Assembly (NCBI GenBank): GCA_030949705.1
Contig: JAUZSF010000003.1
Location: 124,001-188,000 of the forward strand
Reading direction: 5' to 3'
Length of the DNA stretch: 64,000 bases
Source: Robiginitomaculum sp.
GTDB taxonomy: Bacteria; Pseudomonadota; Alphaproteobacteria; Caulobacterales; Maricaulaceae
In this document: piece after piece, positions 1 through 64,000 of the stretch
Layout of the letters: each line of letters begins with the position of its first letter
Position numbering within the stretch: the first letter of the stretch is position 1
The notes under the pieces: model-generated
What the model was told of the DNA's origin: nothing
Database searches by the model: none
What the model saw: the letters and a program-made list of their open reading frames with translations, nothing else
Translations under genes and position numbers: made by a program

Positions 1-121
1 GGGTTAAAGCAAAGACGAAAATTCCATGGTTTGCACATTTGCACCAAATTGTGATGTTGGCATTGGTGTCCTTAGCCGTTAGCGTGCGCCTCCGAGTATT
101 CATTATGAATGGATGGTATGA

Positions 122-565
122 ATGAGTCCCGACCCAAAACATGGCTATTACCTTGAAGACCTTGCGGTGGGCATGTTCCACGAAGTCTCTCACACGGTCA
201 CAGAAAAAGACGTGGACGATTTTGCCAGAATTTGTGGTGACTATAATCCCATCCATATGGATGAGGACTACGCATCCAAAACGCCCTTTGGCGGGCGCAT
301 TGCCCATGGTGCCCTGACGGCGTCCTATATCTCGGCTATACTGGGCAATGATCTGCCGGGGCCGGGTGCCATATTTATGACGCTGGAATTAAAGTTCCGT
401 GCCCCCGTGCGTATAGGTGATACCGTGATTGCCCGTGCCGAGGTGGGCGATATCAATGAGCGGCGTGGCAAGGTGGCAATGAAAGTGCAATGTTCGGTCG
501 CAGGCAAAGTGGTTGTCAAAGGTGTGGCAGGCGTGATGGTGGAAAAAAGACCAGTGGCTGAATAA
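122..565 (+). CDS. MaoC-like (R)-specific enoyl-CoA hydratase/dehydratase
   Basis: Hot-dog hydratase motif (DFARICGDYNPIHMDEDYA...F.GRIAHGALTASYIS). Confidence 0.9.
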   Translation: MSPDPKHGYYLEDLAVGMFHEVSHTVTEKDVDDFARICGDYNPIHMDEDYASKTPFGGRIAHGALTASYISAILGNDLPGPGAIFMTLELKFRAPVRIGDTVIARAEVGDINERRGKVAMKVQCSVAGKVVVKGVAGVMVEKRPVAE

Positions 566-1530
566 TGCAGATTTTTGACCAGTATACAGATATTCCAGAG
601 GCCGCCCGCCATGCCGCCATTGCCATGGGAAATTTTGATGGTGTGCACCGGGGACACCAGCTGGTGATCAAAAGCGCAGCCGAGGCAGCTCAAAAACTGG
701 ATGTCCCCCTGGGGGTGGCGGTATTCAAACCCCATCCGAAACAGTTTTTTCAACCGGGCAGCGCACCAGAACATGTGCAAAGTGATGCGGCCAGGGCCAG
801 AACGCTGGAGGCTCTGGGCGTAGACTATTTATACGTGCTGCCCTTTGATCGCACCATGAGCCTGATGGACGATGAAACCTTTGTACGCGATGTGTTGGTG
901 AGGGGGCTGGGCATTTCTCATGTCAGCGTTGGTGCCGATTTTCACTATGGCCGTGACCGGGTGGGCGATACTGCGTCTTTGCAACGCTATGGCAAGGTCT
1001 ATGGTTTTGGGGTGGATATTGTTGGGCTGGACGGCGAGGCCGAGGAAAAGTTTTCTTCCAGTGCCATTCGGGCGGCGCTGAAGGCCGGCGAGCCGGAAAA
1101 GGCCGCCAAAATTCTGGGGCGTCCCTGGACTCTGGAAGGGCTGGTGGAACGTGGGCAACAGCGTGGCCGCACCATTGGGGTGCCAACGGCGAACCTGTCT
1201 ATGAATGATTATGTACGTCCGCGCTTTGGCGTTTATGCCGGGCGAGCCCGCATAGACGGGCGCGGCGCGGCACTGCCCGGGGTGATCAATGTGGGGGTGC
1301 GCCCCACAGTGGACGGGGCCGAAGAACGGCTGGAGATTTATCTTTTTGACTTTGCCGGCGATCTTTATGGACGCATGTTGGAGGTCTCGCTGGAACACTT
1401 CATCCGTGATGAGAAAAAATTCTCTGGTCTGGAGGCCCTAAAGGCTCAGATTGCCGAAGATATAGACACGGCACGCGCCTTTCTGGAACAGGATCGTGAA
1501 GTGAATCGGGAGGTGGACCGGGCTGGCTAG
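565..1530 (+). CDS. ribF: Bifunctional riboflavin kinase/FAD synthetase
   Basis: GNFDGVHRGHQ nucleotidyltransferase motif and C-terminal flavokinase motif (GVPTANL); upstream of ileS-lspA as in many bacteria. Confidence 0.95.
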   Translation: MQIFDQYTDIPEAARHAAIAMGNFDGVHRGHQLVIKSAAEAAQKLDVPLGVAVFKPHPKQFFQPGSAPEHVQSDAARARTLEALGVDYLYVLPFDRTMSLMDDETFVRDVLVRGLGISHVSVGADFHYGRDRVGDTASLQRYGKVYGFGVDIVGLDGEAEEKFSSSAIRAALKAGEPEKAAKILGRPWTLEGLVERGQQRGRTIGVPTANLSMNDYVRPRFGVYAGRARIDGRGAALPGVINVGVRPTVDGAEERLEIYLFDFAGDLYGRMLEVSLEHFIRDEKKFSGLEALKAQIAEDIDTARAFLEQDREVNREVDRAG

Positions 1531-1680
1531 CTTTGGTAAGTCAGTTTCATGGTTGATGATAATTTCATAGCGCAGAAATTAACGCGAATTATTTAGCCGG
1601 ACCATCGCCTGATTAGGTGGTGGCACCGGCTTGTAAAACCCACTATGCCTTCAAATATATTCAGATAAAAAGGTCCGCCA

Positions 1681-4600
1681 TGACGGATGATGTCCAAAGC
1701 CGCGATTATCGCGAAACGCTGTTTTTGCCTAAAACCGATTTTCCCATGCGCGCTGGTCTGCCCAAGGCCGAGCCAAAATGGCTGGAACGTTGGGAATCCT
1801 TAAATATTTATGGGCAATTGCGTGCCGCCTCCCAAAGGGCGCACACAATATGTGCTGCACGATGGCCCGCCCTATGCCAACGGCCATTTGCACATCGGTA
1901 CCGCCATGAACAAAATCCTCAAGGATTTTGTGGTGCGCTCCCACCAGATGATGGGGTATGATGCAAATTATATCCCGGGCTGGGATTGTCATGGCCTGCC
2001 CATTGAATGGAAGGTCGAAGAGCAATACCGCGAAAAGGGTCGTAACAAGGACGATATTCCTCGTAATGAATTTCGCCAGGAATGCCGCGATTACGCCTCA
2101 AACTGGCTGAATGTACAGCGCGAAGAGTTCAAGCGTCTGGGCGTGCAAGGCGAATGGGAAAATCCCTATACCACCATGAATTATGCCTCAGAAGCGGCCA
2201 TTGCTGGTGAGTTTTTGAAATTCGCCATGAGCGACCAACTTTATCGTGGCTCAAAGCCGGTGATGTGGTCGCCGGTGGAGCAAACCGCGCTGGCCGAAGC
2301 CGAAGTGGAATATGCCGATCATGTCAGCACGACGATCTGGGTGCGCTTTGCCGTGGTGGGATATAGACAGCGGACAGGCGGGTTTCGTGCAGAAGGAGAA
2401 AAATTTCCCTTCGGACCTCTTTCACAAGCCGATTCAATAAAAGACAGCTGGCCAAGTTATCACGATACTTCAGTTCTCATCTGGACGACGACCCCCTGGA
2501 CGATTCCCGGCAACCGAGCGATCTCATATCAGTCCAAAGATTTCCTACGGGCTTTATGAAGTCACGGCGATTGACGACAGCGAATTTACGCCGTGGTCCA
2601 GGGTTGGCGAAAAGCTGATTGTTGCGGACAGCCTCTGGGAAGAGGTGGCTAAAACCGCTAAAATTTCCGCCTATGAACGTCTGGGCGATGCGGACCCCTC
2701 TGCCTTGACCTGTGCCCATCCTTTTGCCGGTCTTGGCTATGATTTTGATATTCCGCTGCTGGCCGGTGATCATGTCACCGAGGAAGCCGGCACCGGCTTT
2801 GTGCACACGGCGCCCGGACCACGGGGCAGAGGATTATGATGTCTGGCTGGCAAATGGCCATACAAGGATATCCCCGAAACCGGTGGGGCCGGATGGGGCC
2901 TATTACGACCATGTGCCGCTTTTTGCGGGCCTGCAGGTGATCCGCACCACCGGCAAGAAAACTGGCAAGGATGGCCCGGCCAATGGTGCCGTGGTGGACA
3001 AGCTGGTCGAAGTTGGTGCGTTGCTGGCCCGTGGCCGGATCGAACACTCTTATCCCCATTCCTGGCGCTCCAAGGCGCCGGTGATTTTTCGCAATACCCC
3101 GCAATGGTTTATCCCCATGGGCGAGGCGGGTGGCTTGCGCGAAAAGGCGGTTGCGGCCATTGAAAATACGCGCTTTTACCCGCCGCGCGGTAAAAACCGC
3201 CTGCTCTCCATGGTCGAGGGACGGCCAGACTGGCTGATCTCACGTCAGCGCGCCTGGGGCGTGCCGCTGACCTTGTTTGTGAAAAAAGGCACCGGCGAGT
3301 ATTTGAAAAACGAGGCGGTGAACGCCCGCATTCTGGAAGCTTTTGCCGCTGAGGGGGCCGACGCCTGGTTTGCTGACAATGCGCAGGAACGTTTCCTCAA
3401 AGGCCTTGTTGATGATTGGCAGGCTTACGAGAAGGTCGAGGACATTCTGGACGTCTGGTTTGATTCGGGCTGTACCCATGTGTTCACGCTGGAAAATCGC
3501 GAGGGTCTGAAATGGCCGGCCGATCTTTATCTGGAAGGTACAGACCAGCATCGTGGCTGGTTCCAGTCGAGCCTCTTGGAAAGCTGTGGTACACGGGGCC
3601 GCGCCCCCTATGACGGGGTGTTTACCCATGGCTTTGTCATGGCCGAAGACGGACGCAAAATGTCCAAATCCTTAGGGAACGTGATTGATCCGGCCGATAT
3701 CGCCCGCACCAATGGGGTGGAAATCTGCGCCTGTGGGTGGCCTCATCGGACGTGCAGGAAGATATGCGCATGGGGCCGGAAATCCTCAAAACCGCGGCCG
3801 ATAGTTATCGCAAGGTGCGCAACACCCTGCGCTATCTGCTGGGGGCGTTACAGGGCTTTGATGAAGCCGAGCGGGTAGAAGCCTGAAAATATGCCGTCGC
3901 TGGAACGCCTGATGCTGCATCGCCTTTACGTGATGGATGCCGAGGTGCGTACCGCCTATGAAGAACTGGATTACAAAGCGCGCCTTCTCATTGCTCTTTA
4001 CCTTTTGCAATGAGGAATTGTCGGCGTTTTATTTTGATATCCGCAAGGATGCGCTTTATTGCGATCCGCTGGGCGCGCCGCGCCGTCTGGCGGCCCGCAC
4101 AGTGATGGACCTGATCTTCAACCGTCTGGTGATCTGGTTTGCACCGCTGCTTCCCTTTACCATGGAAGAAGTTTGGCTGAGCCGTTTTCCCTCTGATGAT
4201 GGCTCGGTGCATTTGCAAACCTTCCCTGATACACCAGAGAGCTGGCGTAATGATGCGCTGGCAGAGGATTGGGAGTGGATAAAAATGTTACGTAGAGCTT
4301 CAACGTTTGATCTAGAAAGGGCTAGAACTCTTAGCAAAGATCCAGACTATGACAGTATGGAGACGATTGGATCGAGCCTTGAAGCTGTCCAAACATTCTA
4401 TGTACATAAAAGCGAATTCAAAGATGCTGTTGAACGTTTAGCTGACACAGAACCAGACGAATTTCTAGCAGATGTTTTTATTGTCAACAAAGTTATCTTA
4501 AAAGTTATTCCTAAGGCTGAATTTTTCGATGAGTTAGGCGATCCGAAATTCCCATTATTAAAACAGACATCCCCAAAGGGTGAAAAAATTGATATTGGTT

Positions 4601-4746
4601 TTGAAACTGAAAAAGTCGATTCAAAACTCATAAAATGCGCCCGTTCGTGGAAATATTTTGACCCGGCAAGTGCCGATCCGGCCTATCCGGACATAACGCC
4701 CCGTGATGCGGCCGCGGTGCGGGCATGGGATGCGGCGCATGGCTGA
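1681..4746 (+). CDS. ileS: Isoleucyl-tRNA synthetase, interrupted by multiple apparent frameshifts
   Basis: [41 protein letters not shown] and KMSKSLGN motifs, spread over several ORFs (1617-1961, 1810-2559, 2645-2839, 2712-3878, 3937-4746) that must be joined across frames. Confidence 0.9.
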
Positions 4747-5302
4747 ACCCACTGCTGCCCGACCCCTTTGGTCCTTTGGGCTGACCATATCAGCCCTGAT
4801 CATCATTTTGGACCAGCTTTCCAAATACTGGGTGCTGGACATCCTTAAACTGCGTGATCGACCTCTGGGCCATATCGAACTGTCCAATGTTTTTGATCTG
4901 ACCTTTGTCTGGAATACCGGGGTTAGCTTTGGGCTTTTCAGCGCTGACAACCTTTTGGGCCGACTGTTTCTTTCTGCCTTTGCATTACTGGTCATGGTGG
5001 TCATGGTGGTGTGGCTCTGGCGGGTGGAACGTCGCCTGATGGCCATCTCGCTGGGGCTGATTATCGGTGGTGCGGCGGGCAATCTGATCGATCGGCTGCG
5101 CTTTGGTAAGGTCGTGGATTTTCTCGATTTTTCAGACATTCATTTCATCTGGGTGTTCAATGTGGCGGATACTGCGATCACCATTGGGGTGTTGTTGATG
5201 CTGGCTGATGCTTTTTGGGTTGATCAGAGCACAAAAAGGTGTATGATGCCCTTGGCTGGCGGGGGTTGTGCAGGTAAAACCTGCACGATCCAGGAGATAT
5301 AA
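4739..5302 (+). CDS. lspA: Lipoprotein signal peptidase (SPase II)
   Basis: DQLSKYW, NTGVSFGLF, GGAAGNLIDRLRFGKVVDFLDF and FNVADTAI motifs; overlaps end of ileS. Confidence 0.95.
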   Translation: MAEPTAARPLWSFGLTISALIIILDQLSKYWVLDILKLRDRPLGHIELSNVFDLTFVWNTGVSFGLFSADNLLGRLFLSAFALLVMVVMVVWLWRVERRLMAISLGLIIGGAAGNLIDRLRFGKVVDFLDFSDIHFIWVFNVADTAITIGVLLMLADAFWVDQSTKRCMMPLAGGGCAGKTCTIQEI

Positions 5303-5841
5303 TGATGAACCGAACGCGTACAGCCCTTCTTATTCCAGCCGCTTTTGCCCTGCTACTTGGTGGTTGCGGATCTTTGGGTAACGGCAAAAATCAGCCAGAC
5401 GAGTTCAAGGTTCTGACCATGGCCCCATTGGTGGTGCCGCCGGAATATAATCTCTTGCCACCGCGGCCGGGCGAGCTGGGCATTGAAGACCTGCGCGCCT
5501 CCGAGGCCGCCCGCAAAGCCATGCTGGGGCGGGCACGCCCCGAGGCCATCGTCAGCCCGGGCGAACGGGCGCTGCTTGCCAACAGTACACGGGGCAAGCT
5601 GGACCCATCCATTCGTACCAAGCTGGATGCGGAAACACAGCAATTGACGGTAAAATCCAAAAGCTTTGCGGACCGGATTTTATTCTGGCGCAAGGGCGAT
5701 ACCTATATTGCCGATGAAACCATACTGGATGCCGATGCCGAGGCCGAACGCCTGCGTCGTGAAAAGCTTATCAAGGGGGCCACGGGCGGCGGCAAGGTAT
5801 CGATCAAAAAGGGCGGCCGTATTCGCTTGCCGGGCCTTTGA
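5302..5841 (+). CDS. DUF3035 (BamF-like) lipoprotein
   Basis: Lipobox LLGGCG; PDEF.V....LVVPPEYNLLPPRPGE typical of DUF3035; adjacent to lspA. Confidence 0.85.
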   Translation: MMNRTRTALLIPAAFALLLGGCGSLGNGKNQPDEFKVLTMAPLVVPPEYNLLPPRPGELGIEDLRASEAARKAMLGRARPEAIVSPGERALLANSTRGKLDPSIRTKLDAETQQLTVKSKSFADRILFWRKGDTYIADETILDADAEAERLRREKLIKGATGGGKVSIKKGGRIRLPGL

Positions 5842-6356
5842 GAACCGGGCGAGCCATCAAAACCACGATTTTGGCATTCTTTCTGGTAACGGGTGCCATG
5901 TCGGTGGTGGCTCAGACTAGCCCTGAAACCAAGATCTATAATGGCCTGTCCATGGATGATCTGGCCGATACCCTGTTGCTGGAGGGCTTGCGCTTTGTGC
6001 AAGTGCCTATTGATGGCAAGGGTATGGTCGCCAACCAGCGCTTTGATGTTTCCGATGGGGTACAATGGTCAGTCTTTGGCTATGATTGTGAAAAGGAAAC
6101 CGGCTGTTCCGAGATACAGTTGCGGTCAGTTTTTCTTGATAATGCGGCGCCGGATGTTTTGCTTTCCAAGATGAACGACTGGAACGCCTCCAACCGCTTT
6201 ACCCGTGCCTATCTGGCCAATCGCAGCAATGTCATATTGGAAATGGATATTTATCTGCGCGGGGGGCAAAGCCTGAAAAATATCCGCGAACAGATTACCA
6301 TCTGGCGCCAATCGGTTCGTCGTTTCTCCACCACCATGACCAATGATAAATCCTAA
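5838..6356 (+). CDS. YbjN domain-containing secreted protein
   Basis: Signal peptide; YbjN-like sequence (W..F.YDCE.E.GCSEIQLR..F, MNDWNASNRFTRAYL). Confidence 0.7.
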   Translation: MRTGRAIKTTILAFFLVTGAMSVVAQTSPETKIYNGLSMDDLADTLLLEGLRFVQVPIDGKGMVANQRFDVSDGVQWSVFGYDCEKETGCSEIQLRSVFLDNAAPDVLLSKMNDWNASNRFTRAYLANRSNVILEMDIYLRGGQSLKNIREQITIWRQSVRRFSTTMTNDKS

Positions 6357-6358
6357 CC

Positions 6359-6814
6359 ATGAAACACCGGGTTCTGTTTGTTTGTCTGGGTAATATTTGT
6401 CGTTCCCCCAGTGCCGAGGCAGTGCTCAGGCATCAAGCCCGCCAACAGGGACTGTCTGTGGACGTGGACTCAGCTGGTACCGGCAACTGGCATGTGGGCC
6501 AGCCCCCCGATGCCCGTGCCATTGCGGCCGCCGCGGCCCGGGGGATCGACATGCACAGCCTGCGTGCACGGCAGGTTTGCGTGGCTGATTTCACCCGTTT
6601 CACCCATATGTTTGCCATGGACCAGAGCAATCTGGCTGACCTGATGGCCATGTGTCCAGAGGGCGGCATTATGCCAACTCTTTTTCTTGGTCCGGCCACC
6701 CATACCCCGCCCGGCGAGGTGCCGGACCCCTATTATGGTGGCGCGCAAGGGTTCGAGCATATGCTGGACCTGATTGAAGCGGCGGCCAGTGGGTTTTTGC
6801 AAACGCTGAACTAG
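6359..6814 (+). CDS. Low-molecular-weight protein-tyrosine phosphatase
   Basis: VCLGNICRSPSAEAV active-site loop; DPYYGG acid motif. Confidence 0.93.
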   Translation: MKHRVLFVCLGNICRSPSAEAVLRHQARQQGLSVDVDSAGTGNWHVGQPPDARAIAAAAARGIDMHSLRARQVCVADFTRFTHMFAMDQSNLADLMAMCPEGGIMPTLFLGPATHTPPGEVPDPYYGGAQGFEHMLDLIEAAASGFLQTLN

Positions 6815-8574
6815 AACCCCGGCGGGCGTTCGTGATTGGCGTTCAGGGTCGCTTCCAGCCGCCGGCCCAGGGCACAGATTTTACCCTCTTCAAACAGACG
6901 GCCAATCAGTGAGATATTTTGCGGCACCCGGTGCAATGTTTTGTCGGCATCATCCTTGGCGCCCCGGGTCGGGATTTTATGAAAACCGGCCCGCAAGGTA
7001 ACGCATGGATGACCTGTATAATTGGTGATGGTCAATAAATTGGCGGCAAAGTTAGGCGTAATCAATACATCTACCTGATCCATCAACCCATCCATGGCCA
7101 ACATGACCTTGCGCCGCAAACGGTCCAGCTGGACATAATCCACCGAGGACAGAAAACGGATCTGGCGAAAGGAATTGGGCCAGGCATTATCGTCCTGCCA
7201 GACCAGCAAATCGTCGCGGCCAGAAAGGGTCAGCTCTTCAAAGGCGGCCGCCGCCTCGGCAACCAGCGATAAAAACAACACCCCATAGGGCAGCGCTGGC
7301 AGGCTGATTGTTTTGGTTTTTACCCCCAGTTTTTTCAAAGCCTTTAGGGCATTGCGGTCCAGATCATTGGCCCCTTCGCCCTCAAACCAGGTCGGGTCAT
7401 AACCCACCACCAGGTCTTTTTGGCCAAAATTGCGACCATAGGTCAGGCCCATGTCGATGGAGCTGGCATCCTCAAAATCGCCGCCATTAATCCCGCCCAG
7501 CACCGTGATGGTGTCTTCGACGGACCGGCAAATGGCCCCAACCTTGTCCAGTGACCAGCACAGAGCCATGGCGCCGCTGCGCGATACCCGCCCAAAGGTA
7601 GGGCGCAGACCCGTGGCCCCACACCGGTTGGAAGGTGATACGATCGAGCCCAGGGTTTCGGTACCAATGGAAAACCCGACCAGCCCGGCGGCGGTGGCTG
7701 ATGCCGATCCGGCGCTGGAACCCGATGAGCCTTCATCCAGATTCCACGGATTGCGGGTTTTGCCATCAAACCAGATGTCCCCGTAGGCCAGCGCGCCACA
7801 CGTGGTCTTGCCCAGCAAGATCGCCCCGGCATCGTGCAGTTTGGTGACGATATGGGCATCGCGTTTTGCCACCCGGTCTTTATAGGGCATGGCCCCCCAG
7901 GTGGTGAGAATATCCTTGGTATCAAACAGGTCTTTTACGCCATAGGGAATGCCGTGCAGCGGCCCCTTGTCCCGCCCTGCGGCCAGATCCAGATCGGCCT
8001 GGGCGGCCTGTTTCAATGCCAGCGCCGGGGTCACGGTGACAAAACATTCCAGCTTCTTGCCGTATTTCTCAATGCGATCGAGGTAAATCTGGGTCAGTTG
8101 CACGCTGGTCAGGCTGGTTTTTCTGAGCCAGTTGCCCAGCTGGGCCAGCGAGGCAAAGGCAATGTCTTCGCTGTTGGTGGGCAGGGCGCTTTTATATGGC
8201 GCGGGAATGCGGATCTGGTTTTTCTGTTTGGCAAAGGTTTTGCCGGGCAGGCGCGGATCAAAGGTCTGCGCCGGGGCCAGATCATTTTCAAAATTTTGGG
8301 CACGCAGGCTGGCAATGGATTGCAGTTGATTTTCAAAGCCGTTCAGCAATTGGGCGCGCTCGGTATCACTGTATTCAATGGGGATCAGCTTTTCGGCACA
8401 GGCAACTATTTTCGGGTTCAATGCATCGGCCTCTGCTTTGAGTGTATCTGCCGGGTCATCGCCTTGGGTTTTGTTTTCCTGGGCGATGACTTTGCCGCCC
8501 ATTAAGGTGGCCCCCATGGCCCCGGCGGCCAACAGGCCACGCCGCGATACTTGGGTATTTTTTGGTTTGCTCAT
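6811..8574 (-). CDS. Amidase-signature family protein with Tat-like signal
   Basis: SRRGLLAAGAMGATL N-terminus; GIPYGVKDLFD and GSSGSSAGSASATAAGLVGFSIGTETLGSI amidase signature. Confidence 0.9.
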   Translation of the reverse strand: MSKPKNTQVSRRGLLAAGAMGATLMGGKVIAQENKTQGDDPADTLKAEADALNPKIVACAEKLIPIEYSDTERAQLLNGFENQLQSIASLRAQNFENDLAPAQTFDPRLPGKTFAKQKNQIRIPAPYKSALPTNSEDIAFASLAQLGNWLRKTSLTSVQLTQIYLDRIEKYGKKLECFVTVTPALALKQAAQADLDLAAGRDKGPLHGIPYGVKDLFDTKDILTTWGAMPYKDRVAKRDAHIVTKLHDAGAILLGKTTCGALAYGDIWFDGKTRNPWNLDEGSSGSSAGSASATAAGLVGFSIGTETLGSIVSPSNRCGATGLRPTFGRVSRSGAMALCWSLDKVGAICRSVEDTITVLGGINGGDFEDASSIDMGLTYGRNFGQKDLVVGYDPTWFEGEGANDLDRNALKALKKLGVKTKTISLPALPYGVLFLSLVAEAAAAFEELTLSGRDDLLVWQDDNAWPNSFRQIRFLSSVDYVQLDRLRRKVMLAMDGLMDQVDVLITPNFAANLLTITNYTGHPCVTLRAGFHKIPTRGAKDDADKTLHRVPQNISLIGRLFEEGKICALGRRLEATLNANHERPPGF

Positions 8575-8649
8575 GACGGTCTCCCACTGATTTTTTTAAC
8601 AGCTTAACCGCATAACGAAGGCGGCGGGAGTCTTATTTAAAGTGGGGGG

Positions 8650-9030
8650 TCAGGCGGTCTTGGGCAAAGGCAAAAGCAGCACACAAAACAGCATGCCCCA
8701 GCCGGCCAGCAAGGTCAGGCCGCCGATGGGGGCCAGAAACCCAAGAGCGGTAAAACCGGCAAAGCCATGCAGATATAATGGCAAGGCAAAGGCGGCGGCT
8801 CCTAATGTAAAGAGCAATGCCGGCAGGCGCGCCCCAACACACAGCGCCGCAAAAACGGCCAGGGCGTGAAACAGCTCGATCTGGCCGCCCCGCTGTAATA
8901 ATTCCGCCCCGCCGGGATTGGTTGCCAGATGAGAGGAAGATGCCAGCGCCATCACCGCCAACAGGCCATGCAAGGCCCCGGAGGCGCCGATAAGGCGTTC
9001 AAATACGCTAAGCGCAGATCTATTCGTCAC
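8650..9030 (-). CDS. DUF423 family membrane protein
   Basis: Four-TM protein with GASGALHGLLAVMAL and ...FLAPIGGLTLLAGW; probable GTG start overlapping the preceding gene. Confidence 0.75.
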   Translation of the reverse strand: MTNRSALSVFERLIGASGALHGLLAVMALASSSHLATNPGGAELLQRGGQIELFHALAVFAALCVGARLPALLFTLGAAAFALPLYLHGFAGFTALGFLAPIGGLTLLAGWGMLFCVLLLPLPKTA

Positions 9031-9817
9031 GTAACATCTCCCATCGTTTGGGGCGAACAATCATGGCGCGGACCATGTCTATATTCTTGCTGGCCTGCTC
9101 CATGGGCAGATCTTCGCTGGCCATGGCATTGGCCGCTTCAAATCGTCCTTGCAGCGCCAGTACCAGGGCCAGATTCTGGCGTGCCTGTACCGGGGCATTT
9201 GGTTGGGCGATGGCTTGTCTTAAATACCGCTCGGCCATGGTCAGATCGCCATCGCTGGCATAATTCAGACCCAGATTGGACAGGATGCCGGGGTTGTTCG
9301 GTTGCAAGGCCAGCGCCCGGTTAAAAGCGGCGCGAGCCTGTACCGGTTTGCTTAATTGGTCATAAGCCACGCCCATGGCCAGATGGGCGTGCCAGTTGGC
9401 GGGTTCGATCAATATGGCGGATCGCAAAAAATCGAGTGCATTGGCCGCCTGTGCATTTTCAACAAAGGCCTGGCCGGCGACCAGCAATAAATCCGGATCC
9501 TTGGGATACAACGTCAGGGCCTGGCTGGCCACTTCGGCGGCCCGTTCCGGATTGCCCAGCGTGCGCACAATCCGGGCCAGCGCCAACGCGGCCTCTTTAT
9601 CGGCGGGGTTCTTGTCATATTCCTTGGCCCAGAAGGCGGCCTGGGTCAGCACATCCTGACGGGCAATGGTTTCGCGGGCTTCGCGGGTTTGGGGGGCAAT
9701 GTCCCGCACCAGCGTGGATTTTAGCGCCTCTTCCTGTGGGGAAGGCGCTGTGGTGCACCCACTTAGCCCCAGCCCAAAGCCCAACACAGCATAACGAAAA
9801 AGAGGGGCTATACGCAT
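9020..9817 (-). CDS. TPR-repeat lipoprotein (TadD-like)
   Basis: Lipobox LSGCTT and several tetratricopeptide repeats. Confidence 0.85.
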   Translation of the reverse strand: MRIAPLFRYAVLGFGLGLSGCTTAPSPQEEALKSTLVRDIAPQTREARETIARQDVLTQAAFWAKEYDKNPADKEAALALARIVRTLGNPERAAEVASQALTLYPKDPDLLLVAGQAFVENAQAANALDFLRSAILIEPANWHAHLAMGVAYDQLSKPVQARAAFNRALALQPNNPGILSNLGLNYASDGDLTMAERYLRQAIAQPNAPVQARQNLALVLALQGRFEAANAMASEDLPMEQASKNIDMVRAMIVRPKRWEMLRDE

Positions 9818-9917
9818 GGGGAAGGCTCGCCTAAATTATGGTTAACAAGACGCAAATGTGCGCGCAGATCGTCAACAACCGGTTAATTCCGGATCATTTG
9901 AAAATGGATTTTTTTTG

Positions 9918-11290
9918 ATGCCAGAAGCCTTGCTCGACCATGCCGATAAAGCCCAGCGCCCGCTTTATATGATCGCCGCCGATGATTTGGAAGCATGGCA
10001 GGAAAAGGCACCGGCTGGCGCGGCAGCGCTGATCAAGGCGGCGTCTTTCAAGGCCAAACGCGGTGAGGTTCTGTTGGTGCCGCAAGACGGTAAACCGCCA
10101 CTGGCCTTGCTGGGTACAGGCAAAAAGGCCAATGCCTTTGCCCTGGGGGATGCGGCCATGGTTTTGCCCGAAGGTGATTACCAATTGGCCGAAGCGCCAG
10201 CCCGGGTTAATCCACAGGATCTGGCGCTGGCCTGGCTGATGGGGGCCTATGCCTTTACGCGCTATACCCCGCCCAAATGCAAGGCGGCCAGAATTTATAT
10301 TGCTGACATTGATACCAATGCAGCCTGCGAAACGGCCAAGGCGGTGTATCTGGCGCGCGATCTGGTCAACACGCCGGCGGGTGATCTGAATACCGATGCG
10401 CTGGAAGCGGCGGTGCGGGCGCTGGGCAAAGAGTTTGGCGCCCAGGTCAGTGCCGTGGTGGGTGATGATCTGTTGGCTGAAAATTATCCCATGGTGCATG
10501 CGGTGGGGCGGGCCTCGGCTCATGCACCGCGTCTGGTGGAACTTATATGGGGCCAGCCTGATCACCCGCGCATCGGCCTGGTGGGCAAGGGGGTGGTGTT
10601 TGATACCGGCGGGCTGGATATCAAGGCGGCGCAATATATGCGCCTGATGAAAAAGGATATGGGCGGCGCGGCGAATGCCATGGCGCTGGCCCATATGATT
10701 ATGGCGGCCAAATTGCCAGTGCGGCTGCATATGGTGCTGCCCATTGTGGATAATGCCATATCGGGGGATGCCTATCGACCCAGCGATATTCTGCAAAGCC
10801 GTAAAGGCCTTAGCGTAGAGATCGACAATACCGATGCCGAAGGGCGTCTGGTGCTGGCCGATGCGTTAACGCGGGCGAGCGAGGAAAAGCCGGAATTGCT
10901 GATCGATTTTGCCACCCTGACCGGCGCGGCGCGGGTGGCGCTGGGGCCGGAAGTGGCTCCCTATTATACCGACGATGAAAGTCTGTCTTCTGATCTGGAA
11001 GTGGCCGCAAAACGCACCGGCGATCCGGTTTGGCGTATGCCGCTCTGGGATGGGTATGACAGCCAGCTCGATAGTCCCATTGCCGATATTTGCCATACGG
11101 CGTCCAGCCCCATGGGTGGCTCGATCACCGCAGCGCTGTTTTTCGCCGATTTGTGGGCGATGTGCCCTGGATGCATTTTGATATTTTTGCCTGGGTACCC
11201 AAGGCCCGGCCATCGCACCCGGCGGGCGGCGATGCGCAGGGGCCGCGCGCTGTATTTGCCATGTTGCAGGCTCGTTATGACAAAGCCTGA
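9918..11290 (+). CDS. M17 leucyl aminopeptidase, frameshift near 11140-11155
   Basis: NTPAGDLN, GKGVVFDTGGLDIK, NTDAEGRLVLADAL motifs; C-terminal PWMHFDIFAW lies in a different frame. Confidence 0.92.
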
Positions 11291-12135
11291 GTTTGATCCA
11301 CGCCTGACCCCGGTTCGGGAGGATCTGGCCGCCGCGCATCTTCGGGGCGTTATTGAGGCCCCGTGTTATGTAAGGGCACAAACCAAAGCAATTGGTATTC
11401 CTGTGGCTCAGCTCTATGGAGTGCCGGGAAATGGGGCCATGCTGCAAACCGAATTATTACTGGGCGAACGGTTCGAGGTTTATGAGGAAAAAGACGGATG
11501 GGCCTGGGGGCAGGCCAGCCGCGATGGCTATGTGGGCTTTGTCGAATCACTGGCGCTCTGTGATGTTGAGGCGGATCCTGATCACCAGATTTTTGTGCCC
11601 CGCACCCCGATTTTTGTGCGCCCGGACCTCAAAGCACCGGTATGGGGTTTTGCCCATGGTAATACGGTCTTTGCCTGTACGGGCAAAGAGGACCGTTATC
11701 GGCAACTGGGTCCGGATATGGGCTGGGTATTTGAAGGGCATTGCGCGCCGCTGAATCATGTTGTGGAGGACTGGGTGCTGGCCGCCGAGGCCTACGAGCA
11801 TACTCCCTATGTGTGGGGCGGGCGGTCCAGCTTCGGGCTGGATTGTTCGGCCCTGGTGCAAAATGCCCTGCAGGCTGGCGGCGTGGCGGCCTTGCGTGAT
11901 ACGGATATGCAGGTTGATAGCCTGGGGTCTCCGGTGACGGTAAAGGAAAATTTATCGGGTCTGCGCCGGGGGGGATCTGGTGTTCTGGAAAGGTCATGTG
12001 GGCATTATGCTGGATGCTCAAACCCTGTTGCATGCCAATGCCTGGCATATGGCGGTGGCGCGCGAACCGCTGGTCGTGGCCGCCGCGCGCATAAAAAAAA
12101 CCGCCGGAGGCATCACTGCGATCCGGCGGTTCTAG
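11277..12135 (+). CDS. NlpC/P60 family cysteine peptidase with SH3-like domain, frameshift near 11970
   Basis: YVWGGRSSFGLDCSALVQ catalytic Cys motif; GDLVFWKGHVGIMLDAQTLLHANAWH is recovered after removing one G from a G7 run. Confidence 0.88.
12099..12131 (-). terminator. Intrinsic terminator for the minus-strand cytochrome c gene
   Basis: AACCGCCGGA (12099-12108) / TCCGGCGGTT (12122-12131) inverted repeat preceded by A8, i.e. a U-tract on the minus strand. Confidence 0.8.
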
Positions 12136-12153
12136 ATTATCACATAGCTATGA

Positions 12154-12772
12154 TTATTCGTGTGCGGTCTCCGTTGTCGCTGCATCGGCGGCCTCGGTAA
12201 CGGTGGCGGCTGCATCTGCGGTGCTGGCCGGTAATGCCGGCAGTGGCATCGGCGCATCACTCAGGGTGCGCAAATAGGCCAGCAAATTGGCAGCATCTTT
12301 TGGTTTTTTTCAGGCCAGCAAAGCCCATGGCCGTGCCCGGAACTTCGGTTTTGGGACTGGAAACAAATGCATCCAGGGTTTCATAATCCCAAACCTTGCC
12401 AAACGCCTTCATGGCATCGGAATAATTAAAGCCTTCATGGGTGCCGGCGGTGCGGCCAAGCACGTTCCACAAATTAGGCCCGGTCTTGTTGGGGCCACCT
12501 TTGGTAAAGTCGTGACAGGCAGCACATTTTTTGGCCACCCGTTCGCCAGACGAGGCGCTGGCTTCGCTCAGCATCTCTGCCAGGCTTTTGACCGGAGCGG
12601 CCTCTTTTGCTTTTTCTTTGGCACCGCCCTCTTCGGCGACGGCAATCTTATAACCCGGCTCTGCCGGCTCGTGGGGATGGATCAGGGCGTGGCCCAGTTC
12701 CTTGATCCCAAAGACAACCAATGCCGTAGCCAGCACGGCTCCAAATACCTTGTTCCAGAATAGCTCGCCCAT
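12154..12772 (-). CDS. Membrane-anchored c-type cytochrome, frameshift near 12300-12310
   Basis: N-terminal TM, CAACHDFTKGGPNKTGPNLW; GLKKPKDAANLLAYLRTLSD is recovered after removing one A from an A7 run. Confidence 0.88.
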
Positions 12773-12917
12773 CCGGCGCCCCCTCAGACTGGCGCGTGCC
12801 TTTTTTGGCACGCTGTGTTGCGATTCTTGCCTTTTTTGCACGCAAATCGTCTCTTCGCAACCACTTGTGACGCCCAATGCTTGCCTTTGTTTCATATGGA
12901 CCTGATAAAGTGCGGTT

Positions 12918-13661
12918 ATGAGTGTCCTGATCATCATTCCGGCGCGACTGGCGTCCACCCGTTTGCCCGGCAAGCCTCTGGCTAAAATTGCCGGGATTCC
13001 CATGGTGGTGTGTGTTGCCCGTGCCGCCCAGCAGGCCGGGGTGGGAATGCCGGTGATCGCGGCGGCGGATGTGGAAATTGTGCAGGCCGCCAATGAATAT
13101 GACATTACCGCCGTGCTGACCGAGCCGGACCTGCCCTCGGGCAGTGACCGGGTGCGCGCCGCTGCCAATATCCTCGACCCGGATGGCCGGGCCGACATCA
13201 TCCTGAATGTACAGGGCGATATGCCAGAATTATTACCAGAGCATGTGCGGGCGGTCATTGAGGCCCTGAGAAACGATCCACAGGCCGACATGGCCACCTG
13301 TGCCTTTCAAAGCCATAGTGATGCCGAGCGGCAGGACAAAAACGTTGTCAAAGTGGTGCTGGGCGATGCGGAACCGGGTCAGCCGGTACCGGCGTTGGAC
13401 TTCACCCGCACCCTGGCCGAGACGGCGCCCATGCCCTTTTGGCATCATATCGGCATTTACGCCTATCGCCGCGCGGCGCTGGAACGGTTTTGCACTTTGC
13501 CGCCATCGGTCAATGAAAAACGGGCAAAACTGGAACAGTTACGGGCGCTGGATGATGGCATGAAGATTGTATGTGCTCTGGTGGAAAATGATTGTCCGGG
13601 AATTGACAGCCCGGAAGATTTAGCGCGTATCCGGGCCTTGAAAGAAGGAATGTCCGCATGA
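12918..13661 (+). CDS. kdsB: 3-deoxy-manno-octulosonate cytidylyltransferase
   Basis: IIPARLASTRLPGKPLAKIAGIPMV, LPSGSDRVRAA, NVQGDMPEL, HIGIYAYRR. Confidence 0.95.
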   Translation: MSVLIIIPARLASTRLPGKPLAKIAGIPMVVCVARAAQQAGVGMPVIAAADVEIVQAANEYDITAVLTEPDLPSGSDRVRAAANILDPDGRADIILNVQGDMPELLPEHVRAVIEALRNDPQADMATCAFQSHSDAERQDKNVVKVVLGDAEPGQPVPALDFTRTLAETAPMPFWHHIGIYAYRRAALERFCTLPPSVNEKRAKLEQLRALDDGMKIVCALVENDCPGIDSPEDLARIRALKEGMSA

Positions 13662-14518
13662 AACAGAAAATCGCCTATCAGGGAGAACCCGGCGCCTATT
13701 CCCATCAGGCCTGTGTACAGAACTATCCCGATATGGAGCCTTTTCCCTGTCATTCCTTTGAAGAGGCATTCAGTGCCGTGGCCGAAGGCTATGCGGACAA
13801 GGCCATGATCCCGGTGGAAAATACACTGGCCGGTCGGGTGGCGGATATTCACTATCTGTTGCCCGAATCGCATTTGCGCATTGAGGCGGAAAAATTTCTG
13901 CCCATCCATCATTTTTTGATGGGCACGCCGGACAGCACGCTGGACACGGTAAAGCGCGCCCACAGCCATGTGATGGCGCTGGGCCAGTGCCGCCTGACCC
14001 TGCATCGGCTGGGCATCAAGGCCGCCCATGCTCAGGATACAGCCGGTGCCGCCAAAATGATTGCGCAAAAAGGGCATGTGGAAGATGCCGCCGTGGCCTC
14101 AAAACTGGCTGCCGAGATTTATAACCTCAAGGTGCTGGCCGAAAATATCGAGGACGCCACCCATAATGCCACGCGCTTTTTAGTGATGTCCCGCGATGCC
14201 GTTGTGCCGTCCTATGAAGAAGGCACCGCCTATGTCACCAGCTTTGTCTTTCGGGTGCGCAATATCCCCGCCGCGCTTTATAAGGCCATGGGCGGTTTTG
14301 CCACCAACAGCGTCAACATGACCAAGCTGGAAAGCTATCAATTGGGTGGCTCCTTCACTGCCACGCGGTTTTATGCCGATGTGGCGGCCCATCCAGACGA
14401 GCATGCCTTGCATCTGGCGCTGGAGGAATTGGCGTTTTTCTCGACCGAGATCAAAATGCTGGGCACCTATGTGGCTGATCCGTTTCGCCTCAAAGCGGTG
14501 GTGAACACGCCATCGTGA
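13658..14518 (+). CDS. pheA: Prephenate dehydratase
   Basis: IAYQGEPGAYSHQAC, MIPVENTLAGRV, NATRFLVM, ACT-like LESYQLGGSFTATRFYADV. Confidence 0.93.
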   Translation: MKQKIAYQGEPGAYSHQACVQNYPDMEPFPCHSFEEAFSAVAEGYADKAMIPVENTLAGRVADIHYLLPESHLRIEAEKFLPIHHFLMGTPDSTLDTVKRAHSHVMALGQCRLTLHRLGIKAAHAQDTAGAAKMIAQKGHVEDAAVASKLAAEIYNLKVLAENIEDATHNATRFLVMSRDAVVPSYEEGTAYVTSFVFRVRNIPAALYKAMGGFATNSVNMTKLESYQLGGSFTATRFYADVAAHPDEHALHLALEELAFFSTEIKMLGTYVADPFRLKAVVNTPS

Positions 14519-14596
14519 TCATGACGCTCTGGCAGAGCATACCCGCCCTGACCATTTTTCGGCCAGACCCACCCTTCCATAGTATTGGAGAACCTC

Positions 14597-15160
14597 ATGA
14601 CGACGTTTAATATTTATGATGAAACCAATGCGCCGGAGAAGTCCCGGCCCTTTTTGGCCAAGTCCAAGGCCGCTTATGGCTCGGTGCCCAATGTGTTGGG
14701 CGAACTGGCCGAAAGTCCCGCTGCGCTGGAAGGCTATATGACGCTGTCGGAGATCTTCATCAAATCCTCGCTGGATCCAGCCGAAAAACACTTGGTGCTA
14801 CTGACCGCCTCGGTGGAAAATGAGTGCAAATATTGCGTGGCGGCTCATACCGGTCTGGCCAAAGGTGCGGGCCTTCCCGGCCATGCCATTATGGCGGTGC
14901 GCGATGATGAAGAGATCGAAGACGATGATCGCCTGGAAGCCTTGCGCGATTTTACCCGCAAGATTGTGATCGAGCGCGGCGCGGTTGGCAAAAAGGATGT
15001 CGAAGCGTTTCTTGAGGCCGGCTATACCAAAGCCAATGTGCTGGAAGTAATCTTGGGCGTGGCTCTTAAAACCATGTCCAATTACACCAACCATATTGCC
15101 GAAACGCCGGTGGATGCCTCCTTCGCCATCAATAAATGGACCCCGCCGGGGAAGGGCTGA
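14597..15160 (+). CDS. Carboxymuconolactone decarboxylase (AhpD-like) family protein
   Basis: NECKYCVAAHTGLAKGAGL redox motif. Confidence 0.88.
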   Translation: MTTFNIYDETNAPEKSRPFLAKSKAAYGSVPNVLGELAESPAALEGYMTLSEIFIKSSLDPAEKHLVLLTASVENECKYCVAAHTGLAKGAGLPGHAIMAVRDDEEIEDDDRLEALRDFTRKIVIERGAVGKKDVEAFLEAGYTKANVLEVILGVALKTMSNYTNHIAETPVDASFAINKWTPPGKG

Positions 15161-15184
15161 CCAAAACGGAAGGGGCCGATATGT

Positions 15185-16114
15185 TCAGGCCTCTTCGCTC
15201 GCCCATTCGCTGAGCAAATGCCAGGCGGCGGAGAAGTTCATCGGGGCGTGATAGCGCTCATGGGTGCCTGCCAGCATGGCGCGCACATCGGGGCGGGAAA
15301 ACCAGCGGGCATCTTCCAGTTCGTCATCCAGGGTGATCTCTTCGCTTAGCGCGTCGGCGATCAGGCCGATCATCAAGGATGAGGGGAACGGCCAGGGCTG
15401 GCTCAGCACATAACGCACCGCGCCAATGGTGATGCCGGCCTCTTCGCCCACTTCACGGGTGCAGGCTTCCTCCAGGCTTTCGCCCTGCTCCACAAAGCCG
15501 GCGAGCGCCGAATAGGTATTATCCGGCCAGCCGGCCTGGCGCCCCATAAGGCATTGATCGCCCCGCACGGCCAGCATGATCACCACCGGATCGGTACGGG
15601 GGAAATGCTCAGTCCCACAATCTGGGCATTCGCGTTTAATACCGCCTTCGGCTGCCGCCGTTAAGGTGCCGCAATTGGCGCAAAACCGGTGCCGGTTATG
15701 CCAGCCGAGCAGCGCCGAAGCGCGGCCCACTATGGCCAGATCTGCGGTGCTAAGCAGCGGGGCGGCGGTGCGCAAATCCATCCATTCGCCAAGGCCGCCA
15801 AGGGGGAAATCCGCATCCGCATCTACCGTCTCATCGAGCGCGATGGCAAACCAGGGTTGTTTGGTTTTTCCCTGGGTGCCAAGCAGTATAGGTCCCGGAT
15901 CGGCAATGCTGAGCGTGTCCAGTGCCATGCCTTGCAGCAAAGCCGGTGTGCCATCGCTCAACATAAAGACCTGGCCGCGCCACAAGGGCAAAAACAATGC
16001 CCGGTCGCTGTCTTGCAATGCAGTTATGGCCGCCGCATCACGGCGCAGGTTTTCACACCGGTCCAGCGGCGATCCGGCAAAGGGTAAAACCTTGTGTGGG
16101 GGTGTGGTGCTCAT
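15185..16114 (-). CDS. nudC: NAD(+)/NADH diphosphatase
   Basis: Zn ribbon CANCGT...CPDCGTEHFPRTDPVVI and Nudix box GFVEQGESLEEACTREVGEEAGI. Confidence 0.94.
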   Translation of the reverse strand: MSTTPPHKVLPFAGSPLDRCENLRRDAAAITALQDSDRALFLPLWRGQVFMLSDGTPALLQGMALDTLSIADPGPILLGTQGKTKQPWFAIALDETVDADADFPLGGLGEWMDLRTAAPLLSTADLAIVGRASALLGWHNRHRFCANCGTLTAAAEGGIKRECPDCGTEHFPRTDPVVIMLAVRGDQCLMGRQAGWPDNTYSALAGFVEQGESLEEACTREVGEEAGITIGAVRYVLSQPWPFPSSLMIGLIADALSEEITLDDELEDARWFSRPDVRAMLAGTHERYHAPMNFSAAWHLLSEWASEEA

Positions 16115-16230
16115 GTTTTTATTTTACGCCGCTTCTTCAATGGCCGCCAGTCGGCAGGCTGTAATGTGGTCTATCATTGATGTGGCTTCACCCTTTGTGC
16201 TTCAAGGGTCAGTGAAAAATGGGAAACTTC

Positions 16231-16255
16231 CCCTTAATTCTGAGCTTGTCGAAGG
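16231..16255. repeat. REP-like palindromic element
   Basis: CCCTTAATTCTGAGCTTGTCGAAGGG; TGAGCTTGTCGAAGG is a core widely seen as an interspersed bacterial repeat. Confidence 0.6.
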
Positions 16256-16270
16256 GCGAGGGAAGGTCCC

Positions 16271-17413
16271 CTAAATATCATCAATCCGCGCCCACAAGGC
16301 ATCCAGGCAGGCCCGGCCCAAGGCGGCGGCGCGCTCGGGTGACCAGCCATATTCATCATCGGGGGTATCCACCGTGTCTTTGAATGGCATTTCCAGGGTC
16401 ATGGAAAGACAGGTAAATTCCTGGGCAATCCAGTTGGTGGCCATGGTCATATTGGCAGTGCCGGGGGCGCTGGGCGGATAGCCATGTTCGGTCTGAAAAT
16501 CCGGGCTGGCCAGTTTTAAAGCCTCCAGATAATCGGCTAATTGTCTGGCCCGTGCATTGGACCAATTGGGCGTGCCCTCGGCCCCGGCAATAAAGTTATA
16601 GGGCAGGGCCTCATCGCCATGCATGTCCATGGCAAAGTCCACGCCGGTCTCGCGCATTTTCTCGCGCACCAGATAGACCTCGGGCGAGCGCTCCATGGTG
16701 GGGTTTTCCCATTCCCGGTTAAGGTTCGCGCCGCACGCATTGGTGCGCAAATGCCCGCGTCTGGATCCATCGGGGTTCATATTGGGTACGATATAAAATT
16801 CGGTGCGTTTCAACAGCTCGCGCGACACCGGGTCGGCCTCGTCCAGCAAACGCCAGATTAGGCCTTCGGCGCACCATTCGGCCATGCTTTCGCCGGGATG
16901 CTGTCGCGCCGTGATCCAGCATTTTTTCTTGGGGCCATCGCTGCCATCGCTAATGCGCAACAGGTCGATATCCTGTCCGTCCAGGGTTTTACCCAAAACG
17001 CTTAGGCTTGCCCGGTCCGATAATTGCGCCTGTGCAATCAGATCGCCATGGCGTTCCATGGAATAGGGGGCAAAATAGGCAATCCAGATGGCATCGGCCT
17101 CGGGCACCAGATGGATATCCAGCACGCCATCCTGATAATCCGTATCCAGTCGGAACCAGCTTTCCCGGTCCGTGGAGGCAACCGCTCTATAGCCCGGCCA
17201 GCCTTTGGTATAGGCAGCACCACCAGCATTCATCAGGCGCAAACGGCATGATACACCCTTGGCCCCGGTCAGGCGAAAATAGAACCATTGATAAAAATCA
17301 GAGCCATTATCGGTTCGGATATCAAGGCGAATATCCTGTGGATCACTGGCGTCCAGTACGTCGATATTCCCGGCATCGAAAGAGGATGAAATCTGGATCA
17401 TTTTTGGCTCCAA
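16271..17413 (-). CDS. M14 family zinc carboxypeptidase (cytosolic carboxypeptidase-like)
   Basis: TARQHPGESMAEWCAEGL, PNMNPDGSRRGHLRTNACGANLNREW, DMHGDEALPYNF. Confidence 0.9.
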   Translation of the reverse strand: MEPKMIQISSSFDAGNIDVLDASDPQDIRLDIRTDNGSDFYQWFYFRLTGAKGVSCRLRLMNAGGAAYTKGWPGYRAVASTDRESWFRLDTDYQDGVLDIHLVPEADAIWIAYFAPYSMERHGDLIAQAQLSDRASLSVLGKTLDGQDIDLLRISDGSDGPKKKCWITARQHPGESMAEWCAEGLIWRLLDEADPVSRELLKRTEFYIVPNMNPDGSRRGHLRTNACGANLNREWENPTMERSPEVYLVREKMRETGVDFAMDMHGDEALPYNFIAGAEGTPNWSNARARQLADYLEALKLASPDFQTEHGYPPSAPGTANMTMATNWIAQEFTCLSMTLEMPFKDTVDTPDDEYGWSPERAAALGRACLDALWARIDDI

Positions 17414-17547
17414 TGGTGATGGCTGTTTTTTGTTTGCTTATAGGGGGTGCCCAATCCCATGGCTATGACTTGGTGTAGTAAGATTAATTTGCTGTGGGTC
17501 CCTCGCCCCTCTAAGCTGTAGCAAAACAAAAAACCGGGAGCTTCATC

Positions 17548-18930
17548 ATGCATTTTAATTTTCTGCGCCTTGGCGCCTTCATGGCGTGTGCTATAGCCGT
17601 TTCACCGGCGCTGGCCACAGACACCGCGCCGCCGGGCGAAGTTATGTTGATGCATGATCTGGCCGGTGATGTTTCGGCGGATCGCCTGCAAAGGGACGTG
17701 CAGAAACTGGTGGGTTTTGGCACCCGCCACACCCTTTCCGATACCAAATCCAATACCCGTGGCATTGGCGCGGCCCGGCGTTGGATCAAGTCAGAGTTCG
17801 AGCGCATCAGCGCCGAATGCGGCGGCTGTCTGGAGGTCATCACCATTGCCGATACGGTAAAGGGAGAGCGGCGCATTCCCGATCCGGTAGAGGTGGTCAG
17901 CGTGATCGCTATCCAGCGCGGCACACTGGATGCGGATCGTTATGTGATGATGAGCGGCGATATCGATAGCCGCGTTACCGACCCGATGGATTTTACCTCG
18001 GATGCGCCCGGTGCCAATGACAATGCGTCTGGCATGGCCGGGGTGCTGGAAGCAGCCCGGGTGTTATCCAAGCATAAATTTGCCGGCTCGATTGTTTATG
18101 CCGGGTTGGCGGGCGAGGAGCAGGGGCTGTTTGGTGGCAAGATTGTTGCCAAATATGCGCTCGACCATGGCTGGCGGATCAAGGCGGTGCTGAATAATGA
18201 CATGATCGGCAATATCTCGGGCATTGATGGGATTACCGACAACACCACGGCACGGGTCTTCTCCGAAGGTACGCGGGATGTGGAAACACCCAAAGAAGCC
18301 CGCATGCGCCGCTTTACCGGCGGCGAAGTGGATTCGCCCTCGCGCAATCTGGCCCGTTATATTGATGTGCGTGCGGACCGCTATATCCCTGCCCTGGATG
18401 TGATGATGGTTTACCGGCTGGACCGGTTTGGCCGGGGCGGGCACCACCGGCCCTTTAATGCGGTGGGCATTCCCGGGGTGCGCATTATGGAAACCCACGA
18501 AAACTACAACCGCCAGCATCAGGATATACGCACCGAAAACGGCATTGCCTATGGCGATGTCATCGCCGGTGTAAACTTTGACTATGCGCGCAAGCTGACG
18601 GCGTTAAACGTGGTCTCTTTGGCCGAAATGGCTGGTGCACCGCCTTTTCCCGCTGCGGTGAAAATCAAGGGCGCGGTGCAACCCTCAACCCAGCTCAGCT
18701 GGAAAATGGCCACCGGAAAGGCGGCTGACAATCTGGCAGGATACAAGGTCTACTGGCGCCTGACCGACCAGCCACAATGGCAATGGTCGTGCTTTGTTGG
18801 CAAGGATGATCACTACACCTTGCAAAACATTGTCATCGACAATTATTATTTCGGCGTGGCTTCGGTCGCCAAGGACGGATCGGAAAGCCCTGTGGTATTT
18901 CCGGGACCGGCCGGGTCATTTGGGGACTGA
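17548..18930 (+). CDS. Secreted M28 family zinc peptidase with C-terminal FN3-like domain
   Basis: Signal peptide; SGDIDSR...PGANDNASGMAGVLEAARVL and AGEEQGLFGG; C-terminal beta-rich LSWK...LAGYKVYWRLTD. Confidence 0.85.
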   Translation: MHFNFLRLGAFMACAIAVSPALATDTAPPGEVMLMHDLAGDVSADRLQRDVQKLVGFGTRHTLSDTKSNTRGIGAARRWIKSEFERISAECGGCLEVITIADTVKGERRIPDPVEVVSVIAIQRGTLDADRYVMMSGDIDSRVTDPMDFTSDAPGANDNASGMAGVLEAARVLSKHKFAGSIVYAGLAGEEQGLFGGKIVAKYALDHGWRIKAVLNNDMIGNISGIDGITDNTTARVFSEGTRDVETPKEARMRRFTGGEVDSPSRNLARYIDVRADRYIPALDVMMVYRLDRFGRGGHHRPFNAVGIPGVRIMETHENYNRQHQDIRTENGIAYGDVIAGVNFDYARKLTALNVVSLAEMAGAPPFPAAVKIKGAVQPSTQLSWKMATGKAADNLAGYKVYWRLTDQPQWQWSCFVGKDDHYTLQNIVIDNYYFGVASVAKDGSESPVVFPGPAGSFGD

Positions 18931-18945
18931 TCATAGGGGGGAAAC

Positions 18946-19620
18946 ATGTTCGTAGGTCATTACAGTGCCGCCTTTGCGGCGCGTGCGTTTAAGCCGGCGG
19001 TGCCGCTCTGGCTGTTGTTTGTGGCGGTGCAATTGGTGGATTTCATCTGGGCCGGGCTGGTCCTGGCGGGGGTGGAAAAGGTGCGCATCGTGCCCGGCTT
19101 TATGGAAGCCTCGCCGCTGGACCTTTATTATATGCCTTATACCCATTCTCTGGTGGGGGCGGCCATCTGGGCCGTGGCGGCGGCCTTGCTGTACGGTCTC
19201 TATCGCAAAGGCGGTCATAAATGGGCCGCCGGGTTGATCCTTGGCGGGGCGGTTCTGTCTCACTGGTTTGCTGATTTGCTGGTCCACGCGCCGGACCTGC
19301 CGCTGGTGGTTGGGGATCCCAAATACGGATTTGGGCTTTGGCACTCGTTATTATGGTCACAAGTGGCGGAAATGGGCCTGCTGGTGGGCGGTTTTTGGCT
19401 TTATGTGCGCAACACCACGCCAAAAGGCTTTATCGGCCGCCTTTCCCCCTGGCTGTTTTTGGCATTTTTAATGGCTGCACAGGCCTATAGCCATATGGGC
19501 GAGGTTGAGGCCGGGGCATCGGCGCAACCCTTTGCCATAACGGCTTTGATTGCCTACACCGTGATTGCGCTGGGGGCCTGGCTGGTTGATCTTTCGCGAC
19601 AGGCCAATGATCATTCATGA
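18946..19620 (+). CDS. Integral membrane protein, uncharacterised
   Basis: Multiple TM segments; conserved-looking HYSAAFAAR, YTHSLVGA and LSHWFADLLVHAPDLPL. Confidence 0.75.
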   Translation: MFVGHYSAAFAARAFKPAVPLWLLFVAVQLVDFIWAGLVLAGVEKVRIVPGFMEASPLDLYYMPYTHSLVGAAIWAVAAALLYGLYRKGGHKWAAGLILGGAVLSHWFADLLVHAPDLPLVVGDPKYGFGLWHSLLWSQVAEMGLLVGGFWLYVRNTTPKGFIGRLSPWLFLAFLMAAQAYSHMGEVEAGASAQPFAITALIAYTVIALGAWLVDLSRQANDHS

Positions 19621-20342
19621 TCAGAAAATCGGTTAACGCCTTTCGGTATTGGCTGCGCCATCCGCGCCAGTTTCGGGCTGGCAAAGTCGCGCGGCATTGC
19701 CCGATCTGTGATTACCGGGGCCTGTTTTACGCGGTTGGCTTTCCGCTGCGCTATGATGCACGGTGCCCCCATTGCCGCTCGCGGGAGCGGCATCGGCTGA
19801 TTCATCTTTATTTTGCAAGAGAAGGCGTGGATCCGCGTCAGGCAGGGGCATTTTTGCATATAGCACCAGAGAAGCATTTTTCACGCATGATGGCGGGATG
19901 TGAAGATTACCACAGCGTAGATCTGGCCCCGGGGCGGGCACGCCATCAGGCGGATATTCAGGACCTTCCCTTTCCTGGTGATCATTTTGACTGGGCCATG
20001 GCCAATCATGTCCTGGAGCACGTGCCCAACGATAAAAAGGCACTTTTGGAAATATTCCGGGTGCTAAAACCGGGGGGGCGAGCTTTGCTGACTGTGCCGC
20101 AAAACTGGTCACGAGAGAGCACCTATGAAAGCGATGAGGTCACCAGCGCCGCCTTGGCCTTTGCCCATTATGCAGACCCTTTGCATGTGCGCTTTTACGG
20201 GCGGGATTTTGCCGACCGTATCCGCGCCGCAGGATTTGAAGTGCAGGCATGGCGCTTACCCCCCGAAGAAGAGGTCACCTATGGCCTTTATCGCGAAGAT
20301 GTTTTGTACATTTGCACCAAAGCGTGTCAGAGCCGTGAATGA
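19617..20342 (+). CDS. Class I SAM-dependent methyltransferase with N-terminal Cys cluster
   Basis: HCPICDYRG...CPHCRSRERHR, then DLPFPGDHFDWAMANHVLEHVPNDKKALLEIFRVLKPGG. Confidence 0.85.
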   Translation: MIRKSVNAFRYWLRHPRQFRAGKVARHCPICDYRGLFYAVGFPLRYDARCPHCRSRERHRLIHLYFAREGVDPRQAGAFLHIAPEKHFSRMMAGCEDYHSVDLAPGRARHQADIQDLPFPGDHFDWAMANHVLEHVPNDKKALLEIFRVLKPGGRALLTVPQNWSRESTYESDEVTSAALAFAHYADPLHVRFYGRDFADRIRAAGFEVQAWRLPPEEEVTYGLYREDVLYICTKACQSRE

Positions 20343-20472
20343 ATCTCACGCTTATTTTATGATCGGTTATGGGGTTGTTATGATGACAATACACCAAGAC
20401 GCGCTATGTCTTTTGCAGGCGCCGTGCTGAATGCGGTGTGTCGAGGAACGTAAATAAAAGAAAGATCTTCCC

Positions 20473-20787
20473 ATGAACGCTTATACGAAAATCAGTGTTG
20501 CCGCCCTTTCTGTGGCTTCCATTGCCCTTACTGCCGGTGTGGCCAATGCCGCCAAGGTCAAAGGTCCCAAGGAAAAATGCTATGGCATTACACTGGCTGG
20601 TGAAAATGATTGCGGCAACCTTGCCGGCACGCATTCTTGCCAGGGCCAATCCACCGTCAGCTATGACGCTGGCGAGTGGCAATTTGTTGCCAAAGGCACG
20701 TGCCATGAAACGGTTGTAAAAGCCGAAGACGGCACCGAGCACAAAGGCATGCTCAAAGATGAAGCCAAGGCGGCGATCAAGGCCTGA
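20473..20787 (+). CDS. DUF2282 bufferin-type (BufA1-like) RiPP precursor with signal peptide and four Cys
   Basis: Signal peptide to ANA, then EKCYGITLAGENDCGNLAGTHSCQGQST...FVAKGTCHE; followed by DUF692, DUF2063 and DoxX genes. Confidence 0.88.
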   Translation: MNAYTKISVAALSVASIALTAGVANAAKVKGPKEKCYGITLAGENDCGNLAGTHSCQGQSTVSYDAGEWQFVAKGTCHETVVKAEDGTEHKGMLKDEAKAAIKA

Positions 20788-20810
20788 GCCTTCATCGGAA
20801 ACGCACAATG

Positions 20811-20848
20811 AAAAGCGGCGGTTGTGCAATGGGCGCGGCCGCCGTTTT
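20811..20848 (+). terminator. Putative intercistronic terminator/attenuator between precursor and DUF692 gene
   Basis: AAAAGCGGCGG-N17-CCGCCGTTTT. Confidence 0.6.
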
Positions 20849-20862
20849 GATTTGGAAATCAT

Positions 20863-21717
20863 ATGACAAAGCACCACACATTGCCGGATCGTGCCGGCCT
20901 GGGCCTGAAACCAGAGCATTATCGCGAAGCCCTGGCGACATCCACCAATGGTCTGTGGTTTGAAGTGCATCCGGAAAATTACATGGTTGAAGGTGGGCCT
21001 CGGCTTGCCTGGCTGGATGCCATTGCCGACCGCTTTGCCCTTTCCTTGCACGGGGTAGGCTTGTCTTTGGGCGGGCCGGACCGGCCAGATCGGAATCATC
21101 TGGCACGTTTAAAAGCACTGGTGGATCGGTATAATCCGGCCAGTGTGTCCGAACATGTGGCCTGGTCCCGTTTGGGCAATACCTATTTTGCCGACCTGTT
21201 ACCGCCGCCGCCAACCCGCCAGACCCTGAACGCTCTGGCGGCGCATATTGCGGAGACTCAGGATATGCTGGGGCGGCAAATTCTTATTGAAAACCCGGCG
21301 CTGTATATATCCTTACAGGGCGACATCTCCATGATGGAATTATATGTCGAGGCCGCCAAAATCGCCGGGGCAGGTTTATTGTTTGATCTGAATAATATTT
21401 ATGTCTGTGCCCAAAACCTGGGGGGCAGCCCCCGGGACTGGCTGGACGTTGTGCCCCCGGAGGAAGTGGGTGAAGTGCATCTGGCAGGCTTTACCGTTCA
21501 AGAGCGTAATGGAGATCAGGTGCTGATTGACAGCCATGGTGCCCCGATCAGCGGGGCTGTCTGGGCGCTTTATGAAGACTTTATCCGCGCCGCGGGGCCC
21601 AGGCCCACATTGATCGAACGCGATGAAAACATTCCGGCCTTTGCCGCGCTGATGGCCGAAGCGCATCAGGCCAATCTGGTGCTGGATGAGGCGGGTCTGG
21701 AGGCTGGGCATGGCTGA
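20863..21717 (+). CDS. DUF692 multinuclear non-heme iron oxidative (MNIO) enzyme, BufB/MbnB-like
   Basis: GLGLKPEHY...WFEVHPENYM, LSLHGVGLSLG, SEHVAWS, IENPALY, LLFDLNNIYV, EVHLAGF typical of DUF692. Confidence 0.92.
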   Translation: MTKHHTLPDRAGLGLKPEHYREALATSTNGLWFEVHPENYMVEGGPRLAWLDAIADRFALSLHGVGLSLGGPDRPDRNHLARLKALVDRYNPASVSEHVAWSRLGNTYFADLLPPPPTRQTLNALAAHIAETQDMLGRQILIENPALYISLQGDISMMELYVEAAKIAGAGLLFDLNNIYVCAQNLGGSPRDWLDVVPPEEVGEVHLAGFTVQERNGDQVLIDSHGAPISGAVWALYEDFIRAAGPRPTLIERDENIPAFAALMAEAHQANLVLDEAGLEAGHG

Positions 21718-22480
21718 AGATCGGGAGTTTTATGATCGGTTTGCCAATGTGCTTGGCGGTGGCGATGCCGATGCCATGACGCCCTGGCTGAAACAGCATG
21801 ATCATGTGGAACGTCTTGGTATCCATAAAAGTAATTTTCGTATCACCACGACCAAAGCCATGCAGGGCATTTACAAGGCGGTCAACCGGCTGGTGGGGGA
21901 AGAATATTTTGCTGCCCTGATGACGGCCTTTTTAAAAGAAAATCCGCCCACGTTTGCCAGCCTCACGCATTATGGGGCCGGGTTTGCAGATTTTTTGCGT
22001 AACTTTGCGCCGGTGCAAAAAGACTTGTCTTGGCTGGCTCCGGTGGCTCGTCTCGACTGGGCCTGGTTTATCGCCTATGGCGCGGCAAATGCGTCGGCAC
22101 TGGTGGCTGATGAATTACAGGGTATGGCCCCCGAAGTACTGCCGGCGCTGGCACCGGGTCTGCATGTCTCGGCAAGGCTGTTGCGATTTTCCGTACCGGC
22201 CTATTCAATCTGGCGCACCAATATCGAAGATGAAAATGTGCGTAAAATCGATCTGAAAGCCGGGCGTGAATGGGCGCTTATCTGGCGTCAGGATATGCAT
22301 ATCCGCCATGCCAGCCTGACCCGGGCGCAATATGTTTTTCTGGATGCCATAGGCGGCGGGCATTCATTGGCACAAGGCTGGACCGATGCCATGGGTTATG
22401 ATCCGGCCTTTGATCTGACCAGGGAGTTTGCACACTGGCTAAGCGCTGGTGTCTTTAACGGAGAGAACGATGACCAATGA
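21710..22480 (+). CDS. DUF2063-type putative DNA-binding-domain protein, BufC-like MNIO partner
   Basis: Immediately downstream of and overlapping the DUF692 gene; FRITTTKAMQGIYKAVNRLVGEEYF..., FAPVQKDLSWLAPVARLDWAW. Confidence 0.85.
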   Translation: MAEDREFYDRFANVLGGGDADAMTPWLKQHDHVERLGIHKSNFRITTTKAMQGIYKAVNRLVGEEYFAALMTAFLKENPPTFASLTHYGAGFADFLRNFAPVQKDLSWLAPVARLDWAWFIAYGAANASALVADELQGMAPEVLPALAPGLHVSARLLRFSVPAYSIWRTNIEDENVRKIDLKAGREWALIWRQDMHIRHASLTRAQYVFLDAIGGGHSLAQGWTDAMGYDPAFDLTREFAHWLSAGVFNGENDDQ

Positions 22481-22952
22481 TAACAAGGCCAGCATGCTGG
22501 TCAGGGCCAAGCGTCTTTATGGTCGCTTCGAAGGTCTGACCATGCATTTTCAGGGGTTGGCGGCGCTGGCGGCGCGACTGGTGATGGCGCGCATGTTTCT
22601 CAAATCCGGCATTCTGAAAGTACAGGATTTTGGCACCGCGGTTGATCTCTTTGAATATGAATATTTCGAGGGTATCCCCCACGGACTGGCCATCGGGGCT
22701 GCTGCGCTTTCCACTTTTGGGGAAACCGTGCTGCCCTTGATGTTGATCGTGGGCTTTATGACCCGCTTTGCCAGCGCCGGTCTGTTGGTGATGACCCTGG
22801 TTATCTCCACCCTGGTTTATCCTTTCTGGACCGGACAAGGGCTCAGCCTGTGGTGGAATGACCATGTGTGGTGGACGGTCATTCTGTTTGCCCTGATGGC
22901 CTATGGCCCCGGTAATCTGTCGCTGGATGCCATGCTTGGTAAAAAGCGCTGA
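22470..22952 (+). CDS. DoxX family membrane protein, BufD-like
   Basis: LVMARMFLKSGILKVQDF, LMLIVGFMTRFASAGLLVMTLV; overlaps the upstream DUF2063 gene. Confidence 0.85.
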   Translation: MTNDNKASMLVRAKRLYGRFEGLTMHFQGLAALAARLVMARMFLKSGILKVQDFGTAVDLFEYEYFEGIPHGLAIGAAALSTFGETVLPLMLIVGFMTRFASAGLLVMTLVISTLVYPFWTGQGLSLWWNDHVWWTVILFALMAYGPGNLSLDAMLGKKR

Positions 22953-22965
22953 TTGGGTTCACGGC

Positions 22966-23328
22966 CTAGGCCTCTGCCCAGGCCATGGCTGCGTCATACT
23001 GGTCTTCGTCAAATACTTTGACTTCCCCTTTGGACAGGCTGTCAAAGAATTTGAAGAAAATGTCGAGCCATTTTGGCGCACCCACCAGCGCGACCTTTTC
23101 AAAATCGTTCCAGTGGGCAAAGCCCAGGCGCATATCGTCCAGCATGGCCTTGGCTTCCCAGCCTTTGAAACTTTCATCCCATTCGATGAGGATACGGGCT
23201 TTGCCCTGTTCCTTGATCTGGGCTTCGATGGCGGGCATCAGCACGTCTTCATAATCTTTCGCGCTGAGTTTTCCGGATACGCGAAAGCCAAGGACTTTGT
23301 TATCCCGTGTAGTGGTAAAGGAAATCAT
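22966..23328 (-). CDS. SpoIIAA-like STAS/AntiTFX family protein
   Basis: GFRVSGKLSAKDYEDVLMPAIEA...ILIEWDESFKGWE...WLDIFFKFFD. Confidence 0.8.
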   Translation of the reverse strand: MISFTTTRDNKVLGFRVSGKLSAKDYEDVLMPAIEAQIKEQGKARILIEWDESFKGWEAKAMLDDMRLGFAHWNDFEKVALVGAPKWLDIFFKFFDSLSKGEVKVFDEDQYDAAMAWAEA

Positions 23329-23487
23329 GAGGGGCTCCTTTATTGCGTATGCGGCTGATATGGATATTGGCCACCAAGTCCTCAAGACCGTGCGGCACTG
23401 TGTCTCGCCCTTTTCTGACCGGCGTAGAGTCTTTATAGGCGTCTTTTACAGTTTGCTGCGGGCCTTTGATCCCGTTGGAGGCGAGAG

Positions 23488-24668
23488 ATGACCGATATAC
23501 TGAGCCGTGCCCGGGCGCGGGCGCTTGATCCTGCTGTGCTGGACCTGCCAGCGGGCGATCCATCCAAAATTCGCATTGTGGTGGCCATGTCCGGCGGTGT
23601 GGATAGCACCGTCACCGCGGCACTTCTTAAAGAGGCCGGCTATGATGTGGTGGGCATTACCTTGCAACTCTATGATCATGGGGCCGCCGTTGCGCGCAAG
23701 GGTGCCTGTTGCGCCGGCGATGATATTCAGGACGCGCGCCTGGCCGCCGATCGTTTGGGCTTTCCCCATTATGTACTGGATTATGAGGGGCGTTTTTCCG
23801 AAGCGGTAATGGAGGATTTTGCCGACACCTATCTGGCCGGACAAACCCCCCATTCCCTGTGTGCGCTGTAACCAGACGGTGAAATTTGCAGACCTTTTGC
23901 GCACCGCCAAGGACCTAGGCGCGGTGGCGCTGGCCACCGGGCATTATGTGCAACGGGTGAAAACCCCGTCGGGTGTGCAAATGCACCGCGCCGTGGATGC
24001 TGCCAAGGATCAGTCCTATTTTCTCTTTGCCACCACGCCAGAGCAATTGAACTTTTTTGCGCTTTCCGCTGGGCGGTCTGCAAAAGGACGAGGTGCGGGC
24101 GCTGGCCGCCGATCTGGGACTGGCTGCCGCCGACAAGCCGGACAGCCAGGACATCTGTTTCGTTCCCGATGGCAATTACGCCGCCGTGGTGGAGCGCCTG
24201 CGTCCCGGCGCGGTGCGTCCTGGCGATATTGTTCATATTGATGGCCGCATACTGGGTCGGCACAAGGGCGTGATCCATTTCACCGTAGGACAGCGCCGGG
24301 GACTGGGGGTGGCCTTGGGCGAGCCGCTATACGTGGTGCGGCTGGATGCCAAAGCCGCACAGGTGTTTGTCGGCCCGCGCGAGGCGCTGTTGACCGCGGG
24401 GCTGGACCTTCGTGAGGTGAACTGGCTGGGCGATACCTCTTTGGCGGATTTGGATGGTCAGCCCGTGGCGGTGAAGGTGCGCTCGACCCGCCCGCCTTTG
24501 CCGGCACATTTTGTTCAAGACGGTGATGGCGCCTTGCGTGTCTACCTTGAGGGTGGCGATGAGGGGGTAGCCCCCGGCCAGGCTTGCGTTTTTTATAGTC
24601 CCGATGACAACAATGCGCGGGTTCTGGGGGGGGGCTGGATCAGCAAAACACAACCCATGATCGTATAA
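23488..24668 (+). CDS. mnmA: tRNA-specific 2-thiouridylase, two frameshifts
   Basis: [61 protein letters not shown]; joined across a C6 run (~23850) and a T6 run (~24056). Confidence 0.93.
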
Positions 24669-24760
24669 AGGTTTCATAAAGGCATAGAACTGACTTGCCA
24701 GTTTCGCCTCAAAGGCGTTTATTGAAGTATACAGCTAAACCTTGGGGGGAGAGAGTATAC

Positions 24761-26030
24761 ATGGCACATATTGTGATTATGGGCGCAGGCCTTGGCGGCG
24801 TTCCTATGGCCTTTGAAATGCGCAACAAGGCGCGCCGTGAAGATACCATTACGGTGGTTTGTGACCAGCCGACCTTTAACTTCACTCCTTCCAACCCCTG
24901 GGTGGCGGTTGACTGGCGACAGGCTGATCAGATCAAGGTCGAGCTGGCACCGGTGTTCAAGCGCAAGAAAATTGAGTTTGTTCACGCTCGCGTTGAGGGG
25001 TTGGACCCGAAAAATAATACCCTGACCCTCAGCGATGGGCAGACCATTAGTTATGATTATCTGGTGATTGCCACCGGGCCGGAACTGGCCTTTGACGAGG
25101 TTGAAGGCCTGGGCCCCGATGGCTATACGGTTTCGATCTGCACCACTGATCATGCGGATAATGCGCGTAAGAAATGGTTGGATTTTGTTGAAGACCCGGG
25201 CCCGATCATTGTTGGCGCGGCGCAAGGGGCCTCGTGCTATGGCCCCGCCTATGAATTTGCCATGATCATGGATACTGATCTGCGCAAGCGCAAAATCCGC
25301 GATAAAGTGCCGATGACCTATGTTACGGCCGAACCCTATATCGGCCATTTGGGCCTGAATGGTGTCGGCGATACCAAAGGCATGCTGGAAAGCGAAATGC
25401 GTAACCGGCATATCAACTGGATCACCAATGCCCGGATCAAAAAAAGTCAAAGATGGCATGATGGTGATCGAAGAGGTGAACGAGGATGGCTCGGTGGCGG
25501 CCACCCACGAACTGCCCTTCAAACATTCGATGATGTTGCCGGCCTTTCGCGGCATCAAACCCCTGATGGGGCTGGAAGGTCTGGTCAATCCGCGCGGCTT
25601 TGTCATGGTGGATGAACACCAGCAAAACAAAGCCTATCCCAATATTTTTTCGATCGGGGTGTGCATCGCCATTCCGCCGGTGGGACCAACGCCGGTACCG
25701 GTGGGCGTGCCCAAAACCGGCTTCATGATCGAAAGCATGGTGCGCGCCACCGCCCATAATATCCGGGCTTTGCTGGATGGGCGCGCGCCCACCCACGAAG
25801 GCACCTGGAATGCAGTGTGTCTGGCCGACTTTGGCGATGGTGGTTTTGCCTTTGTGGCCATGCCGCAAATCCCGCCGCGCAATGTGAACTGGGCATCTGG
25901 TGGCAAATGGGTGCATTGGGGCAAAATCGCCTTCGAGAAATTTTTCCTGGGCAAGGTGCGTCGTGGTGTTGCCGAACCGTTTTATGAGAAAATGGCTCTC
26001 GACATTATGGGAATTACCAAATCCAAGTAA
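24761..26030 (+). CDS. FAD-dependent oxidoreductase, sulfide:quinone oxidoreductase-like, one frameshift
   Basis: VIMGAGLGGVPMAFEMR, NFTPSNPWVAVDWR, YDYLVIATGPEL, PVPVGVPKTGFMIESM; frames join at A7 near 25440. Confidence 0.85.
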
Positions 26031-26135
26031 AAATGGATGCCAAAGACAGTCTTGATTTTGATTTGAGTTTTTCTGGCATGCTTAGCAGTTTTCTGCTTTA
26101 ATGCGCCTCTATGGGGAAAGCAGGGGGTTTCTATC

Positions 26136-26336
26136 ATGACCATTTTAAAGTCATCACAAATACTGTCTGATTCTACAGAATCATTTGAAGATGCTGTCGC
26201 CAACGGGGTAGAGCGTTTTGCCAAGACGGTGCAACACGTTCGGTCGGCCAGCGTCAATCATATGTCCGTTACCGTTGAAGACGGTAAAATTGATAAGTTT
26301 CGTGTCAATATGCAGGTCACCTTTGAGGTGAAATAA
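26136..26336 (+). CDS. Dodecin family protein
   Basis: 66 aa; SFEDAVANGVERFAKTVQHVRSASV...VEDGKIDKFRVNMQVTFEV. Confidence 0.92.
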   Translation: MTILKSSQILSDSTESFEDAVANGVERFAKTVQHVRSASVNHMSVTVEDGKIDKFRVNMQVTFEVK

Positions 26337-26440
26337 CGGCCTTTCCAATAGGGCTTTTATACAGAAAATCCGGTGTATCTCTATCTTGACGGACGGTGTG
26401 CGTATGCTCATGTTGCGGCGCATCAAAAACGGAGTTCGTC

Positions 26441-27628
26441 ATGTCTCAAGACCCTGATCCCATTGTTGTTGTTGGATACGCCCGCACGCCCATTGGTGGT
26501 CTGCTTGGCGAAATGACACCGCTCAGCGCCAATGAAATGGGCGCGGTGGCGATCAAGGCGGCGCTGGAGGATGCCGGCCTTGAAGGCGAGGCGGTCGAAC
26601 AGGCCTTTATGGGCTGTGTGTTGCCCGCCGGTCAGGGCCAGGCCCCGGCGCGTCAGGCGGCGTTAAAGGCCGGTCTGCCGCTTTCTGTTGAGGCCACGAC
26701 GTTGAACAAAATGTGTGGCTCGGGCATGCAGGCGGCCATCATGGCCCATGATGCGCTCAAAGCCGGTCAGGCCGATGTGATCATTGCTGGTGGCATGGAA
26801 AGCATGACTAATGCGCCGCACATGATGCCCAGCCACCGGGCTGGCTATAAATACGGCCATGACCGTATTTTGGACCATATGGCGCTGGATGGGCTGGAAG
26901 ATGCCTATGCCCACGAACCCATGGGCAAGTTCGCCGATACGGCTGCCGAGAAATATCAGTTTACCCGCGAGGCACAGGATGCCTATGCGCTGGAAACCCT
27001 GCGCCGCGCCCAGGAGGCGGCCAAAACCGGTGCCTTTGATCGCGAAACCACGCCGGTGACCATCAAAACCCGCAAGGGCGATATGGTGGTGGATACGGAC
27101 GAATTGCCCCGCAAGGCGCGTCCGGAAAAAATTCCAAATCTGCGCCCGGCCTTTAACAAGGACGGTACGGTGACCGCGGCCAATGCTTCGGCCATTTCAG
27201 ATGGCGCAGTGGCCATGGTGCTGATGCGGGCTTCCGAGGCCGAGAAGCGTGGCCTGAAGCCCATTGCCAAAATTGTCGCCACCGCTGCCCATGCCCACGA
27301 GCCGGAATGGTTCACCACCGCCCCGGTACCGGCCATGAAAAAGGCTTTGGAAAAAGCCGGCTGGACCGTCGATGATGTGGACCTGTGGGAGATCAACGAA
27401 GCCTTTGCCGTGGTGCCAATGATCGCCATGAAAGAGATGGGCCTGTCCCATGATGTGATCAATGTGCATGGCGGGGCCTGTGCCCTTGGTCATCCTATTG
27501 GGGCGTCGGGTGCGCGGATCATGGCAACATTGATGGCGGCACTGGAACAACGCGGCCTTAAAAAAGGCGTGGCGTCTTTGTGTATTGGTGGTGGCGAAGC
27601 CACCGCTGTGGCCCTGGAGATGCTTTAG
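26441..27628 (+). CDS. Acetyl-CoA acetyltransferase (thiolase)
   Basis: LNKMCGSGMQA, NVHGGACALGHPIGASGARI, GVASLCIGGGEATAVALE. Confidence 0.93.
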   Translation: MSQDPDPIVVVGYARTPIGGLLGEMTPLSANEMGAVAIKAALEDAGLEGEAVEQAFMGCVLPAGQGQAPARQAALKAGLPLSVEATTLNKMCGSGMQAAIMAHDALKAGQADVIIAGGMESMTNAPHMMPSHRAGYKYGHDRILDHMALDGLEDAYAHEPMGKFADTAAEKYQFTREAQDAYALETLRRAQEAAKTGAFDRETTPVTIKTRKGDMVVDTDELPRKARPEKIPNLRPAFNKDGTVTAANASAISDGAVAMVLMRASEAEKRGLKPIAKIVATAAHAHEPEWFTTAPVPAMKKALEKAGWTVDDVDLWEINEAFAVVPMIAMKEMGLSHDVINVHGGACALGHPIGASGARIMATLMAALEQRGLKKGVASLCIGGGEATAVALEML

Positions 27629-27647
27629 ATATTCCTGCTCCCCTATT

Positions 27648-27727
27648 TGTCATTGCCGGACGTGTTCCGGCAATCCAGAGCGGCCTTGCAACAAAACTGG
27701 ATTACCCGGATAAACCGGGTAATGACA
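27648..27727. repeat. Intergenic palindromic repeat element
   Basis: TGTCATTGCCGGACGTGTTCCGGCAATCCAG...CTGGATTACCCGGATAAACCGGGTAATGACA; nested inverted repeats typical of alphaproteobacterial intergenic repeats. Confidence 0.8.
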
Positions 27728-27758
27728 AGAATGAGGCTGGAGTAAGATCTTTTTCATC

Positions 27759-28151
27759 TTAAGGCCGGGCATTGCCGATGGCCTGATGGATTTGCAGCGC
27801 GCCCATCAGATTGCCAAAGGTATAGCCGCCCAAAAGCGTACGAAAATCTTCGGCGTCGGTGCGCGCCTGTTCATAACGGGCTTTGGTGGTTTCGTCCCTG
27901 GGGTCCAGATCTTGTTCCTCGGCCCAATCGTCCAGATCATCACTGTCCAGAATCCCCTGGGTGACCAGGGCAAAATGATACAGAAGATTGCCGGCACCCG
28001 GGGCATAATCAATACCTGGCTTTACGGTTATATCGCGGACCATCTGATTATAATCGCTGGTCAGGGTACAGCGATATACCCCCTCGCCGGTTTTTTCGGC
28101 CGCCAGCGTGACATTGGCCTCCATCACCGCTTCGTCAATAAAATCCGCCAT
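27759..28151 (-). CDS. Hypothetical protein
   Basis: 130-aa acidic ORF beginning MADFIDEAVMEANVTLAAEKTG; no recognised family. Confidence 0.6.
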   Translation of the reverse strand: MADFIDEAVMEANVTLAAEKTGEGVYRCTLTSDYNQMVRDITVKPGIDYAPGAGNLLYHFALVTQGILDSDDLDDWAEEQDLDPRDETTKARYEQARTDAEDFRTLLGGYTFGNLMGALQIHQAIGNARP

Positions 28152-28179
28152 ACCAGCCCCCTGTGAGGTTGTTATGGCC

Positions 28180-28878
28180 TTATTCAAACGCGATCGGGCG
28201 GGTAATGCAAATCTCTGTTGGGTTCACCCGACAGCCATAGACCAGCATTTCCACCCCGGCCTTGCGGGCGCTGATCAGGGCCGCGGTATAGGCGGGATCT
28301 ATATCCATGGCCGGGGCAAAGCGCTCGCCATCTTCGCGCTGTACCACAAACAGAACGACGGCCCGCGCGCCATTACGTACTTCGCGGGTCAGATCATCCA
28401 TATGCTTGGCGGCGCGTTTGCTGACACTGTCTGGAAATTCAGCCAGTCCCGGGTTTCGTGACAGGGTGACGCTTTTGACCTCGACGAAACAAGGGGCGCG
28501 GTTTTCATCTTCCAGAAGAAAATCCACCCGGCTGGCTTCGCCATATTTGACTTCGCGGCGCAGCATCCCATAGCCAGAGAGTGGCGCGATAACCCCGCCC
28601 AGGATTGCCTCTTCAGCCAGTCCATTGGCCCGGCCCGTATGCACCCCCACCAAGGCCCCATCGGCCTCGACCAGTTCCAGCGAATGACGCAATTTTCGTT
28701 TGGGATTGTGGCTGTCCGAAATATATACCCGCGCGCCCGGGATGTTCAGCCCCAGCATGGAGCCAGGATTGGCGCAATGCACTGTCATCTCTTCGCCATT
28801 GCCAAGGCGTATATCGGCCAAAAACCGTTTATAGCGCTGGATCAGCGTGGCTTCGATCAGAGGTTCGGAAAATTGCAT
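28180..28878 (-). CDS. sfsA: Sugar fermentation stimulation protein homologue
   Basis: VHCANPGSMLGL, VKYGEASRVDFLLED, CFVEVKSVTL, FPDSVSKRAAKHMDDL. Confidence 0.93.
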   Translation of the reverse strand: MQFSEPLIEATLIQRYKRFLADIRLGNGEEMTVHCANPGSMLGLNIPGARVYISDSHNPKRKLRHSLELVEADGALVGVHTGRANGLAEEAILGGVIAPLSGYGMLRREVKYGEASRVDFLLEDENRAPCFVEVKSVTLSRNPGLAEFPDSVSKRAAKHMDDLTREVRNGARAVVLFVVQREDGERFAPAMDIDPAYTAALISARKAGVEMLVYGCRVNPTEICITRPIAFE

Positions 28879-28892
28879 ATTGGCCTCATTTC

Positions 28893-29514
28893 TGTCTGGC
28901 ATCAGAAAAGGCCAGTGCGGTCCCAAAGGCAATCAGAAACGTACTGCTGATTGTATTAAACACACCAAGCGTGCGCGGGTTTTTAAAAATTTACGGGCGG
29001 CACTGGCCAGAAAAACCCACACCGTGATGTTCAGGGCGGCCAGTGTAAGGAAAGTTACCTCCAGCAATGCAAACTGGAGCAAAGCAGGCCGCGCCGAATT
29101 GATGAATAACGGCACAAAGGCAATGAAAAACACAAACCCGCCCGGGTGCAAAGCGGTGGTGGCAAAGGCGTTACTAAACATCCGGGCCGTATCTGGCGGC
29201 GCGATTTTTTTCTGCAAAGTGGCAGCGCGTGATGACGTAAAAATCAACTGCGCACCCATCCAGATCAGATAAGCCGCGCCAAACCATTTCAACAGGGAAA
29301 ACAAAAGCGCAGAGGCGTTTAAGATCGCCCCGGCCCCCAGCAAAGACCCGGTCATAGCAACAAAATCGCCCAGCGTTGCCCCCAGCACAATTGACCATGC
29401 GGCCAGTCTTCCCTTTTTAAGGGCGTGGGACACGGCGACCAGAACGGTTGGTCCCGGCGTGGCCAGCAAAAGGGTGCTGGCTAAAACAAAGGTCAGCCAT
29501 ATGTGCATGTTCAT
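28893..29514 (-). CDS. LysE family translocator, C-terminal frameshift
   Basis: ATPGPTVLVAVSHALKKG; KFLKNPRTLGVFNTISSTFLIAFGTALAFSDARQK is recovered after adding one A in an A5 run near 28985. Confidence 0.82.
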
Positions 29515-29691
29515 GGGAAAAGCCTGTTTTCATCCTGAAGGCTGAATTACCAAATTGGCGTTTATGGCATCGAAATATATAAAGTAATAACTTTATTAAA
29601 AGCAAATGACATAAGCGTGTGAAATTGAACCGCAAGAGGGGCTTTCTTTTACGGCGCCTTTTGCCATAGTGCGCGCATCAGTTACGGCTTT

Positions 29692-29778
29692 GCGGGCGTG
29701 GCGGAATTGGTAGACGCACAGGACTTAAAATCCTGGGATCATTTGATCGTGGGGGTTCGATTCCCCCCGCCCGCACCA
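29692..29778 (+). tRNA. tRNA-Leu(UAA)
   Basis: GCGGGCG/CGCCCGC acceptor stem, long variable arm, anticodon loop CTTAAAA, GGTTCGATTCC T-arm, encoded CCA. Confidence 0.95.
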
Positions 29779-29845
29779 CTTCTTTATTTCGCGGCGCGAA
29801 AAGTGCCGCCGACGGAACGGCAAACTGTGCTGTTTCGAAACCAGC

Positions 29846-30772
29846 TTAGCGCAGGAAGTTCAGAAGCGATAAATTACTCAGGATGGAAAATGTGCGCGCC
29901 GAGGCTTCCACGGCGGTTTGGGCCTGGGAAAGCCGGGTCGAGGCCTCGGCCAGATCAACATCCTCAATATCACCAACCACCTGTTTCAGGATAAGTTTTT
30001 GATCCTCTGCCCGGTTTTGGGCATTTTCAACCCGGTTTTGTATTAAGCCATTTTTCCCGACAACAGTGTTCAGGCCGTCAGCGGCGCTGGTAATGCTGGC
30101 CAGTGTGCTTTCCAGAAACGTTTTCTGCGCCAGAGTCAGGTTGGCCGTAAAGGGGCCGGCGGCGCTGTCATTATAATCCTTGATGGTTTTAATCACGGTC
30201 ATAAGATCGGTGCCCACATCATCGGCCAGAAAACCGATTTCCACCGGGTTGCCTTCGTCTACACGCGCCGTGGCTTTGACCTTGGTGTTATCGAAGATAC
30301 TGGCAATGGTGGGGGCGGCCCCCAGATCATTCAGCGTGTTTATATTAACTGGTGGGGCATCCACACGGCTGCCACCAAAGAGGGCGCGTCCCGCATACGT
30401 CTGGTTCAGCCCGTTTACGGCGCGACCAAAGGCCGATTCCAGTTGTTGCATCAGGGTGATGCCGGAATTTAGCGCTATGGCGTCAATCACCGCTTGGCGC
30501 AAGTCATCGGCCGACCCGGCCACTTCATTCAGGGCCAGATCCTGCGTCGCCAGACGGCCGCTGACTTCCTTGCTGGCCTGAATATAGCCTTCGGTACGGG
30601 TGGCCAAGGCGTGGGTGGCACTTAATGTTCCCAATTGCGGGGCCAGGCCTTTCAGGTCGCTGGATTCCTTGCCGCTGGAAACCTGCTTTTGCGCTTTCAG
30701 CAAATCAGTTTGATTGCGCAATAACTCAAACAGGGCAACCTGGTTGGAAATATTGGTGGCAATACGGGGCAT
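29846..30772 (-). CDS. flgL: Flagellar hook-filament junction protein FlgL (flagellin-like)
   Basis: Flagellin-type N- and C-termini (QKQVSSGKESSDLKGLAPQ; EDVDLAEASTRLSQAQTAVEAS); adjacent to flgK. Confidence 0.88.
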   Translation of the reverse strand: MPRIATNISNQVALFELLRNQTDLLKAQKQVSSGKESSDLKGLAPQLGTLSATHALATRTEGYIQASKEVSGRLATQDLALNEVAGSADDLRQAVIDAIALNSGITLMQQLESAFGRAVNGLNQTYAGRALFGGSRVDAPPVNINTLNDLGAAPTIASIFDNTKVKATARVDEGNPVEIGFLADDVGTDLMTVIKTIKDYNDSAAGPFTANLTLAQKTFLESTLASITSAADGLNTVVGKNGLIQNRVENAQNRAEDQKLILKQVVGDIEDVDLAEASTRLSQAQTAVEASARTFSILSNLSLLNFLR

Positions 30773-30796
30773 GGGGTGTGTCCTTGCGTCAAAACG

Positions 30797-32926
30797 CTAA
30801 ATAATGGAAAGCAGGGTGTCGGTCAGTTCTTTGGCGGCCTGGATCAGACGCGCCGAGGCATTATAGGATTGCTGGTATTGGGTCATCAGTGCCAGTTCCT
30901 CGTCAATATTGACGCCTTGTTTGTTGGCCAGTCTTTGTTCGGCTTCGCTGCGCAAGGATATGGCAGCATCAGACTGGCGGGCCGCTCGCGAGGCCCGGCT
31001 GCCCACATCAGTGGCAAAGCGGCCGGAAAAATCGCTCAACGTGCTGGAAACACCAGAAAGGGATCCGGCGTTTTGGAAAAGGCGGCTTTTTGAAAGTGCG
31101 CTGGCAATGGCTTCGCCGCCACGCCCATCACCAGAACCCAACACAACGTCGCCTATGGCCGTGGTGGTTGTCAGTTCCAGTTTGGCCATGGCCAGCTTAT
31201 CGGGATTATTGGCAATATCGCTGCGCACCGCGAAGGCCGCACCCCGTGTCCCCAGAACCCCTTCGCCAAGGCCAAAGAGCTGGGTAAATGACAGGCCGGT
31301 GGTGCCCCGTGCGGTCGAATCGGCGCTGGGTTCTACTTGATAATTTTCAGCTCCAACGGTTGGGGTTTGTACCAATCGACCCGATGCATCCAAAGAGAAG
31401 GTAACAAAGCGGCCAACCCCCGTGGTGGTATTGTTCAGGGCCGCTAGATAGTCATTAATACTCACTCCGGTGACGGGCACATTAATGGTGGCTGCGGTGC
31501 GGCCGTCTGGCCCGGTGACGTTGAAGGTAATCGAGCCACCACCGGCAAGGCCATGGGCGTCGGTGCCGCTTAGGCCGGTTTCAAACTGGGTCGGCAGGGC
31601 GCTGGTAACCAAGGCGTTCAGCCCAAAGAAATGGGCGAAGCCTCGCCCGGCTCTATCCGATGGGGTGGTGGCGTCTTGTACCAGTGACACCCCATTCGTT
31701 CCGGTGGCGCTAAGACTGAGTTTGCCATTGGTAAAACTGGCACTGCCCAAGGCACCAAGGGCGGTGTTCAGGGCGGTCGTGATTCCACCAACGGTGGCCC
31801 CAAAGGCAGTGGGGGCGCCGCCATCCACACTTAGGGTGCCGGCGTCAAAATCAATATCTACCCGGCGAACCAGCGCTCCGGCCGTATCGGTCAGGGCCAG
31901 GCTGGTTTTACCAGTAAAATTCAGGGCATCGGCGCTGAGCAGTCCGGTATTGCGGCCCTGTAAAGTGGTTGGGGCCGGCACCGCGCTGGCATTGGCATGG
32001 GCTGCATTCAGGGCGTCCGCTGCTCCGGCGGCAAATTCCGCCAGCTCCAGTGTCAGGGCTGGCAGTTCGCGATCGCGCAAATCCAGATATCCACGTATGG
32101 TGCCACTTTTGAAGTGGGATTGCAGTTCGATCACGTTGCCAGAAGGCGTGCGCCCCTGAATGGGGGCAAAGGTCTGGCCCAAATTGCCGGGACCGGCCCC
32201 TGGCCCCTCAATGGTGAGGGGAAACTGGCCCAGCAATAATATACCATCTGAGGTACGCAAAACGGCCCCACCATCGGCGGTACGGTCTACCTTGATATCT
32301 ATTAAAGACGATAATTCGGTGATCAAGGCATCCTGGCGGTTTTCCGCGCCGGTGGCATCGCCCTGAATACGACCCCGGGTAATGTCGCCGTTCAAAGAAC
32401 TGATTTCAGAGATCAGCGCATTGGCGCGCTCGATGCTGAAGCCGATCTGGCGCTGGGCCTCGCTGCGTGCCGTCAGCAACTCTCCCTGCAGGCGGGTAAA
32501 TTCATCAAACAAAAACTGTACATCAGAAACCGCAGTCAGGCGACGCACTCCCGACGCCGGGTCCAGCGCCGCCGAGCCGATTTCGGCAAAGGCGGTATTG
32601 AGACGCGCAAACAGCGATCCAGGATCGTCCAGCGTGCCAAATTGTGCCTGTACCCGATCCAAAAGACCTGCTTTGGCTTCGCCGGCGGCGGCATCGCCAT
32701 TGGCGCTGAGCGAGGTGGCAAACAAAAACCGGTCGGTAATGCGGGTCAGACTGGCCGCATCAACCCCCAGACCGGCCCCGACCACATTGCGCGAGGTAAT
32801 ATTAGCCTGGGATCGTGCATAGGCCGGTGTGTTGACATTACTGATATTGGTCGAGGTGGAGCGCAAAGCCAGCTGTGAAGCATTCAGGCCAGAAAGTGCG
32901 TTTCCAAGAATTGAATTAATAGACAT
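30797..32926 (-). CDS. flgK: Flagellar hook-associated protein 1
   Basis: LGNALSGLNASQLALRSTSTNISNVNTPAYAR N-terminus; GVNIDEELALMTQYQQSYNASARLIQAAKELTDTLLSII C-terminus. Confidence 0.95.
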   Translation of the reverse strand: MSINSILGNALSGLNASQLALRSTSTNISNVNTPAYARSQANITSRNVVGAGLGVDAASLTRITDRFLFATSLSANGDAAAGEAKAGLLDRVQAQFGTLDDPGSLFARLNTAFAEIGSAALDPASGVRRLTAVSDVQFLFDEFTRLQGELLTARSEAQRQIGFSIERANALISEISSLNGDITRGRIQGDATGAENRQDALITELSSLIDIKVDRTADGGAVLRTSDGILLLGQFPLTIEGPGAGPGNLGQTFAPIQGRTPSGNVIELQSHFKSGTIRGYLDLRDRELPALTLELAEFAAGAADALNAAHANASAVPAPTTLQGRNTGLLSADALNFTGKTSLALTDTAGALVRRVDIDFDAGTLSVDGGAPTAFGATVGGITTALNTALGALGSASFTNGKLSLSATGTNGVSLVQDATTPSDRAGRGFAHFFGLNALVTSALPTQFETGLSGTDAHGLAGGGSITFNVTGPDGRTAATINVPVTGVSINDYLAALNNTTTGVGRFVTFSLDASGRLVQTPTVGAENYQVEPSADSTARGTTGLSFTQLFGLGEGVLGTRGAAFAVRSDIANNPDKLAMAKLELTTTTAIGDVVLGSGDGRGGEAIASALSKSRLFQNAGSLSGVSSTLSDFSGRFATDVGSRASRAARQSDAAISLRSEAEQRLANKQGVNIDEELALMTQYQQSYNASARLIQAAKELTDTLLSII

Positions 32927-33277
32927 TATCTATACCGTACCGGCAGGACTTGCCGCCCTTAGGGCCATTTTTTCCGACATTACTGGTCATTTTTGCGTAG
33001 CTGCAGTTTTGATGAAAATCTGGTAAGCCATTGCTTTAACGACTTTATTTTGCTTTTCATGTGTGCCACCCAAAATGTGTGCGGATTAACCATGTTTCAG
33101 TGAACGCAAGGGATGGGCCAAGTGTCTCTTTAGCCGCTGTACCCTATCTTCCACTGGTGCCAATGACCCCGGCAAATATGCGCAACTCGGCAGAAAACGC
33201 CCGGCAATACTGGGCCCTTCCTTGTGGTCTGTATTTGTAACGCATTGAAATAATTTACATAATAAAAGCATCTCAAG

Positions 33278-33294
33278 TTGGCCCGGCTTTTGCT
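33278..33294 (+). promoter_or_regulatory. Sigma-54 (-24/-12) promoter upstream of fliK
   Basis: TTGGCCCGGCTTTTGCT with GG-N10-GC spacing, about 50 bp before the fliK start; flagellar sigma-54 activator FlbD is encoded in the window. Confidence 0.75.
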
Positions 33295-33342
33295 GAGTAG
33301 GTGGGAAAAGCGCGTGCAGATTATGCAACACAGGCAAATTGA

Positions 33343-35316
33343 ATGAGTTTGGATTTTAACATTCTGGCGACGGCAAGCGGCAACGGGGTAAAAACCGGGG
33401 CGGCTTCTTCAGTTGCAGGCCAGAAAGTTTCCGCCAAAGTCTCGCCGCAGAAAAATGGCGCCCACTCTGCCTTTGCCGACCTGCTAAATGCCAGTGTACA
33501 AGCCAATGCACAGGGCGGCTCCGCCGGGGAACTGGCCGGAAAGGTCACAGGTAAAACGAGCGGTAAAACAACAGTCAATGCCCAGTGGTTGCAAAGTACA
33601 GGAAAAAAACCGGCCTTAAAGGGGCACGGATTACAAAGTGACCTGGCCAGCGTACTGAAGCCTGCAAAGGTTGGTGATGAAGGTGAAGAAGCCCTGGTTG
33701 GCGCGACCACCATCCCGGCCAATGCGGCGACATTGGTGGCAAATACCAAAGATCAGTCTGGCAAGAACAAACCTTCGGCAGTGTCAGGTCTGGTCCAGAA
33801 TACTGGCGATGCAGCACACAAGACTGCTAAACAAGGTGTCCAGCCCAATCCCGGTCAGATTCGCCGGTTGATTGGTGTCGGCGGCCTTAATCCATCTGAT
33901 CCGCGGGCCAAGATCCCGGCGATAACAGTTGATCCGATTATTGCCGAATTGGATCCCAAAGGGGGCGTTGCGCCTGCGCCTTCACCCTCGCCAGCGATTC
34001 AGAGCGGCTCGATCGAAGCGGCGCTGGATCCAAAACCCATTACCACACCCCAACCCTCTACCTCTCCCGCTATAAAGGTCGGTTCCGTGGTTAGCGGGCT
34101 TGAGCCTTCTTTAAAAACCACGCCACAGCCTTCGCGAACCCCAGCCATTAAGAATGGTCCGGTTGTTGCCGGGCTGGATGCCAAGACGGTAACCACGCCG
34201 CCGCCATCCAAGAGCCCGGTTATCCAGAGCGGTCCGGTGATTGCCGGGCTGGACACAAAATCCTTTGCCGCCCCTCAGCCGGCGGGTATGCCGGCAATTG
34301 GTGCGGGGCCGGTGATCGCGGAACAGAACCAAAAAGGCGGCGGGTCACAGCCCCCCTCAGGTACACCGGCCATCAAAACCGGGCCCGTGGTTGCAGGTTT
34401 GACTCCTGGCAAAACCATGACGCCCTCTTTGTCCGGCTTGATGCAAGGTCTGAGCACACCCGAAGAAGTACAACAAAAGGCCACCCGTCGGGTAGGCCAT
34501 GGGACTTCTAAAACAAATGCAGCCAAAGGCAGTTTGGCCAAGGCCGGTGGCCAATCTGGTACGAGCAATACGACGGTGTCGGCGGCAAATGCGGGCAATG
34601 TTGCCGCCAATGCAGCATCATTCACCAATGCAAATACGGTTTTGGCCCAGGCCGCCTCGAGCCAGCCATATAATAGCCAGAGCCATGATAACCCAGGTTC
34701 TACGTTACAAAATGGTGCGCCAGCAGGTTTTGCGGGTTTGCCCGATGCGGGACTGGACGGCCGGGTCATCCTTGCCAGCACATCAGTCGACCATGGGCTG
34801 AAGTCTGCGCAAACCCATGACATCGCCCAAAAAGCGACCAATGCAACGTCACATACTCCCCCCCGTCTTGACCAGGCCAGCCTGGCCGGTTTTGCCGCCA
34901 ATATGGCGCAACGGATGCAGGGGGGCGGGACGCGTTTTGAAATTCGTCTGGATCCGGCAGAGCTGGGCAAGGTACAGGTCAAGCTGGAGGTGAGCGCTGA
35001 TAATCGTGTCGAAGCAGTGCTCAGCTCTCATCGTCCTGAAGTCTTGGCGGACCTGCAACGAGGGGCTGATGCCTTGCGCCGGGCCTTGAGCGATATGGGA
35101 TTTGATCTGGGCGCTGACGGATTGAGCTTCTCTTTGGAACAGGGCACCGGCGGTTTTGGTGCTGATCAGGACGCCAGTGGCGCCTCTGGTCTGGCGGGTC
35201 TGGAAGGCACTGAAGCAGAAGAGAATTTGGAGGTTCAGGCCCCCATTCTTGCACAAAGTGATCGTGGATATGGCATGACACGCGTTTTCGCCGGCCGTGT
35301 CGACGTGAGATTATAG
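33343..35316 (+). CDS. fliK: Flagellar hook-length control protein
   Basis: Low-complexity N-terminal/central part; C-terminal FliK domain MQGGGTRFEIRLDPAELGKVQVKLEVSADNRVEAVLSSHRPEVLADLQRGADALRRAL. Confidence 0.88.
   Translation: MSLDFNILATASGNGVKTGAASSVAGQKVSAKVSPQKNGAHSAFADLLNASVQANAQGGSAGELAGKVTGKTSGKTTVNAQWLQSTGKKPALKGHGLQSDLASVLKPAKVGDEGEEALVGATTIPANAATLVANTKDQSGKNKPSAVSGLVQNTGDAAHKTAKQGVQPNPGQIRRLIGVGGLNPSDPRAKIPAITVDPIIAELDPKGGVAPAPSPSPAIQSGSIEAALDPKPITTPQPSTSPAIKVGSVVSGLEPSLKTTPQPSRTPAIKNGPVVAGLDAKTVTTPPPSKSPVIQSGPVIAGLDTKSFAAPQPAGMPAIGAGPVIAEQNQKGGGSQPPSGTPAIKTGPVVAGLTPGKTMTPSLSGLMQGLSTPEEVQQKATRRVGHGTSKTNAAKGSLAKAGGQSGTSNTTVSAANAGNVAANAASFTNANTVLAQAASSQPYNSQSHDNPGSTLQNGAPAGFAGLPDAGLDGRVILASTSVDHGLKSAQTHDIAQKATNATSHTPPRLDQASLAGFAANMAQRMQGGGTRFEIRLDPAELGKVQVKLEVSADNRVEAVLSSHRPEVLADLQRGADALRRALSDMGFDLGADGLSFSLEQGTGGFGADQDASGASGLAGLEGTEAEENLEVQAPILAQSDRGYGMTRVFAGRVDVRL
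33916..34440 (+). repeat. Seven in-frame 75-bp (25-aa) tandem repeats within fliK
   Basis: Units start at 33916, 33991, 34066... with consensus PAIxxGPVVAGLDxKxxTTPxPSxS. Confidence 0.9.
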
Positions 35317-35325
35317 GGTGAATTT

Positions 35326-36000
35326 ATGGCAGTACTAAATGGGCTAGGGTTGAATTCAACGATATCAACTACACAAACGGCGACCGCCGGTCTTGCGAAT
35401 AATTTTGATACGTTTCTTACCCTGCTGACCGAACAACTCAAAAATCAGGATCCGCTCAGCCCGCTTGATTCCACCCAGTTTGTTGACCAACTGGTACAAT
35501 TTTCCGGGGTCGAGCAGCAAATCAATCAAAACAAGAACCTGGAATCCCTGATTAATCTGAATGCCGCCAACTCGGCCACGGCGGCGGTTGGTTTTATTGG
35601 CAAGGAAGTGGATGTGCTGAACACCACGGCCCCGCTCGCCAATGGCAATGCCCAATGGAGCTATGCCACCCAGTCTGATGCCGCCTCGGTGAGTATTCTG
35701 GTCAAGGATGCCAATGGAAAAGTGGTTTTCAAGGCCGATGGGAATACGGCCACCGGTACCCACACCTTTAACTGGGACGGCCGGGACAATGTCGGCACGT
35801 TGTTGGCCGATGGTAATTATGATCTGGAAGTGAGTGCCCTGGATAATGATGGCAATCTGGTTTCCACATCGGTCACCACCACGCGGGTGATTACGGGGGC
35901 TGATTTCTCCGGTACAGAACCGGCCTTGCTGGTGGGCAATGAACGCATTGCCTTTGCCAACATTTTGGCAGTCCGGGAGCGCACAGCACCCGCCATATAA
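35326..36000 (+). CDS. flgD: Flagellar hook assembly/capping protein
   Basis: FLTLLTEQLKNQDPLSPLDSTQFVDQLVQFSGVEQQINQNKNLESL; TFNWDGRDNVGTLLADGNY. Confidence 0.95.
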   Translation: MAVLNGLGLNSTISTTQTATAGLANNFDTFLTLLTEQLKNQDPLSPLDSTQFVDQLVQFSGVEQQINQNKNLESLINLNAANSATAAVGFIGKEVDVLNTTAPLANGNAQWSYATQSDAASVSILVKDANGKVVFKADGNTATGTHTFNWDGRDNVGTLLADGNYDLEVSALDNDGNLVSTSVTTTRVITGADFSGTEPALLVGNERIAFANILAVRERTAPAI

Positions 36001-36087
36001 TGAAACGGGGGTCCAGAATGGTGACCCTTTCTTTGAAGCAGAAGCTCCTCAAGAAAAAAATGAGTGAAAAATCAACAGGAGTTTATA

Positions 36088-37473
36088 ATGTCACTTAATT
36101 CAGCACTGACTATCGGGGTTGCCGGGTTGCGGGCCAATTCGTCCGCCCTTAGCGGTATTTCCAATAATATCGCCAACATCAATACGGTCGGGTACAAGCG
36201 TACACGCTCTGATTTTTCTTCTCTGGTCACGTCTTCATCCAATATTAGCGCACTGGATGCCGGGGCGGGGGTTTCGGCTGGCTCGCAACGTCTGATCGCC
36301 GAACAGGGGCAATTACAATCCTCCAGCGCCTCTACCGATTTGGGTATTGCCGGTGCCGGTTTCTTCGTCGTGGGTACGGCCACGCAAAATGGGGCTACCG
36401 ATGATGCCTTGCGCTTTACGCGCGCCGGTGGCTTTGCCCCCGACGAAAAAGGCTTCTTGCGTAATGCAGCCGGGTATTATTTGCGCGGCTGGCCGGCGCA
36501 ACCCGATGGCAGTTTTGCCACTAATGCTTCGGATATTACGTCGCTCTCTACGGTAAATATTGCCTCGATCAGCGGGGCGGCCAAAGCCACCAGCACCGTT
36601 CAGGTCAATGGCAATCTCAAAGCCAGCCAGGCCATTTCCGCCGCAGAGGCAACTTATGCGGCCGGGACATCGGCCAATAATATGGCGTCGGGCGCGGTAA
36701 CGCCTGACTTTGTGCGCACAGTACAGGTTTTTGACAGCCAGGGCGGGGTTCATAATATCAATCTGGCGTTTCTGAAAAGCAGCGCGGCGGCCAACACCTG
36801 GCACGTAGAGGTTTATGCCAGCCCGGCCAGTGACGTGACCATTGGAGCCCCTCTGGTTGATGGCCAGCTCGCCGTGGGTGATGTGGTCTTTGACGCCAAT
36901 GGCCAGTTTGATGCCGCGGCCTCTATGTCGCTAAACTTGGCCTTTGGGGCTTCATCGGCGGGGGCACCAGCGGCCAGTGCCTTTAACTGGGCCAGCAGCC
37001 TGGGGATCGCCGCACAGACGATTAATGTCAATCTGGGTAGTGCCGGGGCCTCCGGGGGCATGACCCAGTTTGATTCCAATTCAGTGCTGGACTCTTCAAT
37101 TGTGGACGGGGCCATTTTTGGCAGTCTGACCGGGGTTGATGTGGATGATCAGGGTTTTGTTACGGCCAGTTTCTCCAATGGTGTCATTCAGAAGATCTAT
37201 CAGATCCCACTGGCTACTTTCGTCAATCCGAACGGGTTGAATGCCGAAGATGGCGATGCCTTTAGTCTGGCTATTAATTCAGGTTCCTTGAACCTGAAGG
37301 CGGCCGGGAACGGAGTTGGCAAAATTGCTTCTAAAACGCTTGAAGGGTCCAATGTGGATCTGGCCAAAGAGTTCACCAACCTGATTACGGTGCAGCGGGC
37401 CTATTCCGCATCGTCCAAAATCATCACTACCGCGGACCAGATGCTCGACGAACTGATCAGGATCAAACGATAG
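36088..37473 (+). CDS. flgE: Flagellar hook protein
   Basis: ALTIGVAGLRANSSALSGISNNIANINTVGYKR; VDLAKEFTNLITVQRAYSASSKIITTADQMLDELIRIKR. Confidence 0.95.
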   Translation: MSLNSALTIGVAGLRANSSALSGISNNIANINTVGYKRTRSDFSSLVTSSSNISALDAGAGVSAGSQRLIAEQGQLQSSSASTDLGIAGAGFFVVGTATQNGATDDALRFTRAGGFAPDEKGFLRNAAGYYLRGWPAQPDGSFATNASDITSLSTVNIASISGAAKATSTVQVNGNLKASQAISAAEATYAAGTSANNMASGAVTPDFVRTVQVFDSQGGVHNINLAFLKSSAAANTWHVEVYASPASDVTIGAPLVDGQLAVGDVVFDANGQFDAAASMSLNLAFGASSAGAPAASAFNWASSLGIAAQTINVNLGSAGASGGMTQFDSNSVLDSSIVDGAIFGSLTGVDVDDQGFVTASFSNGVIQKIYQIPLATFVNPNGLNAEDGDAFSLAINSGSLNLKAAGNGVGKIASKTLEGSNVDLAKEFTNLITVQRAYSASSKIITTADQMLDELIRIKR

Positions 37474-37480
37474 CGCGTTC

Positions 37481-37511
37481 AATCCCCTCCGGTCCTGAAC
37501 CGGAGGGGATT
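37481..37511 (+). terminator. Hairpin downstream of flgE
   Basis: Perfect AATCCCCTCCGGT-CCTGA-ACCGGAGGGGATT hairpin, weak U-tract. Confidence 0.6.
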
Positions 37512-37640
37512 TAATTAAAATTGGACAGGGTTTTTTTTGGAGGAATTCACCAGCTTCATTTGCCGGATATTTAACTTCTTCTCTTAAGGTCACACCCAGA
37601 GACAGCAAATGTCCGATAAACAAGTATGGGAACGGGTGAT

Positions 37641-37913
37641 ATGGGTTACGCACGCAAAACACGAGAAACATTGGTCATTGGTCCAGATGGCAGTCCGCTG
37701 ACATTGGCCGATCTTCCACAGCCGGAAACCCGGCGCTGGGTTATCAGGCGCAAGGCCGAAGTGGTGGCCGCTGTCCGGGGGGGACTGTTAACCCTGGAAG
37801 ACGCCTGCAAGCGCTACCGTCTGACAGTTGAAGAATTTCTGGGCTGGCAGCAAATGATCGACCGTCATGGGCTGGCCGGACTGCGCACGACCAAGGTGCA
37901 GCAATACCGATAA
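37641..37913 (+). CDS. sciP: CtrA inhibitor SciP (DUF1153)
   Basis: LPQPETRRWVIRRKAEVVAAVRGGLLTLEDACKRYRLTVEEFLGWQQMIDRHGLAGLRTTKVQQYR. Confidence 0.93.
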   Translation: MGYARKTRETLVIGPDGSPLTLADLPQPETRRWVIRRKAEVVAAVRGGLLTLEDACKRYRLTVEEFLGWQQMIDRHGLAGLRTTKVQQYR

Positions 37914-37960
37914 TATTGGTAAATTGCCAAAATTGAGAGGCTTGGTCTCTCGCAAAATCC

Positions 37961-37999
37961 AAAAAAGAGCCCGAAGTTTATCTTCTGGCTCTTTTTTTA
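37961..37999 (+). terminator. Intrinsic terminator downstream of sciP
   Basis: AAAAAAGAGCC...GGCTCTTTTTTT stem with U-tract. Confidence 0.8.
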
Positions 38000-38028
38000 T
38001 GCATTTTCATCCCTCTGTGACCGTTTCA

Positions 38029-38044
38029 TTAAGTATACGTTTAC
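38029..38044 (+). promoter_or_regulatory. Candidate CtrA box upstream of fliF
   Basis: TTAA-N7-TTTAC, one mismatch to TTAA-N7-TTAAC, about 65 bp before the fliF start. Confidence 0.4.
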
Positions 38045-38106
38045 GACGTAGTGGGAAATTCCTGCCTAGTGGAGTGCGCAATCGCGCGTTTAGGTAGGAA
38101 AAATAC

Positions 38107-39780
38107 GTGAACGGTTTACTCAATACCCTCAATCAGTTCGGACCGGTGCGGTTGATCATCATCATGGGGGTAACCATTGGTGTCACATTAGCGCTAATGA
38201 TGATGAGCTTTCAAATTGGCTCTGCGGATAAGACCTTGCTCTATTCCGGTTTGGATTTGAAGGAAGCCTCACAAATCAGCGCTCGTCTGGACCAGATGGG
38301 GATACCTTATTCCATTGGTGCTGGGGGCTCTACCATTATGGTGCCGCGTAAAAAGGTGGAAACGGTGCGGATGGCGCTGGCCGGGGAAAATCTGCCCAGC
38401 TCGGGCTCCATGGGATATGAAATTTTCGACAAGACCGGCGCTATGGGGCAAACCAGCTTTGCCCAGAACATGGCGCAATTGCGTGCCCTTCAGGGCGAAC
38501 TGGAACGCACCATAACCTCTTTGGACGGGGTCAGCGCCGCGCGGGTGCTACTGGTATTGCCCAAACGCCGTCTGTTCGAACGTGATGCACAACAGGCCAA
38601 GGCGTCGGTGGTGATTCGCCTGCAGTCCAATATTATTGGTGTTACCCAGACCCAGGCGATCCGCCAATTGGTGGCCAGTGCGGTGCCGGGGCTAAAGGCA
38701 GGCAATGTAACCGTAGCCGACGAAGCCGGGCGGGTGTTGGCAAGACAGGATGAAGAGGGCCATGAGGGGCAGGCGGCAGCCGCGGGCCAACGTACCCTGG
38801 TCGAAATGGCGTTATCCAGAAAAATTACCCAGATGTTGGCTCCGATTGCCGGCCCGGACGGAGTGCAGGTGCAAATCAGTGCCGATCTTGATCTGGACAG
38901 GATCACTGAACGTTCCACGATTTATGACCCGGACAATCGGGTGGTGATTTCTAGCGATACCAGCGAGGAGAGCTCGGACCAATCCGAAGCCAAAACCAGC
39001 GCCGCGGTCAGTGTCGGGGCCAATGTGCCCAATAAGGATGATTCGGCAGGCGGCGATGGGGGCAAATCCAATGCTATCAGCTCCCGTACCAGTGAAATCC
39101 TCAACTATGGGAATTCAAAAACTGAACGCACCATTGTGCGCTCTTCGGGGGCAATCAAACGGTTATCTGTAGCCGTGGTGGTGGATGGTATCTTGACCAA
39201 GGACGATGCCGGTGTGGAAACTTATACGCCGCGCACCCCAGAACAAATGAGTGAGATTGAGGCCCTGGTTAAAACCGCCATTGGTTTTGATGAGGCCCGC
39301 GGGGATACGGTTACGGTTTCCAATGTGCGCTTTTCGCGGCCAGAACCGCTGGGCGATGTGGCCCCGCCAGGTATGTTCTCGTTTAGCAAGGACGATATTA
39401 TGCGCACGATCGAGCTGCTTATCCTGGCGGTGGTCTCGATTGCCATGATGATCTTTATCGTGCGGCCTTTATTGTCCGGCATTGTTGGCGGTGGGACTGG
39501 GGGTGGCATGCCCATGCTGGCCAGTGCAGGCGCTGCACCGGCACTGGCAAGGCCGGAGGGCCCAACCGCGGCCCCGCCGATTCCCTCAGGGGGAGGGGGC
39601 TCTGGCGCCCAGGGCGCTTTGCCGCCGCCACAGCAAAATTCGGAACTGGAAGAGACCATCGATGTGGCCAAAATTCAGGGACAGGTCAAAGCGTCGTCGG
39701 TCAATAAGGTTGCCGAAATTGTAGATTCACATCCGGAGGAATCCATTTCGATCCTTCGTACCTGGTTGCACGAGGCATAA
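38107..39780 (+). CDS. fliF: Flagellar MS-ring protein
   Basis: LYSGLDLKEASQISARLDQMGIPY, FDKTGAMGQTSFAQNMAQLRALQGELERTI; two TM segments. Confidence 0.96.
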   Translation: MNGLLNTLNQFGPVRLIIIMGVTIGVTLALMMMSFQIGSADKTLLYSGLDLKEASQISARLDQMGIPYSIGAGGSTIMVPRKKVETVRMALAGENLPSSGSMGYEIFDKTGAMGQTSFAQNMAQLRALQGELERTITSLDGVSAARVLLVLPKRRLFERDAQQAKASVVIRLQSNIIGVTQTQAIRQLVASAVPGLKAGNVTVADEAGRVLARQDEEGHEGQAAAAGQRTLVEMALSRKITQMLAPIAGPDGVQVQISADLDLDRITERSTIYDPDNRVVISSDTSEESSDQSEAKTSAAVSVGANVPNKDDSAGGDGGKSNAISSRTSEILNYGNSKTERTIVRSSGAIKRLSVAVVVDGILTKDDAGVETYTPRTPEQMSEIEALVKTAIGFDEARGDTVTVSNVRFSRPEPLGDVAPPGMFSFSKDDIMRTIELLILAVVSIAMMIFIVRPLLSGIVGGGTGGGMPMLASAGAAPALARPEGPTAAPPIPSGGGGSGAQGALPPPQQNSELEETIDVAKIQGQVKASSVNKVAEIVDSHPEESISILRTWLHEA

Positions 39781-39783
39781 ATT

Positions 39784-40818
39784 ATGGTCAGAGCCGCCGC
39801 CAGTCGCCCCGTCGTTGATGATGTAACGCGCCTTTCAGGTGCGGACAAGGCCGCCATTATCTTGCTGGCCCTGGGCGAAGAGCATCACAAATTGTGGGAG
39901 TTGATGGATGATGAGGAGATCAAGGAGATCTCCCAAGCCATGTCCAATCTGGGCAATGTAACGGCTTCGGCTGTGGAAAAGCTGATTGTTGAATTTGTCA
40001 GTCAGATGTCTTCCACCGGGTCGATTATGGGCTCCTACGAGGCTACCCAGCGCCTGTTGGCCAGCTTTATGCCCGAAGACAAGGTCGAAAGCGTCATGGA
40101 GGAAATCCGTGGCCCGGCCGGGCGTACCATGTGGGATAAGCTGGGCAATGTGAACGAAGGCGTGCTGGCCAATTATCTGAAAAACGAATATCCGCAGACC
40201 GTGGCTGTGGTGCTGTCAAAGGTCAAGGCGGACCATGCCGCCCGGGTGTTGAGCGCCTTACCGGAAGATTTTTCCATGGAAGTGGTGATGCGCATGTTGC
40301 GCATGGAACCGGTACAAAAAGAGATCATGGACGAGATTGAGGCCACTTTACGCCGCGAGTTTATGTCCAATCTGGCCCGTACCAACAAGCGTGACAGCCA
40401 TGAAATGATGGCGGATATTTTCAACAATTTTGACCGCCAGACCGAAAACCGTTTCCTGGCAGCACTGGAAGAGCGCAACCGCGATGCCTCCGAACAGATC
40501 CGGTCGTTGATGTTCGTCTTTGAAGATCTGCAAAAACTGGATCCGGGCGGTGCGCAAACGCTGCTGAGAGCCGTGGAAAAAGACCAGCTGGCGCTGGCGA
40601 TGAAAGGGGCCTCCGAGGCCCTGCGCGACCTATTCTTCTCGAATATGTCTGAACGGGCCGCCAAGATTTTACGAGAAGATATGGAGGCCATGGGGCCGGT
40701 GCGGCTGAAAGATGTCGAGGGGGCCCAGCAAATGATGGTCAATCTGGCCAAGGATCTGGCGGCCAAGGGCGAGATTCTGTTGGCCGATGGCGGCGCTGAT
40801 GACGAGTTGATTTACTAA
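39784..40818 (+). CDS. fliG: Flagellar motor switch protein FliG
   Basis: [67 protein letters not shown]. Confidence 0.96.
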
Positions 40819-40819
40819 T

Positions 40820-41491
40820 ATGGACACGCAAAACACAACCAAGTTTTCTTTTGAAACGGAGTTTGCACCCGACGGTACGATCCTGCGCGATGATACCGGC
40901 TGGCGGATGACCTTCACGCAGGAGGAAATGCAGGTCGAGCGCGACAAGGCCTATGCCGAAGGACAGCGCGATGCCCTGGTTCAGGCGGAACAAGCCTCAG
41001 CGGCGCTGTTGAGTGAGTTGAATGAACATAGCACGCAAATCCTTTCCACCCTGAAAGAACAGGCAAATCAGTGTCGTTGCCAGGCTATCGAGCTGGTGCT
41101 GGTGGCGGCCCGCAAAATTGCGGGCCGGGCGCTGGAATGTTTTCCGGATGAACAGGTGAAAGACACGGTACAGGAAATTCTGAAGGATTTGCGCGGGGCC
41201 CCGCGCTTGGTGGTGACGTGTCCGTCCGGTGTTTCCGACAAACTATCAAAGGATTTGCAGGAGATGGCTGCCCATAGCGCCTTTGACGGCGAGTTGATCA
41301 TTCGTCAGTCCGAGGCAGCCGCCCCCGGGGATGTGCGCCTGGAATGGGCTCAGGGCGAAGTGGATATCAATACCGAAGATGTTGCCAGGCGCGTGGAAAA
41401 CACGGTGCGTCAATGGTTGGCGGCCACGGAAGAACAAGAAGAACAACCTGATTTATTTGCCAGTGATACTGGCACCAAGGAGGAAGCATAA
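40820..41491 (+). CDS. fliH: Flagellar export ATPase regulator FliH-like
   Basis: Position between fliG and fliN; FliH-like ALVQAEQ...IELVLVAARKIAGRALE. Confidence 0.8.
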   Translation: MDTQNTTKFSFETEFAPDGTILRDDTGWRMTFTQEEMQVERDKAYAEGQRDALVQAEQASAALLSELNEHSTQILSTLKEQANQCRCQAIELVLVAARKIAGRALECFPDEQVKDTVQEILKDLRGAPRLVVTCPSGVSDKLSKDLQEMAAHSAFDGELIIRQSEAAAPGDVRLEWAQGEVDINTEDVARRVENTVRQWLAATEEQEEQPDLFASDTGTKEEA

Positions 41492-41494
41492 TCC

Positions 41495-41881
41495 ATGTCC
41501 GATAATGAATCCGATATCGAGTTGCAGGATTTTGATCAGCCGGGGGACGTTCCGGAAGATCAGGCGCCTGTAGAAGAAACGCCGGCCCCACCACCGGCAG
41601 CCATTGCCGAGGATGAAGAGCCTAAAACCGCCGCCGACCTAGCCCCGGTTTATGATGTGCCGGTGCGCATATCGGCTGTTCTTGGCAAAACCAAAATCAA
41701 TGTGAACGAACTATTGGCGCTCAGCCGGGGTTCGATTCTGGAGTTGGACAGAAAAGTGGGCGAGGCCATCGATATTTATGTCAACAACCGGATCGTGGCG
41801 CGTGGTGAAGTGGTGATTGTGGATGAACAGCTTGGGGTCACCATGACAGAAATCATTAAAGATTCAGCGGTTGGCACCTGA
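41495..41881 (+). CDS. fliN: Flagellar motor switch protein FliN
   Basis: PVRISAVLGKTKINVNELLALSRGSILELDRKVGEAIDIYVNNRIVARGEVVIVDEQLGVTMTEI. Confidence 0.95.
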   Translation: MSDNESDIELQDFDQPGDVPEDQAPVEETPAPPPAAIAEDEEPKTAADLAPVYDVPVRISAVLGKTKINVNELLALSRGSILELDRKVGEAIDIYVNNRIVARGEVVIVDEQLGVTMTEIIKDSAVGT

Positions 41882-41909
41882 ACAGGTGTATGACCTATAG
41901 GAGAAGAAA

Positions 41910-43289
41910 ATGCGGGTTTTGATTATTGGTAATTTGGGCGGACAGCTCGGCGAAGCCACAAAAATTGCCATGAACAATGGGGCCAAAGTAGCCCATGTCG
42001 AGAGTGTGGACGCGGCCATGAGTGCCTTGCGCGCCGGGCAGGGGGCAGACCTGTTAATGGCGGATATTGGCAATGATATTGGCGCCTTGGCCGATGCCTT
42101 GAAAAAAGAGCGCATCCATGTGCCAATCGTGGCGTGCGGGGTTTCAGCAACCCCCACAGAGGCGGCGGCGGCCATTCGTGCCGGCGCCAAGGAGTTTATT
42201 CCCCTGCCACCGGATACGGATCTGATTGCGGCGGTACTGGCCGCGGTGGCTGATGATGAACGGCCGATGATTGCCCGCGATCCGGTGATTCGCCGTGTGG
42301 TGGCGCTGGCCGATCAGATCGCCCCTTCCAATGCCTCGATCCTGATCACCGGTGAATCCGGCTCCGGTAAAGAGGTTATGGCCCGTTACGTCCATGAAAA
42401 ATCTAAACGGGCGGGCAAGGCCTTTATCTCGATCAATTGTGCCGCCATTCCCGATAATTTGCTGGAATCCGAGCTGTTCGGCCATGAAAAAGGAGCTTTT
42501 ACCGGGGCTGTTGCCCGCCGCATCGGCAAGTTTGAAGAGGCCGATGGCGGCACGCTTCTGTTGGACGAAATTTCGGAAATGGATGCCCGCCTTCAGGCCA
42601 AGTTATTGCGCGCTATTCAGGAACGCGAAATTGACCGGGTGGGTGGCTCTAAGCCGGTAAAGGTGGATATTCGTATCCTGGCCACCTCCAATCGGGATCT
42701 GACCGAGGCCGTGCGTGATGGCAGTTTCCGCGAGGATTTGCTGTTCCGCCTGAATGTGGTCAATCTGAAATTGCCACCTCTGCGGGATCGTCCAGGCGAT
42801 ATTGCGGCGCTGGCTGATTACTTTGCCACCCGATATGCCGCTGCCAATGGGGTGCCGGCCCGCCCCATTTCCGAGGCTGCGCGGCACGTTTTGTTGAACC
42901 GGCAATGGCCGGGTAATGTTCGTGAGCTGGAAAATGCCATGCATCGGGCGGTCTTGCTGGCCGAAGGTGATGAAATCGGCCCCGATGCCCTTCGCGCGCC
43001 AGACGGCACGAAGCTGGCCGATGCGGCCCCGCGTGGCGTTGTGGCGACCGCGGCTGAGGCGGCTCAGATTTCCACCCAGCGGGCCGTTGGCCTGACGGTG
43101 GCACAGGTGGAGCAGGACCTTATTCTGGATACCCTGTCCCATTGCCTGGGTAATCGTACCCATGCGGCTAATATTCTGGGAATTTCCATCCGCACCCTAC
43201 GGAACAAGCTCAAAATTTATGCCGAACACGGGGTGGCGGTGCCGATGCCGGGCGGGAATGGGAATGCGGATATAGGTGCCATTGCCTGA
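41910..43289 (+). CDS. flbD: Sigma-54-dependent flagellar transcriptional regulator (FlbD-like)
   Basis: AAA+ motifs GESGSGKEVMARYVHEKS, ELFGHEKGAFTGA, GGTLLLDEISEMD; Fis-type HTH (NRTHAANILGISIRTLRNKLKIY). Confidence 0.9.
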   Translation: MRVLIIGNLGGQLGEATKIAMNNGAKVAHVESVDAAMSALRAGQGADLLMADIGNDIGALADALKKERIHVPIVACGVSATPTEAAAAIRAGAKEFIPLPPDTDLIAAVLAAVADDERPMIARDPVIRRVVALADQIAPSNASILITGESGSGKEVMARYVHEKSKRAGKAFISINCAAIPDNLLESELFGHEKGAFTGAVARRIGKFEEADGGTLLLDEISEMDARLQAKLLRAIQEREIDRVGGSKPVKVDIRILATSNRDLTEAVRDGSFREDLLFRLNVVNLKLPPLRDRPGDIAALADYFATRYAAANGVPARPISEAARHVLLNRQWPGNVRELENAMHRAVLLAEGDEIGPDALRAPDGTKLADAAPRGVVATAAEAAQISTQRAVGLTVAQVEQDLILDTLSHCLGNRTHAANILGISIRTLRNKLKIYAEHGVAVPMPGGNGNADIGAIA

Positions 43290-43320
43290 GTATGGATCAG
43301 TATAGGGTCAGGAAATCATA

Positions 43321-45429
43321 ATGGCTGAATCTTCAGGCATAAGCTCGGCAACAACCGGATTTGATTCGAAGAAATTTTCCAGTGCCATCCTGCGTGGCGA
43401 TGTGGCGTTGGCCGTTGGTATTGTCGCTATTTTGATGATGCTGATCCTGCCCATGCCGTCCTGGCTTTTGGACATCGCGCTGGCCGTCTCCATATCCTTT
43501 TCCATTATGGTGCTGATGACGGCGCTGTTCATTCAAAAACCCTTGGAATTTAGTGCATTTCCGGCGGTTTTGCTGATCGCGACCATGTTGCGGCTGGGAT
43601 TGAACCTGGCTTCCACGCGCCTGATTTTGTCGGATGGTTCCCAGGGACCCGATGCGGCGGGGCAGATCATTCGCGGCTTTGGGGCGCTGATTACCCAGGG
43701 TAATTATGTCATCGGCATTATCGTCTTTATCATTCTGGTGATCGTCAATTTTGTGGTCATTACCAAGGGCTCTGGCCGTATTGCCGAAGTGGCGGCGCGC
43801 TTCTCTTTGGATGCCATGCCCGGCAAGCAAATGGCCATTGATGCGGATCTCAGCTCGGGTCTTTTGAAAGAAGATGAGGCCCGGCAAAAGCGCAAGGATC
43901 TGGAAGCCGAGTCCAATTTTTATGGCTCCATGGACGGTGCCTCGAAATTTGTCCGCGGTGATGCAGTGGCCGGTCTGCTGATTACCGCCATCAATATTAT
44001 TGGCGGGATGATTATTGGCGTAGGCCAGGAGGGCATGCCCTTTGCCCAGGCGGCGTCGAACTATACCATGTTGACCATTGGTGACGGGCTGGTCAGCCAG
44101 ATCCCGGCGCTGGTAATTTCCATTGCGGCGGGCCTGCTGGTGTCCAAAGCCGGGGTGGAAGGGGCCGCCGACAAGGCCATTTTTGCGCAATTCACCGGCT
44201 ATCCGCAGGGCCTGATCATTGTGGCGGGGATCAGCCTGATTGCGGCCCTGATGCCGGGCATGCCCTTTGTACCCTTTGCCCTGATGTCGGTTTTGCTGGG
44301 CGGCGGGGCCTGGCTGCTGCACCAGCGCAAAGCCATGGAAAAAACAAAAGCCGACGTGGCCACGGCTGAAGAGGCGAAGGAAAGCAAAAATGAAGAACAG
44401 CCAATCACCGAAAGCCTGCATATTGATGGCCTGAAGATCGAGCTGGGTTATAACCTCCTGAGTCTGATCAATGATATGGAAGGGCGCCGCCTGACCGACC
44501 AGATCAAGGCTCTGCGCCGCCAGATGGCGCAGGAAATGGGCTTTGTCATGCCGCCGGTGCGCATATTGGATAATATGCAGCTGAACGCCGATGACTATAT
44601 GGTGCGGGTCAAGGAGATCGAAGCCGGGACCGGCATGTTAAAACTCGGCCATTTGCTGGTCATGGACCCGGCAGGCGCGCAAGTTGATTTGCCTGGTGAT
44701 CACGTCAAAGAGCCAACCTTTGGTTTGCCTGCCACTTGGGTGACCGAATCGCTGCGGGAAGAGGCCATGTTCAAGGGATTGACCGTGGTTGATCCAGCGA
44801 CCGTGCTGGCCACTCACCTGACCGAAATTTTACGCGATAACATGCCGGACCTTTTGTCCTTTGCAGAAACCGAAAAACTGCTCGATGGTCTGGGCAAGGA
44901 AGATAAAAAACTGCTCGAAGAGATCAGTCCCTCGCAAATCAGCCGTTCTGGCATTCAACAGGTCTTGCAGGGCCTTCTTAAAGAGCGTGTCTCCATTCGT
45001 GATCTGCCGGCCATATTGGAGGCCATTGCCGAGGCCAGTGCCACCACCCAGAATCTGGGGGCCATTATCGAACATGTGCGCACCCGCCTGGCACGGCAAT
45101 TGTGCCATGCGGCGGCGGCCCCTGATGGTACCTTGCCCATGTTGGGCCTGTCACCGGAATGGGAGCAGGCCTTTGCCGAAAATCTGATCGGGGAGGGAGA
45201 CAACCGACAGCTGGCCTTGCCGCCTTCCAAACTGCATGAATTTATCAATCGGGTGCGCGACAGCTTTGATGCGGCGGCCGAGGCCGGTGATGCGCCGGTT
45301 TTGCTGACCTCACCGGCGATCCGCCCCTATGTGCGCTCTATCATTGAGCGTTTTCGCGGGCAGACCATTGTGATGTCGCAAAATGAAATTCATCCAAAAG
45401 CACGTTTAAAAGTAGTGGGGCAGGTATGA
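43321..45429 (+). CDS. flhA: Flagellar biosynthesis protein FlhA
   Basis: FPAVLLIATMLRLGLNLASTRLIL, GSGRIAEVAARFSLDAMPGKQMAIDADLSSGLL, ASKFVRGDAVAGLLITAINIIGG. Confidence 0.97.
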   Translation: MAESSGISSATTGFDSKKFSSAILRGDVALAVGIVAILMMLILPMPSWLLDIALAVSISFSIMVLMTALFIQKPLEFSAFPAVLLIATMLRLGLNLASTRLILSDGSQGPDAAGQIIRGFGALITQGNYVIGIIVFIILVIVNFVVITKGSGRIAEVAARFSLDAMPGKQMAIDADLSSGLLKEDEARQKRKDLEAESNFYGSMDGASKFVRGDAVAGLLITAINIIGGMIIGVGQEGMPFAQAASNYTMLTIGDGLVSQIPALVISIAAGLLVSKAGVEGAADKAIFAQFTGYPQGLIIVAGISLIAALMPGMPFVPFALMSVLLGGGAWLLHQRKAMEKTKADVATAEEAKESKNEEQPITESLHIDGLKIELGYNLLSLINDMEGRRLTDQIKALRRQMAQEMGFVMPPVRILDNMQLNADDYMVRVKEIEAGTGMLKLGHLLVMDPAGAQVDLPGDHVKEPTFGLPATWVTESLREEAMFKGLTVVDPATVLATHLTEILRDNMPDLLSFAETEKLLDGLGKEDKKLLEEISPSQISRSGIQQVLQGLLKERVSIRDLPAILEAIAEASATTQNLGAIIEHVRTRLARQLCHAAAAPDGTLPMLGLSPEWEQAFAENLIGEGDNRQLALPPSKLHEFINRVRDSFDAAAEAGDAPVLLTSPAIRPYVRSIIERFRGQTIVMSQNEIHPKARLKVVGQV

Positions 45430-45752
45430 TGAACCCGAGTGTCCTTTCCATCATGGAACAGAGTTTTACGCCGGCTGATCTGGTATTGATCAGTGCGATT
45501 TCGCTGGTGTGTGCCGGGGCGATGCGTAATTACGGCCATATTATCGTTACGGTGTTTATTGCCACGGCAGTGGATTACATGCTGCCGGGAGTGTTCGCCT
45601 TGCTGACCGGCGCGCCGGTGGGTGATGCCATGGCGGCCAGCTGGACCCGGCTGGCGGGATATTCCAGTGTTGCTCTGCTGGTACGTATGCTGGTTTATTT
45701 CTCGGCGATCAGTCTGCTCTTTGGTACCAAGGCGGCATATGGCCGTCGGTAA
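45426..45752 (+). CDS. Small uncharacterised membrane protein (copy 1)
   Basis: Overlaps the flhA stop (ATGA); TM segments; resembles ORF 45827-46150. Confidence 0.7.
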   Translation: MMNPSVLSIMEQSFTPADLVLISAISLVCAGAMRNYGHIIVTVFIATAVDYMLPGVFALLTGAPVGDAMAASWTRLAGYSSVALLVRMLVYFSAISLLFGTKAAYGRR

Positions 45753-45826
45753 AGCCTGTGGCTTTTTGGCCTGAAGTTTGCGTGCCCCCCTTCTGATTGT
45801 TCGCAATTGAGACCATGGGGGTAGCG

Positions 45827-46150
45827 ATGGAAACCTTGAAACTGATCAGCGATATTGCCTTTGCGCCGGGGGAATTGGTGGTGTGTGCCGGTATTGCCAC
45901 CATTGTCGGGCTGGCTACGGGACAGTTTTCACGCATCTGGCTGGCGGTGCTGTTGGCGCTGGGGGCCGATATGGCGTGGCCATGGTTGCTGGAAACCAGC
46001 CAGGGCTATGAGGCGAGCCTGGCACGCGAAGCCGCCACCACGCATTTAATGCGCGATGGCGGGGCGGCCATTGCCTTGCGAATGGTGCTCTATTTTGCGG
46101 CGATATCCGTGATTTTAATGTTCAAGCGCTTGCTGGGATCCGAGAGTTAA
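45827..46150 (+). CDS. Small uncharacterised membrane protein (copy 2)
   Basis: Similar length and C-terminal (A/V)xxxRM(V/L)(L/V)YF(A/S)AIS motif to the upstream ORF. Confidence 0.7.
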   Translation: METLKLISDIAFAPGELVVCAGIATIVGLATGQFSRIWLAVLLALGADMAWPWLLETSQGYEASLAREAATTHLMRDGGAAIALRMVLYFAAISVILMFKRLLGSES

Positions 46151-46557
46151 CGCGCGGCACGCTTGCCGGCGATTTCGTCCAGTTCGTCCTGTTCAGCCTT
46201 GGCGCGAGCCTCGGCGATGCGGGCCAGACGGCGTTCTTCCATCAACTCAAACTTTTTCAGCTCCAAAAAGGCTTCTTCCAGTTGCACGCGTAAAGCGGCG
46301 GTCTGGGCATCCAGTTCCACCATCGAGGCGCGCAAATTGTTTTTGCGTTCGATCACGGCCTGGGCATAGGAGCCATAGGCCATAAAGCCTTCGCGGCTTT
46401 CATCGGCGGCCACCTGTTCTTCAGGCACGCTGCGTTCCAGGTCCGCGGCGCGGCTTTCCAGATGAGCGCGTGCCTCATCCAGCGCGCCCATTTGTTTTTG
46501 CAGTTCTTCGACCTTGAACCGCGCCAGTTTTACCAGGGATGCAAAATTACGCATCAT
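46147..46557 (-). CDS. fliJ: Flagellar export chaperone FliJ-like coiled-coil protein
   Basis: Highly charged coiled-coil 136 aa immediately downstream of fliI. Confidence 0.8.
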   Translation of the reverse strand: MMRNFASLVKLARFKVEELQKQMGALDEARAHLESRAADLERSVPEEQVAADESREGFMAYGSYAQAVIERKNNLRASMVELDAQTAALRVQLEEAFLELKKFELMEERRLARIAEARAKAEQDELDEIAGKRAAR

Positions 46558-46566
46558 ACCCCTCCA

Positions 46567-47952
46567 TTATGCCTCGTTATTAAGGCTATTATTGTCACCC
46601 AAAATCTCGGCCAGACGTTGGAACCCATCGTCTAAAGACGTGGCTTCTTCTTTATTCTGACCCAGAAATGCTTCCAGCGGGTCGTGTAATTCTATGGCAC
46701 GATCCACACCGGCATTCGATCCGCGGGCATAAGCACCCAGACGGATTAATTCTTCCATATCGGCATAATCACTCAGCGCGCGACGCGCATTGCGGATCAG
46801 CTCGATTTCATTGTCATCGCAGCAACCAGGCATGGTGCGCGATATGCTTTTCAAAATATTGATAGCAGGAAAACGTCCCCGTTCGGCAATGGCCCGTTCC
46901 ATCACAATATGGCCATCCAATATGCCGCGCGTCGCATCGGCGATTGGCTCGTTATGATCATCGCCATCAACCAGCACCGTGAAAATACCGGTAATGGCCC
47001 CCTCGGGGCGGCCATCGGTGCGACGGCCGGGGCCGGCGCGTTCCAAAAGGCGGGGCAGTTCGTTAAATACGGACGGGGTATAGCCGCGTGTGGTCGGTGG
47101 CTCACCGGCGGCCAGTCCAATTTCGCGCTGAGCCATGGCAAAGCGCGTTACCGAATCCATCAGGCACAGTACATGTTGTCCTTGATCACGGAAATATTCG
47201 GCCACGGTCAGGGTCAATTGCGCCGCCTGGCGGCGACTGAGCGCCGGTTCGTCCGAAGTGGCAACCACCACCACGGTGCGTTTCATGCCCTCGGGACCCA
47301 ACACATCGTCGATAAATTCCTTGACCTCGCGGCCCCGCTCCCCGATCAGCCCGATCACCGCCACATCGCAATCCGCATTTTGTGCCAGCATGGACATGAG
47401 CACGGATTTGCCAACCCCCGAGCCGGCAAACACGCCCATGCGCTGGCCCTTGCAGATTTGTGTAAAGGTATTGATGGCGCGAACGCCGGTATCCATACGC
47501 CCCCCGACCCGGGCCCGGGCATGAGGTGCCGGCGGGCGACCACGCAGGGGATAGGGGTACAAGCCCGGCAATAGCGGCCCGCCATTGTCCACCGGCTTGC
47601 CAAAGGCATCAATGACCCGGCCCAGCCAGGCGCTGGACGGACGCACATAGGGACCTTCGGGGTCGATTTCCATACGGGCCCCGGCGCGCACACCGTCCAG
47701 CGGTCCAAAGGGCATCATCAGGGCATGATCACCGCGAAAGCCCACGACTTCGCAGGCAATATCACCATGACGGGTTTGCGCGGTGGCCCGCGCTCCAAGC
47801 TCCAGCGCATCGGCTGGACCCATGGCTTCAATCATCAGACCGTTTACAGCGGTAACGCGACCGCGAAATCGCCGTGGTTCCAGGGCTTCGATGCTGGCTC
47901 GAAGAGCGTGCATATACGTGAACTCCATCTCAAACGTGTCAGGTTTCATCAC
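46567..47952 (-). CDS. fliI: Flagellum-specific ATP synthase
   Basis: [24 protein letters not shown] Walker [14 protein letters not shown]-type motif; [31 protein letters not shown]. Confidence 0.96.
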
Positions 47953-48158
47953 AAACCTACACGTGACGCCTTGAGATCACGTAAACGTGGCAACAATAAT
48001 TGTATGAATTACAGTTTTTGTGCCTGACCCCGAATGATTAACAAAATCAGTTTGATTTGTTTAAGTTTGGTTAAGGGGATTCCCCTAGCGTAGGGATAGA
48101 GTTAACCATTACGCCAATGAAGCCTGCAAACTGATTCGCAGGCCAATGGGAGGGGCCG

Positions 48159-48854
48159 ATGCGAGTTCTCTTGGTTGAGGATGATAGTGCGATAGCACAA
48201 TCGATTGAGCTGATGCTAAAGTCTGAGGGCTTTAATGTTTATACGACGGATCTTGGTGAAGAAGGTGTCGATCTGGGCAAGCTGTATGATTATGACATCA
48301 TCTTGCTGGACCTTGGTTTGCCGGACATGCCCGGCTTTGACGTATTAAAGCAATTACGGGTTTCCAAGGTGGAAACACCAGTACTGATCCTGTCGGGAAC
48401 TGCCGATACAGAGGTCAAGGTCCAGGGTCTTGGCTATGGCGCCGATGATTATCTGACCAAACCGTTCCACAAGGATGAGCTGGTCGCCCGCATTCATGCG
48501 GTGGTGCGCCGGTCCAAAGGGCATTCGCAATCCATTATCACCACCGGCATGGTGGCGGTTAATCTGGATGCCAAAACCGTTGATGTGAATAAACAGCGCG
48601 TGCATCTGACCGGCAAGGAATACCAGATGCTGGAGCTTCTTTCCTTGCGCAAGGGCACGACACTCACCAAGGAAATGTTCCTCAACCAGCTTTATGGCGG
48701 TCTTGACGAGCCGGAATTGAAAATTATTGACGTGTTTATCTGTAAATTGCGCAAAAAACTCGCCAATGCCACCGGCGGTGAACACTATATCGAAACGGTC
48801 TGGGGCCGTGGCTATGTGTTGCGCGATCCGGCCGAGGAAGAAGAAGCCGCATAA
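48159..48854 (+). CDS. ctrA: Cell-cycle response regulator CtrA
   Basis: [56 protein letters not shown] with OmpR-type DNA-binding domain. Confidence 0.96.
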
Positions 48855-48878
48855 GGTTTGTTTTGAACAGTTTGATGG

Positions 48879-48907
48879 AAAAGGCGGCTTGATCAGCCGC
48901 CTTTTTT
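48879..48907. terminator. Bidirectional intrinsic terminator between ctrA and emrB
   Basis: AAAAGGCGGCT-TGATC-AGCCGCCTTTTTT; overlaps the emrB stop codon. Confidence 0.85.
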
Positions 48908-50401
48908 GTGGGGCGAGCGCAGTAATAAAATAAATGGGGCCGCCAATAGGGAAATCCCCATCATAAAACGAAAATCATTCAGATAGCCGATCAGGGCGGC
49001 TTGCTGATTGATCTGGGCATTTACGATAGCCAGTCGCCCAAGCCCTTCCGGTCCGGTAATGCCCAATGCCGTGACCAGCGGGTTGAAGGGCGTGATGTGC
49101 GCTGCCAGTTCAGCATGATTGATCTGGATATTACGGGCCAACAGGGCAAAGGAAATCGACACCCCGATAGATGAGCCGATATTCCGCACCAGCGAGAACA
49201 GCGCCGTGGCTTCGGTGCGGTATTTCTCATCCAGGGTGGCAAAGGTAATCACCCCCATGGGCACAAAAACGCTCCCAAGACCCAACCCTTGGGCAAAGCC
49301 CGTCCAGATGATGTCTTTTTGACTGACTTCCAAGGTGAACTGACTCATCGAATAAAGGGAAATAACAATCATCATCATGCCACCAGCGATCAGAAAACGT
49401 GGATCAAAACGTTCGGCCAGTCGGCCCATGATCATCATGCCCAGCATCATGCCCAGCCCCCGCGGGGCCAGGACTAGCCCGGTCAGGATCACTGGCCAGC
49501 CCTTAAGGGTCTGCAGGAACGGCGGCAGAATGGCCATGGTGGACAGAAAAATGATCCCCACCAGAAACATAAAGCCCAACCCCATGCTGAGGTTACGGTC
49601 CTTGAACATGGCCGGGTTTAAAAATGGCCGCCGGGTGGTCATGATATGCACCACAAACAGGTATAGGCACAGCACTGCCAGCACCGCTTCGATGACAATT
49701 TCGGGCGCGGAAAACCAGTCCTGAGACTGGCCCCGGTCCAGCATCATTTGCAAGGCCCCGATAGAAAGGCTGAGCAAGGCAAAGCCCGGCCAGTCAAAGG
49801 GCAGCTTGTTTTGCCGATAGGTGCGTTTGACAAACAAGGACAGGCCGGTGATGGCCATCAGACCCACCGGCAGATTGATATAAAACACCCAGCGCCACGA
49901 AAGGGTCTCGGTCAGCCATCCCCCCAGGGTTGGTCCCAATACCGGGCCGATCATCACCCCCACGCCCCAGATGGCAATGGCACGGCCATGTTGATGGCGC
50001 GGGTAAATGTCCAGCAAGACCGCCTGGGACAAGGGTACCAGGGACGCCCCAAAGGCACCTTGCATCAGACGGAAAAATACCAATTGGCCCAGATTGGCCG
50101 CTGCGCCAGCCAACATGGAGGCCACCACAAACCCAGCCACCGCCCCGATAAAGAGGCGTTTGCGCCCAAAGCGTGCCGCCAGGAACCCGGTGGGTGGGGT
50201 CATAATGGCGGCAGAAACAATATAAGAGGTCAATACCCAGGAAATCTGATCCTGGGTGGCCGCCATTGCCCCCTGCATGTGTGGCAGGGCCACATTGGCG
50301 ATGGTGGTGTCAATGGCCTGCATGGTGGTGGCCAGCATCACCGACAGGGTGATCATGGCCCGGTTAGACCCGGCCGTTACCGAAGGTGAATCAGCCGACA
50401 T
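48893..50401 (-). CDS. DHA2-type MFS multidrug transporter (EmrB-like)
   Basis: MLATTMQAIDTTIANVALPHMQGAMAATQDQISWVLTSYIVSAAIMTPPTGFLAARFGRKR; WGVGVMIGPVLGPTLGGWLTE. Confidence 0.92.
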   Translation of the reverse strand: MSADSPSVTAGSNRAMITLSVMLATTMQAIDTTIANVALPHMQGAMAATQDQISWVLTSYIVSAAIMTPPTGFLAARFGRKRLFIGAVAGFVVASMLAGAAANLGQLVFFRLMQGAFGASLVPLSQAVLLDIYPRHQHGRAIAIWGVGVMIGPVLGPTLGGWLTETLSWRWVFYINLPVGLMAITGLSLFVKRTYRQNKLPFDWPGFALLSLSIGALQMMLDRGQSQDWFSAPEIVIEAVLAVLCLYLFVVHIMTTRRPFLNPAMFKDRNLSMGLGFMFLVGIIFLSTMAILPPFLQTLKGWPVILTGLVLAPRGLGMMLGMMIMGRLAERFDPRFLIAGGMMMIVISLYSMSQFTLEVSQKDIIWTGFAQGLGLGSVFVPMGVITFATLDEKYRTEATALFSLVRNIGSSIGVSISFALLARNIQINHAELAAHITPFNPLVTALGITGPEGLGRLAIVNAQINQQAALIGYLNDFRFMMGISLLAAPFILLLRSPHKKGG

Positions 50402-51548
50402 CGGCGCCTAGCCAGCGTAAAGGCATTTGCAAAATGGCCGGCAATGGGCGGTGATAGCCAGTATCAATGCGTACCTTCACGCTCATGCCAGCGCGTAAAA
50501 CCGGTTTGCCTTTATAGCCATCCAAAGCAATGCGTACCGGCACGCGCTGGACCACCTTAACCCAGTTTCCGCTGGCGTTTTGGGGGGGCAGCAAAGAAAA
50601 TTCGGATCCCGTGGCCGGATCAATACTCTCCACATGGCCGCTTAAAGGGGTGTCCGGATAGGCATCCACCCGCAGCTTTGCAGGTTGTCCAACGTGCATA
50701 TGGGTCAGGGCGGTTTCCTTGAAATTAGCCTCAATCCATAATCCTTGATCGGCAACAATCACCATGGCCGGCACACCGGCATGGACGTAATCCCCCAACA
50801 CGGGCACCATGCTTATGGTGCCGGCAATGGGGGCGCGTACAACGGCATTGGCCAGATCCTCCTGAGCCAGTTCAACCTTGGCCCAGGCACCGCGAACACG
50901 TGGATGTTCATGGGGGCTGGCCTTAGGATCTCCCAGCATGGCCCGCAGAACGGCAATTTCCTGGGCTTTGGTTTGCAGTCGGGTGGCCGCCACATCGCGG
51001 TCATGGACATATTCATCCAGCATGGCTTCGGAAACCACTTTGCGATTGGCCAGCTCTTTTCGTCGTTTTAATTCGCGCCGGGAAAAGGACAGGTTTTCAA
51101 GCACCGTTTCGCGCTCGCTTAGGCGTTGCTGGTAATTGGCCTTGGCCGCCATGATTTGCCCCAGGGCTTCATCATGGGCAGCCCGCGCTGCGTCCAGCGC
51201 GGCCTTCAGGCGCTTGGTATCAAGCACAAAGAGAACATCACCGGCCTTCACATGCTGGTTGCTGTGCACGCTGAGTGCGGTGATGGTGCCGGAAATTTCG
51301 GCGCTGACCTGGGCCTTGTCGGCTTTGACATAGGCGTTTTCGGTCTGCATCCAGCGCCCACCCGTCGCGTAAATCCAAAGGGCGATAAAGGCGATGATCA
51401 GAACAGGCGTGCCCATCAACACCACGCGCAAGGTTCTTGGTGAACGCAACCGTTGACGAATTGCTCCCAGCGACATGGCGCTGGATTGCCCCACGGCAAT
51501 GTCTGCCTTGTCCACATCCAGGTCATCATTGGTTTGAGGGGCACTCAT
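50391..51548 (-). CDS. HlyD/EmrA-family membrane fusion protein
   Basis: Single N-terminal TM; TENAYVKADKAQVSAEISGTITALSVHSNQHVKAGDVLFVLD. Confidence 0.92.
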   Translation of the reverse strand: MSAPQTNDDLDVDKADIAVGQSSAMSLGAIRQRLRSPRTLRVVLMGTPVLIIAFIALWIYATGGRWMQTENAYVKADKAQVSAEISGTITALSVHSNQHVKAGDVLFVLDTKRLKAALDAARAAHDEALGQIMAAKANYQQRLSERETVLENLSFSRRELKRRKELANRKVVSEAMLDEYVHDRDVAATRLQTKAQEIAVLRAMLGDPKASPHEHPRVRGAWAKVELAQEDLANAVVRAPIAGTISMVPVLGDYVHAGVPAMVIVADQGLWIEANFKETALTHMHVGQPAKLRVDAYPDTPLSGHVESIDPATGSEFSLLPPQNASGNWVKVVQRVPVRIALDGYKGKPVLRAGMSVKVRIDTGYHRPLPAILQMPLRWLGADVG

Positions 51549-51988
51549 GAAACATCATCCTGCATAAGGTTATCTTTGATATGCATCAGCATGGTGGTGA
51601 GTTGTTTTTTATTTTCTGCGGATAATCCCTGGGTGCCCTTTTTCATCATGGCGGCCCCGATGGCACGAATTTCGCGCAAGACCGGTTCGGCATTATTGGT
51701 CAGATACAGTTGGAACGAGCGCCGGTCATCCGGGTTGATCCGCCGTTCAATCATCTGGTTGGCGGCCAGCAGGTCCAGCTGGCGCGTGAGGGTGATGGGC
51801 CGGATTTCCAACAGGCGGGCCAGCTCGCTCTGGGTGATACCCTGTTGGCGGTCCAGATAAATCAGTGTGCGGTATTGCGCCTGGGTCAGGCGCAAATGGC
51901 GGGCCCGCTCATTAAAGGACTTGCGCAGGATTTGCGCGGTGTCACTGATGGCAAAGGCCAGGGCGCGATCTTCGTTGGCTAAGGGCAT
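51545..51988 (-). CDS. MarR family transcriptional regulator
   Basis: LRLTQAQYRTLIYLDRQQGITQSELARLLEIRPITLTRQLDLL..NQMIERRINPDDRRSFQLYLT. Confidence 0.93.
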   Translation of the reverse strand: MPLANEDRALAFAISDTAQILRKSFNERARHLRLTQAQYRTLIYLDRQQGITQSELARLLEIRPITLTRQLDLLAANQMIERRINPDDRRSFQLYLTNNAEPVLREIRAIGAAMMKKGTQGLSAENKKQLTTMLMHIKDNLMQDDVS

Positions 51989-52007
51989 AACGCGTTATAT
52001 ACCCCTG

Positions 52008-52034
52008 CTTATAGTAAGCAATACTTATTATAAG
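52008..52034. promoter_or_regulatory. Candidate MarR operator upstream of the marR-emrAB operon
   Basis: CTTATAGTAAG-CAATA-CTTATTATAAG, 11-bp arms with one mismatch, about 20 bp before the marR start codon. Confidence 0.65.
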
Positions 52035-52055
52035 GAGTGGTTAAAATAAAGTCAC

Positions 52056-52078
52056 AAAAAAAGCGGCCCCAGGGCCGC
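52056..52078 (-). terminator. Intrinsic terminator downstream of cheR
   Basis: A7-GCGGCCC-CA-GGGCCGC, U-tract on minus strand. Confidence 0.75.
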
Positions 52079-52104
52079 CTTTGATGTTGAAAATACAGGG
52101 GGTG

Positions 52105-52938
52105 CTAAGCCACTTTGGCAACAGCCTTTTCTTTGCGGACATAAAGACCGCGTTTGCCAGGTACCGGCACAAAGGCGTCGGAAAGGCCCATGACGGTTTC
52201 CGCCGCGCCCAGAAACAAAAAGCCATCCGGGGCCATACATTGGGCCAGCCGGTTCAAAATGTCGCTTTTGGTTTCCTGATCGAAATAAATAAGCACATTG
52301 CGGCAAAAGACGACGTCGAACTGTCCCAAAGCCCGAAAGCTGTCCAGCAGATTGTATTTTCTGAAGGTGATATGTTGTTGCAGGCTGGGATCAATACGCC
52401 ACAGATCGTCCACTTTTTCAAAGTATTTGACCATCAGCTGTACTGGCAGGCCGCGTTGCACTTCGAATTGGGAGTACAGGCCGGTTTTGGCTTTTTGCAA
52501 TACCTTGTCCGAAATGTCGGTGGCCAGAATGCTGCTGGCCATGCCTTTCATGCGGGCGGCTTCTTCGCGCAGGATCATGGCCAGCGAATAGGGCTCCTGG
52601 CCCGTGGAAGCGGCGGCGCACCAGATCTTGATTTTGGATCCGGGGCGGCGATTGGCAGTCAGGTGTGGAATGACTTCACTTTTGAACAGATCAAAGGGGG
52701 TGCGATCGCGAAAGAAGAACGTTTCATTGGTGGTCATGGCCTCGGTGACCATGGCATTCAGGCGTTCATCATTGCGTGTGCGCATGGCTGCCACCAATGC
52801 CTCAACCGAGGCAAAGTTTTCCTTGCGAGCGATGGGGCCCAGGCGGCTATCCAGCAAATACCCCTTGTCGGCGCTCAGCACATGACCAGAGCGTTTTTTC
52901 AGCATAGAGACCAAAAAGTCGAAGTCCTGGCTATTCAT
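52105..52938 (-). CDS. cheR: Chemotaxis protein methyltransferase
   Basis: TTNETFFFRD, IWCAAASTGQEPYSLAMIL, FDVVFCRNVLIYFD. Confidence 0.95.
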   Translation of the reverse strand: MNSQDFDFLVSMLKKRSGHVLSADKGYLLDSRLGPIARKENFASVEALVAAMRTRNDERLNAMVTEAMTTNETFFFRDRTPFDLFKSEVIPHLTANRRPGSKIKIWCAAASTGQEPYSLAMILREEAARMKGMASSILATDISDKVLQKAKTGLYSQFEVQRGLPVQLMVKYFEKVDDLWRIDPSLQQHITFRKYNLLDSFRALGQFDVVFCRNVLIYFDQETKSDILNRLAQCMAPDGFLFLGAAETVMGLSDAFVPVPGKRGLYVRKEKAVAKVA

Positions 52939-54059
52939 TACAGTTTTCCCCCGCTGACAATCTTCATGATCGTACATCCTATTTGATTTATAGGTTTGAT
53001 TTGTTCGGCAAGACCGGCCTGTACCACCGATCCGGGCATGCCCCAGACCACAGAACTGGCTTCGTCCTGGGCAATGACCTGTGCTCCTGCTTTGACTATC
53101 TGTTCGGCACCGGCACAGCCGTCATGGCCCATGCCGGTAAGAATGACGCCTAAGGCCGCATTGCCGTAGACTTCGGCGGCGCTGCGAAACATAGGGTCCA
53201 CCGCCGGACGGCAATAGTTTTCCTGTGGGCGCTGGTCCAAGCCAATCACAATGCCGCTGCCGACGCGCCGCACCGTCATGTGAAAATCACCCGGTGCCAG
53301 ATAAATACCACTTGATTTCACCGGCATGCCGTCACGCCCCTCAACTACGGGTTTGCGGGCGTTTTTGCTCAAGTGCTCGGCCAGAACGGCGGTAAAGGCC
53401 TTGGGCATATGCTGGGTGATGAAAACCGGGATATTAATCTTGGGGCCAATGGCGGTGATGACATCGCGCAATGCCTGTGGTCCGCCAGTAGAGGAACCGA
53501 TAAAGACCGCTTTGGGCACAGGCCTTGCCGATGCCGTCTGCGGGCGGATGCGCGCGGCGGTACGGGCTGGCGGGGCCATGGGGCGCTTGTGAGCCACTTT
53601 CGCCCGCCGTCCGGCTTCGCCCAACGCTCTGACTTTGGTAATCAGATCCTGGCGGAAATCTTTGGCACCGGCCAGCGAGCTGGATTCGGGTTTTGGCAGA
53701 TAATCCGCAGCGCCATTGGATAAGGCGCGCAAGGTAATATCGGCATTGCGGTGGGTCAGGGTCGAGGCCATCACCACTTTGGTTTTGGGTGCCGCCTTCA
53801 GAATTTGCGGTAATGCCTTCAAGCCATCCAGGCGCGGCATTTCCACATCCAGAATCACTACATCGGGCTGGTGCTCGGCAGCCAGCTTGATGGCTTGCAG
53901 GCCATCGGTGGCCTTGGCAACAATTTCAATGCCGTCTTCTTCGACCAGCCAGCGGGTAATCATGCCGCGAACCACCGCCGAATCATCGGTAATCATGACC
54001 CGGATCGGGTCATTCATACCGTGGGACGGTTTTGGCATTCTGGGCGCGTTCAGGCTCAT
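52938..54059 (-). CDS. cheB: Protein-glutamate methylesterase
   Basis: Receiver domain VMITDDSAVVRGMI...DVVILDVEMPRLDGL; FIGSSTGGPQAL, ITQHMPKAFT, GMGHDGCAG. Confidence 0.96.
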   Translation of the reverse strand: MSLNAPRMPKPSHGMNDPIRVMITDDSAVVRGMITRWLVEEDGIEIVAKATDGLQAIKLAAEHQPDVVILDVEMPRLDGLKALPQILKAAPKTKVVMASTLTHRNADITLRALSNGAADYLPKPESSSLAGAKDFRQDLITKVRALGEAGRRAKVAHKRPMAPPARTAARIRPQTASARPVPKAVFIGSSTGGPQALRDVITAIGPKINIPVFITQHMPKAFTAVLAEHLSKNARKPVVEGRDGMPVKSSGIYLAPGDFHMTVRRVGSGIVIGLDQRPQENYCRPAVDPMFRSAAEVYGNAALGVILTGMGHDGCAGAEQIVKAGAQVIAQDEASSVVWGMPGSVVQAGLAEQIKPINQIGCTIMKIVSGGKL

Positions 54060-54433
54060 GTTTCTGCAGTCACCAACCCGACTTCGGCAAATTTGGAACC
54101 CAGGATTTCACCATCAAAAGGCTTCATAATGTATTCATTGGCGCCGGCGTGCAGGGCCTCGGTGATGTGGCCCATGTCATTTTCCGTGGTGCAGAACACC
54201 ACAATGGGGACATCGCCACCATCTTCCTTGCGAAGCGCTCGCAGAAAATCAATGCCGCTCATGACTGGCATGTTCCAGTCCAGCAAAATGGCATCCGGCA
54301 TGGCCTTGCGGCATTGCTCCAGCGCCTGGGCACCGTCAGCAGCTTCATCGCAGGCAAATTCCATATCTTCCAGAATTCGCCGTGCAACTTTGCGAATCAC
54401 ACGACTGTCATCAACGACTAGACAATTTTTCAT
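54056..54433 (-). CDS. cheY: Chemotaxis response regulator CheY
   Basis: Single receiver domain CLVVDDSRVIRKVARRILEDM, ILLDWNMPVMSGI. Confidence 0.92.
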   Translation of the reverse strand: MKNCLVVDDSRVIRKVARRILEDMEFACDEAADGAQALEQCRKAMPDAILLDWNMPVMSGIDFLRALRKEDGGDVPIVVFCTTENDMGHITEALHAGANEYIMKPFDGEILGSKFAEVGLVTAET

Positions 54434-54467
54434 AACCATTTGTCCTCTTTTGTCCCCGATCTGCCGC

Positions 54468-54953
54468 TCAGGCTGCCCGAGCTTCCGTTTCACCGATGTT
54501 CAACATTTTTTCTATGTCCAGAATGATCAACAATCGGCCATCCAGACGATAAATGCCGCGGGAAACCCCTTGCCAGACCGGATCGATATTGCTGGGCAGG
54601 GGTTCGCGATCCCGCTCGGCCAGGCGTAAAACCTCGCCAACCCGGTCAATGATCAGGCCATAGGATTCGTTACCCATTTCCACCCCGATGGCCATGTCCT
54701 GATGTCCTTCGGTGTCCGGTTTTGGCAGGCCCAGACGATCACGGGCATCAATGGCGGTAACAATCCGGCCACGCAGGTTCAGCACCCCCTTCACTTCAGG
54801 CGGGGCCATGGGCACCGTGGTCAGGGAATGGGGTTGAAACACATCATGAATGCTGGTGACCTCTATGCCAAACAACTGGTCGGCAATTTCCACGGTGACA
54901 TACTCGCAGGTGTTTTCGTCAATGTGGATGTGTTGGTCCTCTTGCGTACTCAT
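54468..54953 (-). CDS. cheW: Chemotaxis coupling protein CheW
   Basis: VTVEIADQLFGIEVTSIHDVF, GVLNLRGRIVTAIDARDRLGL. Confidence 0.93.
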   Translation of the reverse strand: MSTQEDQHIHIDENTCEYVTVEIADQLFGIEVTSIHDVFQPHSLTTVPMAPPEVKGVLNLRGRIVTAIDARDRLGLPKPDTEGHQDMAIGVEMGNESYGLIIDRVGEVLRLAERDREPLPSNIDPVWQGVSRGIYRLDGRLLIILDIEKMLNIGETEARAA

Positions 54954-57691
54954 GCCGCTTCTCCATGGGTTTGAAGAACATAATCAATGGTGGAAATCAG
55001 TGATTCCCGATCTGCTTTGCGTACGATGTCAGTAAAGGCATCGGTGGCGCCCATGCGGTCCAGATCATTTTGTCCCATGGCTGAAAGCGCCAGGCGAGGA
55101 ATAGAGGACCAGTGCTCGTCGGTTGCCAGTTTGGTGGCAAAGGCAACGCCGGTTTCATCGGGCATTTCAATATCGGAAACAATGACATCAAACTCTGCAC
55201 CGGTTTCGTTCAGGTGCCAGGCCTCGGCCGCACTGCCAACGGCGGTAACTTCATAGCCTGCTGCGGCCAGCAATGGCGCAACCATGTTGCGGAAGAAGGC
55301 ATTATCGTCCACCAGCAAAATACGCTTTTTCTGGGGGATTTCAGCTTCCTTGTCCTGATGGGCGTTTTCGAACCAGTCATGATAGGCGGCCGTCAGATAA
55401 TGGCCCACATCAATCACTTCGGTGGCATTGCCCTTGAGTACCGCGGCCCCGATAATGCCGGGGGTGTTGGCGCTCTTCTCGATGTTCAGGACTTCTTCGA
55501 CAATGTCGACAATCTCATCAACCACCAGACCAACAGAGCGACCGTGATCAGTAAAGACCAGCACCGGCTGACGTTCATTGTCTTCCAGAGGCGCAAAGCC
55601 CCCGATTTGAACCAGAGGCATCAGGCCGCCGCGATATTGTACCAATTGCTCGCCATCAACATTTTCAATACTGGCGGTATTAATTTCTTCCAGGCGGGTT
55701 ACCAGGCTCAGCGGGACGGCTTTTGGCTCGTCCCCGCCGGCTTTGAACAGCAACATGGCAGTTTGATCTTCAATCAGACCCGTCGCAATTTCCGTGTTTT
55801 CGGCGGCGCGTTCATTGTCTTTGCCCAGATTTACCGATTTGGCGATGCCATTGGGATCGACAATCATAATCACGGTGCCATCACCCAAAATGGTGTTACC
55901 GGAGAAAGCGGAAATGCCGCTTAGGACTTTTGCCAGCGGCTTGACCACGATCTCTTCGGTGTCAAAAACATTATCAACCACCACGCCAAAGCGTTGTTCG
56001 CCAACAATCATCACCACCACAAAAGCGTTTTCCGATGATTTTTCGCTGTGTGGGATATTCAGAATATCCGCCAGGTCGATCAATGGTAACAAGGTGTCGC
56101 GAAGGCGCAGCACCCGGGTGTTGTGAATTTCTTCAACCCGGTGTTCACCGTCTTTGGTGGTGCGTACCAGTTCCAGAACCGAGAGTTGCGGAATGGCAAA
56201 GCGGCTGTCGGCGGCTTCGACGATCAAGGCCGATACAATGGCCAGGGTCAGCGGAATTTTGATGGTAAAGGTGGTGCCTTCACCGCCAATGGATTCCAGA
56301 TCAATGGTGCCGCCAATCTGTTCAATATTGTTGCGCACCACGTCCATGCCGACACCGCGACCAGACAGTGAGGTCACTTCCTTGGCGGTGGACAGCCCGG
56401 CGGCAAAGATCAGACGGTGAATCTCGTTCTCCGTCATACTTTCGGCCTGGGCCTCGGTAATGATGCCGTTTTCTATGGCCTTGCGTTTAATTTTCGAGGT
56501 TGGCAGACCGGCCCCATCATCGGCAATTTCAATGACAATATGGCCGCCCTCATGAAAGGCACGCAGATGAATTTGCCCGGCTTCGGGCTTGTTGGCCGCC
56601 AAACGTATGTCGGTTGGCTCCAGACCATGGTCACACGAATTGCGCACCATGTGCGTCAATGGGTCGCGGATCAGTTCCAGCACCTGACGGTCCAATTCGG
56701 TGCTTTCGCCCTCCATGTGCAGTTCAATTTTCTTGCCAACGGCCTTGGCGCTGTCGCGCACAATGCGGGGCAGTTTCTTCCAGGCGCTGCCAATGGGCTG
56801 CATCCGGGTTTTCATAACCCCGTCCTGCAATTCAGCGGTCACACTGGAAAGCCGTTGCAGCGGAACTTTGATTTCAGTGTCGCCCATATGGCGCACCATC
56901 TGCAATAGCTGATTGCGGGTCAGTACCAGTTCGGAAACCATGGTCATCAGGTCTTCGAGCACATCGACATTGACCCGAATGGACTGTGATACCAGTGAAA
57001 CCTCGACAGTGGGGGCGTTCGAGGATTTTTCGGCATCCTCTTTTTTCTTTTTCTCTTCGGCCAGTCTGGTTTGTTCGGCTTCGGCCGCCAGTTTTTCCAG
57101 ATCCGGGCCATCAGCCTCCATAAAGGCGCGCTCCAGATCAGCCAAGGATACTTCACCGGGGCGCAAAGGCCGATCCAGATCCGCATCATAATTTTCTGTA
57201 CTTTCACCACTCTCTTCGCTGGTGGTGACTTCAGGGGTTGCCTCTTCCTGGGGAGCAGGCTCTTCAACGGGCTCTGCCTCGGCCTCTACGGGCGCTTTGG
57301 CGGCAACTTCCATCTTGCCTTCCGAGGCAGCTACCAATTGGGCGATCATATCCGCATCATCACCCTCTGGCTCGCTCTGGGAAGATCCCAAATGGGCCAG
57401 AATAACCTTCAGCTGGTCAATGGCATTGAGGATCAGGGACACCGTATCGGAATTGGGTACCAGCGCTTTGTCACGATATTTACCCAATAAGGTTTCGCCA
57501 GCATGGGCCAATGCCTCCAAACGGGGCAGACCCAAAAATCCGCAAGTGCCTTTTATGGTATGGACCAGTCGGAAAATGTTGTTGAGCGTTTCCTCGTCAT
57601 TGGGGTTCTGTTCGAACTTGACCAGTTCCGCATCTACAGTTTCCAGGCTTTCCGCCGTTTCAGTAAGAAACTCTTCTAGTAGATCATCCAT
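54950..57691 (-). CDS. cheA: Chemotaxis histidine kinase CheA with extra CheW-like region and C-terminal receiver domain
   Basis: Hpt (IFRLVHTIKGTCGFLGL), HATPase (LTHMVRNSCDHGLE, GRGVGMDVV), CheW regions, and KRILLVDDNAFFRNMV...DVIVSDIEMPDETG at the C-terminus. Confidence 0.95.
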   Translation of the reverse strand: MDDLLEEFLTETAESLETVDAELVKFEQNPNDEETLNNIFRLVHTIKGTCGFLGLPRLEALAHAGETLLGKYRDKALVPNSDTVSLILNAIDQLKVILAHLGSSQSEPEGDDADMIAQLVAASEGKMEVAAKAPVEAEAEPVEEPAPQEEATPEVTTSEESGESTENYDADLDRPLRPGEVSLADLERAFMEADGPDLEKLAAEAEQTRLAEEKKKKEDAEKSSNAPTVEVSLVSQSIRVNVDVLEDLMTMVSELVLTRNQLLQMVRHMGDTEIKVPLQRLSSVTAELQDGVMKTRMQPIGSAWKKLPRIVRDSAKAVGKKIELHMEGESTELDRQVLELIRDPLTHMVRNSCDHGLEPTDIRLAANKPEAGQIHLRAFHEGGHIVIEIADDGAGLPTSKIKRKAIENGIITEAQAESMTENEIHRLIFAAGLSTAKEVTSLSGRGVGMDVVRNNIEQIGGTIDLESIGGEGTTFTIKIPLTLAIVSALIVEAADSRFAIPQLSVLELVRTTKDGEHRVEEIHNTRVLRLRDTLLPLIDLADILNIPHSEKSSENAFVVVMIVGEQRFGVVVDNVFDTEEIVVKPLAKVLSGISAFSGNTILGDGTVIMIVDPNGIAKSVNLGKDNERAAENTEIATGLIEDQTAMLLFKAGGDEPKAVPLSLVTRLEEINTASIENVDGEQLVQYRGGLMPLVQIGGFAPLEDNERQPVLVFTDHGRSVGLVVDEIVDIVEEVLNIEKSANTPGIIGAAVLKGNATEVIDVGHYLTAAYHDWFENAHQDKEAEIPQKKRILLVDDNAFFRNMVAPLLAAAGYEVTAVGSAAEAWHLNETGAEFDVIVSDIEMPDETGVAFATKLATDEHWSSIPRLALSAMGQNDLDRMGATDAFTDIVRKADRESLISTIDYVLQTHGEAA

Positions 57692-57789
57692 CGTTTTACT
57701 CCCCCACGGGCTACGATTCTGCCCTGGTGCGTCTATCATTAACTGGACTGGTTAAGGGGGTGCTAAGGAGAAACTTAAAAATCAGATAA

Positions 57790-58476
57790 TTATACAGCCT
57801 CTGCGCGAGTCCCAATCATTTCACACGCATCTTCTTCGGTAAGGGCGACAAATTCCACGCCATCTTCCAGAACGCGGGCTTCGGTGCGGCCACCCAGCGA
57901 GCGGGCAATCAGGCCGGTATAAAAAGGCTGGATAGAGCGGCCATCATAACCGTTTTCCATGGCTTTGCCTTCCAGGGCGGTACTGACCGTGGGCAGAAGT
58001 TTGCTCATGCCACCGCGTACGCACACGCGCATGCGCGCGGCCGAGGCGGCCTCAATATACACTTCACCACCGCGCAGGGCCGCTTCGATGCCTAGGATGA
58101 CCATGTTGAGCAATAACCGGGAGGCGGTTTTTGAAAGGTGTGAAGCGGTCACTCGCCAGACGATTTCAGAGCGCGCAGAGGTAAAGGCCCCGACCACCAG
58201 CCGTTCCAGTTCGCGGGTTTCCACCATGCCGGGTGCCGAAGTGCCCGCGCCAAAGGCAATGCGCGCAAATTCCAGCTTGGCAGAGGCTTGCCCCGCAGAC
58301 TGATGCAATAATTTCAGCGCTTCATCACGCATATCGGCGGCGCTGTCATCTTCCATAACCTCCAGGGCGGTGTTGATGGCACTGACTGGAGCCACCAGAT
58401 CATGACATAATCGAGCGCATAAAAGCGCAGCAAGATCTTCGGCAGGCATATCAAAGGGCGCTGGTGTATGGGTCAT
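57790..58476 (-). CDS. chpT: Histidine phosphotransferase ChpT-like
   Basis: LAALLCARLCHDLVAPVSAINTALEVMEDD typical of ChpT; upstream of cheA. Confidence 0.88.
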   Translation of the reverse strand: MTHTPAPFDMPAEDLAALLCARLCHDLVAPVSAINTALEVMEDDSAADMRDEALKLLHQSAGQASAKLEFARIAFGAGTSAPGMVETRELERLVVGAFTSARSEIVWRVTASHLSKTASRLLLNMVILGIEAALRGGEVYIEAASAARMRVCVRGGMSKLLPTVSTALEGKAMENGYDGRSIQPFYTGLIARSLGGRTEARVLEDGVEFVALTEEDACEMIGTRAEAV

Positions 58477-58737
58477 ATTGGCACTCGTGCTGATTCGAAA
58501 TCATACCCCTTTTGGGGCGATCGCCATAGAGTGCGGCCATAGCCTTACTATCTGGTGAACAGATATAATGATCACTCTCATAGGAAGTGCATTACCGTGA
58601 TCTCTGCACTTGGCTGGCGAGGAGGCTTGGATTTATCGGTTTGATCCGCCACAATAAAAACATGACCGAGGGTCAGACTTCTTTAACCTCGCTCGCATTC
58701 ACTGCGGCCTGGTATATGAGCGATCGCGGGGAATGGT

Positions 58738-60174
58738 ATGAATGCGCACGCTATAGTGCAGGCGGGCATCAATGCGGTGATGCATGCAAATCTAAAAAGA
58801 GAGCACAAGGTGTTGGGCCTGGTTGCCTTTGTGGTGCCGGTCTTGTTGATGAGCGCAGCCTTTTATAATGCTTATGCGCGCCCAGCCCCTGCCGCGATCA
58901 ATACCGCCCATGTGCCGGTTGAGGTCATTAAAGAAGAACCGCCATTGCCCCCCTTGCCGGATATGGCGGTTCTGGAACAAACTGTATTTGGCGAGTTGAT
59001 CGAAACCCGCCTTAGTCGCGTACACAATCAGATGATCAAGGTGCGCCCCGGGGCCACCTTGTCCAATTTACTGGAAAATGCCGGTGTGGATCGGGGTGAG
59101 GCGGCGCGGGCCATTACCGCCCTGTCGCGCACCTATAACCCCCGCCAGCTGCGTGCCGGGCAAATGTTGACCCTGTCGCTGGAAAGCCTGGATACCAGCG
59201 TGGCCAAAAAGGGTGTGCGGTATCATCTTGCTGGCCTGACCACCAAACCTGATGTTACCCGCACGGTCTTGCTGGAGCGCGAACACAATGGCGATTTTTC
59301 CGCCCGCGAACTGGTGATGGATCTTGAAAAGGGCGAAACGCGGGCCCGCGGCAGCATTGATTCTTCTTTATATGTGGATGGCCTGGCGGCTGGTGCCAAT
59401 GATGCGGTGATTGCCGCCTTTGCCCAGCTTTATGCCTATTCGGTTGATTTTCAGCGGGGCATTCGCCCCGGCGATCGCTTTGACATGGTGTTTGAGGATT
59501 ATCGCGATGACCGTGGAAATTCCATCAAGTCTGGTAATCTGATTTATGCCATGCTGGCCCCGCGGGGCAAGGAAAAGGCCTTTTATCGTTTTGAAACGCC
59601 GGATGGTGAAGTGGGCTATTACAATGCCGAGGGGCAAAGCGCCAAACGATTTTTGATGAAGACGCCTATTAAAGGCGCGCGTATTTCCTCTGGCTTTGGG
59701 CGGCGCATGCACCCGGTACTGGGCTATACGCGCAAGCACAAGGGCACTGATTTTGCCGCCGTAACCGGTACGCCGATCATGGCGGCAGGCAATGGCGTGA
59801 TCGAGCGCGCCTCGCGCTACGGTTCCTATGGCAATTATGTGCGTATCCGCCATTCCAATGGCTATAAAACCGCCTATGCACATATGTCCAAATATGGCCG
59901 GGGTATTCGCAAGGGGCGCCGGGTCACACAGGGGCAGATCATTGGCTATGTGGGGGCCACTGGCCGGGTAACTGGCGCCCATCTGCATTATGAAGTGCTG
60001 AAAAATGGCCGTCAGGTGAACCCGATGACTGTCAAAGTGCCCACCGGGCGCAAGCTCAAAGCCAATGAACTAAAACTGTTTGCCAAGGAAAAGGCCCGCA
60101 TTGATGAGTTGATCAAAAATGCTCGTCCGGCCAAAATCGTCAACAGCCAGCTGGCCTCGGCGGGGCAGCGTTAG
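58738..60174 (+). CDS. M23 family metallopeptidase (LytM domain) with N-terminal TM
   Basis: SGFGRRMHPVLGYTRKHKGTDFAAVTGTPIMAAGNGVIERASRYGSYGNYVRIRHSNGYKTAYAHMSKY...TGAHLHYEV. Confidence 0.94.
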   Translation: MNAHAIVQAGINAVMHANLKREHKVLGLVAFVVPVLLMSAAFYNAYARPAPAAINTAHVPVEVIKEEPPLPPLPDMAVLEQTVFGELIETRLSRVHNQMIKVRPGATLSNLLENAGVDRGEAARAITALSRTYNPRQLRAGQMLTLSLESLDTSVAKKGVRYHLAGLTTKPDVTRTVLLEREHNGDFSARELVMDLEKGETRARGSIDSSLYVDGLAAGANDAVIAAFAQLYAYSVDFQRGIRPGDRFDMVFEDYRDDRGNSIKSGNLIYAMLAPRGKEKAFYRFETPDGEVGYYNAEGQSAKRFLMKTPIKGARISSGFGRRMHPVLGYTRKHKGTDFAAVTGTPIMAAGNGVIERASRYGSYGNYVRIRHSNGYKTAYAHMSKYGRGIRKGRRVTQGQIIGYVGATGRVTGAHLHYEVLKNGRQVNPMTVKVPTGRKLKANELKLFAKEKARIDELIKNARPAKIVNSQLASAGQR

Positions 60175-60941
60175 TTTTTGCTGGCAAATGTGCGCTTGCC
60201 CGACAGGAACCCGGCCAGGCGCAGGGAGGATGGTCGGCCGGCAAATCCTTCACTGGGAACCATGTGGATTTCCAGTACCGCATCTTCCAGCCGTAATTCC
60301 TGATGGTCTGAAGAGACCAGGCGGATCTCGTTAAGCATGGGCAGCGTGCGGCCCTTGCGGTCTGGATTGCGTTTGATCCGGTTAATGGCACTGCGGGCAT
60401 TTAAGGCCGTATCCAGATAGAGCCAGGCCGTGTTTTCATTGGCCCCACGTGCCGAGATGGTCACATCGTGATCCAGAATGGCAACCAGATCATCGGCAAT
60501 ATTGGACAGGGCCGGGCGCAGATCTTCCAGATGAACATTGCGCGGCCCCAACGGTGTGGCCGGTCCGGCCCGCCAGGCCGGAATGCCGTGGGAGGTCCGT
60601 TCAGGAAACAGGATGGGGCCGCCAACACGGCTCATGCGCACCATAACCGCGCCGAGATCGTTTTTTAACATCACATCGCCGCGTGGCCCAGGCACCTGGC
60701 GCAACACAAAAATTTCCCGGGACCGCACATAGCGAAATAGCAATTGACCCTGATGGCGTTGGTCTAAAATGAAGGCTTCGTTTTTCTTGCCTACATCAAA
60801 GCGGGTGACCGGCTGTGAGTTGGCGGGCACCTGATAGGCTTCGCGCAGCACCTTGGTTACCGGTTCGGCGGCCCAGACGGGCACGATGCCCACAAGGGCA
60901 CTGCCTGCAACTGTAATTATAACGCCTGCGCGTTTCATCAT
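60171..60941 (-). CDS. Secreted hypothetical protein (possibly DUF4908-like)
   Basis: Signal peptide to VWAAE; no catalytic motif recognised; family call tentative. Confidence 0.6.
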   Translation of the reverse strand: MMKRAGVIITVAGSALVGIVPVWAAEPVTKVLREAYQVPANSQPVTRFDVGKKNEAFILDQRHQGQLLFRYVRSREIFVLRQVPGPRGDVMLKNDLGAVMVRMSRVGGPILFPERTSHGIPAWRAGPATPLGPRNVHLEDLRPALSNIADDLVAILDHDVTISARGANENTAWLYLDTALNARSAINRIKRNPDRKGRTLPMLNEIRLVSSDHQELRLEDAVLEIHMVPSEGFAGRPSSLRLAGFLSGKRTFASKN

Positions 60942-61011
60942 ATTCAATTGGCCTTCCCTCATGACCGATCATCATGCACCCAACTGCGGCGCTTTTGCGG
61001 CCAAATTGGAC

Positions 61012-61734
61012 CTAATACATATGCTGACCGCCATTAATAGAGAGGGTTGAGCCGGTAATAAAGCCGGCATTGTCGGAAACCAGAAAATGCACCCCGCGGG
61101 CGATTTCACTGGCCTGGCCAAGGCGGCCAACGGGAATGCCGGCAATGATCTTGTCCAACACATTTGCCGGTACGGCGGCCACCATATCGGTATCAATATA
61201 GCCCGGTGCAATGGCATTGACGGTGATGCCATGGGCCGCGCCTTCCTGGGCCAGCGCCTTGGTAAAGCCGTGAATACCGGATTTCGCAGCGGCGTAATTG
61301 ACCTGGCCGTATTGCCCGGCCTGACCATTGATAGAGCCGATATTGACGATACGGCCAAATTTGCGTTCCAGCATGCCCTTCCACACCGCGCTGGCCATAT
61401 TGTAACAGCCGCCCAGATTTACATCGATAACCTTTTTCCAGGCTTCGGGGGACATGCGCTTCATGGTGCCATCCCGAGTAATGCCGGCATTATTGACCAC
61501 AATGTCCACTGGGCCGTGCGCGGCCTCAATATTGGCAATGCCGGCTGTGCAGGCCTCATAGTCGGCAACATCCCATTGATAACAAAAAATGGATCCCTCG
61601 CGGGCGCATTCATCCGCCGCGGCGCGATTGCCCGCATAGATGGCGGCCACCCGATAGCCGGCATCGGCCAGACGCTCGCTGATGGCGCGGCCAATGCCTC
61701 TGGTGCCGCCGGTAACCACTGCCAATCTGCTCAT
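61012..61734 (-). CDS. phbB: Acetoacetyl-CoA reductase
   Basis: VVTGGTRGIGRAISERL, NNAGITRDGTMKRM, SINGQAGQYGQVNYAAAKSGIHGFTKALAQE. Confidence 0.92.
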   Translation of the reverse strand: MSRLAVVTGGTRGIGRAISERLADAGYRVAAIYAGNRAAADECAREGSIFCYQWDVADYEACTAGIANIEAAHGPVDIVVNNAGITRDGTMKRMSPEAWKKVIDVNLGGCYNMASAVWKGMLERKFGRIVNIGSINGQAGQYGQVNYAAAKSGIHGFTKALAQEGAAHGITVNAIAPGYIDTDMVAAVPANVLDKIIAGIPVGRLGQASEIARGVHFLVSDNAGFITGSTLSINGGQHMY

Positions 61735-61861
61735 CATACTCTCCTGTAAGGGGAAATGCAGTTTGCCAAAACACGAGGCAAAAGAAAACACCCTAATTGA
61801 CTTGCCGCGGCGTGCTGCACTTGCGAAACTGTTCTCTCATTTTTGACTGCGGGGCCGCATC

Positions 61862-62437
61862 ATGGCGAAATCCAAAACCAATGCGAATGATCCGGTGGTG
61901 ATCAAGAAATACGCCAATCGGCGGCTGTATGATACGACACGCAGCGCCTATATCACGCTGGATGATCTAAAGGCGCTGGTGCATGAGGGCACGGATTTTG
62001 TGGTGCAGGACGCCAAAAGTGGCGAAGATCTGACCCATAGCGTGCTGACCCAGATTATTTTTGAACAGGAGGCCCAGGGACAGCATTTGTTGCCGGTGGA
62101 TTTTTTGCGCCAACTGATCCGGTTCTATGGCGACAGCATGCAAAATATCGTGCCCGGTTTTTTGGACATGAGCATGAATTCCCTGGCGCAAAGCAAGGAA
62201 CGCTTTGCCAAGCAAATGGGCAGTACGGCAACCAATCCCCTGTTTGGTCTTTTCGAGGAACAGGTACGCCAGAATATGGCCCTGTTTGAAAGTACATTAA
62301 AATCAATGTCGTCCTTTGGGACCAGCCAGCCCGAACCAAAGTCCGAACCGGCAGCCCCGGCCAAGCGCGATGATGATCTGGACGAATTGCGCGCGCAAAT
62401 GGCCGCCATGCAGGAAAAGCTCGACAAGCTGGGCTGA
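61862..62437 (+). CDS. phaR: Polyhydroxyalkanoate synthesis repressor
   Basis: VIKKYANRRLYDTTRSAYITLDDLKALVHEGTDFVVQDAKSGEDLTHSVLTQIIFEQE. Confidence 0.96.
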   Translation: MAKSKTNANDPVVIKKYANRRLYDTTRSAYITLDDLKALVHEGTDFVVQDAKSGEDLTHSVLTQIIFEQEAQGQHLLPVDFLRQLIRFYGDSMQNIVPGFLDMSMNSLAQSKERFAKQMGSTATNPLFGLFEEQVRQNMALFESTLKSMSSFGTSQPEPKSEPAAPAKRDDDLDELRAQMAAMQEKLDKLG

Positions 62438-62567
62438 TCCAAACTGGCACAGGTTTGGGGGCATGCACGCATCAATGGCGCCTTATTTATGGTTAATGGC
62501 GTGTTAATCGCCTAGGATTGCCAAAGCGGGCCAGATTTTCCGGCGCGTCTTTTGCAATTGGTAGGGC

Positions 62568-62864
62568 ATGAGCCGTATATCCTCCATATCGACCGCCAGC
62601 CGTCCCAAAGACCGCACCACCCCTGTGCGCCCGGCGCCTCGGGCCGAAAGTACGGTTCTGGTGCCTCTGCCACGCCCCAAACGCCGGGCAGCGCACCGGG
62701 TGCAAACGGCCCAAAGTGCGGCTTATTCGGCGCACGTGCTGGCCGGTATGCCGCGCCGGGGTCTAAAGGGCGATCCGGCCGAACAGAAACGGGTTTTTGC
62801 TACGTATGCCCGGGTACAGCATGGTGTATCCCCCCTGGGCCGCCGCCTTAAAATCGTGGCCTAA
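62568..62864 (+). CDS. Basic hypothetical protein
   Basis: 98-aa Arg/Ala-rich ORF downstream of phaR; composition fits coding in this genome. Confidence 0.5.
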   Translation: MSRISSISTASRPKDRTTPVRPAPRAESTVLVPLPRPKRRAAHRVQTAQSAAYSAHVLAGMPRRGLKGDPAEQKRVFATYARVQHGVSPLGRRLKIVA

Positions 62865-63295
62865 TCCTCATAGTCTTCTTCATCGTCAATCAGTATCTCA
62901 GCCGGTTCGCCGGTCATCATATAGCCGGCCAGAACCTTCATCAGGGTCATCATGGTAATGGCGAAAAACAGTGTTGAGGCAAAGGCCGGGACCAGCAAAA
63001 ACTCAACCAGACAAATAATAAACAGGCCAAGTGACAAAATGTGTGACAGCGCATTTTCGTGGCTGGTTTTGGCCACTTTCAGTAATTCCAGAAATACCAT
63101 CAACAGGGCGACCATCAAGATGACATCGCCCGAAGAGACCACCCACACCGTGCCCGAGGCCATGGGGACGGTGGTCAGCGTGCGCGCCAGCCCTGCCACC
63201 ACATCTTCGGCGGCGCGGGAAAATACGCCGCCGCCCAAGGCCACCACATTGTACAGGATGACCGGGACCGACAATAACGGAAAAAGTCTCAGCAT
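62861..63295 (-). CDS. Hypothetical four-TM membrane protein
   Basis: Four predicted hydrophobic helices and an acidic C-terminus (ILIDDEEDYED). Confidence 0.65.
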   Translation of the reverse strand: MLRLFPLLSVPVILYNVVALGGGVFSRAAEDVVAGLARTLTTVPMASGTVWVVSSGDVILMVALLMVFLELLKVAKTSHENALSHILSLGLFIICLVEFLLVPAFASTLFFAITMMTLMKVLAGYMMTGEPAEILIDDEEDYED

Positions 63296-63362
63296 GTTTC
63301 CCCCATATCTGTACCCAGCTTAACCGGCAAAGATATTCTTGTCAGGGGGGCGGGGCCGATCT

Positions 63363-63998
63363 TTATGGGGCCGAGGTGCCAACGGCATAAAGGCCCAGAT
63401 GGCCAGCTTTGATCAATACCTCACAATCCGACAATACCTGCAGGGTTTGGCTTTGCCCGGCGGCCAGACGCATCCAGCTGCCCACGCCATGATGGCCGTA
63501 TTCATCCTTGAACGCCCCTTTGAGCACATAAATTTCCAGGCCATGCTCAAAGCGCACTGGCATGCATTGCAAACCGGCCTCCCATTGCACCAGTGAAACC
63601 TGTTCGGCCTCGCTGCGATACAGTGGCAACATACGGGTGCCGGGCCGGTTACATTGCCAGGGGGCCTTGGGGTCATGGGTGTCCACGCGTACCGTGCGGC
63701 GGTCTTTGTCGGGAAATTGCCCCAGCTTTACAAAAATCGTACAGCCCTTTTTGCTATAAGGGGCGTGGGCAGAATGGGGCGGATTGCGCCCATAGGTGCC
63801 GCGGCCATAATCCCCCGCATCATCGGAATATACCCCATCGAGCACAAAAAATTCCTCGCCACCATCATGGATATGGGCGGCAATGCGGGCTCCCGGCGCA
63901 TAATGGACCAGTGAAGTGGCGCGGCAACCCTTTTCGCCGCCAATACGTTCCAGGGTTTTGCGATGCACGCCGGGGGCCGGCGACAGGGCCCAGGCCAT
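63363..63998 (-). CDS. ChrR-like cupin-domain protein
   Basis: Duplicated cupin: TSLVHYAPGARIAAHIHDGGEEFFVLDGVYSDDAGDYGRGTYGRNPPHSAHAPYSKKGCTIFVKLGQ. Confidence 0.85.
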   Translation of the reverse strand: MAWALSPAPGVHRKTLERIGGEKGCRATSLVHYAPGARIAAHIHDGGEEFFVLDGVYSDDAGDYGRGTYGRNPPHSAHAPYSKKGCTIFVKLGQFPDKDRRTVRVDTHDPKAPWQCNRPGTRMLPLYRSEAEQVSLVQWEAGLQCMPVRFEHGLEIYVLKGAFKDEYGHHGVGSWMRLAAGQSQTLQVLSDCEVLIKAGHLGLYAVGTSAP

Positions 63999-64000
63999 GG

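Follow-up and report, generated by a model that had tools for sequence, protein, structure and literature searches.

The fliK gene of a Robiginitomaculum genome contains seven tandem 75-bp units that together form an old array, whose unit motif is kept by purifying selection. We found the array in a 64,000-nucleotide stretch of DNA (the window) from this alphaproteobacterium. It is probably a modular, disordered and non-helical proline-rich segment of the FliK ruler, in which each unit would provide one length step.

A tandem array in the ruler part of FliK

The gene that carries the array (33343-35316, + strand) encodes a 657-aa protein that we assign as FliK, the hook-length ruler and switch protein. 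Its C-terminal domain (34903-35148, + strand; aa 521-602) matched the Pfam family PF02120 (Flg_hook) with 55.5 bits against a cut-off of 29.8 (E=5e-15). This was the sole Flg_hook match in the window genome, and the domain, whose core RFEIRLDPAELGKVQVKLEVSADNRVEAV is kept genus-wide, would be the FlhB-binding specificity-switch domain. Directly downstream of fliK lies flgD, which encodes the hook cap (35326-36000, + strand; PF03963 and PF13860), followed by flgE, which encodes the hook protein (36064-37473, + strand; PF06429, PF07559 and PF00460), and then by sciP, fliF, fliG, a fliH-like gene that scored under the NCBIfam cut-off, fliN and flbD. Upstream of fliK, flgK and flgL lie on the opposite strand. 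The C-terminal Flg_hook domain, together with flgD, flgE, fliF and fliG downstream, supports the identification of this gene as fliK in the initial annotation. No NCBIfam model matched the window FliK at E<=0.001, and a profile search of the PDB with FliK returned no solved structure at E<=0.1; given the Pfam match, these results indicate that the protein has diverged, not that it falls outside the family. At another locus, the genome also encodes the switch partner FlhB (G000:C15; PF01312, 397.9 bits). The window has two further minor features. The gene for SciP, a CtrA inhibitor, occupies 37626-37913 (+ strand) between flgE and fliF, and a tRNA-Leu (taa) gene at 29692-29778 (+ strand) overlaps the start of an open reading frame at 29698-29994 that is probably spurious.

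Close to the N terminus of FliK is the short sequence FADLL (aa 44-48; 33472-33486, + strand), a putative gate-recognition motif whose Fxxx-hydrophobic pattern would make it an export signal. Every one of the 12 FliKs of the genus that have an N terminus contains this short motif, in the form F..[LVIFM][LVIFM], between aa 37 and 66. The concept of a gate-recognition motif (GRM) has been described previously (PMC8983047). Salmonella and alphaproteobacterial FliK (formerly MotD) share with the window FliK the C-terminal Flg_hook domain and proximity to flgD and flgE and, by prediction, a long disordered N-terminal/linker region and an Fxxx-hydrophobic N-terminal motif. Salmonella FliK has 405 aa, whereas the window FliK has 657 aa and contains the seven-unit array. 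The FliK family is also characterised by polyhooks when the protein is lost and by hook length that shifts with protein length.

The array (33916-34440, + strand) covers residues 192-366 and sits between the putative export motif and the switch domain, that is, in the ruler or linker part of the protein. It consists of seven head-to-tail units, each of exactly 75 bp (25 aa), in one open frame on the + strand: unit 1, PAITVDPIIAELDPKGGVAPAPSPS (33916-33990); unit 2, PAIQSGSIEAALDPKPITTPQPSTS (33991-34065); unit 3, PAIKVGSVVSGLEPSLKTTPQPSRT (34066-34140); unit 4, PAIKNGPVVAGLDAKTVTTPPPSKS (34141-34215); unit 5, PVIQSGPVIAGLDTKSFAAPQPAGM (34216-34290); unit 6, PAIGAGPVIAEQNQKGGGSQPPSGT (34291-34365); and unit 7, PAIKTGPVVAGLTPGKTMTPSLSGL, with a degenerate tail (34366-34440). 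Our analysis confirmed the seven exact-length 75-bp tandem repeats in fliK that had been claimed, with their coordinates exact, and the proposed consensus, PAIxxGPVVAGLDxKxxTTPxPSxS, proved close to the actual units. Residue matches at a lag of 25 inside the array numbered 71, compared with 14.2 +/- 3.5 (maximum 31) in 20,000 shuffles, and the signals at lags of 50 and 75 were comparable. The 75 bp abutting the array on either side showed no unit match (0-16% amino-acid identity). Across the genus, A or G occupies position 2 of the unit, and position 3 holds I, V or F. Pairwise DNA identity between the window units was 37-60%, and because the units are so diverged, Tandem Repeats Finder and a second repeat search did not report the 75-bp array. 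When we looked for the unit elsewhere in the window genome, we found weak matches only (E 0.017 and 0.32), in frames that a stop interrupts.

An assembly or annotation artefact is exceedingly improbable as the source of this array. The window genome is a draft of 29 contigs, and in a related genome, G017, a contig edge falls inside the array, possibly as an effect of identical repeats. However, the separately assembled genome G002 carries the same seven units in order, and units as dissimilar as those in the window genome (G000) can be neither collapsed nor created by assembly.

Predicted structures of the array had a pLDDT of about 34 and 41, with no helix or strand (models built from 10 and 4 sequences). 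Proline makes up 18% of the array compared with 5% of the other disordered parts, and at this proline content the array cannot form a continuous helix.

Unit number, age and selection within Robiginitomaculum

Fourteen of the 18 genus genomes matched the window FliK. The remaining four (G006, G008, G009 and G012) had no Flg_hook match and are 70-84% complete, making array absence there uninformative. We counted units with a position-weight scan, in which unit scores ranged from 9 to 60 and the 95th percentile of shuffled maxima was about 0-3.5; the scan seeds included units of several counted genomes, so that the scan serves as a counting device and not as an independent discovery. The 25-aa unit was present in 9 of the 14 FliKs. 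There were seven units in G000 and in its nearest genome, G002, six in G007, four in G004, and two each in G011 and G003. G005 had seven, the last of them degenerate, and G017 had at least four when its array was read up to the edge of the contig (three by the scan). In G001 we found seven units that alternate between 22 and 25 aa, and there were none in G010, G013, G014, G015 or the truncated G016. Copy number, which the initial annotation had proposed comparing in relatives, thus differs between species, from none to at least seven, rather than being identical in all of them. The 25-aa period was strict in 31 of 31 spacings across eight genomes, with G001 (22/25) as the exception. In a search of 299 genomes from 54 genera of the order (E<=1e-5), a sample that contained five Robiginitomaculum members, the unit was absent outside Robiginitomaculum. 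A tree of the C-terminal domain, in which most inner branches were weakly supported, placed G013-G016 separately from the array-bearing species.

Several FliKs of the genus have further repeat features. The alternating 22- and 25-aa units of the G001 protein (L009:1174-1671) form a 47-aa higher-order repeat. The FliKs of G013 (L011, aa 116-166) and G014 (L012, aa 58-173) contain weak 22- and 21-aa repeats, respectively, of different sequence. In G017, the contig edge (L005:1-323) falls within an array of near-identical 75-mers.

The G002 orthologue of the window FliK is 83% identical, and its units pair one to one with those of G000, in the same register and with 68-93% DNA identity. The seven-unit state is therefore older than the split between these genomes. 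Between G000 units, pairs of identical residues used the same codon in 74 of 233 cases, compared with 75.0 expected from the codon usage of the gene. Because codon sharing is at the random expectation, silent sites between these units have been randomised. Silent identity would persist after gene conversion or a recent duplication, and so protein-level selection best accounts for the retained motif and spacing. The dN/dS of the array between G000 and G002, 0.17, was lower than that of its flanks (0.37 and 0.32) and higher than that of the C-terminal domain (0.10). We also found that columns conserved in other species were better kept among G000 units (54% vs 36%); a comparison of orthologous dN/dS for conserved vs variable columns is partly circular, and the version with independent columns was weaker (11/84 vs 16/91 replaced codons, conserved vs variable). 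For selection on the period, flank indel counts are a hint only: the array of G005 is young, and G000-G007, with 3 gaps in 318 aa, offers too little signal by itself. The earlier description of an old array with selection on its period holds in that the array is old and both motif and period look selected, although a period of 25 aa is not universal in FliK.

It is unlikely that the array reflects neutral expansion, in which a weakly constrained disordered region gathers tandem duplications without consequence. Such a process would fit the unrelated FliK arrays that come and go within genus f41/g143, as well as a pair of genomes (G329/G336) in which an array adds no FliK length. In Robiginitomaculum, however, old units retain their motif and exact period despite synonymous saturation, and dN/dS is lower in the array than in its flanks. 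The array expanded recently in two relatives: in G005, units 4-6 are 93-97% identical, and in G017 two identical 75-mers adjoin one that is 95% identical. Within this one genus, the array is young and mobile in some species and old and frozen in others.

Array length and a proposed ruler mechanism

Considering 12 related species, we found that array length correlated with ruler length (Spearman 0.81, p=0.0015, not corrected for phylogeny). Ruler length includes the array, and part-whole correlation therefore contributes to this value. Regressing ruler length on array length gave a slope of 0.63, which suggests that some of the added length may be offset elsewhere, in partial compensation. Between array length and the rest of the ruler there was no significant correlation (rho -0.33, p=0.30), and FliK length outside the array varied by more than 100 aa. 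Overall, a length-module function of the array is likely.

In Salmonella, the hook is measured by the N-terminal part of FliK together with a proline-rich linker, the C-terminal domain binds FlhB, and deletions in the proline-rich linker give shorter hooks (PMC6972891). Each residue inserted into the Salmonella ruler shifts hook length by 0.2 nm (PMC6126814), a fully extended chain spans 0.37 nm per residue (PMC6972891), and the channel is 13 Å wide (PMC5288503). For Robiginitomaculum, we infer the following about export, how the chain is stretched in the channel, the size of each step, contacts and the effect on hook length. FliK would be exported intermittently through the growing hook, with its N-terminal end engaging both the tip of the hook and the export gate. 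The length of chain from this end to the C-terminal domain would set when that domain pauses at FlhB, and with the pause the exported substrate would change from hook to filament protein. Every 25-aa unit would add one fixed step to the chain, of between about 5 nm (taking 0.2 nm for each residue, a value that derives from helical inserts and may not apply to a proline-rich chain) and 9 nm (fully extended). Frequent proline would block helix formation and hold the chain extended, and the conserved GPVVAGLD patch probably contacts the channel or hook subunits weakly. While units are young and similar, copy number would shift by unequal recombination; as units diverge, it would freeze under selection on motif and period.

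Tandem arrays in other FliKs

The open-access literature that we searched yielded no description of tandem arrays in FliK. We surveyed 109 Pseudomonadota FliKs, which were chosen by best Pfam score and are therefore biased to strong matches, and found strong tandem arrays of unrelated sequence in 11 of them (10%; L160, L189, L191, L196, L201, L208, L209, L210, L213, L222 and L230). Their periods were 10, 19, 19, 28, 29, 30, 34, 38, 41, 46 and 48 aa. All 11 arrays were central: none began before aa 96 or came closer than 249 aa to the C terminus. These arrays share with the Robiginitomaculum array their location in the protein and their restriction to particular lineages, whereas their unit sequences and periods are unrelated to its unit. 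Survey FliKs with arrays were longer than those without (median 607 vs 487 aa, p=0.0006, uncorrected), and in the G329/G336 pair the array substitutes for length instead of adding to it. None of 71 named FliKs from outside Robiginitomaculum, a nearly all-alphaproteobacterial sample dominated by Maricaulis and Bradyrhizobium, passed the same array threshold. The phenomenon therefore recurs, and the survey suggests that arrays may be present in roughly one in ten Pseudomonadota FliKs. We put forward only tentatively, as a rather unlikely extension, that FliKs repeatedly gain arrays which change hook length by whole units, and that the Robiginitomaculum unit is a selected graduation that contacts the channel.

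Each unit might instead bind FlgE or the FlgD cap, with regularly spaced contacts that slow or register FliK beyond the effect of chain length. We regard this as possible but doubtful. The motif survives full synonymous saturation, Salmonella FliK-N binds FlgD as well as FlgE, and hook length becomes looser when a deletion weakens the interaction with FlgE (PMC6972891). At 0.2 nm per residue, 25 aa would span 5.0 nm, near the 4.5 nm FlgE protofilament spacing (our own calculation, 11 x 4.12 Å, with the rise from PMC5288503), but this match hangs on a per-residue value that is doubtful for a proline-rich chain. The 10-48 aa periods of other FliKs and the 22/25-aa alternation in G001 indicate that a fixed register is not required, and they counter a general rule in which a 25-aa register equals the FlgE spacing. 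It is less probable still that the array acts as a brake on secretion, whereby proline-rich units would slow FliK export and so lengthen the time of the C-terminal domain at FlhB. The proline content of the array is high, and productive switching in Salmonella needs both the FliK secretion rate and a pause (PMC13344023). However, arrays elsewhere are often proline-poor (2-12%) at the same location, and proline as such is therefore not the common factor. A role for the Robiginitomaculum units as length steps in the ruler remains our preferred reading.

Variation in repeat number is already known for a type III ruler, YscP of the Yersinia injectisome, and the Robiginitomaculum FliK array adds a new case. 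The number of 14-, 25- and 46-aa motifs in YscP differs between strains, and YscP size is linearly related to needle length (PMC3469391, citing Wagner 2009). Both proteins are secreted rulers with varying repeat number, although in Robiginitomaculum the variation is seen between species, and YscP serves the injectisome, a different organelle from the flagellar hook. The ruler parts of YscP are described as helical, whereas the proline-rich Robiginitomaculum array cannot be one helix. The basis of the ruler model is work on Salmonella and Yersinia rulers with engineered insertions or deletions; the Robiginitomaculum FliKs form a natural length series in 25-residue steps. Because unit number varies so widely among these species, they offer natural variants able to test whether units set hook length. 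Their proline-rich units would also decouple the number of residues from helical rise, a point relevant to how far the ruler is stretched inside the channel. Within a different genus, f41/g143, five species carry four different FliK arrays (10, 19, 30 and 34 aa) and four species carry none.
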